From: Streptomyces sp. HPF1205
GTDB lineage: Bacteria > Actinomycetota > Actinomycetes > Streptomycetales > Streptomycetaceae
Length of the DNA stretch: 64,000 bases
Assembly (NCBI RefSeq): GCF_020400825.1
Contig: NZ_JAINVH010000008.1
Coordinates: forward strand, 186,001 to 250,000
Direction of reading: 5' to 3'
The notes below the pieces were generated by a model that did not search any database, had not been told where the DNA came from, and worked only from the letters and a program-made list of their open reading frames with translations. This document shows, piece by piece, positions 1 to 64,000 of the stretch (position 1 is the stretch's first letter; the number at the start of each line of letters is the position of its first letter). The position numbers were made by a program, and so were the translations under genes.

Positions 1-558
1 GTACGCCGCCCGGAGTTCGGCGGCGCGCCGCTCAACCGGCGGCAGGCGGAAGCGGGCGTCGCGCTTGGCCTCGCTCGCGACCCGGTCGGGGATGCGCAGA
101 GCGGCGCCCAGGACCGCCTCGGTGCGGCGCGCCGTCATCAGCGGACCCTCACCGAGGAAGGTGAAGCACACCGCGGCCTGCTCCAGCAGGCGGGCGGCAC
201 CGCGCACGGTCGCGGTGATCCCGACCTTGCGCAGGCCCGGGCCGAAGTACGCCAGGTAGACGCTGTACGGGCGGGGGTCGTCGGCACGGGTGTCCGCCGC
301 CACGGACGAGGAGCGGTCGAGCGCGGCGCACCGGGCGCACTGGTCGCCGCGCGCGCCCGGAGCCAGCTCGGCCGCGTACGGGCAGGCGGTCCACCTTCCG
401 CCCCTGGCCACCCCGCCGCACAGCCTGAGGCCGTCCGCCGCCACGGCGAACCGCACGGCCCCGCCCACCGCCACCGGGCTCAGCCGTGTCCCGCCGCGCT
501 CGTCGCGCCAGCCCCACGCGGGCCGCCCGTCGCGCCACCGAATCCCCGTACACCGCAT
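1..558 (-). CDS. DUF2797 family protein (3' part beyond window)
   Basis: The frame stays open from an ATG at 558 to the window edge (186 codons seen), so the C-terminus is missing. The translation has the DUF2797 layout: an N-terminal beta-rich part, then a cysteine cluster (TACPYAAE followed by DQCARCAALDR) that could bind a metal, then a conserved block YLAYFGPGLRKVGIT and AVCFTFLGEGPLMTARRTE. The family is widespread in actinobacteria and its biochemical role is unknown to me. It is transcribed away from the SHOCT/ABC operon; the 275 bp between them hold no other convincing gene. Family assignment is from recalled motifs; the function is open. Confidence 0.8.
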   Translation of the reverse strand, partial: MRCTGIRWRDGRPAWGWRDERGGTRLSPVAVGGAVRFAVAADGLRLCGGVARGGRWTACPYAAELAPGARGDQCARCAALDRSSSVAADTRADDPRPYSVYLAYFGPGLRKVGITATVRGAARLLEQAAVCFTFLGEGPLMTARRTEAVLGAALRIPDRVASEAKRDARFRLPPVERRAAELRAAY

Positions 559-833
559 GTCCAGGACTCTACGGGCACCCACTGACAATCCGCCCCGGCC
601 GGGCGCTCCCCGCCCCCGGGGACAACCGCGTCCGGCCGCCGTCCGCTTGCCGCCGCCCTGCCGTGCGCCCGCGTGGCCCGCTCCTTCGGGCCCCCGTCCG
701 GAGCAGTCGGGCGACCGCCGTCTACTCCCGCCGTAGCAGCGCCGCCGCCGCTGCCGGGACGACGACGCGGCCCCCGCCGAACGGGAGGCTCGAAGTGTCG
801 GACGAAAGACAGGCGACAAGGAGGTGACGGGCG

Positions 834-1139
834 ATGACGACACTCGCCTGGCATGGCGGAGGCCCCGGCCCCTGGGTGCTGCTGATGCCGCTGGTCTGGG
901 CGGCCGTCGTGGCCACCGTGATCACGCTGGTACGGCGGACCGGATGGCGGCGCGGCGGGCCGTGGCAGCACCGCGTGGGCGGCCCCGGCGGCCCGGGCGG
1001 CGAGAACTCGCCGATGGCCGTGCTCGGCAGGCGGTTCGCCGCCGGGGAGATCGACGAAGAGGAGTACTGGCGGCGCATGTCGGTGCTGGAGGAGCACTTC
1101 GCCAGGGCGCCGCGCGACCGGAAGGGCGGCGCGGCGTGA
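834..1139 (+). CDS. Small membrane protein with SHOCT domain
   Basis: A 101-residue protein with one hydrophobic segment (about residues 14-34) and a C-terminal SHOCT motif (about 58-90: AVLGRRFAAGEIDEEEYWRRMSVLE, with the typical LxxxGxIxxEEYxxR pattern). SHOCT is a short oligomerisation domain usually found at the ends of membrane or cell-envelope proteins. The start is fixed by an excellent ribosome site, AAGGAGG at about 820-826. Its stop overlaps the GTG start of the ABC ATPase (GTGA at 1136-1139), so the two are translationally coupled. It may be an accessory subunit of the exporter, but this is inferred from linkage only. Confidence 0.85.
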   Translation: MTTLAWHGGGPGPWVLLMPLVWAAVVATVITLVRRTGWRRGGPWQHRVGGPGGPGGENSPMAVLGRRFAAGEIDEEEYWRRMSVLEEHFARAPRDRKGGAA

Positions 1140-1909
1140 GCGCCGGAACGACGGACCTGGACACGAAGACCGCGGCCCGCGTGGTCGACGCCGCCAAGGT
1201 GTACGGCTCGGGGGACGCGGCCGTCCGCGCCCTGGACGCGGTGACCGTGGGGTTCCCCGCGGGGCGGTTCACCGCGATCATGGGCCCCTCGGGCTCGGGC
1301 AAGTCGACGCTCATGCACTGCGCCGCGGGACTGGACACGCTGACGTCGGGAACCGCCTACATCGGCGGGACCGCGCTCGGCTCCCTGAGCGACCGGGAGT
1401 TGACGCTGCTGCGCCGCGAGCGCGTCGGCTTCGTCTTCCAGGCGTTCAACCTCGTGCCCACCCTCACGGTCGCCGAGAACATCACCCTGCCCCTGGACCT
1501 GGCCGGCCGCCGCACCGACGACGCCTGGGTGGACGCCCTGATCGACGTCGTCGGCCTCGGCGGCCGGCTGCGGCACCGGCCGAGCGAGCTGTCCGGCGGC
1601 CAGCAGCAGCGCGTCGCGGTCGCGCGTGCCCTGGCCGGCCGCCCCGAGGTGGTGTTCGCGGACGAACCCACCGGCAACCTCGACTCGCGCTCCGGCGGCG
1701 AGGTGCTGGACCTGCTCGGCCGGGCGGTGCGCGACATGGGCCGCACCGTGGTGATGGTCACGCACGACCCGGGCGCGGCCGCGCACGCCGACGAGGTGGT
1801 GTTCCTCGCCGACGGCCGCCTCGTGGACCGGATGGCCGCGCCGACCGCGGCCAGGGTGCTGGACCGGATGAAGGCGTTCGACGGGCGCGGCGGGGGAGTG
1901 TCCCGATGA
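1136..1909 (+). CDS. ABC transporter ATP-binding protein (MacB/LolD type)
   Basis: A 257-residue ATPase of the lipoprotein-export/MacB class. Visible motifs are Walker A GPSGSGKST, Q-loop GFVFQAFNL, signature LSGGQQQRVAVARAL, Walker B VVFADEPTGNLD (the EPTGNLDS signature of this class) and the H-loop VTHD. The GTG start overlaps the stop of the SHOCT gene and its stop overlaps the ATG of the FtsX-type permease (ATGA at 1906-1909), so all three form one coupled operon. It should energise the mechanotransmission-type permease that follows. Substrate unknown; such pairs often export lipids, peptides or antimicrobials, or act on envelope proteins. Confidence 0.93.
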   Translation: MSAGTTDLDTKTAARVVDAAKVYGSGDAAVRALDAVTVGFPAGRFTAIMGPSGSGKSTLMHCAAGLDTLTSGTAYIGGTALGSLSDRELTLLRRERVGFVFQAFNLVPTLTVAENITLPLDLAGRRTDDAWVDALIDVVGLGGRLRHRPSELSGGQQQRVAVARALAGRPEVVFADEPTGNLDSRSGGEVLDLLGRAVRDMGRTVVMVTHDPGAAAHADEVVFLADGRLVDRMAAPTAARVLDRMKAFDGRGGGVSR

Positions 1910-4539
1910 GCGTCTCCACCGGCACCGCCCACCGTGGAAGTCCGGGCGGGAAGGCCGGGCCCGGCGCGCGCCGAAGTCCCGGCGGGAGCGCGGTCCGCGC
2001 CTCGGCGCGGATCGGACTCGCGGCCCTGCGCGCCCACAAGCGGCGGTTCGCGGGCACCTTCCTCGCCGTCTTCCTGGGCGTGGCGTTCCTGGCCGGCACC
2101 ATGGTCATGGGGGACACCCTGCGGCACAGTTTCGGCAGGCTGTTCGCGGACGCCAACAACGGGACCGACACCGTCGTGCGCGGCGCCGACCAGATCAAGG
2201 CGGGTCCGGGCCCGGGCAGCCGTGAACCCGTGCCGACCGACCTGATCGGCACCATCCGCGAGGTGCCCGGTGTGGCGGCCGCCGTGCCCGACATAGAGGG
2301 CGCGGGGCAGCTCGTCGCCCGTGACGGCAAGTCGATGCGGAACAGGGGCCCGACCGTCGCCTCCAACTGGATCACCGACCCGCGGCTCAACCCGTACGAA
2401 CTTGTCCAGGGGCACGCCCCCGCCCGCCCGGGTGACGCGGTGATCCTTCGCTCGACCGCCGACCGGGCCAAGCTGCGCATCGGCGACACGACGATCCTGC
2501 GCACCCCCGACCCGGTGAGGATCACCATCGTCGGCATCGCCACCTTCGGCGGCCAGGACCAGCAGGGCGGGTCCACGTACACCGCGCTGACGCTCGCGGA
2601 CGCGCAGCGCCACCTGATGCCCGCGCCAGGTGAGGCCACCACCGTCAAGGTGCGCGCCGAGCCGGGGATCGGGCAGGAGGAGCTGACCCGGCGGGTGGCG
2701 CGGGTGCTGCCGGCGCACTACGAGGCCATCACCGGGCAGAAGGCGAGCGAGGAGACCGAATCGTCGACGGCTGGGGCCTTCCTCACCGTCTTCACGAGCC
2801 TGCTCCTGGTGTTCGCGGGGATCGCGCTGCTGGTGGCCACGTTCAGCATCCACAACACCTTCGCGATCGTCGTCGCCCAACGCACCCGGGAGAACGCGCT
2901 GCTGAGGGCGCTCGGCGCGACCCGCCGCCAGGTGCTCGGCGCGACCATTGCCGAGGCCACGGTCGTGGCGCTGCTGGCCTCGCTCGCCGGCCTGGCCGGG
3001 GGCATCGGCATCGCGGCGGGACTGCAGGCGCTGTTCCCGGCCGCCGGGTTTCCCTTCCCGCGCAGCGGCCTCGTCATCAAGGCGGCGGCGATGGCCGTAC
3101 CACTGGCGGTCGGGGTGCTGGTGTGCGTGGGATCCGCCGTGCTGCCCGCCGTACGCGCCGGCCGTACCGCGCCGATCGCCGCGCTGCGCGAGACCGCCGT
3201 CGACGCCACCGGCGCCTCCCGGCGCAGGACCGTCACCGGCACGGTCACGGCGGCGGCGGGTGTCACGCTCACCGTGGTGGGAGTGGCGGGCACCAATGTG
3301 CCGGCCGCGGCTCTGGGCGCGGTGCTCACCCTCGCGGCCTTCGTGGCGCTCGGTCCGGTCGCCTCCTCCTTCGCGGTAAGGGCGCTGGGCGCGCCCGTCG
3401 CCAGGCTGCGAGGAGTTACGGGCGCGCTCGCCCGCCGCAACGCCCTGCGCAGTCCCGGGCGCACGGCCGCCACGGCGACCGCGCTGATGATCGGCGTGGC
3501 GGTCGTCTCCCTCTTCGCCGTGCTCGGCGCTTCGATGAAGGCCACCATGGACCGGACGGTGAACCGGTCCTTCGCGGGGGACGTGGCCATCAGCGAACCC
3601 GTGTACGGGGCCGGCGGCAGCGGCATCAGCCCCCGGCTGGCGCCGGCCGTCGCCCGGCTGCCGCAGGTGAAGGACGCGGTCGGGCTCGGCCAGGGGCTCG
3701 CGGAAGTCGATGGCGCCGGACGCCGGTTGACGGTCACCGACCCGGTGGCGCTGTCGCGGCTGCTGGACCTCGGCACCGTGCGCGGCTCGCTCGCCGGTCT
3801 GGGCACCCACGCCATCGCCGTGTCCCGGAACGAGGCCGACAAGCACGGCTGGACCACCGGCAGCCGCGTCACACTCGCCTTCACCGACGGCAGGCGGCTG
3901 CCCTTCACCGTGGGCGCGGTCTACGGTCAGGCGGACCTGGCGGGCGACTACCTGATGACGCGTGCCGCCTGGGCGCCGCACCGCGTGCAGGACAAGGACA
4001 CGCTGGTGGCGATCGACTTCAGGCCGGGAGTGACCATCGAGGCCGGTAAGGCGGCCGTCGAGAAGGCGGTGGTGCCCTTCGGCAGTCCGGACGTGCGGAC
4101 GAAGAGCGAGTACGCCGCGTCGTCGGCGGCCGGCATCAACACCTTCCTGACCCTGGTCTACGCGCTGCTGGCGCTCGCCGTGCTGATCGCCCTGCTCGGC
4201 ATCGCCAACACGCTGACCCTCGCGGTGCACGAACGCACCCGCGAGCTGGGGCTGCTGCGTGCGGTCGGCCAGACCAGGGCCCAGACGCGGGCCATGGTGC
4301 GGTGGGAGTCCGTCGTCGTCGCCGCCTTCGGCACGGCCGGCGGCCTGGGCCTCGGGGTGTTCATCGGCTGGGCGCTGGTACGGGCCACCGACACCACGGG
4401 CACGGGCGCCTTCTCGGTCCCCCCGGTGTCCTTGGCCGTGGTCGTGCTGGTCGGAGTTCTGGCGGGGGCGCTGGCCGGATGGCGGCCGGCCAGGCGCGCG
4501 GCGCGGCTGGACGTGCTGCGGGCGATCGCTGCGGACTGA
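1906..4539 (+). CDS. FtsX-like ABC transporter permease (double MacB/FtsX)
   Basis: An 877-residue permease with the duplicated FtsX architecture common in actinobacteria. An N-terminal transmembrane helix (about 46-65) leads into a large extracellular MacB periplasmic-core domain (about 70-280). It continues with a three-helix FtsX bundle (about 290-415), further helices around 440-480 and 525-545, a second extracellular domain, and a second FtsX bundle (about 745-865) ending in the coupling motif WRPARRAARLDVLRAI. The first bundle has the equivalent RTRENALLRALGATRRQ and the second RTRELGLLRAVGQTRAQ. It partners the ATPase just upstream by ATGA overlap. A strong hairpin follows 46 bp after the stop. 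Confidence 0.93.
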   Translation: MSVSTGTAHRGSPGGKAGPGARRSPGGSAVRASARIGLAALRAHKRRFAGTFLAVFLGVAFLAGTMVMGDTLRHSFGRLFADANNGTDTVVRGADQIKAGPGPGSREPVPTDLIGTIREVPGVAAAVPDIEGAGQLVARDGKSMRNRGPTVASNWITDPRLNPYELVQGHAPARPGDAVILRSTADRAKLRIGDTTILRTPDPVRITIVGIATFGGQDQQGGSTYTALTLADAQRHLMPAPGEATTVKVRAEPGIGQEELTRRVARVLPAHYEAITGQKASEETESSTAGAFLTVFTSLLLVFAGIALLVATFSIHNTFAIVVAQRTRENALLRALGATRRQVLGATIAEATVVALLASLAGLAGGIGIAAGLQALFPAAGFPFPRSGLVIKAAAMAVPLAVGVLVCVGSAVLPAVRAGRTAPIAALRETAVDATGASRRRTVTGTVTAAAGVTLTVVGVAGTNVPAAALGAVLTLAAFVALGPVASSFAVRALGAPVARLRGVTGALARRNALRSPGRTAATATALMIGVAVVSLFAVLGASMKATMDRTVNRSFAGDVAISEPVYGAGGSGISPRLAPAVARLPQVKDAVGLGQGLAEVDGAGRRLTVTDPVALSRLLDLGTVRGSLAGLGTHAIAVSRNEADKHGWTTGSRVTLAFTDGRRLPFTVGAVYGQADLAGDYLMTRAAWAPHRVQDKDTLVAIDFRPGVTIEAGKAAVEKAVVPFGSPDVRTKSEYAASSAAGINTFLTLVYALLALAVLIALLGIANTLTLAVHERTRELGLLRAVGQTRAQTRAMVRWESVVVAAFGTAGGLGLGVFIGWALVRATDTTGTGAFSVPPVSLAVVVLVGVLAGALAGWRPARRAARLDVLRAIAAD

Positions 4540-4585
4540 GGAACGACGCGGCACGCGCCCGCGGCAGGCAGGCCTGCGACACGGC

Positions 4586-4628
4586 GGACCGGCCGCCGCC
4601 TCCCTTGTGGGGAGACGGCGGCCGGTCC
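4586..4628. terminator. Bidirectional hairpin terminator between convergent genes
   Basis: A perfect 13-bp inverted repeat (arm 4586-4598 GGACCGGCCGCCG, arm 4616-4628 its exact reverse complement) encloses a second short stem CTCCC/GGGAG around TTGTG. It lies between the stop of the permease (+) and the stop of the ATPase-fold gene (-). There is no U-tract, as is usual in this GC-rich group. Confidence 0.75.
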
Positions 4629-4693
4629 TGTGCTGCCGTGGGCGCTCGTCCGGCACCAGGGGCGGGGGCTTCGCCTTTGGGCCGCGGCGGGGG

Positions 4694-5233
4694 TCACGCG
4701 ACAGAGGCGGCGACGGGGAGCCGTCCGGGCAGGGCCCGGCCGATCTCCTCGAACGGTTCGGTCCGTTCGAACGGCACGGCCGTCCGCAGCGGCACCAAGG
4801 TCGGTGCGGGCACCGGGGCCGGCGTGCGCAGGACGAACCAGACGACCTTGCCGCCGTCGTCGGGGAGCAGGTCCGTGCCCCACGCGTCGCTCACCGCCTC
4901 GACCATGGTCAGACCGCGCCCGCTGGTGGCGGTGGGCTCGACGGGCTGCAGATGCGGAAGGCGGCGGTCGTGGTCGGTGACGGCCACCGTCAGACGGCCG
5001 CCTCCCAGGGTCAGCCTCACCGCGCACTTCTTGTCGGGCCGGGCGTGGCGGTGGACGTTGGCGAGCAGCTCGCTGATGCCGGAGGACGCCGCGTCGATGA
5101 GCGGGTCGAGGCGCCAGTAGCGCAGTTGGGCGGACACGATGCGGCGGATCTGCTGGATCCGGTAGGGATGCGCCTCCAGTTCGAGCGCGCACTCCCGGAC
5201 CGCCGGATCGGCTTGGTCGGCTTGCATGATCAC
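4694..5233 (-). CDS. Anti-sigma-factor-like ATP-binding protein (HATPase_c)
   Basis: A roughly 179-residue single-domain GHKL ATPase of the RsbW/SpoIIAB-like kind that is abundant in Streptomyces. Motifs: N-box GISELLANVHRHARPDK, G1-like DHDRRLP, and G2-like TSGRGLTMVEAVSDAWG followed by GKVVWFVL. Such proteins bind sigma factors or anti-sigma antagonists and may phosphorylate the latter. The best ribosome site is GGAGGG at 5244-5249, 10 bp before a GTG at 5233; an in-frame ATG at 5227 is an alternative, while longer forms lack support. No partner sigma or antagonist gene is adjacent, so the target is unknown. Confidence 0.85.
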   Translation of the reverse strand: MIMQADQADPAVRECALELEAHPYRIQQIRRIVSAQLRYWRLDPLIDAASSGISELLANVHRHARPDKKCAVRLTLGGGRLTVAVTDHDRRLPHLQPVEPTATSGRGLTMVEAVSDAWGTDLLPDDGGKVVWFVLRTPAPVPAPTLVPLRTAVPFERTEPFEEIGRALPGRLPVAASVA

Positions 5234-5417
5234 GGCTGCGACTCCCTCCGCGGCGGGGCCGGGCCGCGCTGTCCGCGGCCCTGGCCGTACGCCGCTCCGA
5301 TGGGAACACATGAGCGGAATTGCGTAGAGTGACTGCTGCAGTACTCCGTGATGCGTCTTCAGGGTGACCCGTACTCCACCCGGCCGCAACCGCTGGCGGC
5401 GGACCGCGCCGACCGCG

Positions 5418-6812
5418 TCACCCCTCCGGTACGTCGTCGGGTGCGCCGCGGGCCAGCGACGCCAAAGCGGTCAACGCCTGGCGCAGGACCGGCAGCGGGG
5501 GAGAGGCGAGGCCGAAACGGATGGCGTTCGGAGCGCGGTGGGGACCGACCACGAAGGAGGCGGCCGGCGTGACCGCGATGCCGCGGCGGCCCGCGGCCGC
5601 GACAAAGGTGTCGGGCCGCCATGGCTCCGGCAGGTCCCACCAGCAGAAATAGGCACGCGGGTCGGCGCGGAGGGTGAAGCCCGCCATGGTCTGCGCGGCG
5701 ATGTGCTGCCGCCGTGCCGCGTCCTCGCGCTTGGCCGCCGCTATGGTCGCGGCCGAACCGTCGGTGAGCCATCCCGCGGCGGCTTCCAGGGCGTAGCCCG
5801 TGGTCGTCCACGCCCCTGACCGCAGGGCCGACGACAGCCGCTCGGCGTAGTCGGGCGGGGTGAGCGCGAAGCCCAGGGTGAGGCCGGGTGCCAGCCGCTT
5901 GGACAGGCTGTCGGCGAGGACCACCCGCTCCGGGGCGTACGCGGCCAGCGGCGGCGGGGCGTCGTCGCGCAGGAACGACCAGATCGAGTCCTCCACGGCC
6001 GTGAGCCCCGTCGCCCGCAGTACGGCGGCCAGTTCCGCCCTGCGGGGCTCCGGCATGGTCGTCCCCAGCGGATTGTGCAGCGTCGGCTGCACGTAGACGG
6101 CGGCCAGCGGCGCGTCCTGGTGGGCGGCGCGCAGCGCGCCGGGGTCCAGGCCGTCGCCGTCGCAGGCGATCGGGACCGGGACGATGCCCAGGCGGGCGGT
6201 GATCGCCTTGACCACGGGGTACGTGAACGCCTCGACGCCCAGGCGGCCGCCCGGCGGGACGAGGGCCGCGAGGGCGGCGGCGATGGCCTGACGGCCGTTT
6301 CCCGCGAACAGGACGGTGTCCGGGTCGGGGGTCCAGCCGGCGTGGGCCAGGAACGCGGCCACCGCCCGGCGGGCGTGGGCGGTCCCGGTCGCCGCGGCCG
6401 GGCGCAGAGCCGAGGCCAGGACGTCCGGCCGGGCCAGCCGGGCCAGGCCCGCCGCCAGCAGTTCGGTCTGGCCCGCGACGATGGGGTAGTTCAGCTCCAG
6501 ATCCACCCGGGCGGGGGCCGGCTCCGCCAGCGCGGGACCCTCCTGGGGCGGCGCCGCCCGCACGAACGTCCCCCGTCCCACCTCACCCACCACCAGCCCC
6601 CGGCGGGTCAGTTCCGCGTACACCCTGCTCGCCGTGGACTGCGCGATCCCGTACCGCTTCGCGAACGCCCGCTGCGTGGGCAGCCGGTCCCCGGCCCGCC
6701 ACCGGCCCCGCGCGATCTGCCCGGCCACGATGTCGGCGACCCGCCGGTAATCCCGCGCCACGCCCACGCCCACGCCCTCCGCCCGGTTCTCCGCCCGGTT
6801 CTCCGCGCCCAC
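5418..6812 (-). CDS. MocR/PdxR-type regulator (GntR HTH + aminotransferase fold)
   Basis: About 464 residues. The N-terminal GntR winged helix (about 15-80; DRLPTQRAFAKRYGIAQSTASRVYAELTRRG) is joined to a fold-type-I PLP-dependent aminotransferase-like domain (about 110-460). The PLP lysine is in LADSLSKRLAPGL; other class landmarks are YVQPTLHNPLGTTM and VEDSIWSFLRDD. These proteins sense PLP or an amino-acid adduct and usually control a neighbouring gene. Divergent from the alpha/beta hydrolase at 6928, with direct repeats between them. The start is uncertain: GTG at 6812 is taken, but several in-frame GTGs follow and no good ribosome site is visible. The N-terminus contains a tandem 12-bp duplication coding NRAENRAE. 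Confidence 0.85.
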   Translation of the reverse strand: MGAENRAENRAEGVGVGVARDYRRVADIVAGQIARGRWRAGDRLPTQRAFAKRYGIAQSTASRVYAELTRRGLVVGEVGRGTFVRAAPPQEGPALAEPAPARVDLELNYPIVAGQTELLAAGLARLARPDVLASALRPAAATGTAHARRAVAAFLAHAGWTPDPDTVLFAGNGRQAIAAALAALVPPGGRLGVEAFTYPVVKAITARLGIVPVPIACDGDGLDPGALRAAHQDAPLAAVYVQPTLHNPLGTTMPEPRRAELAAVLRATGLTAVEDSIWSFLRDDAPPPLAAYAPERVVLADSLSKRLAPGLTLGFALTPPDYAERLSSALRSGAWTTTGYALEAAAGWLTDGSAATIAAAKREDAARRQHIAAQTMAGFTLRADPRAYFCWWDLPEPWRPDTFVAAAGRRGIAVTPAASFVVGPHRAPNAIRFGLASPPLPVLRQALTALASLARGAPDDVPEG

Positions 6813-6840
6813 GGGAGGCCGACATCGCGGCCGCTCCTCG

Positions 6841-6873
6841 ATTGCACCGAGATCAATATAGGGATTGCTCCGG
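6841..6873. promoter_or_regulatory. Direct repeats in MocR/hydrolase divergent promoter
   Basis: Two copies of ATTGCWCCGR (6841-6850 and 6864-6873) lie 23 bp apart, on the same face of the helix, around the most AT-rich stretch of the intergenic region (GATCAATATA). MocR proteins are known to bind spaced direct repeats between themselves and a divergent target, so this is a plausible operator. It is not proven. Confidence 0.45.
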
Positions 6874-6927
6874 GAAAAGGCCATCCATAGCATCGAGTTC
6901 ACGGGCTGGCGCAGAAGGAGGGACGCG

Positions 6928-7773
6928 GTGGGCGGTCTCGCGGTCGCGGGGATCAGGGTGGAGTACGAGGAGGCGGGGGCGGGGGACCGGACCGCCGTGG
7001 TGTTCGTGCACGGCCACCCGTTCGATCGGACGATGTGGGCCCCGCAGATGGCCGCGGGCGCGGGCACAGGCCCGCGGCGCAAGGTCGCGCCGGACCTCAG
7101 GGGGTACGGGCGGACCACGGTGGTGCCGGGCACCACCGGATTCGGGACGTTCGCGCGGGACGTGGCCGCGGTGCTGGACGCGCTCGGGCTCGACCGGGTG
7201 GTCGTGTGCGGGCTGAGCATGGGCGGCCAGATCGCCCTGGAGTTCCGCCGGCTGTTCGCGGACCGGGTCGCGGGGCTGGTCCTCGCGGACACCTTCGCCC
7301 GGCCGGACACCCCGCGGGGCCGCGAGGAGCGGTACGCCAGGGCGGACCGGCTGGAGCGGGAGGGCATGGCGGGGTACGCGCACGAGGTGCTGGACTCGAT
7401 GGTGAGCCCGGCGAACGTACGCGGCATGCCCGAGGTCGCCGCGCACGTGCGGCAGATGATGGTGCGCACGCCCCCGCTGGGCGCCGCGGCCGCGCTGCGC
7501 GGGCGGGCCGAACGGCCGGATTACACGGAGCTGCTCGGAGCGATCGACGTGCCCGTGCTCGTCGTGGTGGGCCGCGAGGACGTCTTCACCCCGGTCTCCG
7601 ACGCCGAGTTCATGCACGAGCGCCTGCCCGACTCCCGGCTCGCGGTCATCGAAGGCGCCGGGCACATGCCCAACCTGGAGCGGCCCGAAGCCTTCAACCG
7701 GGAACTCGCGGCGCTGCTCGCCGAGGTCGACGCGCGTGAGGCCGCCCGCGGCGCGCACCCGCCGAGGATGTGA
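6928..7773 (+). CDS. Alpha/beta hydrolase
   Basis: A 281-residue alpha/beta-hydrolase-fold protein. The oxyanion motif is FVHGHPFDRTMW, the nucleophile elbow is CGLSMGGQ (Ser about residue 93), the acid is probably the Asp in VVGREDVFTP, and the base is His in GAGHMPNLE. The start is GTG 6928, preceded by AAGGAGGG; a longer frame upstream lacks a ribosome site. The sequence resembles 3-oxoadipate enol-lactonase/haloperoxidase-like hydrolases, but the substrate cannot be told. It is divergent from the MocR regulator, which probably controls it. Confidence 0.87.
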   Translation: MGGLAVAGIRVEYEEAGAGDRTAVVFVHGHPFDRTMWAPQMAAGAGTGPRRKVAPDLRGYGRTTVVPGTTGFGTFARDVAAVLDALGLDRVVVCGLSMGGQIALEFRRLFADRVAGLVLADTFARPDTPRGREERYARADRLEREGMAGYAHEVLDSMVSPANVRGMPEVAAHVRQMMVRTPPLGAAAALRGRAERPDYTELLGAIDVPVLVVVGREDVFTPVSDAEFMHERLPDSRLAVIEGAGHMPNLERPEAFNRELAALLAEVDAREAARGAHPPRM

Positions 7774-7836
7774 CGAAACGCTGACGTTCCCCCGCCGCCC
7801 CTGGTCACCGGGCCCCGCGCGTGCTCGAATCGGTAC

Positions 7837-8601
7837 ATGGACGACAGCACGCCGTACCCCCTGAGCGGGGAGCCGGCCGGGGGGCTCGCGGAAGAAGGCC
7901 GGGGCACGCCCGTGGGGCGCCGCGTGGTGCTCGGCATGCTCGGACTCGGCGTCGCGGGGGTCGCGGTCGGCGGCGCGGTGCAGGACAGGCTGGACACCGT
8001 ACTCGCCTCGATCAGCGCGAAGGACCCCACGGGGGTGACCGGACTGCTGCCGGGAGGCGGCGGGTTCCGGTTCTACTCGGTGTCCAACTCCATCCCGCAC
8101 CGCGGTGAGACCGACTACCGGCTGACCGTCGACGGGCTGGTCGAGCGGCCGGCCACGTACCGTCTGTCCGACCTGCGCGCGCTGCCGCAGACCCGGCTGG
8201 TGCGCGACGTGCAGTGCGTCACCGGCTGGCGGGTGCCCGGGACGGCGTTCTCCGGGGTGCGCCTGTCGGACCTGCTGGACGCTGCGGGCGTCAAGCCCCA
8301 GGGCAAGGCGCTGCACTTCACCTGCTTCGACGGCGTCTACACCGAGAGCCTCACACTCGCCCAGGCCCGCCGCCCCGACATGCTGGTCGCGCTCACCATG
8401 AACGACAAACCGGTGACCGCCGCCCACGGCGGCCCCGTGCGGCTCTACGCGGCGCCCATGTACTTCTACAAGTCCGCGAAATGGCTGGGCCGCATCACGG
8501 TCACCGACGACGTCGAGACGGGGTACTGGGAGCGTTACGGCTATGACGTGGACGCCTGGGTCGGAAAGTCGAACGGCCGGAGCGATGACCCGACTTCATG
8601 A
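7837..8601 (+). CDS. Molybdopterin-dependent oxidoreductase (sulfite-oxidase fold)
   Basis: A 254-residue protein with an N-terminal RR-containing hydrophobic segment (residues about 28-47, GRRVVLGMLGLGVAGV), possibly a Tat signal or anchor, followed by an oxidoreductase molybdopterin-binding domain. Typical landmarks: the probable Mo-ligating Cys in RDVQCVTGWRVPG, SGVRLSDLLDAAG, and GGPVRLYAAPMYFYKSAKWLGRI. Its last 17 bases overlap the cytochrome b gene, giving a two-gene enzyme/membrane electron donor unit reminiscent of MsrPQ/YedYZ. Substrate unknown. The ATG start has only a weak ribosome site. Confidence 0.9.
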   Translation: MDDSTPYPLSGEPAGGLAEEGRGTPVGRRVVLGMLGLGVAGVAVGGAVQDRLDTVLASISAKDPTGVTGLLPGGGGFRFYSVSNSIPHRGETDYRLTVDGLVERPATYRLSDLRALPQTRLVRDVQCVTGWRVPGTAFSGVRLSDLLDAAGVKPQGKALHFTCFDGVYTESLTLAQARRPDMLVALTMNDKPVTAAHGGPVRLYAAPMYFYKSAKWLGRITVTDDVETGYWERYGYDVDAWVGKSNGRSDDPTS

Positions 8602-9310
8602 GGCGCTCGCCCGGGCCGAGCAGTCGCGGGCCGCCGCCGGGGTGCGCCGCTTCACCCGCGCCGAGACGTGGGTGCACCGTTCGCTCACCTGGCTGATGGG
8701 CGTGTGCGTGGCCACCGCCGCCTGCCTGTACGTCCCGCAGCTCGCCGAGATCGTCGGCCGCCGGCGACTGGTGGTCACCGTTCACGAGTGGTCGGGCATC
8801 CTGCTCCCGGTCCCCGTCGTCATGGGCCTGGTCTCGCGGGCCTTCCGCGCGGACGCCGGCCGGCTGGGCAGGTTCTTCCCGCACGACTGGCGCTGGCTGC
8901 GCACGGTGGCCCGCACCCGCCGGCGCGAGCCCGCCCTGGCAGGCAAGTTCAACGCCGGGCAGAAGCTCTACGCCGCCTTCACCGTCGGCGCCGTCCTGGT
9001 CATGACGGGGACCGGGCTGCTGATGTGGTTCCCCCGGCTCTCCCCGCTGGTGTGGCGTACCGGAGCGACCTTCGTGCACGACTGGCTGGCGCTGCTGATC
9101 GCCGTGGTGATCACCGGCCACGTCTGGCTGGCCGTGAAGGACCCCGATGCCCGCCGGGGCCTGCGCACCGGGTACGTGCCGCGGCGGTGGGTCCGCGAGG
9201 AGCACCCGCTGTGGCGGCCGGAACCGCCCCACCCCGAGGAACCCGCCGCCCGACGGGATCGACGCGGGAACGACGCGGGGATGACGCCCCGTCACTCCGC
9301 AGGCGGCTGA
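8585..9310 (+). CDS. Membrane cytochrome b / b6 domain protein
   Basis: 241 residues with four hydrophobic helices (about residues 34-53, 65-82, 126-146 and 160-180). The histidines expected for haem b ligation in the formate-dehydrogenase-gamma/Ni-Fe hydrogenase cytochrome b fold are seen in ETWVHRSLTW, VTVHEWSGI, FVHDWLALL and TGHVWLAV. It overlaps the molybdopterin gene by 17 bp and is presumably its membrane electron partner. The tail is basic/proline-rich. ATG 8585 is taken as start; an upstream frame extension would run deep into the previous gene. Confidence 0.87.
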   Translation: MTRLHEALARAEQSRAAAGVRRFTRAETWVHRSLTWLMGVCVATAACLYVPQLAEIVGRRRLVVTVHEWSGILLPVPVVMGLVSRAFRADAGRLGRFFPHDWRWLRTVARTRRREPALAGKFNAGQKLYAAFTVGAVLVMTGTGLLMWFPRLSPLVWRTGATFVHDWLALLIAVVITGHVWLAVKDPDARRGLRTGYVPRRWVREEHPLWRPEPPHPEEPAARRDRRGNDAGMTPRHSAGG

Positions 9311-9401
9311 TCCCGCTTCGCGGCGGTTCCGGTACAGCCAGGCAACCGCCGGGTCACCTGGAGGCCACCGGCACGTCGCGCACGCCGCCTAGCGTCACGG
9401 C

Positions 9402-10808
9402 ATGACGACGCCTCAGGTCACGCGGCCGGTGACACAGGGTGAACGGTCCGCTCCTCAGGCCGCCCCGGCGGGCCGGCGGCCGGAGCCACGCCCGCGGTGG
9501 CGGCGGCCGCGCCGGCGACGGGGACCGGCCCAGCTCACCGTCCGCGCGGTGATGGCCGTGGTCCTGCTCGCGGCGCTGTGCGCGACGGCCGTCATCGGGT
9601 CGGTGTCGGTCCGCCACGACATCGGCCGGCTGCGGACCTCGGTCGCCGAACGCGCCGCCGTGGCCGACCAGTTGCGCTTCGCCCTGTCCGACCTGGACGC
9701 CCAGCGCGCCGACACCCTCGCTCCCGGGACCGTCGTCGTCGACGCCACCCACAGCGAGATCGTCGGCGACGAGATCAACGCCCTGATCACCGCGCGGCAG
9801 CGCCGTGCCCAGATCAGCGACCTGCTGCGGCGGCTGAGCGCCGACACCGCGCACGCCACCGACCTCCGGGCGATCTTCGACGCTCTGGGCCGCTACGACG
9901 ACATCAGCGGCCAGGCCTCCTACGTCGACGACCAGGACCCCGTCCGGCCGCCGGGCAAGCCGCCTGCCGTCGCCGTGTCCATGAACGTGCAGGCCGGCGA
10001 CGTGATGACGGACACCCTGCTCAAAGACGTGGACGCCCTGTCGGCGGGCTACCAGGCCCAGGCCGGGCAGTTGCGGGACGAGGCCCACGACGCCGCGCGG
10101 CGCTGGGCCCTGGCCGTCGGCGTGCTCGGCACGCTGACCCTGCTGCACCTGTTGCGGTGGCAGCGGGAACTGGCCCGCGACTACCGGCGGCTGCTCAACC
10201 CGGCACTGGTCGCCGCCACCGCCGCCGTCCTGGCCGTCGCCTTGGCGGGCGGCCTCGCCCTCGTCTCCGCGGCCGGGACGGTGAGCAGCGCGAGCCGCGA
10301 GGGCCTGCGCCCCTGGAACCGGCTCGCCGAGGCCAGGGCCGTCGCCGCCCAGGCGGCCGCCACCGAGAGCCGCTGGTTCGTGCACGGGAGCTTCGCCGCC
10401 CAGGACGAGGCCCGCTTCGACGCGATGACCAAGGAACTCGGCGTCCTGCTCTCGCCCGACGGGTACGCCGGGGCGGCCGAGCGCCCCGCCTACGAGGACG
10501 TCCTCACTCGTTTCGGCCACTTCCGCGCAGACGACAGGAAGCTGCGCGCCCAGCAGGCCGCCGGTGACACCGAAGGCGCCGCGCGGACCCTCACCGATGT
10601 GGCCCGCGGCGCCGTCGCCTTCGACTTCTGGGATTTCGCCACGACCCTCGACGGCCTGGCCGCGAGCCGGCTGGACGACTTCACCCGCCAGGTGGACGAC
10701 GCCCGCGGCGCGCTCGACGGCTGGCCGGCCGTACCCGCCGGCGCACTGGGGGCGGCCGCGGCCCTGGTCGCCGTCGGACTGCGGCGCCGGTACGCCGAGT
10801 ACCGCTGA
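9402..10808 (+). CDS. Four-TM membrane protein with two extracellular helical domains
   Basis: 468 residues: an Arg/Pro-rich cytoplasmic N-terminus, TM1 about 47-68, a helical extracytoplasmic domain of about 165 residues, TM2 about 233-250, a short loop, TM3 about 267-290, a second helical extracytoplasmic domain of about 150 residues, and TM4 about 444-460. The length and topology resemble GlnX, the membrane partner in the GlnH/GlnX/PknG glutamate-sensing pathway of mycobacteria and corynebacteria, and the loops look like four-helix sensor bundles. No glnH or pknG lies next to it here, so that name is only a suggestion. Function not assigned. Confidence 0.75.
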   Translation: MTTPQVTRPVTQGERSAPQAAPAGRRPEPRPRWRRPRRRRGPAQLTVRAVMAVVLLAALCATAVIGSVSVRHDIGRLRTSVAERAAVADQLRFALSDLDAQRADTLAPGTVVVDATHSEIVGDEINALITARQRRAQISDLLRRLSADTAHATDLRAIFDALGRYDDISGQASYVDDQDPVRPPGKPPAVAVSMNVQAGDVMTDTLLKDVDALSAGYQAQAGQLRDEAHDAARRWALAVGVLGTLTLLHLLRWQRELARDYRRLLNPALVAATAAVLAVALAGGLALVSAAGTVSSASREGLRPWNRLAEARAVAAQAAATESRWFVHGSFAAQDEARFDAMTKELGVLLSPDGYAGAAERPAYEDVLTRFGHFRADDRKLRAQQAAGDTEGAARTLTDVARGAVAFDFWDFATTLDGLAASRLDDFTRQVDDARGALDGWPAVPAGALGAAAALVAVGLRRRYAEYR

Positions 10809-10933
10809 GCCCGTGGAACGGGCGCCTGTGTGCCTGTCCGACGCATAGGCGCCGAGCCAGAGGCATAGGTGCCGGGTGGTGGCGCGGGCGCCGGGGCGGT
10901 GGCGCTCGGCGGGGGAGCGGAACTCGAACGAAC

Positions 10934-10963
10934 TTGTGGGCGCGCCGGTCCGGAAGGTAATAG
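10934..10963 (+). promoter_or_regulatory. Candidate sigma70-type promoter upstream of 11062
   Basis: TTGTGG (10934-10939) and TAATAG (10958-10963) are separated by 18 bp and would give a leader of about 90 nt before the GTG at 11062. Just upstream, GCATAGGYGCCGR occurs twice 20 bp apart (10843 and 10863). Prediction by eye only. Confidence 0.4.
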
Positions 10964-11061
10964 TGGGCCGCAACCGTGGATCCGCCCGTGGGGGGCACCG
11001 AGCGCATCACTCGCCTCCCCGGCCGTGCCCGGAAGACCCGGACGAGACGAGAAGCCGACCC

Positions 11062-12273
11062 GTGACCGCAGATGCAACGCCCGCTCCCGAGGAGGAGCCG
11101 TCCCTTCCGGACGACGTGTGGGAGCAGTTCGCGCGCGACACCGAGCGCGCGATACGGGCCAGCGCCCCCAAGGAACCCTCCGCCCGTGCCCGCATGGTCG
11201 CCCGCAGACTGCGTGAGGAGGACGAGCGGGCCGCCGCCGAGGCCAAGCGGCGCTGGTCGGGAAGGCGCGGCTCCACGGGCCCCACGGCCTGGCGCTCCGG
11301 CAGCACCGACGCCGCCGAGCGGCGGCTGCGCCGCCGCGGCAGGCTCCGCGCGGCGCTGGGCATCCTGCTGGTCGTCCTCCTGGTGCTCGTCGCCCTTGCG
11401 CCGGGCCGCGCCTGGTCGCTGGTGACCGGCAAGGGCTGGAGGCACGGCGGCTCGGCGGCCCCCGCCCCCACCACGCTGCCGCCGGAGACCGTCGCGCCGA
11501 CCGCCGCGCCGCAGCCGGTGGACCCCGACGTGCCCACGCTGAAGCGGCCGTTCGCCGGCTCGCCCGCCGCGGACTGGCAGTCGGGGCCCGCGGCCATCGT
11601 GCTGCCCGAGGCCGCCGCCTACGGCACCACCGGCAAAGCGCGGGTCGCCGCCGCCTTGAAGGAGGCCAAGCAGTTCCTCGTCGCGGCGAACCTCGATCCC
11701 GCCGTGCTGGCCGGCGGGAGACCGGACGCCGCCCTCGCGCTCATCGACCCCGACGGAGGCACGCTGGCGAGGATCGAGCGGCAGCTCGCGCACCCGGCGA
11801 AGGACGCCACCTCCGACACTCTCTTCTCGCGGTTCGGGCCCGAAGTGCGGCTCGCCGGGGACACGGTGAAGGTGCGCGGCCGGATGACCGTACACAAGGG
11901 CAGCTACGGCGGCGTCGCCATCGATGCCGACTACACCTTCGTCTACCCGGTCCGCAGGACCCGGGACGACGGTCCGTCACCGGAGATCGCCCGCACCATC
12001 GTGCGCAGGGTCGTCACCTTCCAGGTCGTCGACCCGGCCCGCTACCGGCGCACTCCACCCGGCACGCTCACCGTCAGCCACTGGGACGCGGACATCGGCA
12101 ACAGCGCCTGCGGGATCGACGACGGGAGGCTGCACCCGGAGTTCGCCTCGGGCCCGGCCACCGCCGTCCCCAGCGGGGCGCCGACCCCTTCCGGTCCCGC
12201 CCTCGACCCGTACGACCGCAGCAAGCCCATCGACGACGGCCGGCACGGCTGCGGGCGGCTCAGCCGCACCTGA
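11062..12273 (+). CDS. Conserved single-pass membrane protein, unknown function
   Basis: About 403 residues. An acidic then charged, Arg/Glu-rich cytoplasmic N-terminus (about 1-95, including SARARMVARRLREEDERAAAE) leads to one transmembrane helix (about 97-113), a Pro/Thr-rich linker, and a large extracytoplasmic domain (about 150-360) ending in a Ser/Pro-rich tail. I recognise the N-terminal pattern from other streptomycetes but know no function. GTG 11062 is chosen because the conserved part begins there; the frame is open further upstream to 10876 but that part looks non-coding. Confidence 0.72.
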   Translation: MTADATPAPEEEPSLPDDVWEQFARDTERAIRASAPKEPSARARMVARRLREEDERAAAEAKRRWSGRRGSTGPTAWRSGSTDAAERRLRRRGRLRAALGILLVVLLVLVALAPGRAWSLVTGKGWRHGGSAAPAPTTLPPETVAPTAAPQPVDPDVPTLKRPFAGSPAADWQSGPAAIVLPEAAAYGTTGKARVAAALKEAKQFLVAANLDPAVLAGGRPDAALALIDPDGGTLARIERQLAHPAKDATSDTLFSRFGPEVRLAGDTVKVRGRMTVHKGSYGGVAIDADYTFVYPVRRTRDDGPSPEIARTIVRRVVTFQVVDPARYRRTPPGTLTVSHWDADIGNSACGIDDGRLHPEFASGPATAVPSGAPTPSGPALDPYDRSKPIDDGRHGCGRLSRT

Positions 12274-12299
12274 ATCGCGCCGTGGCCGCCGCGTACGGG

Positions 12300-13181
12300 C
12301 TACGCGCCCTGCCCGGTGCCCTCCGCGGGGGGCTCGCCCGCGACGATCAGGTCCGAGAGGTGCTCCGCGATCTCCTCGCGGAGCACCTCGGGAATGCCCG
12401 CGTCCGTCACCAGGGTGTCGACGTCCTCCAGGGACGCGAAGGAACTCAGGCCCACGGTCCCCCACTTGGTGTGGTCGGCGATCACCACGACGCGACGGGC
12501 GGAGCGTACGAACTGCCGGTTGGTCTCGGCCTCGGCCAGGTTCGGGGTGGACAGGCCGGCCTCCACCGAGATGCCGTGCACGCCCAGGAAGAGCAGGTCG
12601 AAGTGCAGTGACTGGATGGCCCGGTCCGCGACCGGGCCGACCAGCGTCTCCGACGGGGTGCGCACGCCGCCGGTGATCACCACGGTCGCCGCGTTGTCGC
12701 CGTGGTTCTGGCCCCGGCGCTGACCGGACTGGAAGACGTCGGCGACCCGCACCGAGTTGGTCACCACCGTCAGGTCGGGCACGTCCAGCAGGTGGTGGGC
12801 GAGCGCGAAGGCCGTGGTGCCGCCGGCCAGGGCGATGGCGCTGCCGGGCGGCACCAAGGCGGCGGCCGCCCGGCCGATGGCCTCCTTGGCGCCCAGCTCC
12901 AGGCCGGACTTGGCCTCGAAGCCCGGTTCGTGACTGCTCGCCTCGATCACCGGGACCGCGCCGCCGTGCACCTTCTCCACCACGCCCTGCCGGGCCAGCG
13001 CGTCCAGGTCGCGGCGCACGGTCATGTCGGAGACGTTCAGCCGCCGGGTCAGCTCGTTGACCCGCACGCCGCCGCGCCGCCGCACCTCGTCGAGGATCAG
13101 GGCTCGCCGCTGCTCCGCGAGGAGGTTGTGGTTGTCGCTCACCCGTGACCCCGTCCCGTCCGTGTCGTTGTCGGTCGTCAT
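12300..13181 (-). CDS. DeoR-family transcriptional repressor
   Basis: A DeoR/GlpR-type regulator. The N-terminal winged helix-turn-helix (AEQRRALILDEVRRRGGV then LNVSDMTVRRDLDALARQG, with the classic VSxxTVRRDLxxLxxxG signature) is followed by a DeoRC sugar-phosphate sensing domain (ALAGGTTAFALAHHL, VVITGGVR, DLLFLGVHGIS, ADHTKWG). Such repressors usually respond to a phosphorylated sugar. ATG 13181 is used (293 residues; GGGGGAC lies upstream); GTG 13142, beginning VSDNHNLLAEQRR, matches the usual start in relatives as I recall them and is equally possible. No sugar operon is adjacent, so the regulated target is elsewhere. It converges on the membrane-protein gene with only 26 bp between stops. 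Confidence 0.9.
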   Translation of the reverse strand: MTTDNDTDGTGSRVSDNHNLLAEQRRALILDEVRRRGGVRVNELTRRLNVSDMTVRRDLDALARQGVVEKVHGGAVPVIEASSHEPGFEAKSGLELGAKEAIGRAAAALVPPGSAIALAGGTTAFALAHHLLDVPDLTVVTNSVRVADVFQSGQRRGQNHGDNAATVVITGGVRTPSETLVGPVADRAIQSLHFDLLFLGVHGISVEAGLSTPNLAEAETNRQFVRSARRVVVIADHTKWGTVGLSSFASLEDVDTLVTDAGIPEVLREEIAEHLSDLIVAGEPPAEGTGQGA

Positions 13182-13406
13182 CCATGGTCCCCCATGGCGT
13201 CCCCCCGCCGACAGGCCGGGGCCGCCGTGCGCCGCCCGGCCGGGCGGCGGGCCCCGAACTGCTGCGGTCATCCATACCATGACACCGGGTGCCACGTGTA
13301 CGGCGGGTGGCCGCCGGGCAGCGCTCACGACCGCCGGCGACCTGCGCTCGCGGCCGGTCCGGGCGCGCGGCCGCCCGCCGCCCGAGCGAGCGGGCCCGCC
13401 GCCCGT

Positions 13407-15812
13407 TCAGGGCAGGTTCGGCAGGTCCTCCGGATACAGGAGCTGCAGCTCCTCGTGCGTCGGCTCGGCGACGTGCGCCAGACGCACCGCGTGCCGTTCG
13501 ACCATCGCCTCGAACGTCTGCCGCGCCGCGCGTCCGTTGCCGAAGGCGGGCCCCTTGGGCAGCGCGGTGAAGTACTTCAGCAGCGCTTCCGCGGTGTCCT
13601 CGCCGAGCTGGTACTGGTGCTCGCGGGCCTGCGACTCCACGATCCGCAGCAGCTCGTCGGAGTTGTAGTCGCCGAAAGTGATGGTGCGTGAGAAGCGCGA
13701 GGCGACACCGGGGTTGGCGGACAGGAACCGCTCCATCTCGGCGGTGTACCCGGCGACGATCACCACCACCGCCTCCCGGTGGTCCTCCATCAGCTTCACC
13801 AGCGTGTCGATGGCCTCGCGCCCGAAGTCCCGCCCGGCGTCCTCGGGTGCGAGCGCGTAGGCCTCGTCGATGAACAGCACCCCACCACGGGCCCGTTCGA
13901 ACGCCTCCTGGGTGCGGATCGCGGTCGACCCGATGTGCTCGCCGACCAGGTCCACACGGGCCACCTCCACCAGGTGCCCGAGCTCCAGGACGCCCAGCGA
14001 CGCGAGGATCTCCCCGTACAGCCGCGCGACCGTGGTCTTGCCCGTGCCGGGGGAGCCGGTGAAGACCAGGTGCCTGCGGGGCGAAGGGGCCTTCAGGCCG
14101 GCCTGTTCGCGGCGGCGGCCCACCGAGATCAGGTCGATGAGGGTGCGCACCTCGCGCTTGACGCTGTCCAGGCCCACCAGGGCGTCCAGGTCGGCCAGCA
14201 CGTCCTCGCTGTCGCGGGCCGCCACCCGTACGTCCTGCCCGGCTCCCGTCGCCGCCGGCGGCCCCTGCGGTGCCCCGCCCAGCAGCCCGTACGACTGGCC
14301 GGCGGTCTGGCGCACCGGCTCCGGGACGGGCGTCGGCGCATCGTCGGTCGCGGCGCGGTCGCTGGTGCAGTCCTCGGTCACGGGACCCGGCTCCGCGAAC
14401 TCGTAGCCGCCGCGCGCGCACCGCTCGGTACGGCACCGGGTCAGGGTGGAGCGGCAGCCGTCGATGATGTGGAAGCCGAAGCCGCGGCTGCCGGTCACCC
14501 GGCAGGAGGTGAAGGTGCCGCGGCCCTCGGCCGAGACGTACACCCCCGCTTCGGAAGGGTCGGTGACCGTGCAGCGCTCCAGCGTGGGGTCGGCGCCCTT
14601 GGTGACGATCACCCCGGTCGACGTGCCGTCGATGGTGACCTCGGCCAGGGTGCCGCCGCTCCCGTGGTCGCGGAACCAGGCGCCGGTGGCGGCCTCGCGG
14701 ATGCGGCAGTCGTCGAGCTGTACGTTGGCACCGTCGCTGACCGACACGGCGGTGTTGCGGATCCGGTCGAAGTCGCTGTCCACCACGTCGGCGCGCGACC
14801 CGCGGTCGAGGACGAAGAGCGCGTCGGGCACGTCGTGCACGCGGCACGCGTCGAGTATCGCCACCGCGCCGTCGCTGACCCACACCGCCGGGTAGTCGCC
14901 CGTGCTGTCGTGGATCTCGCTCTGGTTGGCGTCGACGCGGGTGCCCGGGTCCCACACCGACAGGCCGTTGCGGCCGAACCGGCGCACCGTGCAGCGGGTG
15001 AGCGTCAGCACCGAGCGGGCCCGCAGGTCGACCGCGTTCTCCGGCACGTCGTGGATGTCGCAGTCGGCCAGTGCGAGGACGGCGTCGGTGTCCAGGCTTA
15101 TGCCGTCGCCGGTGGTCCGGTGCACCCGGCAGTCGGTGAGCTGGGCGGTGGCGCGCGCGGAGAGCTGGACTCCGGTGCCGCGGATCTCGAACACCTCGCA
15201 GCCGACCGCCTCCAGCGAGGTGTTCTCGCCGGTCACCGACAGGCCCGAGCCCGAGGTGTGGTGCACCCGGCAGCGCTCAAGGCGCGGGGTGGCGCCCCCG
15301 CGTACGGCGATCCCGCTCTGGCCGGCCGCGACCACCTCGCACTCCTCGAACAGCCCGCCGCCGCCGTCCAGGACGCTGATGCCCACGCCGGCCGGGTTGT
15401 CCACCGAGCACAGCCGCACCGTCGGGCGGGCCCCGGCGCGTATCTCCAGGCCCACCGCGGAACGGGTGCTGATCCGCACGCCCGTCAGTTCCGGGGCGCC
15501 GCCCTCCACCAGCAGCGCGGCCGCCGAGGCGTCCTGGCCCTCGACCTGCAGGTCGTGCACGACGGCGGCCGACCGGATCGTGACCGCGACGCCCGCGGGC
15601 GGGGAGATCCGCACGGTGCCGGGACCGCCCGCGCACCGCAGGGTGACCGCCCGGTCCACCACCAGGTTCTCCCGGTAGGTTCCCTCGCCCACCGTCAGGA
15701 CGTCGCCGTCGGTGGCCGCCTCCAGGGCGGCGGCGAGCGTGTCGTACTCACCAGTGCGGCGGCGCCACCGCGAACTGCTCGGGTTGGTGACCTGCACCAC
15801 GCCATGTGCCAT
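13407..15812 (-). CDS. Right-handed beta-helix / AAA+ (CbbX/SpoVK-like) fusion ATPase
   Basis: 801 residues with two distinct halves. Residues about 20-520 form a parallel beta-helix (PbH1-type repeats of about 22-24 residues; recurrent LxxCxVHxxxGxGIxxxDxA patterns). After a linker, residues about 550-801 are a CbbX/SpoVK-like AAA+ domain: VGLDSVKREVRTLIDL, Walker A TGSPGTGKTT (about 583-592), Walker B GVLFIDEAYAL (about 640-650), sensor-1 MERFLSANPGVASRF. CbbX-like ATPases remodel protein complexes; the same domain occurs in EccA of type VII secretion. The beta-helix probably recognises a partner or polysaccharide. The order beta-helix then AAA+ is unusual outside actinobacteria. Neighbours give no clear clue. 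Confidence 0.9.
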   Translation of the reverse strand: MAHGVVQVTNPSSSRWRRRTGEYDTLAAALEAATDGDVLTVGEGTYRENLVVDRAVTLRCAGGPGTVRISPPAGVAVTIRSAAVVHDLQVEGQDASAAALLVEGGAPELTGVRISTRSAVGLEIRAGARPTVRLCSVDNPAGVGISVLDGGGGLFEECEVVAAGQSGIAVRGGATPRLERCRVHHTSGSGLSVTGENTSLEAVGCEVFEIRGTGVQLSARATAQLTDCRVHRTTGDGISLDTDAVLALADCDIHDVPENAVDLRARSVLTLTRCTVRRFGRNGLSVWDPGTRVDANQSEIHDSTGDYPAVWVSDGAVAILDACRVHDVPDALFVLDRGSRADVVDSDFDRIRNTAVSVSDGANVQLDDCRIREAATGAWFRDHGSGGTLAEVTIDGTSTGVIVTKGADPTLERCTVTDPSEAGVYVSAEGRGTFTSCRVTGSRGFGFHIIDGCRSTLTRCRTERCARGGYEFAEPGPVTEDCTSDRAATDDAPTPVPEPVRQTAGQSYGLLGGAPQGPPAATGAGQDVRVAARDSEDVLADLDALVGLDSVKREVRTLIDLISVGRRREQAGLKAPSPRRHLVFTGSPGTGKTTVARLYGEILASLGVLELGHLVEVARVDLVGEHIGSTAIRTQEAFERARGGVLFIDEAYALAPEDAGRDFGREAIDTLVKLMEDHREAVVVIVAGYTAEMERFLSANPGVASRFSRTITFGDYNSDELLRIVESQAREHQYQLGEDTAEALLKYFTALPKGPAFGNGRAARQTFEAMVERHAVRLAHVAEPTHEELQLLYPEDLPNLP

Positions 15813-15939
15813 CGGGCTGCTCTGCCCCCACCTCTTGCGTCGGCCGACCAGGGGACCAACCGTAGCGCGAGAGCGGACGTGTTCGTGACACGCATGGGCG
15901 GTCGGGACCGGCCGGCGGCCCCCGTGCCCGGACGTGCCG

Positions 15940-16557
15940 TCAGCCGCCGGCGCCCGCGCGGCCCCAGTCCTGGCCCACCCGGGCCCACTCCCGCTCCCAG
16001 GAGTCCAGCCGGCGGCGCATCAGACGCCACATCACCAGCTTGCGGGCTATCAGCAGCAGACCCGCCGCCGAGGTGGCCGCAGCGGTGCCGGCGAGCACCG
16101 AGTGGGTGGCCGCGGTCGCCGAGTCCAGCGGCGGTGGCACCAGGGCGCCCTTGTGGTCCGTCCACAGCAGGATGCGGCCGGACTTCCACACCTCCAGGTC
16201 GACCGGCACGCCGGCCACGTGCGTCGAGTGGTCGGGGGCGGTCCAGCTCAGCCGCTGGATGTGCCGCGGGTCCGGGTCGGCGGCGGACGACCCGCCGCCC
16301 GTGCCGCCCGCGGGGGCGACCCGCGCGGGCACCAGGGTCCGCTCGGCGCGCTGGGTGCGCACCACACGCTGCAGGGCGCGGTCCGCCGAGTGGCCCGCCC
16401 ACCACCCGAGCAGCGGCACCAGGCACAGCAAGGCCGCGGTGACCAGCCCGAGCCATGCCTCGACCACGTCGGTGGTCCGGCGCAGCGGATTGCGGCGCCA
16501 GCGCCACGCCGCCTTCCTGAGCCTCTTGCGACGACCGCGACCCTTCCGTCGACTCAC
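15940..16557 (-). CDS. Rv1733c-like two-TM membrane protein
   Basis: 205 residues: a strongly basic N-terminus, the RRNPLRRTTDVVEAW entry motif, a first TM (about 36-54), an extracytoplasmic domain (about 55-150, ending DHKGALVPPP), and a second TM (about 152-170) followed by a Trp/Arg-rich cytoplasmic tail. This layout and the RRNPLRR motif match the Rv1733c family of mycobacterial and streptomycete membrane proteins, whose molecular role is unknown. It is transcribed in the same direction as the beta-helix/AAA+ gene but separated from it by 127 bp. Confidence 0.8.
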   Translation of the reverse strand: MSRRKGRGRRKRLRKAAWRWRRNPLRRTTDVVEAWLGLVTAALLCLVPLLGWWAGHSADRALQRVVRTQRAERTLVPARVAPAGGTGGGSSAADPDPRHIQRLSWTAPDHSTHVAGVPVDLEVWKSGRILLWTDHKGALVPPPLDSATAATHSVLAGTAAATSAAGLLLIARKLVMWRLMRRRLDSWEREWARVGQDWGRAGAGG

Positions 16558-16659
16558 CGGCGGCCACCCCCTTCACACCCGTTCGACTACCGCAGACGGC
16601 GCGACTCATGCGTGGGCCCGCCTCGTCCCGCGGGGGCGCGGGCGCGACGCATCGCCGCG

Positions 16660-17493
16660 CTACTCCACCCTGGTCAACGGATCGCCCACCCGAAGGGTTC
16701 CGGATCCTTCGGGAATCATGTTCTGGCCGAAAAGCAGCTTCGTGCCGAAGTTGCGGTGCTTGGCGAGGGTGCGCAGCGGCTCCTTGCCGCGCTCGGCGGT
16801 CTCCTGGTCGGTGGTGGTGACCACGCACCGCGCGCACGGCTTGGGCACACGGAAGGTGACCTCGCCGATCCGCACCCGCTGCCAGTCGTCCTCGGCCCAC
16901 GCCTCGGTGCCCTCGACGACCACGTTGGGCCGGAAACGGCTCATCGGCAGCGGTCCCTCGGCGGCCCGGTCGCCCTCCGCTATCAGCGAGTTGAGGGAGG
17001 CCAGCGAGGCGGACGTGGTGAGCAGCAGCGGGAAGCCGTCGGCCAGGCTCACCGTGTCGCCGGGGAGCGCGAAGTCCGGGTCGACCGGCCGCCGCACCGC
17101 CGGGTCGTCAAGATGCACGAGCCGTACCGGGACGCCCAGGTACGCGCCGAACCAGTCGCCGGCCGCGTCGTCCGCCGCCACGGCGTCGACCTTGTCCGTG
17201 AAGATCCGCACGGTCTCCAGCGGCCCGCCCCGCGGCGGCGGAACCTCCAGCGGCGGCATGCCCGGCGCGGCCAGCCGCAGCCCGCCGCCCTCCAGGGGCA
17301 GCGCCGCGGCCAGTGCCAGGCGCGGCTCCTCCCGCTGCGTGACGACCTTCTGCGTCCGCGCGTCGACCAGCGCCCAGCGGCGGTCTCCCGCGAGCCCCCA
17401 CGGCTCCAGGACCGCCTGGCGCGTGCTGATTCCGCGCAGCGACTTGACCGGATAGATGTGCAGCGCGCTCACTCGGGGCGAGGTCGTGGTCAT
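16660..17493 (-). CDS. MOSC domain-containing protein
   Basis: 277 residues: a MOSC N-terminal beta-barrel domain (about 8-115; ALHIYPVKSLRGI and LAGDRRWALVD are the usual signatures) followed by the MOSC domain. The conserved cysteine pair is in RVPKPCARCVVTTTD, and the tail has LAKHRNFGTKLLFGQNM. MOSC proteins relate to the molybdenum-cofactor sulfurase C-terminus and to YcbX/mARC-type N-hydroxylated compound reductases. A molybdenum-cofactor binding role is therefore likely, and the window also encodes a molybdopterin enzyme 8 kb away. The start ATG has GAGGATGG upstream. Confidence 0.92.
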   Translation of the reverse strand: MTTTSPRVSALHIYPVKSLRGISTRQAVLEPWGLAGDRRWALVDARTQKVVTQREEPRLALAAALPLEGGGLRLAAPGMPPLEVPPPRGGPLETVRIFTDKVDAVAADDAAGDWFGAYLGVPVRLVHLDDPAVRRPVDPDFALPGDTVSLADGFPLLLTTSASLASLNSLIAEGDRAAEGPLPMSRFRPNVVVEGTEAWAEDDWQRVRIGEVTFRVPKPCARCVVTTTDQETAERGKEPLRTLAKHRNFGTKLLFGQNMIPEGSGTLRVGDPLTRVE

Positions 17494-17523
17494 GAGGCCA
17501 TCCTCGCAGGCTCGCCGCGCGGG

Positions 17524-18078
17524 TCAGCCCTGGTAGTAGCCCCCCGGCTGCGCGGGCGGGACCCCCAGGCCCAGATTGCGCCGCTGGTACGGCTCCTCGG
17601 CGTGGCCGCCGGGCACCTGCCGGGGCGGCACGGGACGCGGCGGCACCGGGCGCGCGGCCTCGTACCCCGACGGCGAGGGCTGCGGCGCCTGGGGCGGGTA
17701 GCCGCCCCCGTAGCCGTTGTGGCCGCCCGCGCGGGGCGCCGCCTGCTGGGGGATGTACGGGGCCGGCTGCTGCTGGTAGCCGCCCGGCGCCGGATAGCCG
17801 TTCGAGGACGGCTGGGGGTGTGCGTACTGCGGCGGCTGCGCGGACGGACCGGACGGCAGCGCCGGAAGGGCGGGCAGCGCGGGCAGGTTGCCGCCGCCGT
17901 AGGAGTTGTAACCCCCGGAGTCGTACGAGGAGTAGGCGGCGGGGACGCGGATGGGCGCGATCTGCGGGGTGCCGCGTTCAGCCACCAGGCTGTCGTAGAT
18001 CGGGGTGTCCGGGAAGGACGAGGAGGACGGGTAGTAGCCGCCGGAGCCGCCACCGTAAGAACCGCGGGGGGTGGTCAT
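17524..18078 (-). CDS. Gly/Pro/Tyr-rich low-complexity protein (DUF6643-like)
   Basis: About 184 residues of low complexity, rich in Gly, Pro, Gln, Tyr and Ser, with only one ordered-looking segment near the N-terminus: FPDTPIYDSLVAERGTPQIAPIRV. That segment, together with PAPYIPQQAAPR later, is what I remember as conserved in streptomycete DUF6643 proteins of unknown function. There is no signal peptide or TM helix. ATG 18078 is taken because the conserved pattern begins there; a longer frame to 18192 exists. Such tails often mediate weak multivalent contacts, but nothing specific can be said. Confidence 0.7.
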   Translation of the reverse strand: MTTPRGSYGGGSGGYYPSSSSFPDTPIYDSLVAERGTPQIAPIRVPAAYSSYDSGGYNSYGGGNLPALPALPALPSGPSAQPPQYAHPQPSSNGYPAPGGYQQQPAPYIPQQAAPRAGGHNGYGGGYPPQAPQPSPSGYEAARPVPPRPVPPRQVPGGHAEEPYQRRNLGLGVPPAQPGGYYQG

Positions 18079-18285
18079 GGGCCATAAGGTAATCCCACGA
18101 TGTGGTCGTTGGGGAGACCGATTAGAAGGTTGTTTTGGGTGCCGTCCGTGACCTCGGTCCCACAAGTGGGCGAATCCCCCGGAATCGGTCAATGCCCGGG
18201 GCTGTGATCAGGTAAAAGGCGCGCATGTGACAGCTGAAGCGAGCCCCTCACGACGCCGCCCGGCGCCCGGCGACCGTTCCGGTAG

Positions 18286-19455
18286 TCAGGCGCCGGTGTC
18301 CGGCCGCGCGTAGGTGCGGCCCTTCCACGCGGCGCCGCGGCCGCGGTAGTGCTGCACCGCGGAGTCCACGGTCATGCCCAGGTAGAGGGCCGCCGTGTAC
18401 GGCAACAGCGGGGCCAGCCACCAGGGTTGGCCGTAGTACCGCAGCATCGGCAGGTAGGAGCCCGCCATCAGCGCCCAGGCGCCCAGGCCGAGGGCGCACA
18501 GGGGCCACGCCCCGGCCGCCGCGCCGCCGATCGCGGCCGCGGGGGGAACCAGGTAGACCAGCGCCAGGCCCAGTACGGTGCCGAGCAGCAGCGCCGGGTT
18601 GTGGCGGAGTTGGGCGTAGGCGCTGCGGGCGACCATCCGCCACAGCTCGCCGAGGCCGGGGTAGGGGCGGACGCTGTCCACCTGGTCGGCCAGTCCGAGC
18701 CAGATGGTGCCGCCCGAGCGCTTGACCGCCTTGGCCAGCGCCACGTCGTCGATGACGGACTGCCGGATGGTGTCCGGCACCCCGGCGGCCGTGACCGCGC
18801 AGGAGCGGATCAGGACGCAGCCGCCGGCCGCCGCGGCGGTGCGCGAGCGGGGGCGGTTGATCCAGCGGAACGGGTAGAGCTGGGCGAAGAAGTACACGAA
18901 CGCGGGCACGATCAGGCGCTCCCAGCCCGTCTCGACCCGCAGGCGGGCCATCTGGGACACCATGTCCAGGCCGCCGCCGCAAGCGGCGGCGGTCAGGTCG
19001 CGCAGGCTCTGCGGGCGGTGCGCGATGTCCGCGTCGGTCAGCAGCAGGAACTCGGCGCCGGTCGACTCGCGCGCCAGGGTGATGCCGTGGCGTACGGCCC
19101 ACAGCTTGCCGGTCCAGCCGGCGGGGGGCTCCCCGGGGGACGTCACGGTCAACGGGAGGCCACCGTGCCGCTCGGCGAGGGCCTTGGCGAGGTCTCCGGT
19201 GCCGTCCGTGCTGCCGTCGTCCACCAGGAAGACCTCCGCCCTGCCCGGATAGGACTGGGCGAGCAGGGAGGGCAGGCTCACCCCGAGCACCTCGGCCTCG
19301 TCCCGGGCGGGCACCACCACGGCGACGTCCGGCCAGTGTTCGGGCGCGCTCTTCCGCGGCAGCCGTACGTCGGTCCGCCAGAACATCCCCTGCCCGGCGA
19401 CCAGCCACACCCAAGCGGCAAGGCAGGCGCAGGCGATTGCGATCATCACGTCCAC
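18286..19455 (-). CDS. HpnB-type family 2 glycosyltransferase, membrane bound
   Basis: About 389 residues: an N-terminal TM helix, a GT2 catalytic domain (VVPARDEAEVLGVSLPSLLAQSYPG, VDDGSTDGTG, GWTGKLWAVRHGI, LLTDADIAHRP), and a C-terminal membrane part with three or four helices. The blocks PAFVYFFAQLYPF, AAAAGGCVLIR, DDVALAKAVKRSGGTIWLG and MVARSAYAQLRHNPALL match the hopanoid-associated glycosyltransferase HpnB. HpnB is linked to hopanoid clusters, but its exact acceptor is not established and no squalene/hopene gene is in this window. Start is GTG 19455; ATG 19446 is an alternative. It diverges from the racemase gene. Confidence 0.85.
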   Translation of the reverse strand: MDVMIAIACACLAAWVWLVAGQGMFWRTDVRLPRKSAPEHWPDVAVVVPARDEAEVLGVSLPSLLAQSYPGRAEVFLVDDGSTDGTGDLAKALAERHGGLPLTVTSPGEPPAGWTGKLWAVRHGITLARESTGAEFLLLTDADIAHRPQSLRDLTAAACGGGLDMVSQMARLRVETGWERLIVPAFVYFFAQLYPFRWINRPRSRTAAAAGGCVLIRSCAVTAAGVPDTIRQSVIDDVALAKAVKRSGGTIWLGLADQVDSVRPYPGLGELWRMVARSAYAQLRHNPALLLGTVLGLALVYLVPPAAAIGGAAAGAWPLCALGLGAWALMAGSYLPMLRYYGQPWWLAPLLPYTAALYLGMTVDSAVQHYRGRGAAWKGRTYARPDTGA

Positions 19456-19581
19456 GCGGGGCAGTCTGCCACCGGACGCCGTCCGGCCCGCCGGCCACGG
19501 CGAGTTCGCGCCGGTCCGAGGCCGCCGGGCGGCGCGCCGCCCCTGCGCGGGGCCCGCGGCCGCGCCCCGTATGGTAGGCGC

Positions 19582-20352
19582 GTGAAGATCGGTCTGGTGG
19601 ATTCGGGGATCGGGCTGCTGCCCGCGGCGGCGGCCGTACGAAGGCTGCGCCCGGACGCGGACCTCGTGCTGGCGGCCGACCCGCAGAGCATGCCCTGGGG
19701 GCCGAGGAGCGCCGAGGACGTGGCCGACAAGGCGCTCGCCTGCGCGCGGCACGCGGCGGCCCACGGGCTGGACGCCCTCGTCGTGGCCTGCAACACGGCC
19801 TCCGTGCACGCCCTGCCGGCGCTGCGGGCGGCCTTCGAGCCGCTGCTGCCGGTCATCGGCACCGTGCCGGCCGTCAAACCTGCCGCCGCCGCGCACCGGG
19901 CCGTCGCGATCTGGGCCACCCCCGCGACGACCGGCAGCGACTACCAGCGCAGGCTGATCGCCGAGTTCGGCAACGGCGCGGAGGTCACCGAGGTGCCCTG
20001 CCCGGGCCTCGCCGACGCGGTGCAGAGCGCCGACACCGAGGCCGTGGCCGCCGCGGTCAAGGCCGCCGCGGTGCTGACCCCCCGTGGTGTGGGCGCCGTC
20101 GTCCTGGGGTGCACGCACTACGAGCTGGTCGCGGACCGGATCGGCGCCGCGGTGCCGGGCGCGGTGCTGTACGGGTCGGCGGACGCGGTGGCCGCCCAGG
20201 CGCTGCGCAGGATCGACGCGCTCGGCCCCGTCCCGGACGGCCGCACGGGCACCCTCGAGGTGATCCTCGGCGGGCGCCTGAGCGCGCTGCCGCCCGAGGC
20301 CCTGGAGTACTCCGAAGGTGCGGCTTTGGCGGCGACGTCCGTCACAGCGTGA
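19582..20352 (+). CDS. Aspartate/glutamate racemase family protein (MurI-like)
   Basis: 256 residues with both catalytic cysteines of the racemase superfamily: VVACNTASVHALPAL and VLGCTHYELVADRI. The N-terminal motif is DSGIGLLPAAAA where true MurI has DSGVGG, and the YxGD..PYG region reads LAADPQSMPWGPRS. It is therefore a divergent paralogue rather than the obvious housekeeping MurI. It should interconvert enantiomers of glutamate or a related amino acid in a cofactor-independent way. The start GTG 19582 is preceded by GGTAGG; the frame is open far upstream, but that part is antisense to the glycosyltransferase. Confidence 0.8.
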   Translation: MKIGLVDSGIGLLPAAAAVRRLRPDADLVLAADPQSMPWGPRSAEDVADKALACARHAAAHGLDALVVACNTASVHALPALRAAFEPLLPVIGTVPAVKPAAAAHRAVAIWATPATTGSDYQRRLIAEFGNGAEVTEVPCPGLADAVQSADTEAVAAAVKAAAVLTPRGVGAVVLGCTHYELVADRIGAAVPGAVLYGSADAVAAQALRRIDALGPVPDGRTGTLEVILGGRLSALPPEALEYSEGAALAATSVTA

Positions 20353-20398
20353 CCCGGGACCGGTGCCATCGGTCCGTCCGATGAGTACCCTTCGTGCC

Positions 20399-20944
20399 AT
20401 GACGCACGCTCCCCGGCAAGAGGCCCGGGCGCCCCAGGAGTGGACGGGCCGGGCCCGCAACCGCATCCAGTGGCTGCTCGCCTGCGGGGGCGCGGCCTGC
20501 CTGGCGCTGGGCATCCTGCTGGCGGTGGACGGTCCGGAGACCTCGGGGCTCGCGCCGCTGGTGATGTCGGTGGTGGGGTGCCTGGCGGTGGGGCTGCTGG
20601 TGCTGTTCGGCACCGTCGCGTTCACCCATGTGCACGTGCGCGTCGACCGGGATGCCGTGCACGTGCGGTGCGGGCACATCGGTGTGCCGCGCCGCCGTAT
20701 TCCGCTGGACCAGGTGAGCGACTGCCAGACCGTCCCTTTGATCAGCCCGCGCGCCTGGGGCGGCTGGGGATACCGCTGGCGTCCCGAGAAGGGCACCGCC
20801 GTGGTGGTCCGGCGCGGCCCGGGGTTCGTCATCCACCTGGGCGGCGGCCACAGCTTCACCGTCACCGTGGACGACGCCGAGGGCGCGGTCCAGGCGATCC
20901 GGGACCGGCTGCGGGTGCGCACCCGCGCCTCGGGCGACTCCTGA
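20399..20944 (+). CDS. Membrane protein with bacterial PH-like domain
   Basis: 181 residues: two adjacent TM helices (about 25-45 and 52-74) followed by a cytoplasmic PH-like beta domain (HVHVRVDRDAVHVRCGHIGVPRRRIPLDQV through SFTVTVDDAEGAVQAIRDRL). The WGGWGYR motif and VTVDDAE end are familiar from many streptomycete paralogues. Its role is unknown. ATG 20399 is preferred; ATG 20381 is also in frame. It follows the racemase by only 46 bp and may share its transcript. Confidence 0.8.
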   Translation: MTHAPRQEARAPQEWTGRARNRIQWLLACGGAACLALGILLAVDGPETSGLAPLVMSVVGCLAVGLLVLFGTVAFTHVHVRVDRDAVHVRCGHIGVPRRRIPLDQVSDCQTVPLISPRAWGGWGYRWRPEKGTAVVVRRGPGFVIHLGGGHSFTVTVDDAEGAVQAIRDRLRVRTRASGDS

Positions 20945-21020
20945 GCACTTGAGCCCTGACCGCTGAGCGCCTGACCGCCTGGCTGCCGCCGTAATGACCG
21001 CACACCCAAGGACGCGGTCC

Positions 21021-22136
21021 TTACACCGTCCCCGGCGGCACCGTCTCGGGCGCGGGTCGACCGGTGTCCTCCTCGGCCAGCGGGCGGGCCGTCGCCACTC
21101 CCGCGAGGTAACCGGCTCCCGACGTCACCACCGCGTAGCTCAGCACGTGGTCGACGCTCGCCAGCAGGGCGAGGCCGGTCAGCGCGGCCGCCGCGGTGAG
21201 GACGACCGGTGTGGGCCGGGGGGAGCGCCACAGGGCGCACAGCACCCAGCCGAAAGCGGTGCCGAGCAAGGCCGCGCCGGGCAGACCCTGTTCGGCGGCG
21301 AGCTGCAAGGGGGCGGACTGCGGGGAGGACGCGGCCGCGCCGTCGGGTGGCGGCACCTCGGCGCTCACGTCGGCGAACCGGTCGGGTCCCACACCGCGCA
21401 ACGGGTGGTGCTCCGCCAGCGTGACGGCCTGATGCCACAGCTCGACCCGCGGCCGGGTCAGCTGGCCGGTCAGCGACGCCGACAGGCCCGACGGCAGCGC
21501 GTCCTCGGCCACCGCGCAGCTCCCGCCGACCACGACCACGGCGGCCAGCGCCAGCCCCGCCAGACCCAGCAGCCGGCCGCGCATCCTGGCGGCGGCCGAG
21601 GAGCACAGCACGACCGCGATCCCTGCGGCGAAGCCCGCCGCCGAGCCCAGTGTCAGCGCGGCGACGGCGGCGCCGAGGGCGGCCACCCGCAGTCCCGCCC
21701 GCCGTAACGCGCCCCGGGCCGCCCACGCCGCGCAGCACGCCGCGCCCGCGGCCAGCACCAGGAGGGCGGCGTCCGCGTTGTGGTAACCGAGCGGGGGAGC
21801 GTCGGGCCGGCCGGTCAGCCGGGACGGCGGGGCGAGGACGAGGGCGAGTACGGCCGCCGCGGCCGCCGCGGGCGCGAGAACCGGCAGCAGGGCGCCGAGG
21901 ATCCGGCCGGCCGCGTACCCCGCGGTGACGGCGAGCAGGGCGAGCAGCGTGCCCTCGGGCCTGGCCTGCCGCCCGGCCGCGGTGACCAGCGTCCAGACCG
22001 CGCAGCACGTGAGCACCACCACGCCGGCCGCGTCCAGCGCGCCGCCGCCCGTGTTCGCGGGCGCCCGCTCGGGGCGGGGACCGCTCGCACGGGCCGCGCG
22101 TACCGTGTCCGGCGGTCCGCCCGCCGTCATGTCCAT
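21021..22136 (-). CDS. O-antigen-ligase-like polytopic membrane protein
   Basis: 371 residues with about ten hydrophobic helices. The hallmark of the Wzy_C/O-antigen ligase family is seen in the main extracytoplasmic loop: PRVELWHQAVTLAEHHPLRGVGPDRFAD (R...LW..A......HPLxGVGPxxF), then AEQGLPGAALLG. The family transfers or polymerises lipid-linked glycans. Hydrophobic content is extreme in Ala/Val/Leu, as usual in this genome. Two Met codons (22136, 22130) are possible starts. No other polysaccharide genes adjoin apart from the GT2 gene 2 kb away, so substrate and partner are unknown. Confidence 0.78.
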   Translation of the reverse strand: MDMTAGGPPDTVRAARASGPRPERAPANTGGGALDAAGVVVLTCCAVWTLVTAAGRQARPEGTLLALLAVTAGYAAGRILGALLPVLAPAAAAAAVLALVLAPPSRLTGRPDAPPLGYHNADAALLVLAAGAACCAAWAARGALRRAGLRVAALGAAVAALTLGSAAGFAAGIAVVLCSSAAARMRGRLLGLAGLALAAVVVVGGSCAVAEDALPSGLSASLTGQLTRPRVELWHQAVTLAEHHPLRGVGPDRFADVSAEVPPPDGAAASSPQSAPLQLAAEQGLPGAALLGTAFGWVLCALWRSPRPTPVVLTAAAALTGLALLASVDHVLSYAVVTSGAGYLAGVATARPLAEEDTGRPAPETVPPGTV

Positions 22137-22326
22137 CCCCCGGGACCCCCTGCCGCACCCGGGCGCGACGGGATGCCGTCACGCCCGCGTTCCCCTCGTG
22201 GGCGCTGTCTCCGGGTCACCGTAACGGGTGAAGGACCAGGTGTGGACAGGTCGTGCGGGAAGTTCGACCAAGCTGTGAAACCTGATACCGGTGTGGCGTT
22301 CACCGCCGTTCTCGTAGGCTCTCGGC

Positions 22327-22833
22327 ATGGCGATCCCCGAGTTCATCCAGGACATCCGCGCGAAGGCGGGGGACACCCTGCTGTTCCTGCCCGGTGTCGT
22401 GATGGTGGTCTTCGACAACCGCGGCCGGGTCCTGCTCAACCAGCGTGCCGACACCGGGAAGTGGGCACTGATCAGTGGCATCCCCGATCCCGGTGAGCAG
22501 CCGGCCGAGGCCGCGGTCCGCGAGATCGAGGAGGAGACCGGCGTGTCCGCGGTGGTGGAGCGGGTGCTGAGCGTCTTCACCAACGAGCCGGTGGTGTACC
22601 CCAACGGCGATCGCGCCCAGTACCTGGACATCGTGCTGCGCTGCCGCGCGGTGGGCGGCGCCGCGCGGGTGAACGACGACGAGTCCCTGGACGTGCGCTG
22701 GTTCGCCCTCGACGAGCTGCCGCCGCTCGGCCCCATCGCCCGCGGCAGGATCGAGCTGGCGCTGCGGGAGGACCCCACCTGGTTCGCGCCCGCGCCCGCC
22801 CCCGGTCTCGCCACCGGCTACCGGGCGCCCTGA
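22327..22833 (+). CDS. NUDIX hydrolase
   Basis: 168 residues with a complete Nudix box, GEQPAEAAVREIEEETGV (Gx5Ex7REUxEExGU). It sits in the order seen in ADP-ribose/NTP-type Nudix enzymes (MVVFDNRGRVLLNQRADTGKW before, DIVLRCRAVGG and DVRWFALDELPPL after). It should cleave a nucleoside-diphosphate-linked substrate; which one is not predictable. A TANNNT hexamer (TAGGCT, 22317-22322) ends 4 bases before the ATG and no ribosome site is seen, so a leaderless transcript is possible. Confidence 0.9.
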   Translation: MAIPEFIQDIRAKAGDTLLFLPGVVMVVFDNRGRVLLNQRADTGKWALISGIPDPGEQPAEAAVREIEEETGVSAVVERVLSVFTNEPVVYPNGDRAQYLDIVLRCRAVGGAARVNDDESLDVRWFALDELPPLGPIARGRIELALREDPTWFAPAPAPGLATGYRAP

Positions 22834-23169
22834 CGGACGAGCGCCTACCGGGCGCCCGGACGGACACCCCGCCCGCGTCCGCCCCCGTCGCGGCGGCCCG
22901 AACGCCCTGGTGCGCGCGCCCGCTCCCGTACCGGCGGGACGAGCGACCTCGCGGCCGTCACGCGGACGCGATCGCATCGTGCCACCGGGGTGACGCTCAT
23001 CACGCCGCCGGGCGCCCGGGGCCCCCGGCGTGAGGCGCTGACCGTTCCTGACGGCCTGGCCGGCTCGCGGGCGCGGGCCCGCGGAGGATCACCCGCCTCC
23101 CCCAAGCGGGTTGACGGCCTCCGCTTGTATCTGTCACGCTCTTTGCGGCGACCTCGCCTGTTCGAAATC
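22834..23169 (+). other. Gene-free stretch before an intrinsic terminator; possible small RNA
   Basis: No supported protein gene lies between the NUDIX stop and the SDR start (511 bp). It contains a hairpin CACGCCG...CGGCGTG near 23000-23031, a 7-bp stem CAAGCGG/CCGCTTG (23103-23109 and 23121-23127), and a comparatively AT-rich segment 23125-23170, then the U-tract terminator at 23170. This could be a long 3' untranslated region of the NUDIX gene or a separate structured RNA on the + strand. Confidence 0.35.
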
Positions 23170-23208
23170 AGCCCCCCGCGGTACCGACCGCGATCAGGGG
23201 GCTTTTTT
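23170..23208 (+). terminator. Intrinsic terminator with T-tract
   Basis: The outer stem AGCCCCC (23170-23176) pairs with GGGGGCT (23197-23203), the inner stem CGCGGT (23177-23182) pairs with ACCGCG (23187-23192), and TTTTTT follows (23203-23208). A run of six T after a strong stem is rare in this genome and is the textbook Rho-independent form on the + strand. It ends transcription about 140 bp before the SDR gene, so the SDR must have its own promoter. Confidence 0.8.
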
Positions 23209-23344
23209 GCTGCCCCGCACGCGCCTCCCCGCGCGAAGGCGAGGTCCGAGGCGGCCGTGACCCGAACGCGGTCGCGGCCGCCTTCGCCGTCACCACCGCA
23301 CCAGCGGTCCGCATCGCATCCCGTCAACCGAAGGTGGTACACCC

Positions 23345-24079
23345 ATGTCCCAGGACAAGGTCGCTCTCGTCACCGGCAGCTCGCGCGGAATCGGCCGGGC
23401 CATCGCCGAACGGCTCGGCGCGGACGGCGTCTCGGTGGTCGTCACGTACCGCACCGACGCCGACGCCGCCGCCAAGGTGGTGGCCAAGATCGAGGCGAAC
23501 GGCGGCCGGGCCGTGGCGGCCGCCGCCGACGTCACCGACCCGCAGGCCGTGCCCGGCCTCTTCGACGTGGCCCAGGAGAGCTTCGGCGGACTCGACATCC
23601 TGGTCAACAACGTCGGCGTCGGCAGGTTCGCGCCGCTGGCCATGGCCACCGACGAGGACTTCGACCTGCACTTCGCCACCAACACCCGGGCCACCTTCGT
23701 CGCCATGCGGGAGGCCGCCCGGCGGCTGCGGGAGGGCGGCCGGATCATCAACATCTCCTCCGGCATCGTCACCAGCAACCGGCCGACCGCCGGCCTCTAC
23801 ACCGCGAGCAAGGCCGCCATCGACTCCCTGACCAGGACCATGGCAAAGGAGATCGGCGCGCGCCACGTCACCGTCAACAGTGTGCTGCCCGGTGTCACCG
23901 CGGGCACCGAGGAAGGCGACAACGTGCCCGCCGAGCTCAAGCAGCAGCTGATGTTCCAGACCCCGCTGGGCCGGATGGGCGAACCCGAGGACATCGCCGA
24001 CATCGTCGCCTTCCTCGCCTCCGACCAGGCCCGCTGGATCACCGGCCAGACCGTGCACGCCGGTGGCGGCATGTTCTGA
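23345..24079 (+). CDS. SDR family NAD(P)-dependent oxidoreductase
   Basis: 244 residues, a classical short-chain dehydrogenase. The cofactor motif is TGSSRGIG (about 11-18), with DVTD, NNVGVG, catalytic Ser in INISSGI, YTASK (Tyr about 155, Lys about 159) and PLGRMGEPEDIADIVAFLAS, ending in the C-terminal GGGMF. The sequence resembles 3-oxoacyl-reductase-like SDRs (FabG class), but the substrate is unknown. The ribosome site AAGGTGG sits before ATG 23345. It is monocistronic between two terminators (23170-23208 and 24152-24180). Confidence 0.92.
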   Translation: MSQDKVALVTGSSRGIGRAIAERLGADGVSVVVTYRTDADAAAKVVAKIEANGGRAVAAAADVTDPQAVPGLFDVAQESFGGLDILVNNVGVGRFAPLAMATDEDFDLHFATNTRATFVAMREAARRLREGGRIINISSGIVTSNRPTAGLYTASKAAIDSLTRTMAKEIGARHVTVNSVLPGVTAGTEEGDNVPAELKQQLMFQTPLGRMGEPEDIADIVAFLASDQARWITGQTVHAGGGMF

Positions 24080-24151
24080 CCGACCGGGACGCGACTGTTC
24101 CGGCGGTGCCGGACGTGTCGGCGAAGCCGGCGGATCACCCGGTGCCGGCGC

Positions 24152-24180
24152 GCCGGGCCCGGGCATCACCCGGGCCCGGC
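24152..24180 (+). terminator. Hairpin terminator after the SDR gene
   Basis: A perfect 12-bp inverted repeat GCCGGGCCCGGG (24152-24163) / CCCGGGCCCGGC (24169-24180) with a 5-nt loop CATCA, 73 bp after the SDR stop, followed shortly by CTTTT. It isolates the SDR gene from the exporter gene. Confidence 0.75.
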
Positions 24181-24219
24181 GGCCCGGCCGCTTTTCGCGG
24201 AGCCGGAACGGACCCCGGA

Positions 24220-24280
24220 CTGTGACACGTACTCGCGGGTCTGTGACGCAGAACTCACCGTCCGATCCCGATGTCACACC
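24220..24280 (+). promoter_or_regulatory. Repeated TGTGAC motifs upstream of the MFS gene
   Basis: CTGTGACRC occurs at 24220-24228 and 24241-24249 (21 bp apart, same orientation), and the inverted form TGTCACA occurs at 24272-24278. This is 80-140 bp before the exporter start, so the array may be an operator or activator site for the DHA2 gene. No adjacent regulator gene identifies the protein that would bind. Confidence 0.4.
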
Positions 24281-24356
24281 CCACGCCGCCCGGCACCTCT
24301 TGGGGGCATGGAGCTGAGCGTCGCACGGAAGCGCACCGGGCTCACAAGGAGGAATT

Positions 24357-26009
24357 GTGAACAAGTTGCGGGGTAACCCGTGGGCGATCCTGACGGTGCT
24401 GTCCATCGGGTTCTTCATGACACTTCTCGACCTGACGATCGTCAACATCGCCATTCCCGACATGGTCGACCACCTGAACGCGTCGCTGGACCAGATCCTG
24501 TGGATCACCAACGCGTACACCCTGGCGCTGGCCGTGCTGATGATCACCTCCGGTCGTCTCGGCGACCTGATCGGCAAGAAGAACCTCTTCGTCTACGGTG
24601 TGGCGCTGTTCACCCTGTCCAGCCTGGCGTGCGGCCTGTCCGGCAGCGCGTCGGTGCTGATCGCCTTCCGCGCCGTGCAGGGCGTGGGGGCCGCGATGCT
24701 GCTGCCGCAGACCCTGTCGATGATCGTCGACGTGTTCCCCGCGGAGAAGCGCGGCGTCGCGCTCGGTATCTGGGGCATCGTGGCCGGCGTCTCCGGCGCC
24801 GCGGGCCCGACGGTCGGCGGTGTGCTGGTGTCCGACCTCGACTGGCGGTGGATCTTCTTCGTCAACGTGCCGCTCGGCGTGCTCGCCGTGATCGGCGGCG
24901 TGATGTGGTTCCCCAAGCCCACCCGGCAGGTCAGGCACCGCTTCGACGTCCCCGGGGTGGTGCTGTCCTCGATCGCGCTGTTCCTGCTGTCCTTCGCGCT
25001 GATCGAGGGTCAGAAGTACGACTGGAACGGCGGTATCTGGGCCGTCATCGGCGCCGCCGTCGTGGTCGGCGTGATCTTCCTGGTCTACCAGCGCGGCCAG
25101 CAGGACAACGAGCCGCTCGTGCCGTTCTCGCTGTTCAGGGACCGCAACTTCACGCTGATGAACTTCGTGGGCATCGCGATCTCGTTCGGCATCGTCGGCC
25201 TGTTCCTGCCGATCACCGTCTACCTGCAGTCGGTGCTCGGCTACAGCGCGGTCAAGGCCGGTGTGGCGCTGCTGCCGCTGTCGATCGGCACCTTCGTGAT
25301 GGCGGGCCCGGCGACGGTCCTGGCCGAGAAGGTCGGCGGCCGGTGGATCCTGATGACCGGTCTGACGCTCTTCGGCGGCGGCCTGGCCTGGATCATGGCG
25401 GTCGCGGACGTCGGCAAGAGCTGGACCGGCCTGGTCGCGCCGCTGTTCATCATGGGCGCGGGCGCCGGCTGCACCTTCTCGCCGATGGCCAGTGAGGTGA
25501 TGCGCAACGTGCCGCCCAGGCTGACCGGCGCCGCCTCCGGCGTCAACAACGCGCTGCGGCAGGTCGGTTCGGTGCTGGCCGGCGCTGTCATCGGCGCCGT
25601 CCTGCAGGGGCAGCTGGCGTCCTCGCTGAAGGACCAGGCGGCCAAGCAGGCCGGCAGCGTGCCCGCCCCGTACCGCGAGGGCTTCCTGCGCGGCTTCGAC
25701 AACGCCGGCAAGCACCTGGAGGTGGCGGGCAACACCTCCGGCATGAAGCTGCCCGGCAGCGTCCCGGCGGACGTCGCCCATCAGGTCCAGGCCGCCGGCA
25801 CCTCGGTGTTCAGCCACGGCTTCATCGACGCGATGCGGCCCACGCTGCTGGTCGGCGTCGTCGTGATGGGCATCGGCGCCCTGTCGTGCCTGTTCGTCAA
25901 GAAGTTCGAGGGCGCCTCCGCCAACCCGCACGGCCTGCCGATGACGGAGGAGGAGATCGCGGCGGCCGAGGCCGGGACGGCCGTACAGGACGCGCCCGTC
26001 CACAGCTGA
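24357..26009 (+). CDS. DHA2-family MFS drug/H+ antiporter (14 TM)
   Basis: 550 residues with about 14 predicted helices. DHA2 motifs: D1-like LDLTIVNIAIPDM, motif A GRLGDLIGKKNLF, motif C GIVAGVSGAAGPTVGGVL, and SDLDWRWIFFVNVPLG. It belongs to the EmrB/QacA branch that exports drugs or self-made metabolites using the proton gradient. The GTG start has a perfect AAGGAGG at 24347-24353. It stands alone without a TetR/MarR neighbour, which is unusual for this branch; control may come through the TGTGAC repeats upstream. Confidence 0.93.
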   Translation: MNKLRGNPWAILTVLSIGFFMTLLDLTIVNIAIPDMVDHLNASLDQILWITNAYTLALAVLMITSGRLGDLIGKKNLFVYGVALFTLSSLACGLSGSASVLIAFRAVQGVGAAMLLPQTLSMIVDVFPAEKRGVALGIWGIVAGVSGAAGPTVGGVLVSDLDWRWIFFVNVPLGVLAVIGGVMWFPKPTRQVRHRFDVPGVVLSSIALFLLSFALIEGQKYDWNGGIWAVIGAAVVVGVIFLVYQRGQQDNEPLVPFSLFRDRNFTLMNFVGIAISFGIVGLFLPITVYLQSVLGYSAVKAGVALLPLSIGTFVMAGPATVLAEKVGGRWILMTGLTLFGGGLAWIMAVADVGKSWTGLVAPLFIMGAGAGCTFSPMASEVMRNVPPRLTGAASGVNNALRQVGSVLAGAVIGAVLQGQLASSLKDQAAKQAGSVPAPYREGFLRGFDNAGKHLEVAGNTSGMKLPGSVPADVAHQVQAAGTSVFSHGFIDAMRPTLLVGVVVMGIGALSCLFVKKFEGASANPHGLPMTEEEIAAAEAGTAVQDAPVHS

Positions 26010-26161
26010 CCCGCGGCCGCCGGCCGTCGACACGCACGATCCGACCGCGGCCGGGCGCCACCCGGCAGGGCCCCGGCACTCCGTCACCACGGGGTGCGGG
26101 GGCCCGCCGCCGCGCTTACCGTGGTGCCGTCCGCACGCCTTTGAGGGGACGTCCGACCGCC

Positions 26162-27208
26162 ATGCCGGAAGCGCAGTACGACGACGCTGTCAACGAGGCC
26201 CTGGAGCGCCTCGAACACGCCGGATTCTTCTTCGGCCACGGAAACCAGCTCCGCGGATTCGCCATCCACGCCCCGATGGGCGCCGAGGCACTGGCCACCC
26301 TCGGCCACGGCGACCGGGTGCCCGCATGGGTCGACTGGTACGCCGGCCTGCGGGGCCTCGGCGAGCCGCCGGACCGCCTCGCCCCCCTCGACCCCGACGA
26401 CGCCGCCTCGTGGCGTCCGGCCCTCGGCGAGACGCGGCGGCTGACCGACTGGGCCGTGCTCTTCCGCCGCCAGATCGACGAGCTCGGCTGGCACGAGACG
26501 CTGGTCAGGTGGTGGCCACGGCTCACCCCGGGCATGCTCGCCGGACTCACCCACGGCCTCATCCGCACCGCACACGCGGTGCGCGGCATCGCCACCGTCG
26601 ACACCCCCAGCGAGCTCCAGTTGCACGAGCTCGCCAACGGACTGGCCTTCTGGGCGGGGATGTACCAGCCGCCGAGCAGCGCCATGGCGCGCGGCGCCAA
26701 GGTGGTGGGCACCGTCAAGACGCTGGGCCGCCGGCCCGCGTCCAAGCTGTTCGCCGCCGCCGACGCCAAGCTCGGCACCTCCGTGGACGCCGCGCTCGCC
26801 GAGCTCACCGCCATCGGCGCGGGCCACTACGTGACGATGCAGCCCGGCGGCAACCCCGTGCCGGCCGTCCACACGGTCACGGCGCCCGCCGCCTTGCGGA
26901 TGGTGCTGCCGCACCTGCCCGCCGAGTTCGCCCGCCCCTCCTACGAGGCGGTGCGCGACGTCAGCGGAACGCTGCTGAACATCTTCACCGGCCGGGGCCG
27001 CCGGCCGGCCGAGCCGGCCGTCGACGGCGACGACCCCGATGTGCAGCGGCAGATCATCGAGCGGGCGGTGGAGATGCGCGACGAGCACGCCATCAAGATC
27101 TCGGAGGCGGCGCGGCGCGAGTACGCCGTGAACCCCGACCCGCGTTACTTCGCCGCCGCGCACCACGCGTACGTACTGCTGGGCGGGCGGCCGTTCGGAG
27201 TGTCCTGA
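26162..27208 (+). CDS. Questin oxidase-like protein (DUF4243)
   Basis: 348 residues. The N-terminus LEHAGFFFGHGNQLRGFAIHAPMGAEALATLGHGDRVPAWVDWY and later H/Y-rich blocks (THGLIRTAHAVRGI, ELANGLAFWAG) match the questin oxidase family, known from fungal anthraquinone ring cleavage and widespread in actinobacteria with unknown substrates. The histidines in GHGNQ, IHAP and THGLIRTAH could form the active site. ATG 26162 is chosen because the conserved region begins directly after it; the frame extends upstream into the exporter 3' end. No aromatic polyketide genes are nearby. Confidence 0.82.
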   Translation: MPEAQYDDAVNEALERLEHAGFFFGHGNQLRGFAIHAPMGAEALATLGHGDRVPAWVDWYAGLRGLGEPPDRLAPLDPDDAASWRPALGETRRLTDWAVLFRRQIDELGWHETLVRWWPRLTPGMLAGLTHGLIRTAHAVRGIATVDTPSELQLHELANGLAFWAGMYQPPSSAMARGAKVVGTVKTLGRRPASKLFAAADAKLGTSVDAALAELTAIGAGHYVTMQPGGNPVPAVHTVTAPAALRMVLPHLPAEFARPSYEAVRDVSGTLLNIFTGRGRRPAEPAVDGDDPDVQRQIIERAVEMRDEHAIKISEAARREYAVNPDPRYFAAAHHAYVLLGGRPFGVS

Positions 27209-27364
27209 ACCCCGGCCGGGTGCGCGGCGCCCGGCCGCCCGCCGACGGCTCGTCAACCGGCGTGGACGACGCGTCAAACGGCGTCCGGCCAGCGGCCTTT
27301 GTCAGTGCTTGGCGGTAAAATCGAGAGTGTTCGAAAGGGTAGGCCGACGCTCTGGAGGATGCCG

Positions 27365-27655
27365 ATGGCCGCTGCCGTACTGCCCCTGCCGATGCCCCAC
27401 CCCACCCCGTCGTCCCACCTGACCGCGTTCCCGAAGAAGCCGCTGCCGGCCGGACGGCCGCGCGAGTGGTACATCGCCCACAACCGCCGGCTGAAGACCA
27501 TGCGGCTGGTGATCGCCCTGCTCGACTCGGGCGTCTACGAGCCGGCCCAGGCGGGCAACCGGCTGATACGCGACACCGCCGAGCGCATCGGCGTACACCC
27601 CCCGTCCGACATCACCTGCCGGATGGTCCGCGCGCTGATGTCCTACGGCCGCTGA
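27365..27655 (+). CDS. Small conserved basic protein, unknown function
   Basis: 96 residues with a Pro/His-rich N-terminus and a compact helical, basic C-terminus (RPREWYIAHNRRLKTMRLVIALLDSGVYEP through ITCRMVRALMSYGR). I recall near-identical proteins in other streptomycetes but no function. GGAGG at 27354-27358 is exactly 6 bp before ATG 27365, which decides between this start and the ATG at 27359 that abuts the ribosome site. A perfect 19-bp-stem terminator follows 25 bp after the stop. No TM helix is present. Confidence 0.75.
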   Translation: MAAAVLPLPMPHPTPSSHLTAFPKKPLPAGRPREWYIAHNRRLKTMRLVIALLDSGVYEPAQAGNRLIRDTAERIGVHPPSDITCRMVRALMSYGR

Positions 27656-27680
27656 CGTCCCGAGGGCCGCTCAAGCCCGT

Positions 27681-27727
27681 CCCGCCCGCGACCGCACCCC
27701 TTTGTGCCGGGTGCGGTCGCGGGCGGG
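27681..27727. terminator. Perfect 19-bp stem bidirectional terminator
   Basis: The 27681-27699 arm pairs without mismatch to 27709-27727 around a 9-nt loop (CTTTGTGCC). It lies between the converging small basic-protein gene and dhaM and can serve both. Confidence 0.85.
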
Positions 27728-27739
27728 AAGGCGGCGTCC

Positions 27740-28195
27740 TCACGTCTTGCGGTAGGTGTACGCCTCCTCCGCCGACGCGGCGACCGTGGCGAGGTCCGCC
27801 CCCGCCGACGCCGAGACGACGGCGGCCACCGCCCCTTCGAGGAAGGGCGCGTCCACCAGGCGGGAGTCCGGCGGCAGCTCGCCGTCCGCCAGCAGTGCCT
27901 TCACGGTCAGCACGGCGCTGCCGAGGTCGGCGAGGAAGGCGACACCCGCGCCGCGGTCGACCGAACGAGCGGCCTCCGCGATCAGGTCCGAGCTGGTACC
28001 CAGCCCGCCGTCGGGACCGCCGCCCGCGGGCGCCACGGGCACGTCCGCGGCCCCGCCGGTGAGGCCGACCGCCAGTTCCGCGACGGTCGCGGCGACCGAG
28101 GCGCTGTGCGAGACCAGGACGACACCGACCAGACGGCGCGCCGTCGTGGCCGCGTCCGGGGGTACGGGGGCGGCCGGATCCGGTGGATAGGTCAT
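27740..28195 (-). CDS. dhaM: PTS-type dihydroxyacetone kinase phosphotransfer subunit DhaM
   Basis: 151 residues, a single EIIA-mannose-like domain. The phosphorylatable His is in VVLVSHSASVA (about residue 30); APAGGGPDGGLGTSSDLI and FLADLGSAVLTVKALL are typical of DhaM. It relays phosphate from HPr to the ADP bound in DhaL. E. coli DhaM has extra HPr- and EI-like domains; here, as in many Gram-positives, they are absent, so general PTS proteins must supply phosphate. The ATG overlaps the dhaL stop (ATGA), giving coupling within the dhaKLM operon. It carries an alanine-rich 20-residue N-terminal extension. Confidence 0.93.
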   Translation of the reverse strand: MTYPPDPAAPVPPDAATTARRLVGVVLVSHSASVAATVAELAVGLTGGAADVPVAPAGGGPDGGLGTSSDLIAEAARSVDRGAGVAFLADLGSAVLTVKALLADGELPPDSRLVDAPFLEGAVAAVVSASAGADLATVAASAEEAYTYRKT

Positions 28196-28851
28196 GGCCG
28201 GCCCTCCCGAGCGGTCTGCGCCAGCGCCGCTATCAGGAGCGCCGACGACGTGGCCCCCGGGTCCTGGTGGCCGATGCTGCGCTCGCCGAGATAACTGGCC
28301 CGGCCCTTGCGGGCGCGCATCGGAATCGTGGCCTTCGCGCCCTCGTCCGAGGCCTGCGCCGCCGCGTCCAGGGCGTCGGCCAGCGCCCCGCCCGCGTCCA
28401 GCGCGCCGCCGAACGCTTCCAGCGCGGGCAGCAGCGCGTCCAGCATCGTCTTGTCACCGGGCACGGCGCCGCCGAGCTGCGCCACCCCGTCGATCCCGGC
28501 CCGCAGCGCGTCGCGCAGTTGCGCCGCCGTCACCGACGCCTCCTCGCCGAGCGCCTTGCCCGCGCGCCGCAGCAGCGTCCCGTACAGCGGGCCGGACGCC
28601 CCGCCGACCGTACTGATGAGCTGCCGTCCCACCGCGACCAGCGCTCCGCCGGGGGTGTCCGGCGGTTCCTGTGCGATGGAGGTGCGGGCGGCCCGGAAGC
28701 CGCGCCGCATGTTGCCGCCGTGGTCGGCGTCGCCGATGGGGGAGTCGAGCTGGGTGAGATGGTCGGCCTCGCGTTCGACGGCCTCGGTCGCGATGTCGAG
28801 CCAGCGGCGCACGAAGGCCGCGTCGACGGCGGAACCGGTCGGGGCGTTCAT
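28192..28851 (-). CDS. dhaL: Dihydroxyacetone kinase ADP-binding subunit DhaL
   Basis: 219 residues, an all-helical nucleotide-binding subunit. The Mg/ADP site DSPIGDADHGGNM carries the three conserved Asp; further on are VGGASGPLYGTLL, PGDKTMLDALLPA and RKGRASYLGERSIGHQDPGA. The bound ADP acts as a phosphate carrier between DhaM and the dihydroxyacetone held by DhaK. Second gene of dhaKLM; 36 bp after dhaK, and its stop overlaps the dhaM start. N-terminal residues 1-12 are not conserved. Confidence 0.95.
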   Translation of the reverse strand: MNAPTGSAVDAAFVRRWLDIATEAVEREADHLTQLDSPIGDADHGGNMRRGFRAARTSIAQEPPDTPGGALVAVGRQLISTVGGASGPLYGTLLRRAGKALGEEASVTAAQLRDALRAGIDGVAQLGGAVPGDKTMLDALLPALEAFGGALDAGGALADALDAAAQASDEGAKATIPMRARKGRASYLGERSIGHQDPGATSSALLIAALAQTAREGRP

Positions 28852-28887
28852 ACCGTGCCCTTTCAGCAGCAGGTTCGGACGGTCGGC

Positions 28888-29880
28888 TCAGCAGCCCCAG
28901 CGCAGCGCCGGGGTGGAGACCGGCGCGTCCCACAGTCGCAGCAGCTCCTCGTCGACCTGGCAGATCGTCACCGAGGCGCCCGCCATGTCCAGTGAGGTCA
29001 CGTAGTTGCCGACGAGCGTACGGGCCACCGGGACCCGGCGTTCGTCCAGTACCCGGTGCACCTCCGCCGCGAAACCGTACAGCTCCAGCAGGGGAGTCGC
29101 GCCCATTCCGTTGACCAGCAGCAGCACCGGGGCGTCCGGCCGCAGGTCCTCCACCACCGCGTCCACCGCGAAGTCGGCGATCTCGCCCGAGGTCATCATC
29201 GCCCGCCGCTCCCGGCCGGGCTCCCCGTGGATGCCGATACCCAGCTCCAGCTCGCCGTCCGGCAGGTCGAAGGTGGGGCCGCCCTTGGCGGGTGTGGTGA
29301 CCGCGCTCAGCGCCACGCCGAAGCTGCGCGACATCTCGTTGACCCGGTGCGCGATCGCGGCCACCCGGTCCAGCGGCGCGCCCTCCTCCGCCGCGGCCCC
29401 CGCGATCTTCTCCACGAACAGCGTCGCCCCTGTGCCGCGCCGCCCCGCCGTGTAGAGGCTGTCGGTGACCGCCACGTCGTCGTTGACCAGCACCTTCGCC
29501 ACCTGTACGCCCTCGTCCTCGGCGAGCTCGGCGGCCATGTCGAAGTTGAGCACGTCCCCGGTGTAGTTCTTGACGACGAACAGCACGCCGGCCCCGCTGT
29601 CCACCGCGGCCGCCGCCCGTACCATCTGGTCCGGTACGGGGGAGGTGAAGACCTCGCCGGGACAGGCCGCGGTCAGCATTCCCAGGCCCACGAAACCGCC
29701 GTGCAGCGGCTCGTGGCCGGAGCCGCCGCCGGAGACCAGGCCCACCTTGCCCTCGTACGGCGCACCCTTGCGCATGATCACCCGGTGCTCGACGTCGACG
29801 GTCAGCTCGGGGTGCGCCACCGCGATCCCGCGCAGGGCGTCCGCGACCACGGTCTCGGGGACGTTGATCAGCATCCTCAT
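28888..29880 (-). CDS. dhaK: Dihydroxyacetone kinase substrate-binding subunit DhaK
   Basis: 330 residues. DhaK binds dihydroxyacetone as a covalent hemiaminal to a histidine, seen in the conserved GIGIHGEPG. Other signatures: VGLVSGGGSGHEPLHGGFVG, KNYTGDVLNFDMAAELA, NDDVAV and LLVNGMGATPLLELYG. First gene of dhaKLM, with AGGAGGTAGCG immediately before ATG 29880. The operon routes dihydroxyacetone (from glycerol oxidation or aldol cleavage) into glycolysis via its phosphate. No local regulator is seen; the upstream 300 bp contain no clear operator. Confidence 0.95.
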   Translation of the reverse strand: MRMLINVPETVVADALRGIAVAHPELTVDVEHRVIMRKGAPYEGKVGLVSGGGSGHEPLHGGFVGLGMLTAACPGEVFTSPVPDQMVRAAAAVDSGAGVLFVVKNYTGDVLNFDMAAELAEDEGVQVAKVLVNDDVAVTDSLYTAGRRGTGATLFVEKIAGAAAEEGAPLDRVAAIAHRVNEMSRSFGVALSAVTTPAKGGPTFDLPDGELELGIGIHGEPGRERRAMMTSGEIADFAVDAVVEDLRPDAPVLLLVNGMGATPLLELYGFAAEVHRVLDERRVPVARTLVGNYVTSLDMAGASVTICQVDEELLRLWDAPVSTPALRWGC

Positions 29881-30138
29881 CGCTACCTCCTGGTGCTACC
29901 GGCAGCCCGGCTCGGGTGGTGGTCCTTCCAGGTCACGGCGGATCCGCGGAGCCCGGCACCGGCCCGGCGCCGGCGGGGGCCCATCCGCTAGGACCCACGG
30001 TATGCCGTCGGGCCGGGTTCTTCTCCAGGACGGCGGCCCTCGGCGGGAGCGCGGCGGGCCGCGGCGGGCGCGGTCCGCCGCGACCGCGCCGGGCGCGAAC
30101 GGGCGGGCACGCGGCGTCGTCGCGGCCCGCCGGGGGAG
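29881..30138. other. Gene-free GC-rich stretch upstream of dhaK
   Basis: Between the dhaK start and the acyl-CoA dehydrogenase stop (306 bp in total) I see no supported gene. The sequence is dominated by GGC/GCC runs with many weak inverted repeats; no promoter hexamers for dhaK could be placed with confidence. Its left end holds the hairpin described separately. Confidence 0.4.
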
Positions 30139-30186
30139 TCCCCGCTGCCGCGCGCGTCCCGCGCGCCCCCCACGGCAGGAGTGGGG
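30139..30186 (-). terminator. Composite hairpin after the acyl-CoA dehydrogenase gene
   Basis: An inner perfect stem GCGCGCG (30150-30156) / CGCGCGC (30160-30166) with a 3-nt loop is framed by CTGCCG / CGGCAG and CCCC / GGGG arms. It abuts the stop codon at 30187 and would terminate the leftward transcript. Confidence 0.6.
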
Positions 30187-31344
30187 CTACGGCAGGTTGC
30201 GGGCCATCACTATGCGCTGGACCTGGTTGGTCCCCTCGTAGATCTGGGTGATCTTCGCGTCGCGCATCATCCGCTCCAGCGGGTAGTCCCGGGTGTAGCC
30301 GTAGCCGCCGAGGAGCTGCACCGCGTCCGTCGTGATCTCCATCGCCACGTCGGAGGCGAAACACTTGGCCGCCGCGCCGAAGAAGGTCAGGTCGCCGTCG
30401 GAGCGCTCGGACCGGGCGGCCGCCGCGTACGTCAGCTGCCGGGCCGCCTCCAGCTTCATCGCCATGTCCGCGAGCATGAACTGGATGCCCTGGAACTCGG
30501 CGATGGCCTTCCCGAACTGCCGGCGCTCCTGGACGTACCCCTTGGCGTAGTCCAGGGCGCCCTGCGCGATGCCCAGCGCCTGGGCCGCGATCGTCACCCG
30601 GGTGTGGTCGAGGGTGCGCATGGCGGTCGCGAAGCCCGTGCCCTCCTCGCCGATCATCCGGTCCGCGGGGATGCGGACGTTGTCGAAGTACACCTCGCGG
30701 GTCGGCGAGCCCTTGATGCCCAGCTTCTTCTCCGGCGCGCCGAAGGACACGCCCTCGTCGTCCTTCTCCACCACGAACGCCGAGATGCCCTTCGAGCGCT
30801 TGCCGGGGTCGGTCACCGCCATGACCGTGTAGAACTGCGACACCCCCGCGTTGGTGATCCACCGCTTGACGCCGTTGAGCACGTAAGTGTCGCCGTCGCG
30901 GACCGCGCGGGTGGTCATGCCCGCCGCGTCGGAGCCCGCCTCGGGCTCGGACAGGCAGTAGGAGAACATGCCCTTCTTGCGGGCCAGGGCGCCCAGGTAC
31001 CTGCTCTTGAGCTCCTCGGAGCCGGAGAGCTGCACCGGCAGCGAACCGAGCTTGTTGACCGCGGGGATGAGGGAGGAGGAGGCGCACACCCGGGCGACCT
31101 CCTCGATGACGATCACCGTGGACAGCGCGTCCGCGCCCGCGCCGTCGTACGCCTCGGGGACGTGCACCGCGTGCAGGTCGTTGGCCTCCAGTGCCTCGCG
31201 GGCCTCCTCGGGGAAGCGGCCCAGCTCGTCCACCTCCGCCGCGAACGGGGCGATCTTGGCCTCCGCCAGCGAGCGCACCGCGTCCCGGAGCATCTCGTGC
31301 TCCTCGGACGTCCGGAAAAAGTCGAACTCCGACGACGTTGACAT
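30187..31344 (-). CDS. Acyl-CoA dehydrogenase
   Basis: 385 residues with the full ACAD fold. An N-terminal helical domain is followed by the FAD-binding block SYCLSEPEAGSDAAGMTTRA, WITNAGVSQFYTVMA, the C-terminal QFGKAIAEFQGIQFMLADMA, QLLGGYGYTRDYPLERMMRDAKITQIYEGTNQVQR. The Glu of IYEGTNQ is at the short-chain catalytic-base position. It desaturates an acyl-CoA (short/branched-chain or fatty) and passes electrons to ETF. Start ATG 31344 has AAGGAG 7 bp upstream; the frame extends 18 codons further without support. A palindromic operator lies directly upstream, shared with the divergent TetR gene. Confidence 0.94.
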   Translation of the reverse strand: MSTSSEFDFFRTSEEHEMLRDAVRSLAEAKIAPFAAEVDELGRFPEEAREALEANDLHAVHVPEAYDGAGADALSTVIVIEEVARVCASSSLIPAVNKLGSLPVQLSGSEELKSRYLGALARKKGMFSYCLSEPEAGSDAAGMTTRAVRDGDTYVLNGVKRWITNAGVSQFYTVMAVTDPGKRSKGISAFVVEKDDEGVSFGAPEKKLGIKGSPTREVYFDNVRIPADRMIGEEGTGFATAMRTLDHTRVTIAAQALGIAQGALDYAKGYVQERRQFGKAIAEFQGIQFMLADMAMKLEAARQLTYAAAARSERSDGDLTFFGAAAKCFASDVAMEITTDAVQLLGGYGYTRDYPLERMMRDAKITQIYEGTNQVQRIVMARNLP

Positions 31345-31357
31345 GCCCGACTCCTTA

Positions 31358-31378
31358 TGAGGGTACCCAGTACCCTCA
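31358..31378. promoter_or_regulatory. Perfect palindromic operator between ACAD and TetR genes
   Basis: Two 9-bp arms, TGAGGGTAC (31358-31366) and its exact reverse complement GTACCCTCA (31370-31378), flank a CCA centre. A CATAAT -10 hexamer for the ACAD gene (minus strand, 31378-31383) overlaps the right arm, so a bound repressor would block the ACAD promoter. The divergent TetR-type gene starts 50 bp away and is the obvious binder. Confidence 0.8.
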
Positions 31379-31427
31379 TTATGCACACCGGGTGCCACGT
31401 GATCCCGGGCTGCGGTGTAATGGGGCG

Positions 31428-32144
31428 ATGAGCCAGACCAAGGACCCGGGTGCCGCGCCCCGGCCCGCCGGACACGGCGACGAGCGGCCGCCGATGCGCG
31501 ACCTGCTGGTGGCCGCCGCCTTCGACCTGTTCACCGAGCGCGGCTACGAGCACACCACCGTCGACGACATCGTCAAGCTGGCCGGTGTCGGGCGGCGTTC
31601 CTTCTTCCGCTACTTCCCCAGCAAGGAGGACGTGGTCTTCCCCGACCACGAGCGCGCCCTGGCCGACATGGTGGCCTACCTGGACGCCGACCACCCCGGG
31701 CAGGACCCGGTGGACACCGCCTGCGGCGCCGCCCGGGTGGTCCTGCGGATGTACGCCGAGAACCCCGCCTTCTCGGTCCGCCGCTACGCCCTCACCCGGC
31801 GGGTGCCCGCGCTCAAGGCGGCCGAGATCTCCGTCGTGTGGCGCTACGAGCGCGCCCTGGCCTCCTTCCTCGAACGCCGCTTCGCCGGCCTGCCCGACGG
31901 CGGCGTCCGCGCCCACCTCGTTGCCGCCGCGGTGGTGGCCGCCCACAACCACGGCCTTCGCTCCTGGCTGCGCTCGGGCGGCCAGGGCGACGTCGCCGAG
32001 CGCGTCGAGGCCGCCCTGGACCTGGTCCGCCGCACCTGGCGCGGCCCCGAGGACACCGTCGTCCTGATCACCCGCTCGGGTACCCCCATGTGGCAGGTCG
32101 TCCAGCGTGTCGAGGCCGCCCTGCGCGACGGCGGGGACACCTGA
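31428..32144 (+). CDS. TetR-family transcriptional regulator
   Basis: 238 residues. The N-terminal TetR HTH is RDLLVAAAFDLFTERGYEHTTVDDIVKLAGVGRRSFFRYFPSKEDVVF (about residues 23-70), with the typical F-x-Y-F end of the domain; the ligand-binding C-terminal half is all-helical. Divergent from the acyl-CoA dehydrogenase, with a perfect 21-bp palindrome in between. It probably represses that gene and responds to an acyl-CoA or fatty acid, an inference from context. ATG 31428 is taken; upstream frame is antisense to the ACAD gene. Confidence 0.9.
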   Translation: MSQTKDPGAAPRPAGHGDERPPMRDLLVAAAFDLFTERGYEHTTVDDIVKLAGVGRRSFFRYFPSKEDVVFPDHERALADMVAYLDADHPGQDPVDTACGAARVVLRMYAENPAFSVRRYALTRRVPALKAAEISVVWRYERALASFLERRFAGLPDGGVRAHLVAAAVVAAHNHGLRSWLRSGGQGDVAERVEAALDLVRRTWRGPEDTVVLITRSGTPMWQVVQRVEAALRDGGDT

Positions 32145-32260
32145 GCGGAGCCGGCCCAGGGAACTGAGTGCCGTCCGGTTTCCCTCGTCGTCGCCCCCGC
32201 CCGCTGTCCGCCCACGGAGGAAGCGGCGGGAGCAACCGGACAATCCCGCGTAAAGCAGGA

Positions 32261-32318
32261 CTGCACCGAGTGGACGCCGTGCATACGATGGGACTGGCGT
32301 TGATCGTCCGATCAGCGC
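32261..32318 (+). promoter_or_regulatory. Candidate promoter and dyad upstream of the redox-signalling cassette
   Basis: CTGCAC (32261-32266) and TACGAT (32284-32289) are spaced by exactly 17 bp. An almost perfect dyad, GCGTTGATCG / CGATCAGCGC (9 of 10 pairs, 2-bp centre, 32297-32318), follows at the expected transcription start. Together they look like a regulated promoter with a leader of about 170 nt before ATG 32465. The rest of the 320-bp interval after the TetR stop shows nothing else. Confidence 0.5.
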
Positions 32319-32464
32319 GGGACCGGTGCCGACGGCGGCGAGGAAGACCCGCGAGGAGCGGCGGCGGCGCACGACAGCGAGGCACTCCGGCGCGCTCGGC
32401 CGCGGCCGGCGAGGCGCCGGTGACGCCGGGCCCGCCCGGGCCCGGCCGTACGGATGGGGGCAGC

Positions 32465-34147
32465 ATGCCGGGGACACAACCCGGCGGCGCGACACGAACC
32501 GTGATCGTGACCGTCGACGACGACCCAGCGGTGTCGCGGGCGGTCGCCCGCGACCTGCGGCGACGCTACGGCGAGTCGCACCGCATCGTCCGCGCCGACT
32601 CCGGGAGGTCGGCGCTGGAGGCGCTGCGGGACCTCAGGCTGCGCGGCGACTCGGTGGCGGTGATCCTCGCCGACTACCGGATGCCGGAGATGAACGGCAT
32701 CGAATTCCTCGAACAGGCCATGGACGTCTACCCCGGCGCCCGTCGCGTGCTGCTGACCGCGTACGCCGACACCGGCGCCGCCATCGACGCCATCAACGTG
32801 GTCGACCTCGACCACTACCTGCTCAAGCCCTGGGACCCGCCGGAGGAGAAGCTCTACCCGGTGGTCGACGACCTGCTGGCCGCCTGGCGCCGCGAGGACC
32901 ACCGGCCGGTGAAGGAGACCAAGGTCGTGGGGCACCGCTGGTCGGCCCGCTCCTCGGGGGTCCGCGAGTTCCTCGCCCGCAACCAGGTGCCCTACCGCTG
33001 GTACTCGTGGGACGAACCCGAGGGGCAGGCTCTGCTCGCGGCCGCCGAGGAGGACGGCGAACGGCTGCCGGTGGTGATCACCCCGGACGGCAAGGCCCTG
33101 GTGGAACCCTCCGACCAGGACCTGGCCAGCAGCGTCGGGCTCGCCACCAGCCCCAGCTCCCGCTTCTACGACCTCATCGTCATCGGCGGCGGCCCGGCGG
33201 GCCTGGGCGCGGCCGTCTACGGCGCCTCCGAGGGCCTGCGCACCGTACTGGTCGAAGCCACCGCCACCGGCGGCCAGGCGGGACAGAGCTCCCGGATCGA
33301 GAACTACCTGGGCTTCCCCGACGGCGTCTCCGGCGGCCAGCTCACCGACCGGGCGCACCGCCAGGCCGCCAGGTTCGGCGCCGAGATCCTCACCGCCTGC
33401 GAGGTCACCGGCCTGGAGATCAACGGCTCCTCCAGGACCGTCCGGCTGGCCGACGGCTCCAGCGTGGCCGCGCACACCGTCATTCTGGCCACCGGCGTCT
33501 CCTACCGGCAGCTCGGCGCCCCCGGACTGGACGTCCTCACCGGCCGCGGCGTCTACTACGGCTCCGCGCTCACCGAGGCACCGGCGTGCCGGGACCAGGA
33601 CGTCTACATAGTCGGCGGCGCCAACTCCGCCGGACAGGCCGCGATGTACCTGGCCAGGGGCGCCCGCTCGGTGACCCTCCTGGTGCGCGGCGAGTCCCTG
33701 ACCGCCTCCATGTCGCACTACCTGATCCAGCAGATCGAGAACACCCCGCGAATCCGGGTGCGCACCTGCACCGAGGTGGCCGGCGTCCACGGCACCGACC
33801 ACCTGGAGGGGATCACCCTGCGCGACTCCAGGACGGGGCGGACGCAGGACGTGGACGCCCAGTTCCTGTTCGTGTTCATCGGCGCGGCGCCGAGGACGGA
33901 CTGGCTCGACGGAGTCGTGCTGCGCGACCCGCGCGGCTTCGTTGTCGCCGGCCCCGACCTCGCGGCCGCCGGCGAGCGCCCCGAGGGCTGGCCGCTGGAC
34001 CGGCCGCCGTACCACCTGGAGACCAGCGTGCCCGGCGTGTTCGTCGCCGGGGACGCACGGGCCGAGTCCGCCAAGCGGGTCGCGTCAGCGGTCGGCGAGG
34101 GCGCCATGGCCGTCATGCTCGTCCACCGCTACCTGGAGCGGCTATGA
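32465..34147 (+). CDS. Response-regulator receiver fused to thioredoxin-reductase-like flavoprotein
   Basis: 560 residues in three parts. (1) Receiver domain, about 12-130: acidic pocket VTVDDDP, phosphoacceptor Asp70 in ILADYRMPEMNG, switch Thr in LLTAYAD, Lys in LLKPWDPP. (2) A thioredoxin/glutaredoxin-like segment, about 155-225 (VREFLARNQVPYRWYSWDEPEG, RLPVVITPDGKALVEPS). (3) A thioredoxin-reductase-type FAD/NADPH module, about 238-560: GGGPAGLGAAVYGASEG, GGANSAGQAAMYLARGA, VFVAGDARA. The CxxC redox pair of true TrxR is absent (the aligned segment reads SALTEAPACRD), so it is not a classical thioredoxin reductase. No DNA-binding output is present. Its stop overlaps the start of the kinase gene (ATGA). 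Confidence 0.9.
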   Translation: MPGTQPGGATRTVIVTVDDDPAVSRAVARDLRRRYGESHRIVRADSGRSALEALRDLRLRGDSVAVILADYRMPEMNGIEFLEQAMDVYPGARRVLLTAYADTGAAIDAINVVDLDHYLLKPWDPPEEKLYPVVDDLLAAWRREDHRPVKETKVVGHRWSARSSGVREFLARNQVPYRWYSWDEPEGQALLAAAEEDGERLPVVITPDGKALVEPSDQDLASSVGLATSPSSRFYDLIVIGGGPAGLGAAVYGASEGLRTVLVEATATGGQAGQSSRIENYLGFPDGVSGGQLTDRAHRQAARFGAEILTACEVTGLEINGSSRTVRLADGSSVAAHTVILATGVSYRQLGAPGLDVLTGRGVYYGSALTEAPACRDQDVYIVGGANSAGQAAMYLARGARSVTLLVRGESLTASMSHYLIQQIENTPRIRVRTCTEVAGVHGTDHLEGITLRDSRTGRTQDVDAQFLFVFIGAAPRTDWLDGVVLRDPRGFVVAGPDLAAAGERPEGWPLDRPPYHLETSVPGVFVAGDARAESAKRVASAVGEGAMAVMLVHRYLERL

Positions 34148-35598
34148 CCGTCAGCCGGAACGTGTGCAGCGTCGACGAACTGCGCACGCTGTTCCTCTTC
34201 GAGAAGCTCGACCAGCGGCAGCTGGACTGGCTGTGCGACCAGGGCCGGGTGGAGACGGCGGAACCCGGCTTCCTCTACCGCGAGGGCGAACCCGCCACCT
34301 GCTTCTACGTCCTGCTGGAAGGCACGGTGGTCGTCTCCCGCCGGGTGGGCGCCGACGACATCGAGACCAGCAGGACCTCGCAGCGCGGGGTGTACGCGGG
34401 CGCGTTCCAGGCGTACCTCGGCGACCGCGTCCCGCAGGTCTACACCAACTCGATCCGGGTCACCGAGCCGTCCCGCTTCTACGTGCTGTCCGCCGACAAC
34501 TTCGCCAAGCTCATGCACGAGTGGTTCCCGATGGCCGTGCACCTGCTGGAGGGGCTGTTCTTCGGCGGCCAGTCCACCAAGCAGGCCATCGGCCAGCGCG
34601 AGCGGCTGCTCGCCCTGGGCTCGCTGTCGGCCGGCCTCACCCACGAGCTGAACAACCCGGCGGCGGCCGCGCTGCGCGCCACCTCCACCCTGCGTGAGCG
34701 CGTCGCCGGCATGCGCCACAAGCTGAGCTTCATCGCCGGGGCCGACCAGGACTACGACCGGTCCACCATCGAGTCCCTCTTCAAACTCCAGGAGAAGGCG
34801 GTCGAGAAGGCCGGCCGGGTCGAGCCGCTGACCCCGCTGGAGGCCTCCGACCGCGAGGACGAGATCGCCGACTGGCTCGACGAGCACGGCGTACGCGGCG
34901 GCTGGGACCTCGCGTCGACCTTCGTCCAGGCCGGGCTGGACACCGCCTGGCTGGACCAGGTGGAGGGCACCGCCGGTTCCGCCACGCTGGAGAGCGCGGT
35001 GCGGTGGCTGAACTACACGGTCGAGACCGAGCTGCTGATGGACGAGATTGAGGACTCCGTCACCAGGATCGAGGCGCTGGTCGGCGCCGCCCGCCAGTAC
35101 TCGCAGCTGGACCGGGCGCCGTACCAGGTGGTCGACGTCCACGAACTGCTGGAGAGCACCCTGCACATGCTCAGCGGCAAGATCGGCGAGGGGGTACGGG
35201 TCGTCAAGGAGTTCGACCGCGGCCTGCCGAGGATCCCCGCCTACCCGGGCGAGCTCAACCAGGTCTGGACGAACCTCATCGACAACGCCGTGGCCGCCAT
35301 GGAGGGCAGCGGCACGCTCACCGTGCGCACCGCCCTGGACCACGACCAGCTCCTGGTCGAGTTCCGCGACACCGGCCCCGGCATCGCCCCCGAGATCCGC
35401 GAGCGGATCTTCGAACCGTTCTTCACCACCAAACCGGTCGGCCAGGGCACCGGCCTCGGCCTGGACATCTCCTGGCGGATCGTGGTCAACAAGCACCACG
35501 GCGACCTCCAGGCCGAGTCCGAACCGGGCGACACCCGCTTCCTGGTCCGCCTTCCGCTGACCACCCCGCAACCTGAGACATCCACCGAGGAGAAGTGA
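34144..35598 (+). CDS. Soluble histidine kinase with N-terminal cyclic-nucleotide-binding-like domain
   Basis: 484 residues, no TM helix. A cNMP-binding-like domain (about 15-130: LFLFEKLDQRQLDWLCDQG, GFLYREGEPATCFYVLLEGTVVVSR) precedes a dimerisation/phosphoacceptor helix with His167 in SAGLTHELNNPAAAAL. After a long helical insert comes the HATPase domain (N-box NQVWTNLIDNAVAAM, G1 DTGPGI, F-box EPFFTTK, G2 GTGLGL). It overlaps the receiver-flavoprotein gene upstream by 4 bp and the UBP gene downstream by 1 bp, so it very likely phosphorylates Asp70 of that receiver. The signal is unknown; the canonical cNMP phosphate-binding RxAT motif is not obvious. Confidence 0.92.
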   Translation: MTVSRNVCSVDELRTLFLFEKLDQRQLDWLCDQGRVETAEPGFLYREGEPATCFYVLLEGTVVVSRRVGADDIETSRTSQRGVYAGAFQAYLGDRVPQVYTNSIRVTEPSRFYVLSADNFAKLMHEWFPMAVHLLEGLFFGGQSTKQAIGQRERLLALGSLSAGLTHELNNPAAAALRATSTLRERVAGMRHKLSFIAGADQDYDRSTIESLFKLQEKAVEKAGRVEPLTPLEASDREDEIADWLDEHGVRGGWDLASTFVQAGLDTAWLDQVEGTAGSATLESAVRWLNYTVETELLMDEIEDSVTRIEALVGAARQYSQLDRAPYQVVDVHELLESTLHMLSGKIGEGVRVVKEFDRGLPRIPAYPGELNQVWTNLIDNAVAAMEGSGTLTVRTALDHDQLLVEFRDTGPGIAPEIRERIFEPFFTTKPVGQGTGLGLDISWRIVVNKHHGDLQAESEPGDTRFLVRLPLTTPQPETSTEEK

Positions 35599-35948
35599 TG
35601 ACCACGAGCCCGGGCATCGACCCGACCGCCGTGCCCAGCGGCACCGGCTGTGCCGAATGCGACACCGCCGCCGGCTGGTGGCTGCACCTGCGCCGGTGCG
35701 CGACCTGCGGCCACATCGGCTGCTGCGACTCCTCGCCGGCCCAGCACGCCAGGGGGCACGCCGCGGCCACCGGGCACTCGGTCATCCAGAGCTTCGAGCC
35801 CGGCGAGGACTGGTTCTGGGACTACGAGGCCAGCACCTACGTCGAGGACGGTCCGGAGCTGGCCGCGCCGCACAGCCACCCCGCGGACCAGCCGGTGCCG
35901 GGACCGGGGGGACGAGTGCCCGCGGACTGGCGCAACCACCTCAACTGA
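35598..35948 (+). CDS. UBP-type zinc finger protein
   Basis: 116 residues, almost entirely one UBP (BUZ/ZnF-UBP) zinc finger. Ligands are seen in GTGCAECDTAAGWWLHLRRC, ATCGHIGCCDSS, AQHARGHAAATGHSVIQSF and WFWDYE, in the order of the eukaryotic deubiquitinase finger that grips the free C-terminus of ubiquitin. Bacteria of this group lack ubiquitin (some have Pup), so the bacterial ligand is unknown. The start ATG overlaps the kinase stop by one base; GAGGAG lies 5 bp upstream. Tight coupling suggests it is part of the same signalling unit. Confidence 0.9.
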   Translation: MTTSPGIDPTAVPSGTGCAECDTAAGWWLHLRRCATCGHIGCCDSSPAQHARGHAAATGHSVIQSFEPGEDWFWDYEASTYVEDGPELAAPHSHPADQPVPGPGGRVPADWRNHLN

Positions 35949-36181
35949 GCCTCGACCGGGCCCCGACCGAGCCCCCACTGAGCCCCGACCGGGCCCCTCG
36001 GCCGGGGCAGGGGCCGGGCGTGCTTCCCGTCTGCTGTCCGCCGACAGGTGACAGGTGACGGGTGACCGGGGAGCGCGGCCGTCCGCACGCGGCCTTTTCG
36101 CACGCCCGCGCTTGCGCCGTGCCCCATCGCTCGCCCCGCCCCCCGTGGCTCCCGCTCCCGCAGCCCGCGCCCCGCGCGACC

Positions 36182-37639
36182 TCACTTCGCCGAGACCGGG
36201 ACGCGGGGCGTCGCGGCGAACGCCTGCGTCGGGGTCATCGCCCGCCCGCCCACGGTCACGGTCCGCCCGGTGGCGACCTCGGCGCACGCCGTGCCCGACG
36301 CCGCGGTGATGCCGGGCGCGGCCGGGGCGGGCGCCGTGCTCCCCAGCGCCTCGTCCGAGGCTCGGGCGGTGCCCGCCCCGGTCGCGGCCCCGGTCGCGGC
36401 CCCTGTCGTGGTGGGGGTCGCGGCCGGTCGCGGGGCCGGCCCGCGCCGACCGCCGCCGGAGCCGGCCCCTGCGGCGATCCGCGGCGCCCGGTCGGCGGCC
36501 AGCGCGGCGAACAGGCCCCGGGCCGCCGGGGCGACCACCAGGCGGGCGGGGTCCGACGGATCGGGGGCACTCGGCATGGTGGTGAACGAGAACCGTTCGG
36601 CCGGCACCTTGCGCACGTCCGAGGCCAGCCCGGCCAGCCTGGACACCGCGGCCAGGCCCGGGTCCACGGTCAGCGACCTGGTCGCCGCGTCCGCCAGCGA
36701 CAGCAGCCCGGCCGGGTCGGCCGGCGAACCGCTGCCGCGCATCCGGCGCAGCAGCGAGACCAGGTAGAGGTGCTGGGCGTCGGCGCGCCCCAGGTCGCTG
36801 CCGTCGCCGAAGGCGTGCCGCGAGCGGAGGAACTCCAGCGCCGCCTGCCCCGCGAGCGCGTGCCGGCCCCTGGCCAGCTTCAGCCGCGAGTACGGGTCGT
36901 ACACGTCGCGGTCCACGCACACCGGCACCCCGCCCACCGCGTCCGACATGCGCACCACTCCCGCGAAGTCGACGAGGACGAAGTGGTCGATCGGGATCCC
37001 CGTCAGGGTGTGGACGGCGGCGACCGTGCAGCCGGGCCCGTACTGCAGCGAGGAGTTGACCGGGCCGCGCCTGGCCGGGGCGACGCCGCCCCGCGGCCTG
37101 CGGCAGGCCGGCAGGTCGGTGACGGTGTCGCGCGGGATGCTCAGCGCGGTGGCGTGCGAACGGTCGGCCGACAGGTGCAGCAGCATTTCGACGTCGGCGT
37201 TCCGGCCGGGTCCGCAGTCCCCGCCGAGCCGGCAGTCGGCCGGGTCGGCGCGCGTGTCGGATCCGATGACCAGGACGTTGAGCGGAGTACGGCCGAAGGC
37301 GTCCGGCCGCTCGGTGCCCGCGTCCCCGTACACACCGCCGAACAGCGGGAGCTGCCTGAGATTGCCGTTCAGCCGCAGGTACACGTACGCGCCGGCCCCC
37401 GCCGTCAGGAGCACGAGCGCGGCGAGCCCCACCGCCAGCGCGCGCACGATCCGGCGCCCGCCCGTGGGCCGCGCCGCGACACCGGGGCCGCGGGCGGACC
37501 GGCGCGGGATGACGAGGGCGGCGGCCCGCCACCGCGGCACCCGGACGGGGCCGGACCGCGCGGCGCGCCGCGGCGGCCCCGACACGGGCCGGTCCGGGGC
37601 CGCCCCGTCGCGGTGCTCCTGCTCCCGGCCGTCGGCCAT
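36182..37639 (-). CDS. LCP (LytR-CpsA-Psr) family cell-wall glycopolymer transferase
   Basis: About 485 residues: a basic Pro/Arg-rich cytoplasmic N-terminus, one TM helix (about 65-85), then an LCP domain (about 115-290). LCP landmarks include VLVIGSDTRADP, ADVEMLLHLSADRSHATALSIPRDT (conserved Arg/Asp), PVNSSLQYGPGCTVAAVHTLTGIPIDHFVLVDFAGVVRMSDAVGGV, and ALEFLRSRHAFGDGSDLGRADAQH. The C-terminal 150 residues are Ala/Gly/Thr-rich with a short ordered end. LCP enzymes attach teichoic acids, arabinogalactan or capsule to peptidoglycan outside the membrane. Start ATG 37639 follows GAGGGCG; a longer frame to 37768 exists. Confidence 0.92.
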   Translation of the reverse strand: MADGREQEHRDGAAPDRPVSGPPRRAARSGPVRVPRWRAAALVIPRRSARGPGVAARPTGGRRIVRALAVGLAALVLLTAGAGAYVYLRLNGNLRQLPLFGGVYGDAGTERPDAFGRTPLNVLVIGSDTRADPADCRLGGDCGPGRNADVEMLLHLSADRSHATALSIPRDTVTDLPACRRPRGGVAPARRGPVNSSLQYGPGCTVAAVHTLTGIPIDHFVLVDFAGVVRMSDAVGGVPVCVDRDVYDPYSRLKLARGRHALAGQAALEFLRSRHAFGDGSDLGRADAQHLYLVSLLRRMRGSGSPADPAGLLSLADAATRSLTVDPGLAAVSRLAGLASDVRKVPAERFSFTTMPSAPDPSDPARLVVAPAARGLFAALAADRAPRIAAGAGSGGGRRGPAPRPAATPTTTGAATGAATGAGTARASDEALGSTAPAPAAPGITAASGTACAEVATGRTVTVGGRAMTPTQAFAATPRVPVSAK

Positions 37640-37947
37640 ACGTGTGTGCGCCCTCGCCTCCGTCCGCGGGCCGGTGGACCGGCCGCCCACCAGCGGAACC
37701 TGCAGTATCGCCCACGACCGCGCCGGATCCGGGCCACCCGGCGTGTCGCCCCCGTCGCGCCGCGTCACGCCCGTGCGCGGACCGACGGCCCCCCCGCCGG
37801 TCCGCCGGCGTCCGCCCCTGCCGGGACGCCCCCCGGCCGGCGGCGCCGCGGGACGTCCACCGGCCGGCCGCGGCGCGTCACCCGCTTCGCCGCCCCGCTC
37901 CGGACGGCGGGCCGCAGCGGCTACCGTGGGCGGGAGAAGGAGGCGCC
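37640..37947. other. Divergent intergenic region, LCP / MpaB-like genes
   Basis: 308 bp of very GC-rich sequence between two divergent starts. I see no additional gene, no clear promoter pair and no notable repeat, only the ribosome site of the rightward gene at its end. Confidence 0.4.
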
Positions 37948-38832
37948 ATGCGCGACGCGGACCCCGGCCTGTTCGGACCCGATTCGGTGACCTGGCAACT
38001 GCACGGCGACCCGATCATGTGGATCGGCGGGGTACGCGCGCTGTACCTGCAGGCCCTGCACCCGAAAGCCGTCCGCGCGGTGGTGCAGAACTCCGACTTC
38101 CGCCAGGACGCCTGGGGACGTTTGCTGCGGACCGCGTCCTTCGTCGGGGGGATCACCTACGGCACCACGCTGGCCGCCGAGCGGGCCGGCGCCCGCGTGC
38201 GCGGCATACACCGCAGGCTCTCCGCGACCGACCCGGAGACGGGCGAGCGCTACGGGACGGACGAGCCCGAACTGCTGCTGTGGGTGCACTGCGCCGAGAT
38301 CGACTCCTACCTCGACGTCGCACGCCGCTCCGGCTATCCGCTCACCGACGCGCACGCGGACGCCTACGTGGACGAGCAGCGCGAGGCGGCACGGCTGGTC
38401 GGTCTCGACCCCGCCCAGGTCCCCGCCGACACCGCGGAGCTGAGCCGCTACTTCGAGGAGGTCCGCCCCCGGCTCGCCGCCACCGCGGAGGCGCGGGAGG
38501 TGGCCCGCTTCCTGAAGGCGCCGCCCGTGCCGTGGCCGCTGCTCCCGGCGCGGCTGGCGCTGTGGCGGACCGTCGCGGAGACCGCCTTCGCGGCGCTGCC
38601 GCCGTACGCCCACGAACTGTACGGCCGGGTACCGCCGTCGGCCGCCGCCACGGACCGCAGGCTGCGCGCCGTCGGGCGGCTGCTGCGCGCGATCCCGTCC
38701 ACCCTGCGCTGGCAGTTGCCGCCCGGCCACATCCTCAAGGCCGTCGGCCGGCTCGGTCCCGGCACGCACCCATCGCCCCGCCGCCTGCCCCCGGCGGCCT
38801 CGCCGCGCTCGGCCCGACGCCGACACCTTTGA
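37948..38832 (+). CDS. Oxygenase MpaB-like / latex-clearing-protein family (DUF2236)
   Basis: 294 residues matching the DUF2236/MpaB fold. Landmarks: GPDSVTWQLHGDPIMWIGGVRALYLQALHPKAVRAVVQNSDFRQDAWGRLLRTASFVGGITYGT near the N-terminus (conserved His and Arg of the haem-type pocket), LLLWVHCAEIDSYLDVARRSG, and YFEEVRPRLAAT. The family includes fungal MpaB (fatty-chain oxidative cleavage) and Lcp rubber oxygenases; most bacterial members are uncharacterised. AGAAGGAGGCGCC before ATG 37948 is an ideal ribosome site. The C-terminus is basic and Pro-rich. Confidence 0.87.
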   Translation: MRDADPGLFGPDSVTWQLHGDPIMWIGGVRALYLQALHPKAVRAVVQNSDFRQDAWGRLLRTASFVGGITYGTTLAAERAGARVRGIHRRLSATDPETGERYGTDEPELLLWVHCAEIDSYLDVARRSGYPLTDAHADAYVDEQREAARLVGLDPAQVPADTAELSRYFEEVRPRLAATAEAREVARFLKAPPVPWPLLPARLALWRTVAETAFAALPPYAHELYGRVPPSAAATDRRLRAVGRLLRAIPSTLRWQLPPGHILKAVGRLGPGTHPSPRRLPPAASPRSARRRHL

Positions 38833-38926
38833 GGGGACATGCCCTGATGCGCTGTGCCGTGCGCGGTTGGTCACGGCCATACTGTGTGCGGGGAAGCACC
38901 GAGGAGTACGGGGGCGGCGGCACGCG

Positions 38927-41143
<2,217 letters not shown>

Positions 41144-41205
41144 GCCGGGTTCGCCGGGAGCGAGCACGCCCCCGCCCCGCCCCGCGGGACGACTACGCTC
41201 GGCGC

Positions 41206-41910
41206 ATGGAAGAGGTGACCGTCCACCGGGTGAACGGCGTGTCGCTGGCGTGCGGGACGCGGGGGCCGGCCGGCGGGCCCCCGCTGCTTCTCCTGCACGC
41301 CCTCGGGGAGAGCCGCGCCTCCTGGCGGAAGGTCGCGGCAGGGCTGGCCGCGGACGGCTGGCTGACTCGCGCGCCCGACCTGCGCGGGCACGGGGACAGC
41401 GCGTGGCCCGGGACGTACGCCTACGAGGAGATGCGCGACGACGTGCTGGGGCTGCTCGACGCGCTCGGGTTGGACCGGGTGACGATCGTGGCCCACTCGA
41501 TGGGCACGGTGGTGGCCTCACTGGTCGCCATGGACCGCCCGGCCGCCGTGGGCCGCATGGTGCTGGAGGAGGGGCCGCTGCCCTTCCCCGCGGACCCGCC
41601 GCGCCCGGTGCCCACGGCCGCCCCTGACACCCCGTACCCCTTCGACTGGCGCCTGCTGCCCGCCGTCGCACGCCAGCGCAACGCCCCCGCGCCCCGGCAC
41701 TGGGAGGGCCTGGCCGACATCACGGCGCCCACCCTGGTCGTCGCGGGCGGCCCCGGCAGCCACCTGCGCCAGGACCAGCTCGCCCGGACCGCCGACCGCA
41801 TACCGAACGGCCGCCTCGTCACGATCGAGGCCGGCCACATGATCCACGACGAACGGCCGGCCGAGTTCCTGGCCGTCGTCCGGGACTTCCTCGGCGCGCC
41901 GCCCGCCTGA
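41206..41910 (+). CDS. Alpha/beta hydrolase
   Basis: 234 residues. Oxyanion region LLLHALGESRASW, nucleophile Ser in VAHSMGTVVASLVA, probable acid Asp in the DLRGHGDSAW-to-C-terminal region, and catalytic His in IEAGHMIHDERPAEF. The cap domain is short, with a Pro-rich loop at about 125-145. It resembles non-haem peroxidase/esterase-like hydrolases; the substrate is unknown. It lies 62 bp after the kinase gene on the same strand and may share its transcript; it converges on a TetR gene. Confidence 0.85.
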   Translation: MEEVTVHRVNGVSLACGTRGPAGGPPLLLLHALGESRASWRKVAAGLAADGWLTRAPDLRGHGDSAWPGTYAYEEMRDDVLGLLDALGLDRVTIVAHSMGTVVASLVAMDRPAAVGRMVLEEGPLPFPADPPRPVPTAAPDTPYPFDWRLLPAVARQRNAPAPRHWEGLADITAPTLVVAGGPGSHLRQDQLARTADRIPNGRLVTIEAGHMIHDERPAEFLAVVRDFLGAPPA

Positions 41911-41955
41911 CCCGCGGCCGGTCGCCGCGGTCAGCCGCCGGGCTCAGCCGACGGC

Positions 41956-42534
41956 TCAGTCGCCGGGGTGCGCCGCCCAGCCGGACAGCAGGCCCACGGC
42001 GCCGCGTACGGCCTGGTCGAAAGGTTCCTGCGAGCCGGCCGCGCGGGCCAGCACGTATCCGCCCTGGACCACGGCGGCGAGGGTCGCCGCGGTGTCCACC
42101 GGGTCGAGACCGGGGCGCAGTTCGCCGGCGGCGACGCCCTCCGCGAGGATCCCGGCGAGCCGCTCCCGCAGCCAGGCGAAGGTCTCCCGCACGGGCTCGC
42201 GCAGATCGTCGTCGGCCACGACCTCCGGGTCCATCGTCATCCGGCCCACCCGGCAGCCGCGCACGGCGTCGCGCTCGCGCAGCAAGTACGCCTTCGCCCT
42301 GTCGAACGACGTCCCGTCGGCGGCGTCCATCTGGGCGTCGGCCTCGGCTCGCAGCTGCGCGGCGCTGCGGCGCATCGCGGTGAGCGCCAGGTCGGGCTTC
42401 CCCCGGAAGTGGTGGTACATACTGCCCTGGCCCGCGCCCGCCCGGTCCTGGATCGCCTTGGGGCTGGTGCCGACGTATCCGCGCTCCCACAGGAGCTCCT
42501 GCGCGCTCTCGATCAAGCGTTCCGCCGTGTCCAT
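41956..42534 (-). CDS. TetR-family transcriptional regulator
   Basis: 192 residues. The TetR HTH is at the N-terminus (ERLIESAQELLWERGYVGTSPKAIQDRAGAGQGSMYHHFRGKPDLAL, about 5-52), with the GSxYHHFxxK signature of the AcrR/LmrA-YxaF branch. The C-terminal half is helical with the GCRVGRMTMDPEV motif seen in that branch. ATG 42534 is used; the frame runs to 42564 across an operator-like dyad. No divergent target gene is next to it, so it is probably autoregulated and its other targets are remote. Confidence 0.88.
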   Translation of the reverse strand: MDTAERLIESAQELLWERGYVGTSPKAIQDRAGAGQGSMYHHFRGKPDLALTAMRRSAAQLRAEADAQMDAADGTSFDRAKAYLLRERDAVRGCRVGRMTMDPEVVADDDLREPVRETFAWLRERLAGILAEGVAAGELRPGLDPVDTAATLAAVVQGGYVLARAAGSQEPFDQAVRGAVGLLSGWAAHPGD

Positions 42535-42544
42535 GGCCCCCAGC

Positions 42545-42562
42545 GTACATACCAGTAGGTAC
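42545..42562. promoter_or_regulatory. Operator-like dyad upstream of TetR gene
   Basis: GTACATACC and AGTAGGTAC form an imperfect 18-bp palindrome (7 of 9 pairs) 11-28 bp before the regulator's ATG on the minus strand. It matches the size and AT content of TetR-family operators and would allow autoregulation. Confidence 0.55.
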
Positions 42563-42636
42563 ACGGCGCGAACGGAGAAGGGGCGCGAACGGGAGGGCGG
42601 CGGGCCCGTGCCCGCCGCCCTCCCGCGTCCCGTGGC

Positions 42637-43206
42637 TCAGCGGGCGAGCCGTACGTCCGCCGCCGCGACCACCGTGCCGAACCGCGGGAAGTCCAGGGCG
42701 ACCGCGGCCTCGTGCTCGGCGGCGGTCAGGGCGGACATCGCGTCGTGCGCGAACACCAAGCGGTAGCCGAGGTCGGCGGCCGCGCGGGCGGTCGACTCCA
42801 CGCCCATGTTGGTCGCGATGCCGGCCACGACGAGGGTGTCCACGCCGCGCTCGGCCAGCCGCTGATGCAGGTCGGTGTCGTGGAAGGCGCCGATGGTGTG
42901 CTTGACCACCACCACGTCGGCGGCCCGCGCCACTTCGGCCACCAGGTCGCTGCCGGGCGGCTGCTCCGGCACGCCGGGTCTGCGGACGCGTACCGCCACC
43001 ACGGGCGCGCCCGCCGTCCGGAACGTGCCGGCCAGCCCGAGCGCGGCCGCGACCACGTCGGTGCCGGGGTGCGGGGCGAGCGGCAGCGCGACGATCCGGT
43101 CCATCAGGTCGACGAGCACGAGCGCGGTGCGGGCGGGATCGAGGCCGGGGCCGAGCGGGGACTCGCGTGCGGCGCCGGACCGTCCGTCGTGATCATGTGC
43201 GGTCAT
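42637..43206 (-). CDS. Isochorismatase-fold protein lacking the catalytic cysteine
   Basis: 189 residues with the cysteine-hydrolase (isochorismatase-like) fold. The Asp of the triad is in LVLVDLMDRI, the Lys in VVVKHTIGAFHDTDL, and the cis-peptide/nucleophile strand reads GIATNMGVESTARAAADLGY. In nicotinamidases and isochorismatases the residue in the position of that Gly (TxxCVxxTAR) is the nucleophilic Cys. A subfamily with G in place of C is known to exist, so this may be a non-hydrolytic or differently acting member. ATG 43206 is chosen from conservation. It diverges from the DUF397 gene. Confidence 0.82.
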   Translation of the reverse strand: MTAHDHDGRSGAARESPLGPGLDPARTALVLVDLMDRIVALPLAPHPGTDVVAAALGLAGTFRTAGAPVVAVRVRRPGVPEQPPGSDLVAEVARAADVVVVKHTIGAFHDTDLHQRLAERGVDTLVVAGIATNMGVESTARAAADLGYRLVFAHDAMSALTAAEHEAAVALDFPRFGTVVAAADVRLAR

Positions 43207-43400
43207 GATCGGGACCCTATCGGCCCGACAGCGTCCGCGCGTGGTGATCCAAGACGCCCGTGCGGAGCGGGACTTGACGGCACGGCCGGGCATTCGCATT
43301 ACCCGAGGACGCGGCCTCGCGGGCGGGTTCGCGCAACTTGTCCCGCTCGTCGGCGTCGTCGTTAGGCTGATGCGGAATCAGTCGTGGGAGGAGCGCGGAC

Positions 43401-43640
43401 GTGGCCGAGAGCACCGCAGGACAGCCGTTGGGCGACGGGAAGAAGCCGCAGATCGACCTGACCGGGGCCGAGTGGCTGTCCAGCAGCAAGGGTTCGTCGG
43501 ATGTGCAGATCGCCTTCGTCGAGGGCTGCATCGCCATGCGCGACGGGCGTGATCCGGAGGGCCCGGCGCTCGTCTTCACCCCCGCCGAGTGGCGGGCGTT
43601 CGTCCTCGGCGCCCGGGACGGGGAGTTCGACCTCACCTGA
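43401..43640 (+). CDS. DUF397 domain protein
   Basis: 79 residues, a single DUF397 domain (AEWLSSSKGSSDVQIAFVEGCIAMRDGRDPEGPALVFTPAEWRAFVLGARDGEFD). In Streptomyces these small proteins usually sit beside an XRE-type helix-turn-helix regulator (BldB/AbaA-like and Scr1/Scr2-type pairs) and modulate it; here no such partner is adjacent, so it is an orphan. The GTG start has GGGAGGAG about 12 bp upstream. A degraded CGNR gene follows directly. Confidence 0.88.
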   Translation: MAESTAGQPLGDGKKPQIDLTGAEWLSSSKGSSDVQIAFVEGCIAMRDGRDPEGPALVFTPAEWRAFVLGARDGEFDLT

Positions 43641-43659
43641 CGGCTCGGGCGCTCGCGGC

Positions 43660-43870
43660 CCCGTCCGCCGGTCCGGACCGGCCGCGGCCCTCGCCCGCGC
43701 GGCCATCGCCTTCCTCGCCGGCCCCGACCGCCCCACTCCTGCGCGCCTGCCCGGCCCCTCGCTGCGTGCGCTATTTCGTCAAGGAGCACCCGCGCCGGCA
43801 GTGGTGCAAGCCCTCCTGCGGCAACCGCGCGCGAGTGGCCCGCCATCACGCCCGCCACCGCCCCGCCTGA
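43660..43870 (+). pseudogene. Remnant of a CGNR zinc-finger regulator, frameshifted and 5'-truncated
   Basis: One frame (43684-43740) reads ALARAAIAFLAGPDRP, which resembles the end of the ABATE domain that precedes the finger in CGNR proteins. The next frame (43741-43870) reads LLRACPAPRCVRYFV, RRQWCKPSCGNRARVARHHARHR, a complete CGNR zinc finger ending in TGA at 43868-43870. The two pieces are contiguous but out of register, and the usual 130-residue N-terminal domain is missing, its place being taken by the DUF397 gene. A short intact ORF (43589-43870) could still express the finger alone. Confidence 0.6.
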
Positions 43871-44231
43871 CCGCCCCGCCTGACCGTCCCGGCTCCCCGG
43901 GCGGCACGGCACACGGGCGTGACGGGTGCGCGTCCCCGCGGGGGAGGGCGCGACCGGCCGGGCGTACGAGGCGGTGCGAGCGCCGCGGGGGGGCGCACGT
44001 GGGGCGCATGGGGGCTTTGGGGCAGGGCGATGGCAGGAGAGGGTGGCGGCCGGGACGGGCGCGGTGGAAGGGTCGGCGCGGGTCGGCCGATCGGTCTCCT
44101 GCCAGTGACCGATCGGCGCGGCCGTTCCCCCTCACACAGCGGAGCCGAGGGCGTACGCTGTGAGGCCACCGGACGGGTGACCGAACGGCCGGGCGTGCGC
44201 CGGGCGTACGCCGGGTGGATCAGGGGGGCCG
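43871..44231. other. 361-bp region with a long dyad upstream of the LAL-like gene
   Basis: No convincing gene. It contains a perfect 11-bp inverted repeat, GCCGATCGGTC (44086-44096) and GACCGATCGGC (44107-44117), with a 10-bp spacer. A weaker dyad, CTCACACAGCG (44131-44141) / CGCTGTGAG (44156-44164), lies closer to the start codon. The first looks like an operator for a dimeric regulator (arm centres two helical turns apart), although it could also fold as a terminator for the genes upstream. Confidence 0.5.
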
Positions 44232-47006
44232 ATGCCGCCGCAGGACGCGCGCTCGCTGCTGGAGCGCGACGGCGAACTCGCCGCCGTGGACGCGGCGCTG
44301 GACGGCTTGACCGCGGGTCCGGGCCGCGCACGCGGCGGCCTGCTCGCGTTCGCCGGATCCGCCGGACTGGGCAAGACCACCCTGCTCGCGGAGGTCCGCA
44401 GGCGTGCCGCCGACCGCGGCTGCACCGTTCTGGCGGCGCGCGGCGGCGACCAGGAGCAGCAGGTCGCCTTCCATGTCGCCCGCCAGCTCCTCCAGCCCCG
44501 CCTGGCCGGTGCGTCCGACGCCGACGTCCGCGCCGAACTGGGCGGCTGGTACGGCATCGTCGGCCCCGCGCTGGGGCTCTGCACGGCCGACGGCCCGCCG
44601 CCCGACCCTCAGGGCCTGCGCGACGGCCTCGACTGGGTGCTCACCCGCGTCGCCGTCCACAGCGCGCCCGTCGTCCTCGTGCTGGACGACGCCCACTGGG
44701 CCGACCCGCAGTCCCTCAACTGGCTCGCCGCGTTCGCGCCGCGCGCCGACGAACTCGCCCTGCTCCTCGTGGTCGCCTACCGGCCCGACGAACTCCCCGC
44801 GGGCGCCGAGGCGTTCCGCGGCCTGCCCGGCCGGTCCGGGCACCGCCCGCTCGGCCTCGAACCGCTCACCGCGACCGCCGTCGGCCGCCTCGTGGGGGAC
44901 GTCCTCGGCACGGAGGCGGACGAGGCGTTCCGCCAGGAGTGCTGGGCGGTCACCGGGGGCAATCCGTTCGAGGCCGTGGAGCTGACCGCGAAGGTGCGCG
45001 ACCGCGGACTGAACCCCGACCAGCACAGCGCGCCCCTGCTGCGCGACCTGGCCGCGGCCGTCAAGGGGCGCGGACTCATCGCCCGCCTGGAGCGGCTCGG
45101 CCCCTCCACGACCCGCCTGGCCTGGGCCGCCGCCGTCCTCGGCACCGAGAGCCGGCTCTCCCTGGCCGCCGCCGTGGCCGGACTCGGCCCCGAACAGGCC
45201 GCCGACTGCGCCGACCGCCTCCGGGAGGCACGCGTCCTCGCGCCCGCCGGCCCCGGCCGGCCCGGCGGCTCGCAGGCCGCGCCCGGCGCCGCCGTCCTGG
45301 AGTTCGTCCACCCGCTCATCGCCACCGCCGTCTACCGGGCGATCCCGGACGCCGTACGCGTCGCGCTGCACGGGCAGGCCGCGTGGGCCGTGACCGACGC
45401 CGGGCTGGGGCCGACCGCCGCCGCCAGGCACCTGCTGGAGACGCACCCGGAGGACGATCCGTGGGTGGTGCAGCAGTTGCGGGCCGCCGCGCGGGAGACG
45501 CTGCGCGCCGGAGCGCCCGAGGCGGCGCGCACGTACCTCGCCCGGGCCCTGCGCGAACCGCCGCCGCCCGGGCAGCGGGCGGCCGTGCTGTACGAACTGG
45601 GCTGCTCCTCGCAGCTGCTGGAACCGGCGATCACCGTGAACCATCTGCGCGCCGCCCTGGAGGAGCCGATCGCCGACCCCGCGCTGCGCGACGGCATCGT
45701 GTTCCGCCTCTCCCAGTCGCTCGCGCACAGCGACCGGCTCAGCGAGGCCGCCGAGGTCGTCGGACAGGCCGCCAGGACCGCGACCAGCGCCCGCACCAGG
45801 CTGCGCATGCAGGCCGAGCAGTTCATGTGGGACGCCTTCCGGGCCGACGAGCCCGACTCGCCCGGCAGATCCCGGCGGCTGACCCGGCTGGCCGACCGGC
45901 TCACCGGGCGCGACCTCACCGAGCGCTACATCATCGGGCTGCGCGCCTGGGACGCGGTGCTGCGCGGCGAGCACACCTCGACCGTGCTGCGGCACGCCGG
46001 GCGCGCGCTGGCCGGGGGCCTGCCCTGGGCCGACGAGGAGCGCGGCTTCGAGGTGCCGGTGCTCGTCGCGCTGACGTACATGTACGCGGACCGGCCCGGG
46101 CGGGCCGAGGAGCTCTTCGCCACCGGCATCGCCGACTTCGAGCGGCAGGGCTGGCGCGGCGCCCACCTGTCCTTCGGCTACCTGCTGCTCGGCTACGTCC
46201 GCTACCGCGGCGGGCGGCTGGCCGAGGCCGAGGACCTCGCCCGCCAGGGCCTGCGGCTGGCCGACCGGGTCGGCCGCGGTACGCCCGTCCAGTGGTACTC
46301 GGTGGCCGTCCTCGTCCAGATCCTCCTGGCGCGCGGGCGCACCGGGGAGGCCGCCGCCCTCGCCGACGCGTACGACTTCCGGGAGCCGTTCCCCGCGGCC
46401 GTCACCTTCCCCGACGCCCAGGCCGTCCATGGCGAGCTGCTGCTGGCGCTGGGCCGGTACGACGAGGCCGCCGCAGAACTCGCCGCCGTCGGCGCCCGGC
46501 TGGACCCGCGCGGCATGCGCAACCCCGCGTGGTGCCCCTGGCAGCTCCACCTCGCCCTCGCGCAGTCGCGGCGCGACCGCGCGAGGGCGAGGCGGACCGC
46601 CCTGGACGCCGTGAGGCGCGCCCGCCGGTTCGGCGCCGCCTCGGCGATCGGCCACGCCCTGCGGGTCGCCGCGGAGGTCGTCGGCGGCCCCGAGGGCCTG
46701 ACGCTCCTGGCGGAGGCCGTCACCCGGTTGGAGGCCTCACCCGCCCGCCACGAGCTGGCCAGGGCCCGGGTGGCCCACGGCCGCGCCCTGCGCGCGTCCG
46801 GCGCCCCCGAAGCCGCCGCCGACGTGCTCCGGCGCGGCCTGGAGGGCGCCCTGCTCTCCGGCGCCGACGGCCTGGCCGCCGAGGCCCGCACCGAGCTGTC
46901 GCGGCTTTCCGACGAAGGCGTGCCCGCCTGCGACCCGTCCGCCACCTCTGCCGCCGCCGGCGACCCGCACTCCGCGTCCAAGGCCGCCGCGACCGGAACG
47001 GCGTGA
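44232..47006 (+). CDS. LAL-like STAND ATPase lacking the LuxR HTH
   Basis: 924 residues. The N-terminal AAA/STAND module has Walker A FAGSAGLGKTTLL (about 39-51) and Walker B VVLVLDDAHWADPQSLNWL (about 150), followed by the ARPDEL-type sensor and a long helical TPR-like region (about 380-880). It matches large ATP-binding LuxR (LAL) regulators, including the closing LARARVAHGRALRASG...AAADVLRRGLEGA block that normally sits just before the C-terminal LuxR helix-turn-helix. Here the protein ends within about 60 residues in a Ser/Ala/Gly-rich tail and no HTH follows in any frame before the next gene. It is either a truncated regulator or an ATPase acting by protein contacts. Start ATG has AGGGGGG upstream. 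Confidence 0.85.
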   Translation: MPPQDARSLLERDGELAAVDAALDGLTAGPGRARGGLLAFAGSAGLGKTTLLAEVRRRAADRGCTVLAARGGDQEQQVAFHVARQLLQPRLAGASDADVRAELGGWYGIVGPALGLCTADGPPPDPQGLRDGLDWVLTRVAVHSAPVVLVLDDAHWADPQSLNWLAAFAPRADELALLLVVAYRPDELPAGAEAFRGLPGRSGHRPLGLEPLTATAVGRLVGDVLGTEADEAFRQECWAVTGGNPFEAVELTAKVRDRGLNPDQHSAPLLRDLAAAVKGRGLIARLERLGPSTTRLAWAAAVLGTESRLSLAAAVAGLGPEQAADCADRLREARVLAPAGPGRPGGSQAAPGAAVLEFVHPLIATAVYRAIPDAVRVALHGQAAWAVTDAGLGPTAAARHLLETHPEDDPWVVQQLRAAARETLRAGAPEAARTYLARALREPPPPGQRAAVLYELGCSSQLLEPAITVNHLRAALEEPIADPALRDGIVFRLSQSLAHSDRLSEAAEVVGQAARTATSARTRLRMQAEQFMWDAFRADEPDSPGRSRRLTRLADRLTGRDLTERYIIGLRAWDAVLRGEHTSTVLRHAGRALAGGLPWADEERGFEVPVLVALTYMYADRPGRAEELFATGIADFERQGWRGAHLSFGYLLLGYVRYRGGRLAEAEDLARQGLRLADRVGRGTPVQWYSVAVLVQILLARGRTGEAAALADAYDFREPFPAAVTFPDAQAVHGELLLALGRYDEAAAELAAVGARLDPRGMRNPAWCPWQLHLALAQSRRDRARARRTALDAVRRARRFGAASAIGHALRVAAEVVGGPEGLTLLAEAVTRLEASPARHELARARVAHGRALRASGAPEAAADVLRRGLEGALLSGADGLAAEARTELSRLSDEGVPACDPSATSAAAGDPHSASKAAATGTA

Positions 47007-47112
47007 CGTACCGGGCCCGCGAACGCCGGGCCGCGGGCACGGCCCGGGTCCGCGCCCCCCGCCCGCCGGTCCCCGGCTCCCCGTCGCGGGACCGGGCCCG
47101 TACGATGGCGGC

Positions 47113-47613
47113 ATGTCCTTCCTCCGCCGGCGCAACGCGGCCACTCCCACCGGTCCGGACTTCGACGTCCTCGCCATGGACCCGGGGGACTGGCCCGGGG
47201 ATCTGGGGGCCGGGCTGCTGCCCGGGCCCGACGGGACGTGCCAGGGCATCTACCTGCGGTACGACCTGTTCGGCGGGCGCGGACCCGCGATGCTGATCGG
47301 GAACCTGCCGGCCGGGTCGCCCGCCAGGGAACTGGACGAGGGACAGGTCCCGTTCGAGGTGGCGCAACTGCTGGCCGCGCTGGGCAACGACGAGCCCGCG
47401 GAGGTCACCGGGGTCGAGGACACCCCGGTGATGCACGGCGACAGCCTGCTGATCGTCCGCCGGATCAAGATCTCCGAGTCGCGGATCGCCTGCGCGCAGT
47501 TCGACCGCAGCGACGGTGTCCAGGTCACCATCGCCACCTGGGACCGGCCGATCACCGACGACCTGTACCAACTGCTCAAGCCGCTGCCCGCGCAGATGTT
47601 CCAGGCCGGCTGA
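47113..47613 (+). CDS. Conserved hypothetical protein
   Basis: 166 residues, soluble and acidic, no signal peptide. Blocks I recall as conserved in streptomycetes: LAMDPGDWPGDLGAGLLPGPDGTCQGIYLRYDLFGGRGPAMLIGNLP, and the C-terminal ATWDRPITDDLYQLLKPLPAQMF. It has no recognised domain or catalytic motif, so the function is unknown. It converges on the amidase gene with a 75-bp gap containing a CCGGCGGC-type inverted repeat. Confidence 0.78.
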   Translation: MSFLRRRNAATPTGPDFDVLAMDPGDWPGDLGAGLLPGPDGTCQGIYLRYDLFGGRGPAMLIGNLPAGSPARELDEGQVPFEVAQLLAALGNDEPAEVTGVEDTPVMHGDSLLIVRRIKISESRIACAQFDRSDGVQVTIATWDRPITDDLYQLLKPLPAQMFQAG

Positions 47614-47688
47614 GCCGCCGGCCCCGGTCGACGCGACGGGGGCGCCGCCGGACCTGTCCGGCGGCGCCCCCGCACGCGTAGGGCGGCC

Positions 47689-49698
47689 TCAGCGCGGCGC
47701 GCCCACCACCGAGGGCAGCACGTCCACGTCGTCGGCCTTGACCCACTCGACGCGGTGGCCGAGCTGGATCTCGTAGTAGAGCTGCTTGCCGCGCACCACC
47801 GTGTGGCTCGCGGTGTCGAAGGTCACCGAGTAGTAGTACTCGCCGCGCACCGCGTTGCCGACCACGTACCGCTGGCCCGCGAGCACCTGGTACGGCATCG
47901 CGTAGACGCCCTGGACGGGCACGCCGGCGGGGTAGGCGGACGCCTCGGGATAGGCGCGGCCGTAGACCGGGATGCTCGCCAGGCCCGCCTTCGGGGTGAC
48001 GACGAGGGCCACGGAGTCGACGGCGGTCGGGTGCGCGGCCGGGTTGCGGAACCACGCCTTCTGGCCGAGGTACCAGATCGCGGTCCAGTCCCCCTGCCGG
48101 TCCGCGACCGCGAACTGCTGCCCGGTCGAGGCCCGCGCGCCCACGTCGTTGACCCCCGTGGTGCTCGCGCCCGTCGCGCCGTGCAGACCCACGTCCTTGA
48201 CCAGCGGCGCGTCCGTGCTGGGCGCCGAGTACAGCCGGACCGCCTCCGAGCCGTGCGCCGGGCAGGTGTCACCGGCCTTGACGCAGCCGGTGTAGAGCGG
48301 CTGGTTGGTCGCGTAGTCCGGGTCGATGGTCACCACGCCGCCCCACGGCCCCGCGGTGGGGCGGATCGGGGCGCCGAGCAGCTCCATGTAGTGCGCCCAG
48401 TCCCAGTAGGGCCCCGGGTCGGTGTGCATGCCCGGGATGTACGAGGCGGTCGGCCCCGGCACGTTGTCGTGGCCCAGGATGTGCTGCCGGTCCAGCGGGA
48501 TGCCGTACTTCGCGGCCAGGTACCGCACCAGACGGGCGGACGAGCGGTACATCGCCTCGGTGTACCAGGTGCCGGGATCGACCAGGAAGCCCTCGTGCTC
48601 GATGCCGATCGACTTGGTGTTGACGTACCAGTTGCCCGCGTGCCAGCCGACGTCCTTGGCCGGCAGGTGCTGGGCGACGTGCCCGTCGGAGGAGCGGATG
48701 GTGTAGTGCCAGGCCAGGTACGTGGGGTCCTGGACCAGCTGCATGGCCGTGTCCCAGTAGCCCTCGGTGTCGTGGATGACGATCGTGTCGATCTTCTGGT
48801 CGGTGGGCCGGTTCGCCAGGTCGTGGTTGCCGTAGTCGCCGCCGCCGGTCTCCTGGTACGGGGCCGGGACCCACTCGCAGCCCAGCCCCGGCGGGCACTG
48901 CGTGCCGGTGTCGTCGGCCCTGCGCAGGCCGATCCGGTCGGCCTGTCCGGCAGCCGGCTTCACGGAGGGCCGCGCGGCCAGCGACACCGTCTGGCCGGTG
49001 TCGGTGGTCCTGGTCTCCCCGGTGGCGAGGACGTCGAAGACGTCGTCGGCGAACGAGGCGGCCGTCGCGTGGTCGTCGGCGCCGGAGTAACGGGCGACCG
49101 CCGCGTACCAGTCGGCCGGGTCCCCGCCGAGCGGCTCCCCGAGCTGCCGCTGGGCGTCGGCCAGCAGGGCCGCGCCGCCCGCCACATTGGCCGCGGGATC
49201 CTCCCGCAGCGCCTCGGCCGGCAGCCCGGTCAGGGCGGCCGCCTTGTCCAGCGTGGTCAGGCCGGCCGGCAGCGCCGCGAGGTCGGGCGCCCTTACGGTC
49301 GCCGCGGTGACGAGCGGACGGGAGGCGTCGCCGCGCCCGTCGTCACCGCCGTCGCCCACCGCTTGCCGCGGGAAGTCCGCCAGCGCGGTGCGGGCGTCGG
49401 TCAGGTGCATCGGTCCGTAGCCGCCCGTGACGCTGGGCAGGCCCTGGTGGGTGTCCCAGCGGGACTCCGCGTAGGACACGCCGAGCAGCACGCTCTGCGG
49501 CACCCGGTACTCGGCGGCGGCGGCCGCGAACGCCCGCTGCAGGGGTCCGGCGCCCTGCCCTGCCTGGTCCGGGCCCGGCTCGGCCGCGTGCGCCGTGCCG
49601 AAGACCGGCAGCAGGGCGGCCGCCGCGGCGGCGGCCGTGAACGTACGCAGGGTGCGCCGGCCGCGGGGTCCGCCGGTCGGGGGAGCGGTTCCTTGCAC
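47689..49698 (-). CDS. Secreted N-acetylmuramoyl-L-alanine amidase
   Basis: 669 residues: an N-terminal signal peptide with twin Arg ([29 protein letters not shown]), a helical region (about 40-230), and an Amidase_2/PGRP zinc amidase domain (about 260-430). The domain shows [12 protein letters not shown] (Zn His), [45 protein letters not shown] and [12 protein letters not shown] (Zn His and Asp). The C-terminal 220 residues are SH3-like/cell-wall modules ([30 protein letters not shown]). It cleaves the stem peptide from peptidoglycan. GTG 49698 is chosen because GGAGG ends 5 bp before it; the ATG at 49710 lies inside that ribosome site. Confidence 0.93.
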
Positions 49699-49734
49699 AG
49701 CCACCTCCATGGGTGCCGGTTGCTTGGCTCCACA

Positions 49735-49763
49735 GAGGTATCGGCTGTCGGACGGCCCGTCAA
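49735..49763 (-). promoter_or_regulatory. Promoter of the amidase gene
   Basis: On the minus strand TTGACG (49763-49758) is followed after 17 bp by TACCTC (49740-49735). Transcription would start about 30 nt before the GTG at 49698. The -35 box is close to the housekeeping consensus. Confidence 0.55.
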
Positions 49764-49887
49764 CCATCCTTGTACGGGGGTGTCTTCGCACGTCAGCGCG
49801 TATGCGTCGGCCATTCGGGGTACTTTCCCGCGGCCGGCGCGCGGACCTGCTTCGCGTCAGTGGTCTGGACCTGTGGGACGTGTGGGG

Positions 49888-49958
49888 CGGTGATCCCTGT
49901 CCCCGGTCGGTGATCCCTGTCCCCGGGCGGCGGTCCGTCCCGGGCGGCGGTCCTGTCC
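49888..49958. repeat. Two adjacent short tandem duplications in an intergenic region
   Basis: A 20-bp unit (CGGTGATCCCTGTCCCCGG plus T or G) occurs twice in tandem at 49888-49907 and 49908-49927. It is followed by a 17/18-bp unit (CGGGCGGCGGTCC...TCC) twice at 49924-49940 and 49941-49958. They lie in the 330 bp between the amidase start and the phosphotransferase stop, where I see no gene. Slippage repeats are the simple explanation. Confidence 0.75.
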
Positions 49959-50028
49959 GCGGCCCGGCGCCGCGGCACGGCTGTCCGCGACGGAGGGCGG
50001 GCCGGCCCCCGTGCCGGCCGGGCCGCGC

Positions 50029-51108
50029 TCAGCGCGTGCCGACCGCCGCCCGGACCGCCCTGCGGGCCAGCCCGCAGTCGTCGTGCAGCCGGCGCAGCAG
50101 CAGCCGCTGCTCCTCGCCCGCCTCGACCGCTCCCGGCGGCACCGGGCCCGGCGCCTGCATGGTGCGCTGCACCGCCGTCTCGTACGTGCGGATCTCCCGG
50201 GTGAGCACCAGCATCAGGTTGACCAGGAAGGAGTCCCGTGCGTCCGGGCCCGCCGCCTGGGCCTGCTGGCTGATCTGCCGCCGGGCCGCCGGGTCGTCGC
50301 CCAGCACCGACCACAGCACGGCCAGGTCGTACCCGGGCAGGTACCAGCCCGCGTGCTCCCAGTCGACCAGCGAGGGGCCGGCGGGGGACAGCAGCACGTT
50401 GGACAGCAGGGCGTCGCCGTGGCAGAACTGCCCCTGCGTGTGCGCCAGTCCGTGCAGCAGCTTGTGCAGGTCGCCCAGGTCACGGTCGGTGAGCAGCCCC
50501 AGCTCGTGGTAACGGCCGATCCGCGCGGGGTAGTCGACGGGCGCGTCGAACGAACCCGACGGCGGCCGCCACATGTTCACCCTGGAGTACACCGACAGCG
50601 CGGCCCGCACGTCGCCCCTGGTCGGCGCCTGCGCCGGGTGGCGCTGCGGGCTGACCACCCGGCCGGGCATCCGCTCCAGCACCAGCACGCAGGAGTCCGG
50701 ATCGGCGGCGATCAGCCGCGGCACCCGCACCGGCGGGCGGTGGCGCACGAAGGTGCGGTAGGCCGCTATTTCCTGGCGGAAACGTTCCACCCACGCGGGC
50801 GAGTGGTCGAGCAGGCACTTGGCGACCGCCGGGGCGCGCCCGGAGGTCCCGATCAGCAGCGCCGTACGGCCGCCGCGGCGCAGCAGTTGCACGGGCGTGA
50901 ACTCGGGACAGATGCGCTGCACGGCGGCGACGGCGGTGCGGAGCTGGGGGCCTTGCGGGCCGGTCAAGTCGATTCTCCCGCTGAGCGGATGGGCGGCGCC
51001 CGCCGGCCCGCGCCGGACGGCGGCCGGCCGCGGGCGCGGCGCCTGGCCCACGGCGGCAGGGTGCGCGGGCCGGGGCGGAGCGGACACGGAGGTGGATGCC
51101 GAAATCAT
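50029..51108 (-). CDS. Aminoglycoside/choline kinase-like phosphotransferase (APH fold)
   Basis: 359 residues. The APH/protein-kinase-like fold shows the Brenner loop [17 protein letters not shown] and the Mg-binding [17 protein letters not shown]; the N-lobe Lys is probably in [12 protein letters not shown] Pro/Ala-rich 45-residue N-terminus precedes it. Relatives phosphorylate small alcohols, aminoglycosides or macrolides; the substrate here cannot be decided. It diverges from nsdA with a 224-bp shared upstream region containing no obvious operator. ATG 51108 has a weak ribosome site. Confidence 0.84.
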
Positions 51109-51332
51109 GGGAAGAAGCAGATCCCTTCGTGTGCCGACGAGTTCGGGGCGCCGCCCCGGCCCGCGCACCGCACCCTGGGGAATGCGGTGGCGAGCGGGGT
51201 GGCGCGTTCCTACCTGACACCCGGGCGCGGGTGGCAGACCATCTGGCGGACCCTGGCGAACCATGGCGAATACTCGCGGGGCGATTGTCGGCGGGATTAC
51301 TGTCGACGGAGCCGAGGAACCTGGGGGCTTGA

Positions 51333-52811
51333 GTGGGCAGCGCAGCCAACACCCGACTCGCGGACCTGTTCGGCCTCACCGGCTGGTCCAAAGGAGAACT
51401 CGCGCGGCTGGTCAACCGGCAGGCGGCGGCCATGGGCCATCCGCAGTTGGCGACCGACACCTCGCGGGTCCGCCGCTGGATCGACACCGGTGAGACGCCG
51501 CGCGAACCCGTGCCGAAGGTGCTTGCCGCGCTGTTCACCGAGCGTCTCGGCCGTGTCGTGACCATCGAGGACCTCGGGTTCGACCGGCGCCGGCAGACGG
51601 GGAAGAGACAGGCCGGGGACGGCCTGCCGTGGCCACCGGAGCGAACCGCCGCGGTCCTCACCGAATTCACGGGAATGGACCTCATGCTCAACCGACGCGG
51701 TCTGGTGGGCGCGGGCGCCGCGCTCGCCTCCGGTTCCGTTATCAGTTCCGTCATGTACGACTGGCTGCACTCCGACCCGGCCCTCGCGGCCGACGCGCCG
51801 GTCCTCGACGATCCGCTGCACGCCGATCCCGCCGCCTACGACCGCTACGAGGCGGCCCCGATCGGCTCCCAGGAGATCGAGTCCCTGGAGCACTCGGTGG
51901 AGGTGTTCCGGGCCTGGGACGCCTCCCGCGGCGGGGGCCTGCAGCGCAAGGCGGTGGTCGGCCAGCTCAACGAAGTGGGCGGCATGCTCTCCTACCGGCA
52001 TCCGGCCCACCTGCAGCGAAGGCTGTGGGGGGTGGCCGCCAACCTGGCGGTGCTGGCCGGATGGATGTCCCACGACGTGGGCCTGGAGCCCACCGCCCAG
52101 AAGTACTTCCTGATCGCCGCGCACGCCGCCCGCGAGGGCGGGGACCGGCCGCGGGCCGGCGAGGCGCTGTCCAGGGCGGCCCGTCAGATGGTCCACCTGG
52201 GCCGCCCCGACGAGGCCCTCGACCTGATGACGCTGGCCAAGTCCGGCTCGGGGGAGGCCACGCTGCCCCGCACCCGGGCCATGCTGCTCACCGTCGAGGC
52301 CTGGGCGCAGGCGTCGATGGGCCACGGCCAGGCGATGCGGCGGACCCTCGGCGAGGCCGAGGAGCTGTTCGTGTCCGACAAGGGCGACGTGGCGCCGCCC
52401 AGTTGGATGCAGAGCTTCGACGAGGCCGACCTGCACGGCATGCAGGCACTGGCGTACCGCACGCTCGCCGAGCACGACCCCTCGGCGGCTTCCCAGGCGC
52501 AGGTGCACGCCAAGCGGGCCATCACCCTGCGCACCGGGGGCCACGAGCGCTCGACGATCTTCGACTACCTGTCGCTGGCCTCGGCCTGCTTCATCGCCGA
52601 CGACCCCGACCAGGCCGACCGCTACGCCCGGATGGCGCTGCTGACCATCGGCGAGACCTCCTCGCACCGCACCTGGGACCGGCTGCGGCAGATGTACCGG
52701 CTGACCGGCAGATTCTCCGACTACGGCACGGTGCGGGAGCTGCGGCAGGAGATCGACGCGGCGCTGCCCCGGCAGAAGCGGAAACCGGCCCGCGGGCGGA
52801 TGAACGTGTGA
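51333..52811 (+). CDS. nsdA: NsdA-type negative regulator of differentiation and antibiotic production
   Basis: 492 residues. The N-terminal HTH-like part ([48 protein letters not shown]) and the extended TPR-like helical body (about 190-470, with [26 protein letters not shown] and [17 protein letters not shown]) match, as I remember it, S. coelicolor NsdA (SCO5582) along its whole length. NsdA represses sporulation and actinorhodin/CDA production, and disrupting it raises antibiotic yield there. The GTG start at 51333 follows CTGGGGGC. A hydrophobic, glycine-rich stretch (about 126-146) sits between the two parts. The closeness of the match makes the symbol reasonably safe. Confidence 0.88.
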
Positions 52812-52935
52812 AAGCCGCGGCCCCGGCCACCGTTCGTCCCGCGGCACCCGGAATCCGGCGGCACCCGGAGCCGGCAGGGCACCGGGCACGACCCGGACCG
52901 TAGCCGTACCGCACCGACCCGTCCGCCCTGCGGGT

Positions 52936-54372
52936 TCAGGCGATGCGGGCGACCAGCACGCAGGCGTCGTCCTCGCGCTCCGGGGAGCCGAACTCCTCGG
53001 CGAGCAGGCGCACGCAGTCCTGCGCGGAGCGGGCCCGGGCGAACCGCGGGGCCAGGGACAGCAGCCGGTCGGCGCCGCCGTCCGGCGTCCGGCGCGGCAC
53101 CAGCCCGTCGGTGTGCAGCAGCAGCAGGTCCCCCGCGGCAAGCTGCTCGTCGGCCTGCCCGTACTGGGCGCCCGAGGTCGCGCCGAGCAGAACGCCTTCC
53201 GGCGGGTCCAGGACGCGCCCCGCTCCGCCGCGGAACAGCAGCGGGGCGGGGTGCCCGGCCTGGGACCAGTGCAGGGTGCGGGTCCGCGGCTCGTACCGGC
53301 AGCACAGGGCGCTGCCGAGGGCGGGCTGCGGGGAGGTGTCGAGCAGTTCGTTGAGCCGGCCCATCAGCGGGCCGGGCTGGAGGCCGGCGACGGCCATGCC
53401 GCGCAGCGCGCCGAGCAGCATGGCCATCCCGGAGGTGGCGGCCACGCCGTGTCCGGTCAGGTCGCCGACCGTCAGTAAGGAGGAGCCGTCGGTCAGCTGC
53501 AGCGCGTCGTACCAGTCCCCGCCGATCAGCGCGCTGGTGGACGACGGAAGGTAGTGGGCCGCCAGGTCCAAGGTCGTGGGGCCCCCGTCCTGCGGGAACC
53601 GCAGGCTGCCGCGCCACGGGGGAAGCACGGCCTCCTGCAGTTCGACCGCCAGCCGGTGCTCGGTCCGCGCGATCCGCCGCCGGCGCTCCAGGGAGTCACG
53701 GGTCTCCCGGAGCGTCCGCTGGCTGCGGCGCAGATCACTGACGTCGCGCAGCACGGCCCACATGGACTCCGTGCCGCCCTCGGCGCCCAGCACCGGCTCG
53801 CCCACCATGTGCACCGTGCGCACCGAGCCGTCCGCGCGCACGATGCGGAACTCACCGTCGATCGGCCGCCCGTCCACCAGGCAGCCGGTCACCATCTCGG
53901 TGAGCAGGTGCTGGTCCTCGGCGAACAGCCACGAGGGCAGCTCGTCCAGGGTCAGCGGACCGTCCGCGGGGTCCCGGCCGAAGATCCGGTAGAGCTCGTC
54001 GGACCAGGTGACCGCGTCGGTCAGCAGGTCCCACTCCGCGCTGCCCGCCCGGCCCGGCACGCTCACCGCGGCGGCGTCCGGCACCCGGGTCCGCGGCGGT
54101 GCGTCCGGCAGGAGGTCCTCCTCCGGGATGTCCGGGTCGAAGCCCTCCCTGAGCTGGCCCAGGTGGGCGCCCAGATCGTCCAGCTGGTGCACGGCCAGGT
54201 CGCACAGCGCCCGCTGCCAGCGCAACCGAGGGTCCTCGGCGACCGCGACACTGTCCCGGAGAACCGCGTCGACCCGGGTCCGAAGCTGCCGGGCCTGGGA
54301 GATCAGCGCATCCACGACACCGGGGTCCGGTGGCTGTGCCGCGGAGCGATCCGCGTGCGTTGGGGACGGCAT
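52936..54372 (-). CDS. PAS-domain SpoIIE-type PP2C phosphatase
   Basis: 478 residues: an N-terminal helical region (about 20-100), a PAS domain (about 110-230; LLTDAVTWSDELYRIFGRDPADGPLTLDEL, EFRIVRADGSVRTVHMVGEPV), a linker coil with HRLAVELQEAVLPP, and a SpoIIE/PPM phosphatase (about 265-478). The metal-site residues are in LIGGDWYDALQL, VGDLTGHGVAAT and the C-terminal REDDACVLVARI. Such RsbU-like proteins dephosphorylate anti-anti-sigma factors in partner-switching cascades. ATG 54372 follows GGAG at 6 bp. No anti-sigma pair adjoins; the HATPase gene at 4694 is a possible but remote partner type. Confidence 0.92.
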   Translation of the reverse strand: MPSPTHADRSAAQPPDPGVVDALISQARQLRTRVDAVLRDSVAVAEDPRLRWQRALCDLAVHQLDDLGAHLGQLREGFDPDIPEEDLLPDAPPRTRVPDAAAVSVPGRAGSAEWDLLTDAVTWSDELYRIFGRDPADGPLTLDELPSWLFAEDQHLLTEMVTGCLVDGRPIDGEFRIVRADGSVRTVHMVGEPVLGAEGGTESMWAVLRDVSDLRRSQRTLRETRDSLERRRRIARTEHRLAVELQEAVLPPWRGSLRFPQDGGPTTLDLAAHYLPSSTSALIGGDWYDALQLTDGSSLLTVGDLTGHGVAATSGMAMLLGALRGMAVAGLQPGPLMGRLNELLDTSPQPALGSALCCRYEPRTRTLHWSQAGHPAPLLFRGGAGRVLDPPEGVLLGATSGAQYGQADEQLAAGDLLLLHTDGLVPRRTPDGGADRLLSLAPRFARARSAQDCVRLLAEEFGSPEREDDACVLVARIA

Positions 54373-54573
54373 GACGCACTCCGAACGGGTCTGCCGGCAG
54401 GCGCTGTGACCACCGAGGCGGACGGAAGGACCGGTAACGACTGTTGCACAGTGAGCGATGACCCGTAAGGGTTTCGGCGGGACCCGATCCGGTGGTGCTC
54501 GCGGCATATGCCAAATGCCTGACGGGAGCCCGGCCGGGCCCGCGCGCCCCGCCGGCCCGCCTCGGCCGTCCGG

Positions 54574-54604
54574 GTGAGCCGCGCGCGGCTCGCGCGCGGC
54601 TCAC
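54574..54604. repeat. Perfect 14-bp inverted repeat in a divergent intergenic region
   Basis: GTGAGCCGCGCGCG (54574-54587) and CGCGCGCGGCTCAC (54591-54604) with a 3-nt GCT loop. To its right (54605-54642) comes a degenerate 10-11 bp repeat built on CGTACGGC or CGTACGAC (four copies). The 439 bp between the phosphatase start and the HEAT-gene start contain no supported gene. Since both genes are transcribed outward, a terminator role is unlikely; a regulatory or structural role is open. Confidence 0.7.
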
Positions 54605-54811
54605 GTACCGGCCCGCGTACGGCTCGCGTACGACCCGTGCACGGCGCCCCGGAAGCGACATCCTGCCCCGGAATCGGTAGGCTTCGGCCGCCCGTCCCCA
54701 CGTGCTCCGCGCTCCCGCCAGGTGTGAATCACCCGGCGGCCGGTAAGGATGCCGGGCACCGGCAGCGGAAATCCCGTTGCCATGGAACCCCCCGCACCGG
54801 ATGCTGACCTC

Positions 54812-56239
54812 ATGTTCGACCCAGACATAGCGCCCAGTGGCACCCTTCTCGGCCTCCTCCAGAGGGGGCGCGGGGACGGGCCGCTGCACGCCCTGGCGGC
54901 GCCGCGGACCGAGGCCCTCGCCGCCCTGGAGCAGTGCGTGCTGCGCGACCCGCGGCTCGACTGGCGGGTGGAGTCGCGCTCCTTGTACTACGCACGCCTG
55001 TACTCGGACCTGGAGGGCCCGCTCGACGGGATCGAACAGCACCTCTTCCATCCCGACGACCTGCTCGTCCCCGACGAGCACCGCTGCGGCCTCGCCCTCT
55101 CCGTCCTGGGCCACCTCGCCGGATACGGCCGCCGTGACGCGCTGCACCTGCTGCGGCGCTACGCCGCCACCGGCGGCTGCTGGGAATGGGCCCTGGACGA
55201 ACTCGCGGTGCGCGACGACGAGGCCGGACTGCGCGCGCTCGGCCCCGCGGTCGTGGCCCGCTTCCCGGCCGGCCCCGAGGGCGAGGCAGCATTGGCCGCC
55301 GCCGTCCGGGAGGCATACGAACCGCGTCCCTGGCAGCTGTGGGCCGAGGACACCTCCCACCCCGCGACCGCCGAGCGTGTGCGCAAAGCCGTCGAGCGGG
55401 TCTCCTTCGACCGGTGGCAGCGTCAACTGCGGCCCGCGGGGCCGACCCCCGGCTGGAGCGTCCAGGCCGTGCTCGACTGGGCCCAGGACGGACTGGCCGG
55501 CTATCCGGCCACCGAGCGCGACCAGCCCGCCGCCCGCTGCCTGCACGCCGTGGCCGGTGCCGAGGACCGCCCCGCGCTGCTGGACGCCGCCCGCGGCGGG
55601 CCGTCCGCCGCGCGCGCCGCCGCGCTGCGCCACCTGATCGACCGCCGGGACCCCGACCGCTTCGACCTGATCGAGACCGCGGCCGTCGCCGACGACGCCC
55701 GGGTGGTCCGCGCGGCCCTGGAGTCCTTCGAACGCCTGCGGGACGACGAGGCGATGGCCCGCGCCCGCGCCTGGGCCGTGCGCACCGATCCGCTCGGCTC
55801 CGCCGCCGCCCGCATCCTCGCCAGACGCGGCGGCCCGCAGGACGCCGCCCCCGTACTGGCCGCGCTGCGGCGCACCGTGCAGAGCGGCGGCGCCGACGCC
55901 GAGGGCCTGGACGCCCTCGTGGAGGGCGTCGGACGGCTCGCCGAGTGCCGGGCCGCACCCGTGCTGCGCCACCTCTACCGCGAGACGGCGTCCTCGCAAC
56001 TGCGCGGCATCGCGGCCAGAGCGCTGGCCGACGCCGATCCCGGGTTCGCGGCCGGGTTCGCCGTCGAGTGCCTGTGGGACTGCGAGGAGGCGACCAGGGA
56101 GCTGGCCGCCCACCGGGCCGCCTCCGGGGACGTGCGGGTCCTCACGCAGCTGCGCCGGCTGGCGGCGGATCCGGCGGAGGAGGCCGAGGTGCAGACCGCG
56201 GTGCGCGGGCGGCTCAGCTCAGGCGGCGCGGGACGGTGA
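54812..56239 (+). CDS. HEAT-repeat protein
   Basis: 475 residues, fully helical with HEAT-like alpha-alpha repeats of about 30-35 residues from about 120 to the end (for example RCGLALSVLGHLAGYGRRDALHLLRRYAATGG, SAARAAALRHLIDRRDPDRFDLIETAA, ASSQLRGIAARALADADPGFAAGFAVECLWDCEE). I remember the start FDPDIAPSGTLLGLLQRGRGDG as conserved in streptomycetes, which supports ATG 54812 over the earlier ATGs. HEAT proteins act as scaffolds. The partner is unknown; it is soluble with no signal peptide. A perfect terminator follows 4 bp after the stop. Confidence 0.8.
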   Translation: MFDPDIAPSGTLLGLLQRGRGDGPLHALAAPRTEALAALEQCVLRDPRLDWRVESRSLYYARLYSDLEGPLDGIEQHLFHPDDLLVPDEHRCGLALSVLGHLAGYGRRDALHLLRRYAATGGCWEWALDELAVRDDEAGLRALGPAVVARFPAGPEGEAALAAAVREAYEPRPWQLWAEDTSHPATAERVRKAVERVSFDRWQRQLRPAGPTPGWSVQAVLDWAQDGLAGYPATERDQPAARCLHAVAGAEDRPALLDAARGGPSAARAAALRHLIDRRDPDRFDLIETAAVADDARVVRAALESFERLRDDEAMARARAWAVRTDPLGSAAARILARRGGPQDAAPVLAALRRTVQSGGADAEGLDALVEGVGRLAECRAAPVLRHLYRETASSQLRGIAARALADADPGFAAGFAVECLWDCEEATRELAAHRAASGDVRVLTQLRRLAADPAEEAEVQTAVRGRLSSGGAGR

Positions 56240-56243
56240 GACA

Positions 56244-56267
56244 GGGGTTCGGCGCCCGCCGAACCCC
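56244..56267. terminator. Hairpin terminator after the HEAT-repeat gene
   Basis: A perfect 10-bp stem GGGGTTCGGC (56244-56253) / GCCGAACCCC (56258-56267) with a GCCC tetraloop begins 5 bp after the stop codon. The following 250 bp up to the pxpC stop contain further short GC stems but no gene. Confidence 0.8.
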
Positions 56268-56524
56268 AGGTGAGCCGCGTGTCCCCACGCTCATGGGGCG
56301 TTCCCCTCGGGGAGAGATCCACGTGGCCCCGGCAACGTCCGGCCCGGCGACAACCACGGTATGCGTGTCGTCATCGTCACCGGGGCCTCGCCGAACGCCC
56401 GGACCGTACGCGGGTGGTGGACGCGGCCTGGTGCTGCGCGCGTTCGCGGCACGTGGCCGGCACGCGACTGGAGGCCGTCCTGCGGCACCGGCCGCACCTG
56501 GCCTCCGTCGTGGCCGGCGGCCGC

Positions 56525-57400
56525 CTACGCCAGCCGGATGGGCCGTACGAGTACGAAGCGGACACGCGTGCCCGGCGGCGACTGGGCCGCGGCCGGCAGC
56601 GACCCCTCCGGGACCACGCCGATGACCGGATAGCCGCCGGTGGTCGGATGGTCGGCCAGGAACACCACCGGCCGTCCGTCCGGCGGCACCTGCACCGCGC
56701 CCAGCACCATGCCCTCGCTGGGCAGTTCGCCGTCCCGGGCCCGCTCCAGCGCTGGGCCGTCCGTCCGCAGCCCGATCCGGTTGGAGTCGGCGGAGACCGT
56801 GTAGGGGCTCGTCGTCAGTGTGCGCAGCGCGGCCGGGGTGAACCAGTCGTCGCGCGGTCCCGGCGCCAGGGGCAGCACCAGCTCCCGCGCGGGGCCGGGA
56901 CACGCCACGGCGTCGGCCGGCCGGACCGGCCCGTGGCGGGGCCCCACCGGCAGCTCACGGCCCGGCGTGAGCGGCCCGGGGCCGAGCCCCGACAGCAGGT
57001 CCGTCGACCGGCTGCCCAGCACCTCGGGGACGGCCACGCCGCCCGCGACCGCCACATAGCTGCGCAACCCGTGCGTGGCCGCGCCCACGTCCAGCACCGC
57101 CCCCGCCGGGACCGTCACCGGCGCGCCCCAGGCCGCGGGCCGCCCGCCCACCCGTACCGCGCACGGGGCGCCCGTCACCGCGACGACCACCGGGCGGGAG
57201 GGCCGCAGCGCGCAGCCGTTCACCGTCGTCTCCAGCCCCGCCGCGCCCTCGGGGTTGCCGACCAGCCGGTTGGCCAGGCGCAGGGCCGGCGGGTCCAGGG
57301 CGCCCGAGCGCGGCACACCCAGGTGGGCGGCCCCCACCCGGCCCAGGTCCTGGACGGTCGTCAGCGCCCCCGGGCGCACCACCGTCAGCGCCGCGGTCAC
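56525..57400 (-). CDS. pxpC: 5-oxoprolinase subunit PxpC (KipA / biotin-dependent carboxylase-like)
   Basis: 291 residues. Signatures: LTVVRPGALTTVQDLGRVGAAHLGVPRSGALDPPALRLANRLVGNPEGAAGLE at the N-terminus, and SEGMVLGAVQVPPDGRPVVFLADHPTTGGYPVIGVV near the C-terminus; both are characteristic of KipA/PxpC (AHS2 fold). With PxpA and PxpB it forms the ATP-dependent 5-oxoprolinase that opens damaged glutamate (pyroglutamate). Last gene of pxpABC; its GTG start overlaps the pxpB stop (GTGA, 57397-57400). Confidence 0.93.
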   Translation of the reverse strand: MTAALTVVRPGALTTVQDLGRVGAAHLGVPRSGALDPPALRLANRLVGNPEGAAGLETTVNGCALRPSRPVVVAVTGAPCAVRVGGRPAAWGAPVTVPAGAVLDVGAATHGLRSYVAVAGGVAVPEVLGSRSTDLLSGLGPGPLTPGRELPVGPRHGPVRPADAVACPGPARELVLPLAPGPRDDWFTPAALRTLTTSPYTVSADSNRIGLRTDGPALERARDGELPSEGMVLGAVQVPPDGRPVVFLADHPTTGGYPVIGVVPEGSLPAAAQSPPGTRVRFVLVRPIRLA

Positions 57401-58017
57401 GCCACCACCGTGAACCGCACGTTGGTGCCGGGAGCCAGCAGAGCGGCCGGGTCGCGCGCCGGGTCCCACACGGCCGCTTCCGTCGTGCCGATGATCTGCC
57501 AGCCGCCGGGCGAGGGCCGCGGATACACCCCCGCGTACGGACCGGCCAGGGCGACGGCACCGGCCGGCACCCTGGTGCGCGGAGTGGCCCGGCGCGGCAC
57601 CCGCAACCCCTGCGGAAGACCGGTCAGATAGCCGAAGCCCGGGGCGAATCCGCAGAAGGCCACCCGGAAGGCGGTGGAGGTGACGAGGTCCGCGACCTCC
57701 GCCACGCCCACCCCCCACGCGCCGGCCACCTCTGCCAGGTCGGGACCGTCGAACCGCACCGGCAGTTCCACCGCCGCGCCGCCCTCACGCGCCACGGGCG
57801 GCGGCCGCCACCGAGCCACCTCCGCGGCGAACGCCCGCGGATCGGCCAGCCCGCACACCAGGACGCTGCGGGCGGCCGGCACTATCTCGGTGACCTCGGC
57901 GTACCGCCCCTGCGCCCGCCACCGCAGCAGCAGCGCGTGCAGAGCCTCGGCGTACTCCCCGTCCGGCGTCTCGAGAAGCACGGAGTCGGTTCCGACCGGC
58001 AGCGGGCGCACATTCAC
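57397..58017 (-). CDS. pxpB: 5-oxoprolinase subunit PxpB (KipI-like, AHS1)
   Basis: 206 residues of the AHS1 cyclophilin-like fold. Family marks: VRPLPVGTDSVLLE at the N-terminus, VTSTAFRVAFCGFAPGFGYLTGLPQGLRVPRRATPRTRVPAGAVALAG and GWQIIGTTEAAVWDP. GTG 58017 overlaps the pxpA stop (GTGA), so translation is coupled with pxpA and with pxpC downstream. It was formerly named after the Bacillus kinase inhibitor KipI, but in this arrangement 5-oxoprolinase function is the better reading. Confidence 0.93.
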   Translation of the reverse strand: MNVRPLPVGTDSVLLETPDGEYAEALHALLLRWRAQGRYAEVTEIVPAARSVLVCGLADPRAFAAEVARWRPPPVAREGGAAVELPVRFDGPDLAEVAGAWGVGVAEVADLVTSTAFRVAFCGFAPGFGYLTGLPQGLRVPRRATPRTRVPAGAVALAGPYAGVYPRPSPGGWQIIGTTEAAVWDPARDPAALLAPGTNVRFTVVA

Positions 58018-58775
58018 GCGAACGCCTCCACGCGCAGGCCCGCGGCCTCCAGCGACTGCCGCACCCTGACCGCCAGCCGCGCCGCGCCGGGTGTGTCGCC
58101 GTGCACGCACAGGGAGCGGGCCTCGACAACCACCGACTCGCCGGTCAGCGCGGCGACCCTGCCGTCACGGGCGATCGCGACCGACCGCGCCACCACCGCG
58201 TCCCCCTCCTCGATCACCGCGCCCGGCTCGGCGCGCGGTACCAGCATGCCCTCCGGGGTGTACGCGCGGTCGGCGAACGCCTCCGTCACCGCGGGCAGCC
58301 CCGCCTCGCCCGCCGCCGCCAGCAGGCGCGAGCCCGGCAGCCCGAGCACCGGCAGGCCGCCCGCCAGCCGCACCCCCTCCACCACCGCCGCGGCCTGCCC
58401 GGCGTCCCGCACCGTCCTGTTGTACAGCGCGCCGTGCGGCTTCACGTACGCCACCACGCCGCCCGCCGCGCGGGCGAACACCTCCAACGCGCCGATCTGG
58501 TAGGCGACCTCGGCCGCCAGCTCGTCCGCCGGCACGTCCATCGCCCGGCGCCCGAACCCGGCCAGGTCCCGGTACGAGACCTGCGCGCCGATCCGCACCC
58601 CCCGCTCGGCGGCCAGTTCGCACACCCGGCGCATCGTCGCGGGATCGCCCGCGTGGAAGCCGCAGGCGACGTTGGCGCTCGTCACCACCGCGAGCAGCGC
58701 CTCGTCGTCGGTGAGCCGCCAACGGCCGAACCCCTCGCCCAGGTCCGCGTTGAGATCGATGACCGCGTCCGCCAT
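58014..58775 (-). CDS. pxpA: 5-oxoprolinase subunit PxpA (LamB/YcsF family)
   Basis: 253 residues, TIM-barrel-like LamB/YcsF family. Landmarks: IDLNADLGEGFGRWRLTDDEALLAVVTSANVACGFHAGDP (metal/substrate Asp, Glu and His), GAQVSYRDLAGFGRR, YVKPHGALYN, EAFADRAYTPEGMLVPR and LCVHGDTPGA. First gene of the pxpABC operon; ATG 58775 fits the conserved start (MADAVIDLNADLGE). Its upstream region (130 bp) is shared with the divergent SMC-operon gene at 58906. Confidence 0.95.
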   Translation of the reverse strand: MADAVIDLNADLGEGFGRWRLTDDEALLAVVTSANVACGFHAGDPATMRRVCELAAERGVRIGAQVSYRDLAGFGRRAMDVPADELAAEVAYQIGALEVFARAAGGVVAYVKPHGALYNRTVRDAGQAAAVVEGVRLAGGLPVLGLPGSRLLAAAGEAGLPAVTEAFADRAYTPEGMLVPRAEPGAVIEEGDAVVARSVAIARDGRVAALTGESVVVEARSLCVHGDTPGAARLAVRVRQSLEAAGLRVEAFA

Positions 58776-58890
58776 GTGCCCCGCCCGCCTTGTCGTCCGT
58801 CCCGGCACTCGCCCAGATCATGGCATCCGCCGGCGGCACCCGGCCCGCCCGCGGTGGTCCGCGCCGTTTCGGCCGATGTCGGTGGCACCG

Positions 58891-58908
58891 CATAATGTGT
58901 GGGGCGTG
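58891..58908 (+). promoter_or_regulatory. Probable -10 element of a leaderless SMC-operon transcript
   Basis: CATAAT (58891-58896) lies 9 bp before the GTG at 58906. That is the spacing of actinobacterial leaderless genes, whose transcription starts at or within a few bases of the start codon. There is no ribosome site in front of this GTG, which supports the idea. Confidence 0.5.
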
Positions 58909-60396
58909 ACCACGACCGTCCCGTACACGCTGCCGGACGCCGCGCGCCCGGCACCGGGCCCGGCGGCCGACGAGGGCCTGGCCCGCAGGCTCAAGGCGCT
59001 GGCCTGCACCGCGCCGCTGCACGACCTCGACGCGCGCAAGGCCAACCTCGCCGGCGAGTACTCGGTCTACGCGATGGCCGAGATCGCGCTGGCCGCCATC
59101 GACCTGGTCACCCTCAACATGGACTTCGACACCGGCGCGGACCACGACCAGATAGTGACCCGCCTGCTGCCGCGCGTCGCCGCCCAGGCGCCCTCCAGGA
59201 CACCCGCGGAGCACGAGCGGGTGGCCCGCTGGGTGCTGGAGAACCTCGTCAACGTCGGCAGCGCCGACCGCGGATTCCGCGCCGTGTACGGCACGTTCGG
59301 CCCCGACGGCGAGTACGTCCGCCGGGACTACGACTTCAAGCTGATCGAGGAGGTGCCGGGCCCCGGCGGCGGGGTGTACCTGCGCACCACCGACGAGGCG
59401 GTCAACGTCCTGGTCGGCGCGCTCGACACCGACGTCACCAGCGCTCAGATCGCGGCCGAGGTCAAGCTGGAGGTCCTGATCAGCCGGGGCCGGCTCGCCG
59501 ACGCCCAACTCGCCGCGGAGCAGGCCCGCTACCGCACGGTCCAGTACGCCGAGACGCTGCGCCGCACCCTGGAGGCGACCCGGCGCAACGTACGGGCGGT
59601 GGACTGGCTGCGCCGGGTGCCCGACCTGATCGCCGAGGCACTCGACCACGTGGCCGACCGCTACCGGCACGAGAACGCGATCCTGACCAACATCCGCAAG
59701 GCGCGCGACGAAGCGGAGGAGCCCGAGCACAAGCGGCGTGCGGCGGAACTCGTGGACATCGTCAAGGACTGCATCCGGCGGCACACGCAGTTGCAGTCCA
59801 GGCTGCTGGAGGCCGGGCCGCTGTTCCGGGCCGAACAGGACCGGCAGGCGTTCGCCGCGCCCCCCGCCCGGGCGGGACTCGACCTGTACGGCCAACTCCT
59901 CGCGCCGCTGCTGCCGCTGCCGCTCGAACAGGCCTCCCGTGTCACCGACGCCTACTTCGCCTCGGGCGCCGGACTGCGCACCCCCGCGGCCGTCCGCGTC
60001 GCCGACCTGGTCGAGCTGCTGCTGACCCCGCCGGTCGAACGCGAGCACCTGGGCGCCGAGATGCCCGAGCCCGACCTCGTCGCCACTCCCGACGACTCCC
60101 GTTTCTCCGAGGAGCAACTGGAGGCCGCGCTCTCCTTGCTCGACCTCCCGCCCGACGCCCCGCGCCGCCTGTCCGGCCTGCTGGCCGAGGCCCGCCGCCT
60201 CGACCCCGACCTGCCCTACCTGGTGGCGCTCCTGTCCGTCCACGCCGCCTCCCCGCCGGTGGGCACCGCCCACCGCCAGGGCGAACCGCACCTGCTGTTC
60301 GCCGTCGACGACGGCACGGAACTGGACGACCCGGAATTCGGCGGGGCGGACCTGATCGTGGGCACGGCCCGGCTCCGGCAAGGGGCGGAGCAGTGA
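58906..60396 (+). CDS. Kleisin/MukF-like protein, first gene of an SMC-like operon (inferred)
   Basis: 496 residues, soluble, nearly all helical. The N-terminal part (about 25-160) has LARRLKALACTAPLHDLDARKANLAGEYSVYAMAEIALAAIDLVTLNM and VARWVLENLVNVGSADRGFRAVYGTF, a winged-helix-like arrangement. A long amphipathic helical centre follows (about 185-310; KLEVLISRGRLADAQLAAEQARYRTVQYAETLRRTLEATRRN), then an acidic C-terminus (about 385-470). I do not recognise a named family; the size, fold pattern and position before a small winged-helix protein and an SMC-like ATPase match MukF/MksF/JetA. GTG 58906 is preferred (leaderless); ATG 58876 is possible. Confidence 0.7.
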   Translation: MTTTVPYTLPDAARPAPGPAADEGLARRLKALACTAPLHDLDARKANLAGEYSVYAMAEIALAAIDLVTLNMDFDTGADHDQIVTRLLPRVAAQAPSRTPAEHERVARWVLENLVNVGSADRGFRAVYGTFGPDGEYVRRDYDFKLIEEVPGPGGGVYLRTTDEAVNVLVGALDTDVTSAQIAAEVKLEVLISRGRLADAQLAAEQARYRTVQYAETLRRTLEATRRNVRAVDWLRRVPDLIAEALDHVADRYRHENAILTNIRKARDEAEEPEHKRRAAELVDIVKDCIRRHTQLQSRLLEAGPLFRAEQDRQAFAAPPARAGLDLYGQLLAPLLPLPLEQASRVTDAYFASGAGLRTPAAVRVADLVELLLTPPVEREHLGAEMPEPDLVATPDDSRFSEEQLEAALSLLDLPPDAPRRLSGLLAEARRLDPDLPYLVALLSVHAASPPVGTAHRQGEPHLLFAVDDGTELDDPEFGGADLIVGTARLRQGAEQ

Positions 60397-60442
60397 CCGG
60401 CGGCGGCCTGCGGCCCGACGCAGCGAGTGAGGAAGAGCGCAC

Positions 60443-61333
60443 GTGACCGACGTACGTGAAGACGCGGGCGCCGCGCCCGGCGGCAGGGACGGCGGGTCCC
60501 CGGTGACCGCGGCCGACGTGGCGGACGCCGCACGGCTGGTCGGGTTCGGGCTGCAGCCCAAGCTGCTGCCGGCCCGCGACGCGGAGTACGCCGAACTCAT
60601 CCGGCGCCACCGGGAGGACCCCGCCTTCGCCCGGCTCGCCGACGCGGTGGCCGCCGGCCTGGGCGTCGTCGTCCTGGAGGTCTCGCCGCGCGCGGGCATG
60701 GCCCTGGCGGCGGCCGAGGACTCGGTGTTCGCGGTGCGGATGGGGGACTACGCCCGGCGCGCCGCCTCCGACACCGGCGACCGGTTCCTGCACGGCCTGG
60801 CGCACCTCGCCGTGGCCGCCCTGGCGTTCCCGCGCCCCGAGGACCTGGCCGACGACGGCTACATCGGGCGGATCACCGTGCACGGGGTGGACGCGTTCGT
60901 CCGCCAGGCGTGCCGCCGCCTGGAGGAGCGGGCCGAGGAGGCGGGGGAGAACCACGACCCGGCCAGCGACACGCCCGGCCTGGAGGCCGCCTGGCGGGTC
61001 TACGCCAGACGCAGCGCCACAGGGGCGACGAAGGACGCCCGCCGGCTGGCCAGTTCGACCACCGGCATCATCGGCAAGGCGGTGGCCTTCCTGGTGGACT
61101 CCGGCTTCCTGCAGCGCACCGGCGACGAATCCGGCGGCACCTACCGCACCACGGCCCGCTTCCAGTTGCAGGTCCGCGACCTCGCGGGCACCGCCGCCAT
61201 GGGCGAACTGCTCGACCTCGGCATCGTGCCCACCAGCGACGGCACCGCCACCCTCGTCCCGGCGGCCGACGGCCAAGGCGCGGACGACGAACTCGTCGCG
61301 GACGCCGGCCTGCCGTTCCACAGCCGCCCGTGA
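60443..61333 (+). CDS. MukE-like winged-helix protein, second gene of the SMC-like operon (inferred)
   Basis: 296 residues. N-terminal helical section with RLVGFGLQPKLLPARDAEYAELIRRHREDPAFARLADAVAAGLGV, then RFLHGLAHLAVAALAFPRPEDLADDGYIGRITVHGVDAFVRQACRRLEE. A winged-helix-like end follows (about 185-260: KDARRLASSTTGIIGKAVAFLVDSGFLQRTGDESGGTYRTTARFQLQVRDLA). Size, wHTH and gene order fit MukE/MksE/JetB. AGGAAGAG precedes the GTG start. The stop codon lies in the first unit of an 18-bp tandem repeat in which the other units have TGG instead of TGA; the frame stays open for more than 150 codons beyond it. Confidence 0.72.
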   Translation: MTDVREDAGAAPGGRDGGSPVTAADVADAARLVGFGLQPKLLPARDAEYAELIRRHREDPAFARLADAVAAGLGVVVLEVSPRAGMALAAAEDSVFAVRMGDYARRAASDTGDRFLHGLAHLAVAALAFPRPEDLADDGYIGRITVHGVDAFVRQACRRLEERAEEAGENHDPASDTPGLEAAWRVYARRSATGATKDARRLASSTTGIIGKAVAFLVDSGFLQRTGDESGGTYRTTARFQLQVRDLAGTAAMGELLDLGIVPTSDGTATLVPAADGQGADDELVADAGLPFHSRP

Positions 61334-61409
61334 GACCGCAGCCGCCTGTGGGACGACAGCCGCCCGTGGGACGACAGCCGCCTGTGGGACCGCAGCCGCC
61401 GTGAGGCCG
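61321..61409 (+). repeat. 18-bp tandem repeat (about five units) at the 3' end of the mukE-like gene
   Basis: Unit CAGCCGCCYGTGGGACSR at 61321, 61339, 61357, 61375 and (degenerate) 61393. Unit 1 has TGA where units 2-4 have TGG, and that TGA is the stop of the gene. Eighteen bases is six codons, so copy-number change would keep the frame. The remaining 160 bp to the ATPase start are C/G-rich with no gene. Confidence 0.9.
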
Positions 61410-61569
61410 TCCGCGCTCCCTTGGTGCCGCCCCCGGGCGAACTCCGCCCCCTGAGCCCCGCGCCCCGGGCGGCCGCCCGGGGCCCCGGCGGCCGCGCTCC
61501 CCGACTCCGCTCCCTGCCCCTGACCCCGACCCGGATCCCCGTCCCCCGACCGACCCACGAGAGCCCCGC

Positions 61570-64000
61570 ATGTACGAGCTGTCCCGCCTCCGCCTCTACT
61601 CCATCGGGCCGGCCGGCGCGCGCTACGCCGACACCGTGCTCGACCTGCGCGGCGTCGGCGATCCCGTACCGCACCCGGCGCCCGCGCAGGGCGACTTCTT
61701 CGCCGACGAGCCCGCCGGGCCGCCGCGGCGACCCGCGCCCGCCGGCGTGCTCTTCCTGGAGAACGGCGGCGGCAAGTCGGTGCTGCTCAAGCTCATCTTC
61801 TCGGTGATGCTCCCGGGCCACCGCAACACCCTCGGCGGCGCCAGCTCCGGGGTGCTGCGCAAGTTCCTGCTCGCCGACGACTGCGGGCACGTGGCCCTGG
61901 AGTGGCAGCACACGCTCACCGGGGAACTCGTGGTCGTCGGCAAGGTCAGCGAGTGGCGGGGACGCCAGGTCTCCTCCGACCCGCGCAAGTTCGCGGAGGC
62001 GTGGTACTCCTTCCGGCCCGGTCCGGGGCTGAGCCTGGACTCGCTGCCGGTCGCCGAGTCGACCGCGGTGCGCCCGCCCGCCGAGGGCACCTCCGGCGCC
62101 CGGGGGCGGCGCCGCACCATGAAGGGCTTCAAGGACGCCCTCATGGAGGCGGGCAAGGCCTACCCCCACCTCGACGTGGTCTGGGAGGAGATCCACGACC
62201 GCTGGAACGAGCACCTGGGCGACCTCGGTCTTGACCCGGAACTCTTCCGCTACCAGCGGGAGATGAACGCCGACGAGGGCGAGGCGGCCGGACTGTTCGC
62301 GGTCAAGAAGGACTCCGACTTCACCGACCTGCTGCTGCGCGCGGTCACCGACACCCGCGACACCGACGGTCTCGCCGACCTGGTGCACGGCTTCGCGGGC
62401 AAGCTCGGCCGCCGCGCCGAACTCACCGCGGAACGCGACTTCACCGCCGGATCGCTCGACCTGCTGCACAAGATCACCGACGCGGCCGCCGCCCGGGACC
62501 GGGCCCGAGCGATCCACACCCAGTCCGAGCGCCGCGCCCGCGCGCTGGCCCGGCGGCTGTCCGCGCGGGCCCTGCAGGAACGGGGCCGTACCACCGAACT
62601 CGCCCAGCACATGGCGGCGGCCGCGCACCGCGTCACCGACGCCGAGCGGGCCCGGGCGGACAGCGCCCTGATCGCGGCCGAACTCGCCTACCGGCACGCC
62701 TCGCTGGCCCTGGCCGCCGCCGAGAAGGGCGCCGGCTCGCTGCGCCGCGAACTGACCGACGCCCGTACCCTTCACGCCGCCTGGCAGGCCGCCGAGACCG
62801 TACTGCGCCACCGCGCCGCCGGGGACCGCCTCGAACGCGTCACGGCCGCCATCCGCGAGGCGGAGCGCGACGCCGCTCCCGCCCTGGCCGCCCGCACCCG
62901 CGCCGCCGCCGATCTCGTACGGGCCCTGCAGGCGGCCGCGGCCCGCGCGGAGGAGCAGGCCGACGCCGAGGAGGAGCGGTCCGCGCGGCTGCAGGAGCTG
63001 TCCGAGGCCGCGCACCGCGACGCCACCGCCGCCGCCACCGACGCCGAACGCGCCCGCAGCGAGAGCGGCCACCTCGGCCAGCGGCTCGCCGAGGTCGAGC
63101 AGGAGACCGCCGACGCGGTACGCGCCGGGTGGCTCGACGACTCGGCGCCCGACGCCGACCCGGCGCGCGCGGCCCTGGCCGCCTCCGACGCCGAGAAGGC
63201 CGCCGAGGCACAGGCCCGCACCGCGGCCGAGGCCGCGGCGGCCGCCGCCGCCCGCGCCCGCGAGGCCGCCGCCGCCGACTCCCGCGCCGAACTCGCCGCC
63301 GCCCGCGCCGCCGACGCCCTCGCCACCGCGCAGGCCGCCCACACCGCCGCCTGCGCCGCGGCCGGCGCCCTCGTCACCGAGCCCCGCGTCGCCGCCCTGC
63401 TGAGCCTGCCGGCGCCCGGCGAGCAGCCCGCCGCCACGGTTCCGGCCGCCCGCGCGGGCGACGGCTCGCGCCGGCCGCAGGACGCCCGTACGGCCGCCAC
63501 CACCGCGGCCGGCCGGGCCGCCGCGCGGCCGACCGACGGCGGCCCCCCGACCCCGGCCGAACTGGACGCCTTCGCGGAACCGCTGCGCGACCTGCTGGAC
63601 GACTCGGTCGCCGCCGCCGAACGGCAGTTGTTCGAGCTGCGGACCGCCGCCGCCGACGACGCGCGGATCCTGGCGGCGCTCGGTGACGGGGGCCTGCTGC
63701 CGCCGGGACCCGACGTCCTTGCGACCGTGGAGTACCTGGGCGAGCACGGCATCCCCGCGCTGCCGGGCTGGCGCTACCTGGCGCAGGCCGTGGACCCCGC
63801 CGACCACGCCGGAGTCCTCGCGGCGCGCCCCGAGCTGGTGGACGGGGTGGTGGTCACCGACCCGGGCTCGTACGCGCGGGCCAGGCAGGTGCTGGCGCAG
63901 GCCGCCCTGCTGCCGCGCTCCGCCGTCGCCGTCGGGACGGCGGCCGCCCTGCTCGCCCCGCCGCCGGCCGGCGGCGCCGCGCCGGACGTCTTCCTCGTCC
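61570..64000 (+). CDS. SMC/MukB-like coiled-coil ATPase (C-terminal part beyond window)
   Basis: 810 codons seen, still open at the window end. The N-terminal ATPase lobe (about 1-290) has Walker A LFLENGGGKSVLLKLI (Lys69, Ser70), in which the usual first Gly of GxNGxGKS is replaced by Leu-Glu. It continues with conserved-looking VALEWQHTLTGELVVVGKVSEWRG and KDSDFTDLLLRAVTDTRDTDGLADLVHGF. Residues about 300-610 are a charged Ala/Glu/Arg coiled coil. The region about 690-810 (IPALPGWRYLAQAVD, VDGVVVTDPGSYARARQVL) is globular and sits where an SMC hinge would lie, predicting a total near 1,400-1,600 residues. Best reading: MukB/MksB/JetC-like. No annotated family is recognised with certainty. 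Confidence 0.8.
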   Translation, partial: MYELSRLRLYSIGPAGARYADTVLDLRGVGDPVPHPAPAQGDFFADEPAGPPRRPAPAGVLFLENGGGKSVLLKLIFSVMLPGHRNTLGGASSGVLRKFLLADDCGHVALEWQHTLTGELVVVGKVSEWRGRQVSSDPRKFAEAWYSFRPGPGLSLDSLPVAESTAVRPPAEGTSGARGRRRTMKGFKDALMEAGKAYPHLDVVWEEIHDRWNEHLGDLGLDPELFRYQREMNADEGEAAGLFAVKKDSDFTDLLLRAVTDTRDTDGLADLVHGFAGKLGRRAELTAERDFTAGSLDLLHKITDAAAARDRARAIHTQSERRARALARRLSARALQERGRTTELAQHMAAAAHRVTDAERARADSALIAAELAYRHASLALAAAEKGAGSLRRELTDARTLHAAWQAAETVLRHRAAGDRLERVTAAIREAERDAAPALAARTRAAADLVRALQAAAARAEEQADAEEERSARLQELSEAAHRDATAAATDAERARSESGHLGQRLAEVEQETADAVRAGWLDDSAPDADPARAALAASDAEKAAEAQARTAAEAAAAAAARAREAAAADSRAELAAARAADALATAQAAHTAACAAAGALVTEPRVAALLSLPAPGEQPAATVPAARAGDGSRRPQDARTAATTAAGRAAARPTDGGPPTPAELDAFAEPLRDLLDDSVAAAERQLFELRTAAADDARILAALGDGGLLPPGPDVLATVEYLGEHGIPALPGWRYLAQAVDPADHAGVLAARPELVDGVVVTDPGSYARARQVLAQAALLPRSAVAVGTAAALLAPPPAGGAAPDVFLV

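Follow-up and report, generated by a model that had tools for sequence, protein, structure and literature searches.

The electron relay of AhpF uses pairs of CxxC motifs, and the thioredoxin reductase (TrxR)-like ferredoxin/flavodoxin-NADP reductases (FNRs) have no CxxC. Low-Mr thioredoxin reductases (TrxB, TIGR01292) carry one. Electrons of the TrxR-like FNRs go to an external carrier protein (PMC8564101). The fusion of a receiver domain to a TrxR has already been noted in a census of two-component systems, which named this architecture “Mycobacterium-like” and recorded it in two Heimdallarchaeota (PMC5847659). The passages of the census that concern it treat the architecture alone, and a kinase partner, a zinc finger, a missing CxxC, and decay of the receiver are absent from them. 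In the open-license literature, we found no functional description of the three-gene module presented here.

We analyzed a 64,000-nucleotide stretch of DNA from Streptomyces sp. HPF1205 (the window) that contains three overlapping genes on the + strand. Gene A (32465–34147, +) encodes a protein of 560 amino acids composed of a receiver, a glutaredoxin-like domain, and a thioredoxin reductase-like flavoprotein. Gene B (34144–35598, +) encodes a soluble histidine kinase of 484 amino acids with a cNMP-fold domain, and gene C (35598–35948, +) encodes a UBP-type zinc finger of 116 amino acids, counted from ATG, that is a relative of RPA1320 (PDB entry 2ida). A and B overlap by 4 bp (ATGA) and B and C by 1 bp (TGATG); were C to start instead at the GTG at 35595, it would overlap B by 4 bp. 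The first-pass annotation had described these overlaps, and its coordinates proved exact. The domains that it assigned (a receiver-flavoprotein, a cNMP-fold kinase, and a UBP finger) were recovered as Pfam matches in all three proteins. The solubility that it claimed for B agrees with a highest 19-residue Kyte-Doolittle mean of 0.99, and the thioredoxin-like segment that it placed in A is real: in the AF2 model, the strands and helices of residues 152–223 succeed one another in the order of a Trx/Grx fold.

The A-B(-C) module is a real, widely conserved unit. Among 296 actinobacterial genomes, all 36 that contain B also contain A; the Fisher values for this co-occurrence ignore relatedness and genome size and are not read as probabilities. 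Across several phyla, B lies within the 8-kb flanks of A in 62 of 80 named relatives, 54 of these 62 within 350 bp, and C is found in the same locus in 20 of the 80. Gene order varies among the named loci (A-B, B-A-C, or divergent). In the phylum sample, 36 of the 63 receiver-type loci that could be assessed have B at 0–54 bp from A, measured between alignment ends, and 47 of 53 B-type rows, the window included, are no more than 6 kb from an A. Clustering of the neighbors in 168 A-centered loci ranked B first (80 loci), followed by C (28) and then a generic SDR (20), in a small, crudely called ORF set in which several smaller clusters look like antisense frames. Chance adjacency of A, B, and C is rejected by the neighbor clustering, the spacing, and the genome co-occurrence.

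Where a named A with enough flank had no B nearby (12 genomes), a full-length B-type kinase was encoded elsewhere in 10; one distant B-type kinase lies ~28 kb from its A. At E 1e-30, no B was found in Ktedonobacter robiniae or Tengunoibacter, both of which have A. Two or three B genes are present in 8 of the 80 named loci, and the phylum sample has five such loci. Of the 36 loci with B, 13 have a C no more than 6 kb from A and 23 do not; among the 27 receiver-type loci that lack B, one has C. Of 38 named genomes carrying A, 11 yielded no C. The genes are thus co-conserved beyond close relatives, contrary to the outcome that the first-pass annotation named as refuting its reading, with the limit that C is absent near A in most loci.

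Pfam Response_reg matched A at residues 14–126 (E 1.7e-13), and the receiver encoded in the window has the acid pair (D18 and D19), the Asp (D70), the Thr (T98), and the Lys (K121). The predicted phosphorylation site is Asp70 (codon at 32672–32674, +), which occupies the phospho-acceptor position of the receiver within ADYRMP (residues 69–74); all 48 rows of alignment A2 have Asp at this position. All 36 loci in which B adjoins A jointly keep an acidic residue at position 19, Asp70, Thr98 (Thr or Ser), and Lys121. Among the 27 A proteins without B, 10 retain Asp70, and the Fisher value for its retention against an adjoining B (8e-9) ignores relatedness and is not read as a probability. Nearly all A proteins without B fall in one clade, so these do not represent many independent events. 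The tree shows two changes of state for B and seven for the Asp/Lys trait, with no loss of the trait in any row that has B. An independent-pairs test of B presence against Asp retention had just one or two usable pairs, so the association rests on roughly a single main change in B, followed by several losses of Asp.

B consists of an N-terminal cNMP-fold domain (residues ~35–116), a long helix with His167, and a C-terminal ATPase domain, with a helical insertion (residues 206–277) in the DHp hairpin. HATPase_c matched at E 6.4e-24 and cNMP_binding at E 4e-8 (33.6 bits, above the PF00027 cut-off of 27.5); HisKA gave a partial match below its cut-off (E 0.0028, 18.1 versus 26.9 bits). His167 and Asn381 are present in 92 of 92 B rows, and the glycine boxes are conserved. 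The two-component pair proposed at first pass is indicated by this invariant His together with the receiver residues kept in every B-adjoined A, and the comparison supports the predicted transfer of a phosphoryl group from B onto Asp70. The canonical phosphate-binding cassette for cAMP or cGMP contains a Glu and an Arg. Both are absent from the window B, leaving cyclic-nucleotide sensing by this protein unsupported, and a canonical-like pattern occurs in 6 of 92 B rows. The earlier reading had overlooked the absence of these two residues, as it had that of a redox CxxC in A.

The TrxR-like FAD/NAD(P)H part of A comprises about residues 233–560, and Pyr_redox_2 matched residues 235–546 (E 1.3e-31). 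It has the fold and the FAD and NAD(P) motifs of low-Mr thioredoxin reductase. The AF2 model, a single chain like all those used here, superposes on PDB entry 5mh4 with Z 35.9 and rmsd 1.7 over 302 residues, has the FAD and NAD(P) domain folds, and resembles the flavin-reducing arrangement of that entry. Compared with the housekeeping thioredoxin reductase of the same genome, A is 36% identical over residues 235–558. The housekeeping enzyme has CATC at its CxxC site, whereas the corresponding place in A (33548–33577, +; residues 362–371, GVYYGSALTE) carries Tyr365 and Glu371, and A has the receiver and the glutaredoxin-like domain in front. No redox CxxC was found at the reductase or the glutaredoxin-like site in any of 81 aligned rows (the window and 80 relatives), nor at either site in the 48 rows of a second A alignment; elsewhere in the protein, a CxxC occurs in three rows (L106, L134, and L229). 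These counts do not sustain the thioredoxin reductase-type chemistry that the first-pass annotation had attributed to A. The closest NCBIfam model, TIGR01292, scored 221.9 bits, short of its cut-off of 343.45, and TIGR03140 (AhpF) scored 167.8 against 502.9; with the CxxC absent and these curated cut-offs missed, membership of A in either family is rejected.

In Foldseek and VIA lists that are filled by TrxR-domain matches and barely probe the remaining domains, AhpF was the top Foldseek match of A by E-value. Both proteins have Trx-fold domain(s) before the TrxR core, but the CxxC pairs of AhpF are absent from A, which has no N-terminal CxxC in its glutaredoxin-like part. The TrxR-like FNR2 of B. 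cereus (PDB entry 8c16) shares with A a TrxR fold without CxxC, yet it is structurally farther from A than TrxR is (Z 28.7 versus 35.9) and has no receiver. Tyr365 and Glu371 are invariant (48 of 48 rows), a pattern suggestive of selection on the former CxxC site, for chemistry or for docking. G243, N280, G384, N387, G390, R408, and D530 are likewise present in 48 of 48 rows, and W509, R513, and E519 are invariant in a stretch whose counterpart in the housekeeping TrxR of the genome is shorter. A lacks two of the three NADPH phosphate-site arginines, and the nucleotide may therefore be NADH. With its FAD and NAD(P)H motifs retained, A appears likely from its sequence to transfer electrons to an acceptor.

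The glutaredoxin-like segment of A (32918–33133, +; residues 152–223) has Ser160-x-x-Ser163 at the place expected for CxxC. A profile built from 20 A segments matched the mycoredoxin/glutaredoxin Rv3198.1 (PDB entry 2lqo) with E 1.9e-8 over residues 145–232, and 17 of the 20 segments matched Pfam Glutaredoxin with E values of 1 or less, the lowest being 5.4e-5. The segment of the window A by itself matched no Pfam family; the glutaredoxin likeness is seen in the AF2 model and in the profiles of the A segments taken together. At position 160, where a glutaredoxin has its catalytic Cys, 66 of 81 rows have Ser and no row has Cys; at position 163, Cys appears in 4 of 48 rows. Because CxxC is missing from both the flavoprotein site and this domain, the acceptor of A is most likely external.

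In C, zf-UBP (PF02148) matched with E 1.3e-14 (54.6 bits, above the gathering cut-off of 22.7), and the nearest solved relative is RPA1320 (2ida, E 1.1e-22). C has the zinc-ligand positions and Trp28 in common with RPA1320 and the ZnF-UBP of USP5. In USP5, Arg221 is the residue that grips the ubiquitin C terminus. Its place in C falls, in a weak alignment (E 0.054), on His39, which is variable among 29 rows; with the carboxylate-gripping Arg thus replaced, ubiquitin-tail binding by C is unsupported. Five Cys residues are invariant, including the vicinal pair C42-C43, and one more is nearly invariant. To our knowledge, Pup is essentially actinobacterial, yet B-A-C loci are present in Bacteroidota, which rules out Pup as a general ligand of C. 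C also adjoins flavoprotein cores that carry a Pfam cNMP domain (L182, L184, L185, and L272) or no input domain (L274). Since C stands beside the core whatever the input, be it a receiver, a cNMP domain, or none, it is a candidate partner of the core. In two plasmid operons, the cNMP-fused form and C follow dnaK-grpE-dnaJ-cbpM-clpB-trxA, a proteostasis setting; in 5 of 9 C-centered plasmid regions viewed, there was no A within 5 kb. Our search of the open-license literature returned no function for bacterial UBP zinc fingers.

With moderate confidence, we read the cassette as a two-component system that acts through a flavoprotein instead of a DNA-binding protein, and in which phosphorylation would switch a flow of electrons that most likely runs from NAD(P)H via FAD to an acceptor outside the protein. 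B would sense a cytoplasmic signal via its cNMP-fold domain, the ligand here probably not being cAMP, autophosphorylate on His167, and donate this phosphoryl group to A at Asp70. We infer that phosphorylation of the receiver would alter the activity or docking of the attached flavoprotein, which most likely delivers electrons to a partner and not to a disulfide of its own; C is the best candidate for its physical partner or client. A genuine thioredoxin- or glutaredoxin-type disulfide reductase under the same switch would fit the TrxR fold and the rank of TIGR01292 as the best NCBIfam model. With that model's cut-off missed and no CxxC at either site, such an enzyme would need a thiol from another protein, and we consider it very improbable. 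In a separate reading of the electron-transfer switch, A phosphorylated by B could dock onto and reduce the Cys-rich C, which would supply the thiol center in trans, and the zinc/thiol state of C could then govern client binding, a proposal that we regard as quite doubtful.

The flavoprotein might instead act as the sensor, its FAD/NAD(P)H occupancy or redox state setting the lifetime of receiver phosphorylation, so that A would integrate kinase input with the redox state of the cell and act via another partner, such as C. Both thiol centers have gone from A while the cofactor motifs stay, the multi-B loci would let a single A receive input from more than one B kinase, and the flavin-reducing arrangement of the model is compatible with such a role; but the former CxxC site has not decayed, holding its invariant Tyr and Glu, and A contains no other output domain, which makes a sensor possible but rather unlikely. 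The company that C keeps with cores under differing input domains, and its position after chaperone genes in the two plasmid operons, could also reflect a non-catalytic, phosphorylation-controlled binding pair of A and C, an adaptor or targeting complex with the flavoprotein fold as scaffold. Against this stand the strict conservation of the FAD and NAD(P) motifs of A and the frequent absence of C from its vicinity, and we judge such a pair distinctly unlikely.

If the preferred reading of phosphorylation-switched electron flow is true, the cassette would represent a widespread and unstudied module, found in many phyla, that places electron flow under phosphorelay control without transcription. 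Relatives of A annotated as “thioredoxin-disulfide reductase” do not have the active site of that enzyme. Bacterial UBP zinc fingers would gain a concrete partner for testing, and, were A to reduce C, the two-component system would be read out in the redox/zinc state of a ubiquitin-type finger, in organisms that have no ubiquitin themselves.

Genes A, B and C lie exactly where the first-pass annotation had placed them. A (32465-34147) encodes 560 residues in which a receiver and a short Trx/Grx-type domain are fused to a thioredoxin-reductase-like (TrxR-like) flavoprotein; B (34144-35598) encodes a kinase of 484 residues, and C (35598-35948) a UBP zinc finger of 116 residues. Third-codon-position GC is 94-96% across all three in a window of 75% GC, and they therefore fit real genes. 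The host genome (8.4 Mb, 187 contigs) holds a single A and a single B, the second-best matches being the housekeeping TrxR (160.6 bits) and a 50-bit match, respectively; one copy of C was found. Among the plasmid records listed, Streptomyces fungicidicus p1 was closest (80.6% identity) and likewise has the order A-B-C, annotated as "FAD-dependent oxidoreductase," "ATP-binding protein," and "UBP-type zinc finger."

The co-occurrence survey called for in the first-pass annotation came out positive, with C nevertheless lacking near A in most loci. In an even draw of 296 actinobacterial genomes (E cut-offs of 1e-60 for A, 1e-40 for B, and 1e-3 for C), we detected A in 74, B in 36 and C in 70. Counted without regard to relatedness or genome size, A was present in 36/36 B-bearing genomes, C occurred in 50/74 genomes with A compared with 20/222 without it, and all three were found together in 27/296. 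A scan of genome contigs yielded at least 584 relatives of A, and the best 80 were retained; because one of its two patterns lay within the receiver and a cyanobacterial query was used, this set is skewed to intact receivers and to Cyanobacteria. By title, these best 80 comprised 25 Cyanobacteria, 22 Bacteroidota, and Chloroflexota, Acidobacteriota, Verrucomicrobiota, Deinococcota, Pseudomonadota, others and one Nitrososphaeraceae MAG. B was present in 62 of these loci, C in 20 and both in 17; contig ends cut 6 of the 18 loci lacking B, and 10 of the 12 genomes with sufficient flank but no B there encode a full-length B-type kinase elsewhere. The commonest gene orders were A-B (24), lone A (15), B-A-C (12) and B-A (12), with twelve rarer ones. 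As the members are kept despite changed order, the module is likely a functional unit.

The module is patchy, since only 4/79 cyanobacterial genomes (even draw, E up to 1e-120) carried A, two of them already among the known relatives. Relatives of A occur on 116 plasmid records, which would allow horizontal spread. The contig bearing one A + B pair (L213, 5994-9361) is placed in an archaeal MAG (Nitrososphaeraceae) and may be mis-binned.

To relate the receiver to the kinase, we fetched 80 A relatives from 104 rows of the actinobacterial sample. A receiver was present in 70, of which 7 were excluded owing to a contig end less than 1.6 kb after A. B lay 0-54 bp from A in 36 of the 63 loci assessed, and Asp70, Thr98 and Lys121 were retained in all 36. 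Among the 27 without an adjoining B, Asp70 was found in 10, Thr/Ser98 in 6, Lys121 in 14 and the complete set in 3. On the flavoprotein-core tree, B changed state 2 times and the Asp/Lys trait 7 times, with no loss of the trait among rows with B. This suggests that B underwent about one main change, after which the phosphorylation site was lost several times; these changes give an independent-pairs test no power. A REC-TrxR paralogue clade (L137-L164, e.g. L139, L141, L154) has no neighbouring kinase, and its receivers are often decayed.

B has no hydrophobic segment, in keeping with the soluble kinase first described, and His167 is present in 92/92 rows together with the ATPase boxes. The AF2 model (pLDDT 89.5) places a cNMP barrel before a long helix with His167, four inserted helices (206-277), then another long helix and finally the ATPase domain. 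The insertion between both long DHp helices corresponds to window positions 34759-34974, and its E238 and W244 recur in at least 90% of 46 rows. By alignment only, two B-type kinases (L134, 9738-10670; L207, 6313-7839) seemingly carry a receiver-like N terminus in place of the cNMP domain. Two or three B genes accompany one A in 8 of the best 80 of at least 584 relatives, and in L113, L116, L117, L119 and L120 of the actinobacterial sample, so several B may serve one A. Three tandem B-type kinases adjoin one A in L116 (9700-13933), L117 (5825-10034), L119 (5901-10110) and L120 (5922-10149); L116 and L204 are probably one genome, as their kinase sequences are identical in the parts compared.

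The core of A has a TrxR fold (Z 35.9, rmsd 1.7 over 302 residues versus 5mh4), and every FAD or NAD(P) motif position examined was invariant across 48 rows. The fold and cofactor motifs of the proposed thioredoxin-reductase-type flavoprotein thus stand; its identity as a thioredoxin reductase is rejected on the absence of the CxxC from 81/81 rows in one alignment and 48/48 in another. At the corresponding position the housekeeping TrxR of the host reads CATC. The former site is not random in A, as Tyr365 and Glu371 occupy it in 48/48 rows and Gly366 in 47/48. The thioredoxin-like segment was rightly recognized; it is a Trx/Grx-type domain, and a profile built for it matches the mycoredoxin Rv3198.1 (E 1.9e-8). 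Its position 160 is Ser in 66/81 rows and Cys in 0/81; position 163 is Cys in 4/48, and a CxxC occurs elsewhere in the protein in three rows (L106, L134, L229). Arg408 (48/48 rows) aligns with the first Arg of HRRxxxR, described in PMC8564101 as the motif for the NADPH phosphate; the remaining two are absent, so the nucleotide may be either NADPH or NADH. The AF2 model lies at rmsd 1.7 from the flavin-reducing 5mh4 versus 7.2 from the flavin-oxidising 5mjk (one enzyme), a weak hint that A is nearer the flavin-reducing arrangement.

By Pfam, 6/7 plasmid proteins (L181-L185, L272) have a cNMP domain in place of the receiver, and the seventh (L274) is the core alone. C adjoins the core in L182, L184, L185, L272 and L274, and not in L181 or L183. 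That C accompanies cores with three different input types speaks for an output-side role. In L182 (1-7233, Rhodococcus pyridinivorans) and L185 (1-7296, Streptomyces angustmyceticus), plasmid heat-shock operons dnaK-grpE-dnaJ-cbpM-clpB-trxA precede the UBP finger and cNMP-TrxR fusion genes. Of nine C-centred plasmid regions viewed, picked among 40 listed of 87 records, four had an A core within 5 kb of C (L266, L271, L272, L274) and five had none (L267-L270, L273). In the actinobacterial sample, C lay within 6 kb of A in 13/36 loci with B, 1/27 receiver-type loci without B and 2/10 others. C is neither constant in the module nor restricted to it. On a Tsukamurella tyrosinosolvens plasmid (L266, 1823-7107), A-B-C is directly followed by genes annotated as S-(hydroxymethyl)mycothiol dehydrogenase and MBL-fold hydrolase, neighbours that suggest formaldehyde detoxification.

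Cys18, Cys21, Cys37, Cys42, Cys43, Trp28, His30, Leu31, Arg32, Ser46, His50 and Glu70 of C are invariant in 29/29 rows, and Cys34, His54 and His60 are found in 28/29. In a weak alignment, Cys18, Cys21, Cys37 and His50 match the USP5 zinc ligands. Arg221 of USP5 grips the ubiquitin C terminus; in the same weak alignment this Arg is not retained in C, and GG-tail binding is therefore not predicted. In L102 (11245-11593), which comes from a genome within the same family, the C match falls in two pieces in different frames.

The REC-TrxR architecture is already noted in an archaeal signalling census (PMC5847659), and our literature search turned up no account of what the module does. Judged from sequence, the cassette appears to form a conserved two-component system acting through a flavoprotein, and we infer that phosphorylation of Asp70 gates electron transfer. 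New here are the absence of both thiol centres from every aligned row, a kinase with a helical insert that in the actinobacterial sample is always accompanied by A, receiver decay in a clade lacking B, and the recurrence of C beside the core under differing inputs.
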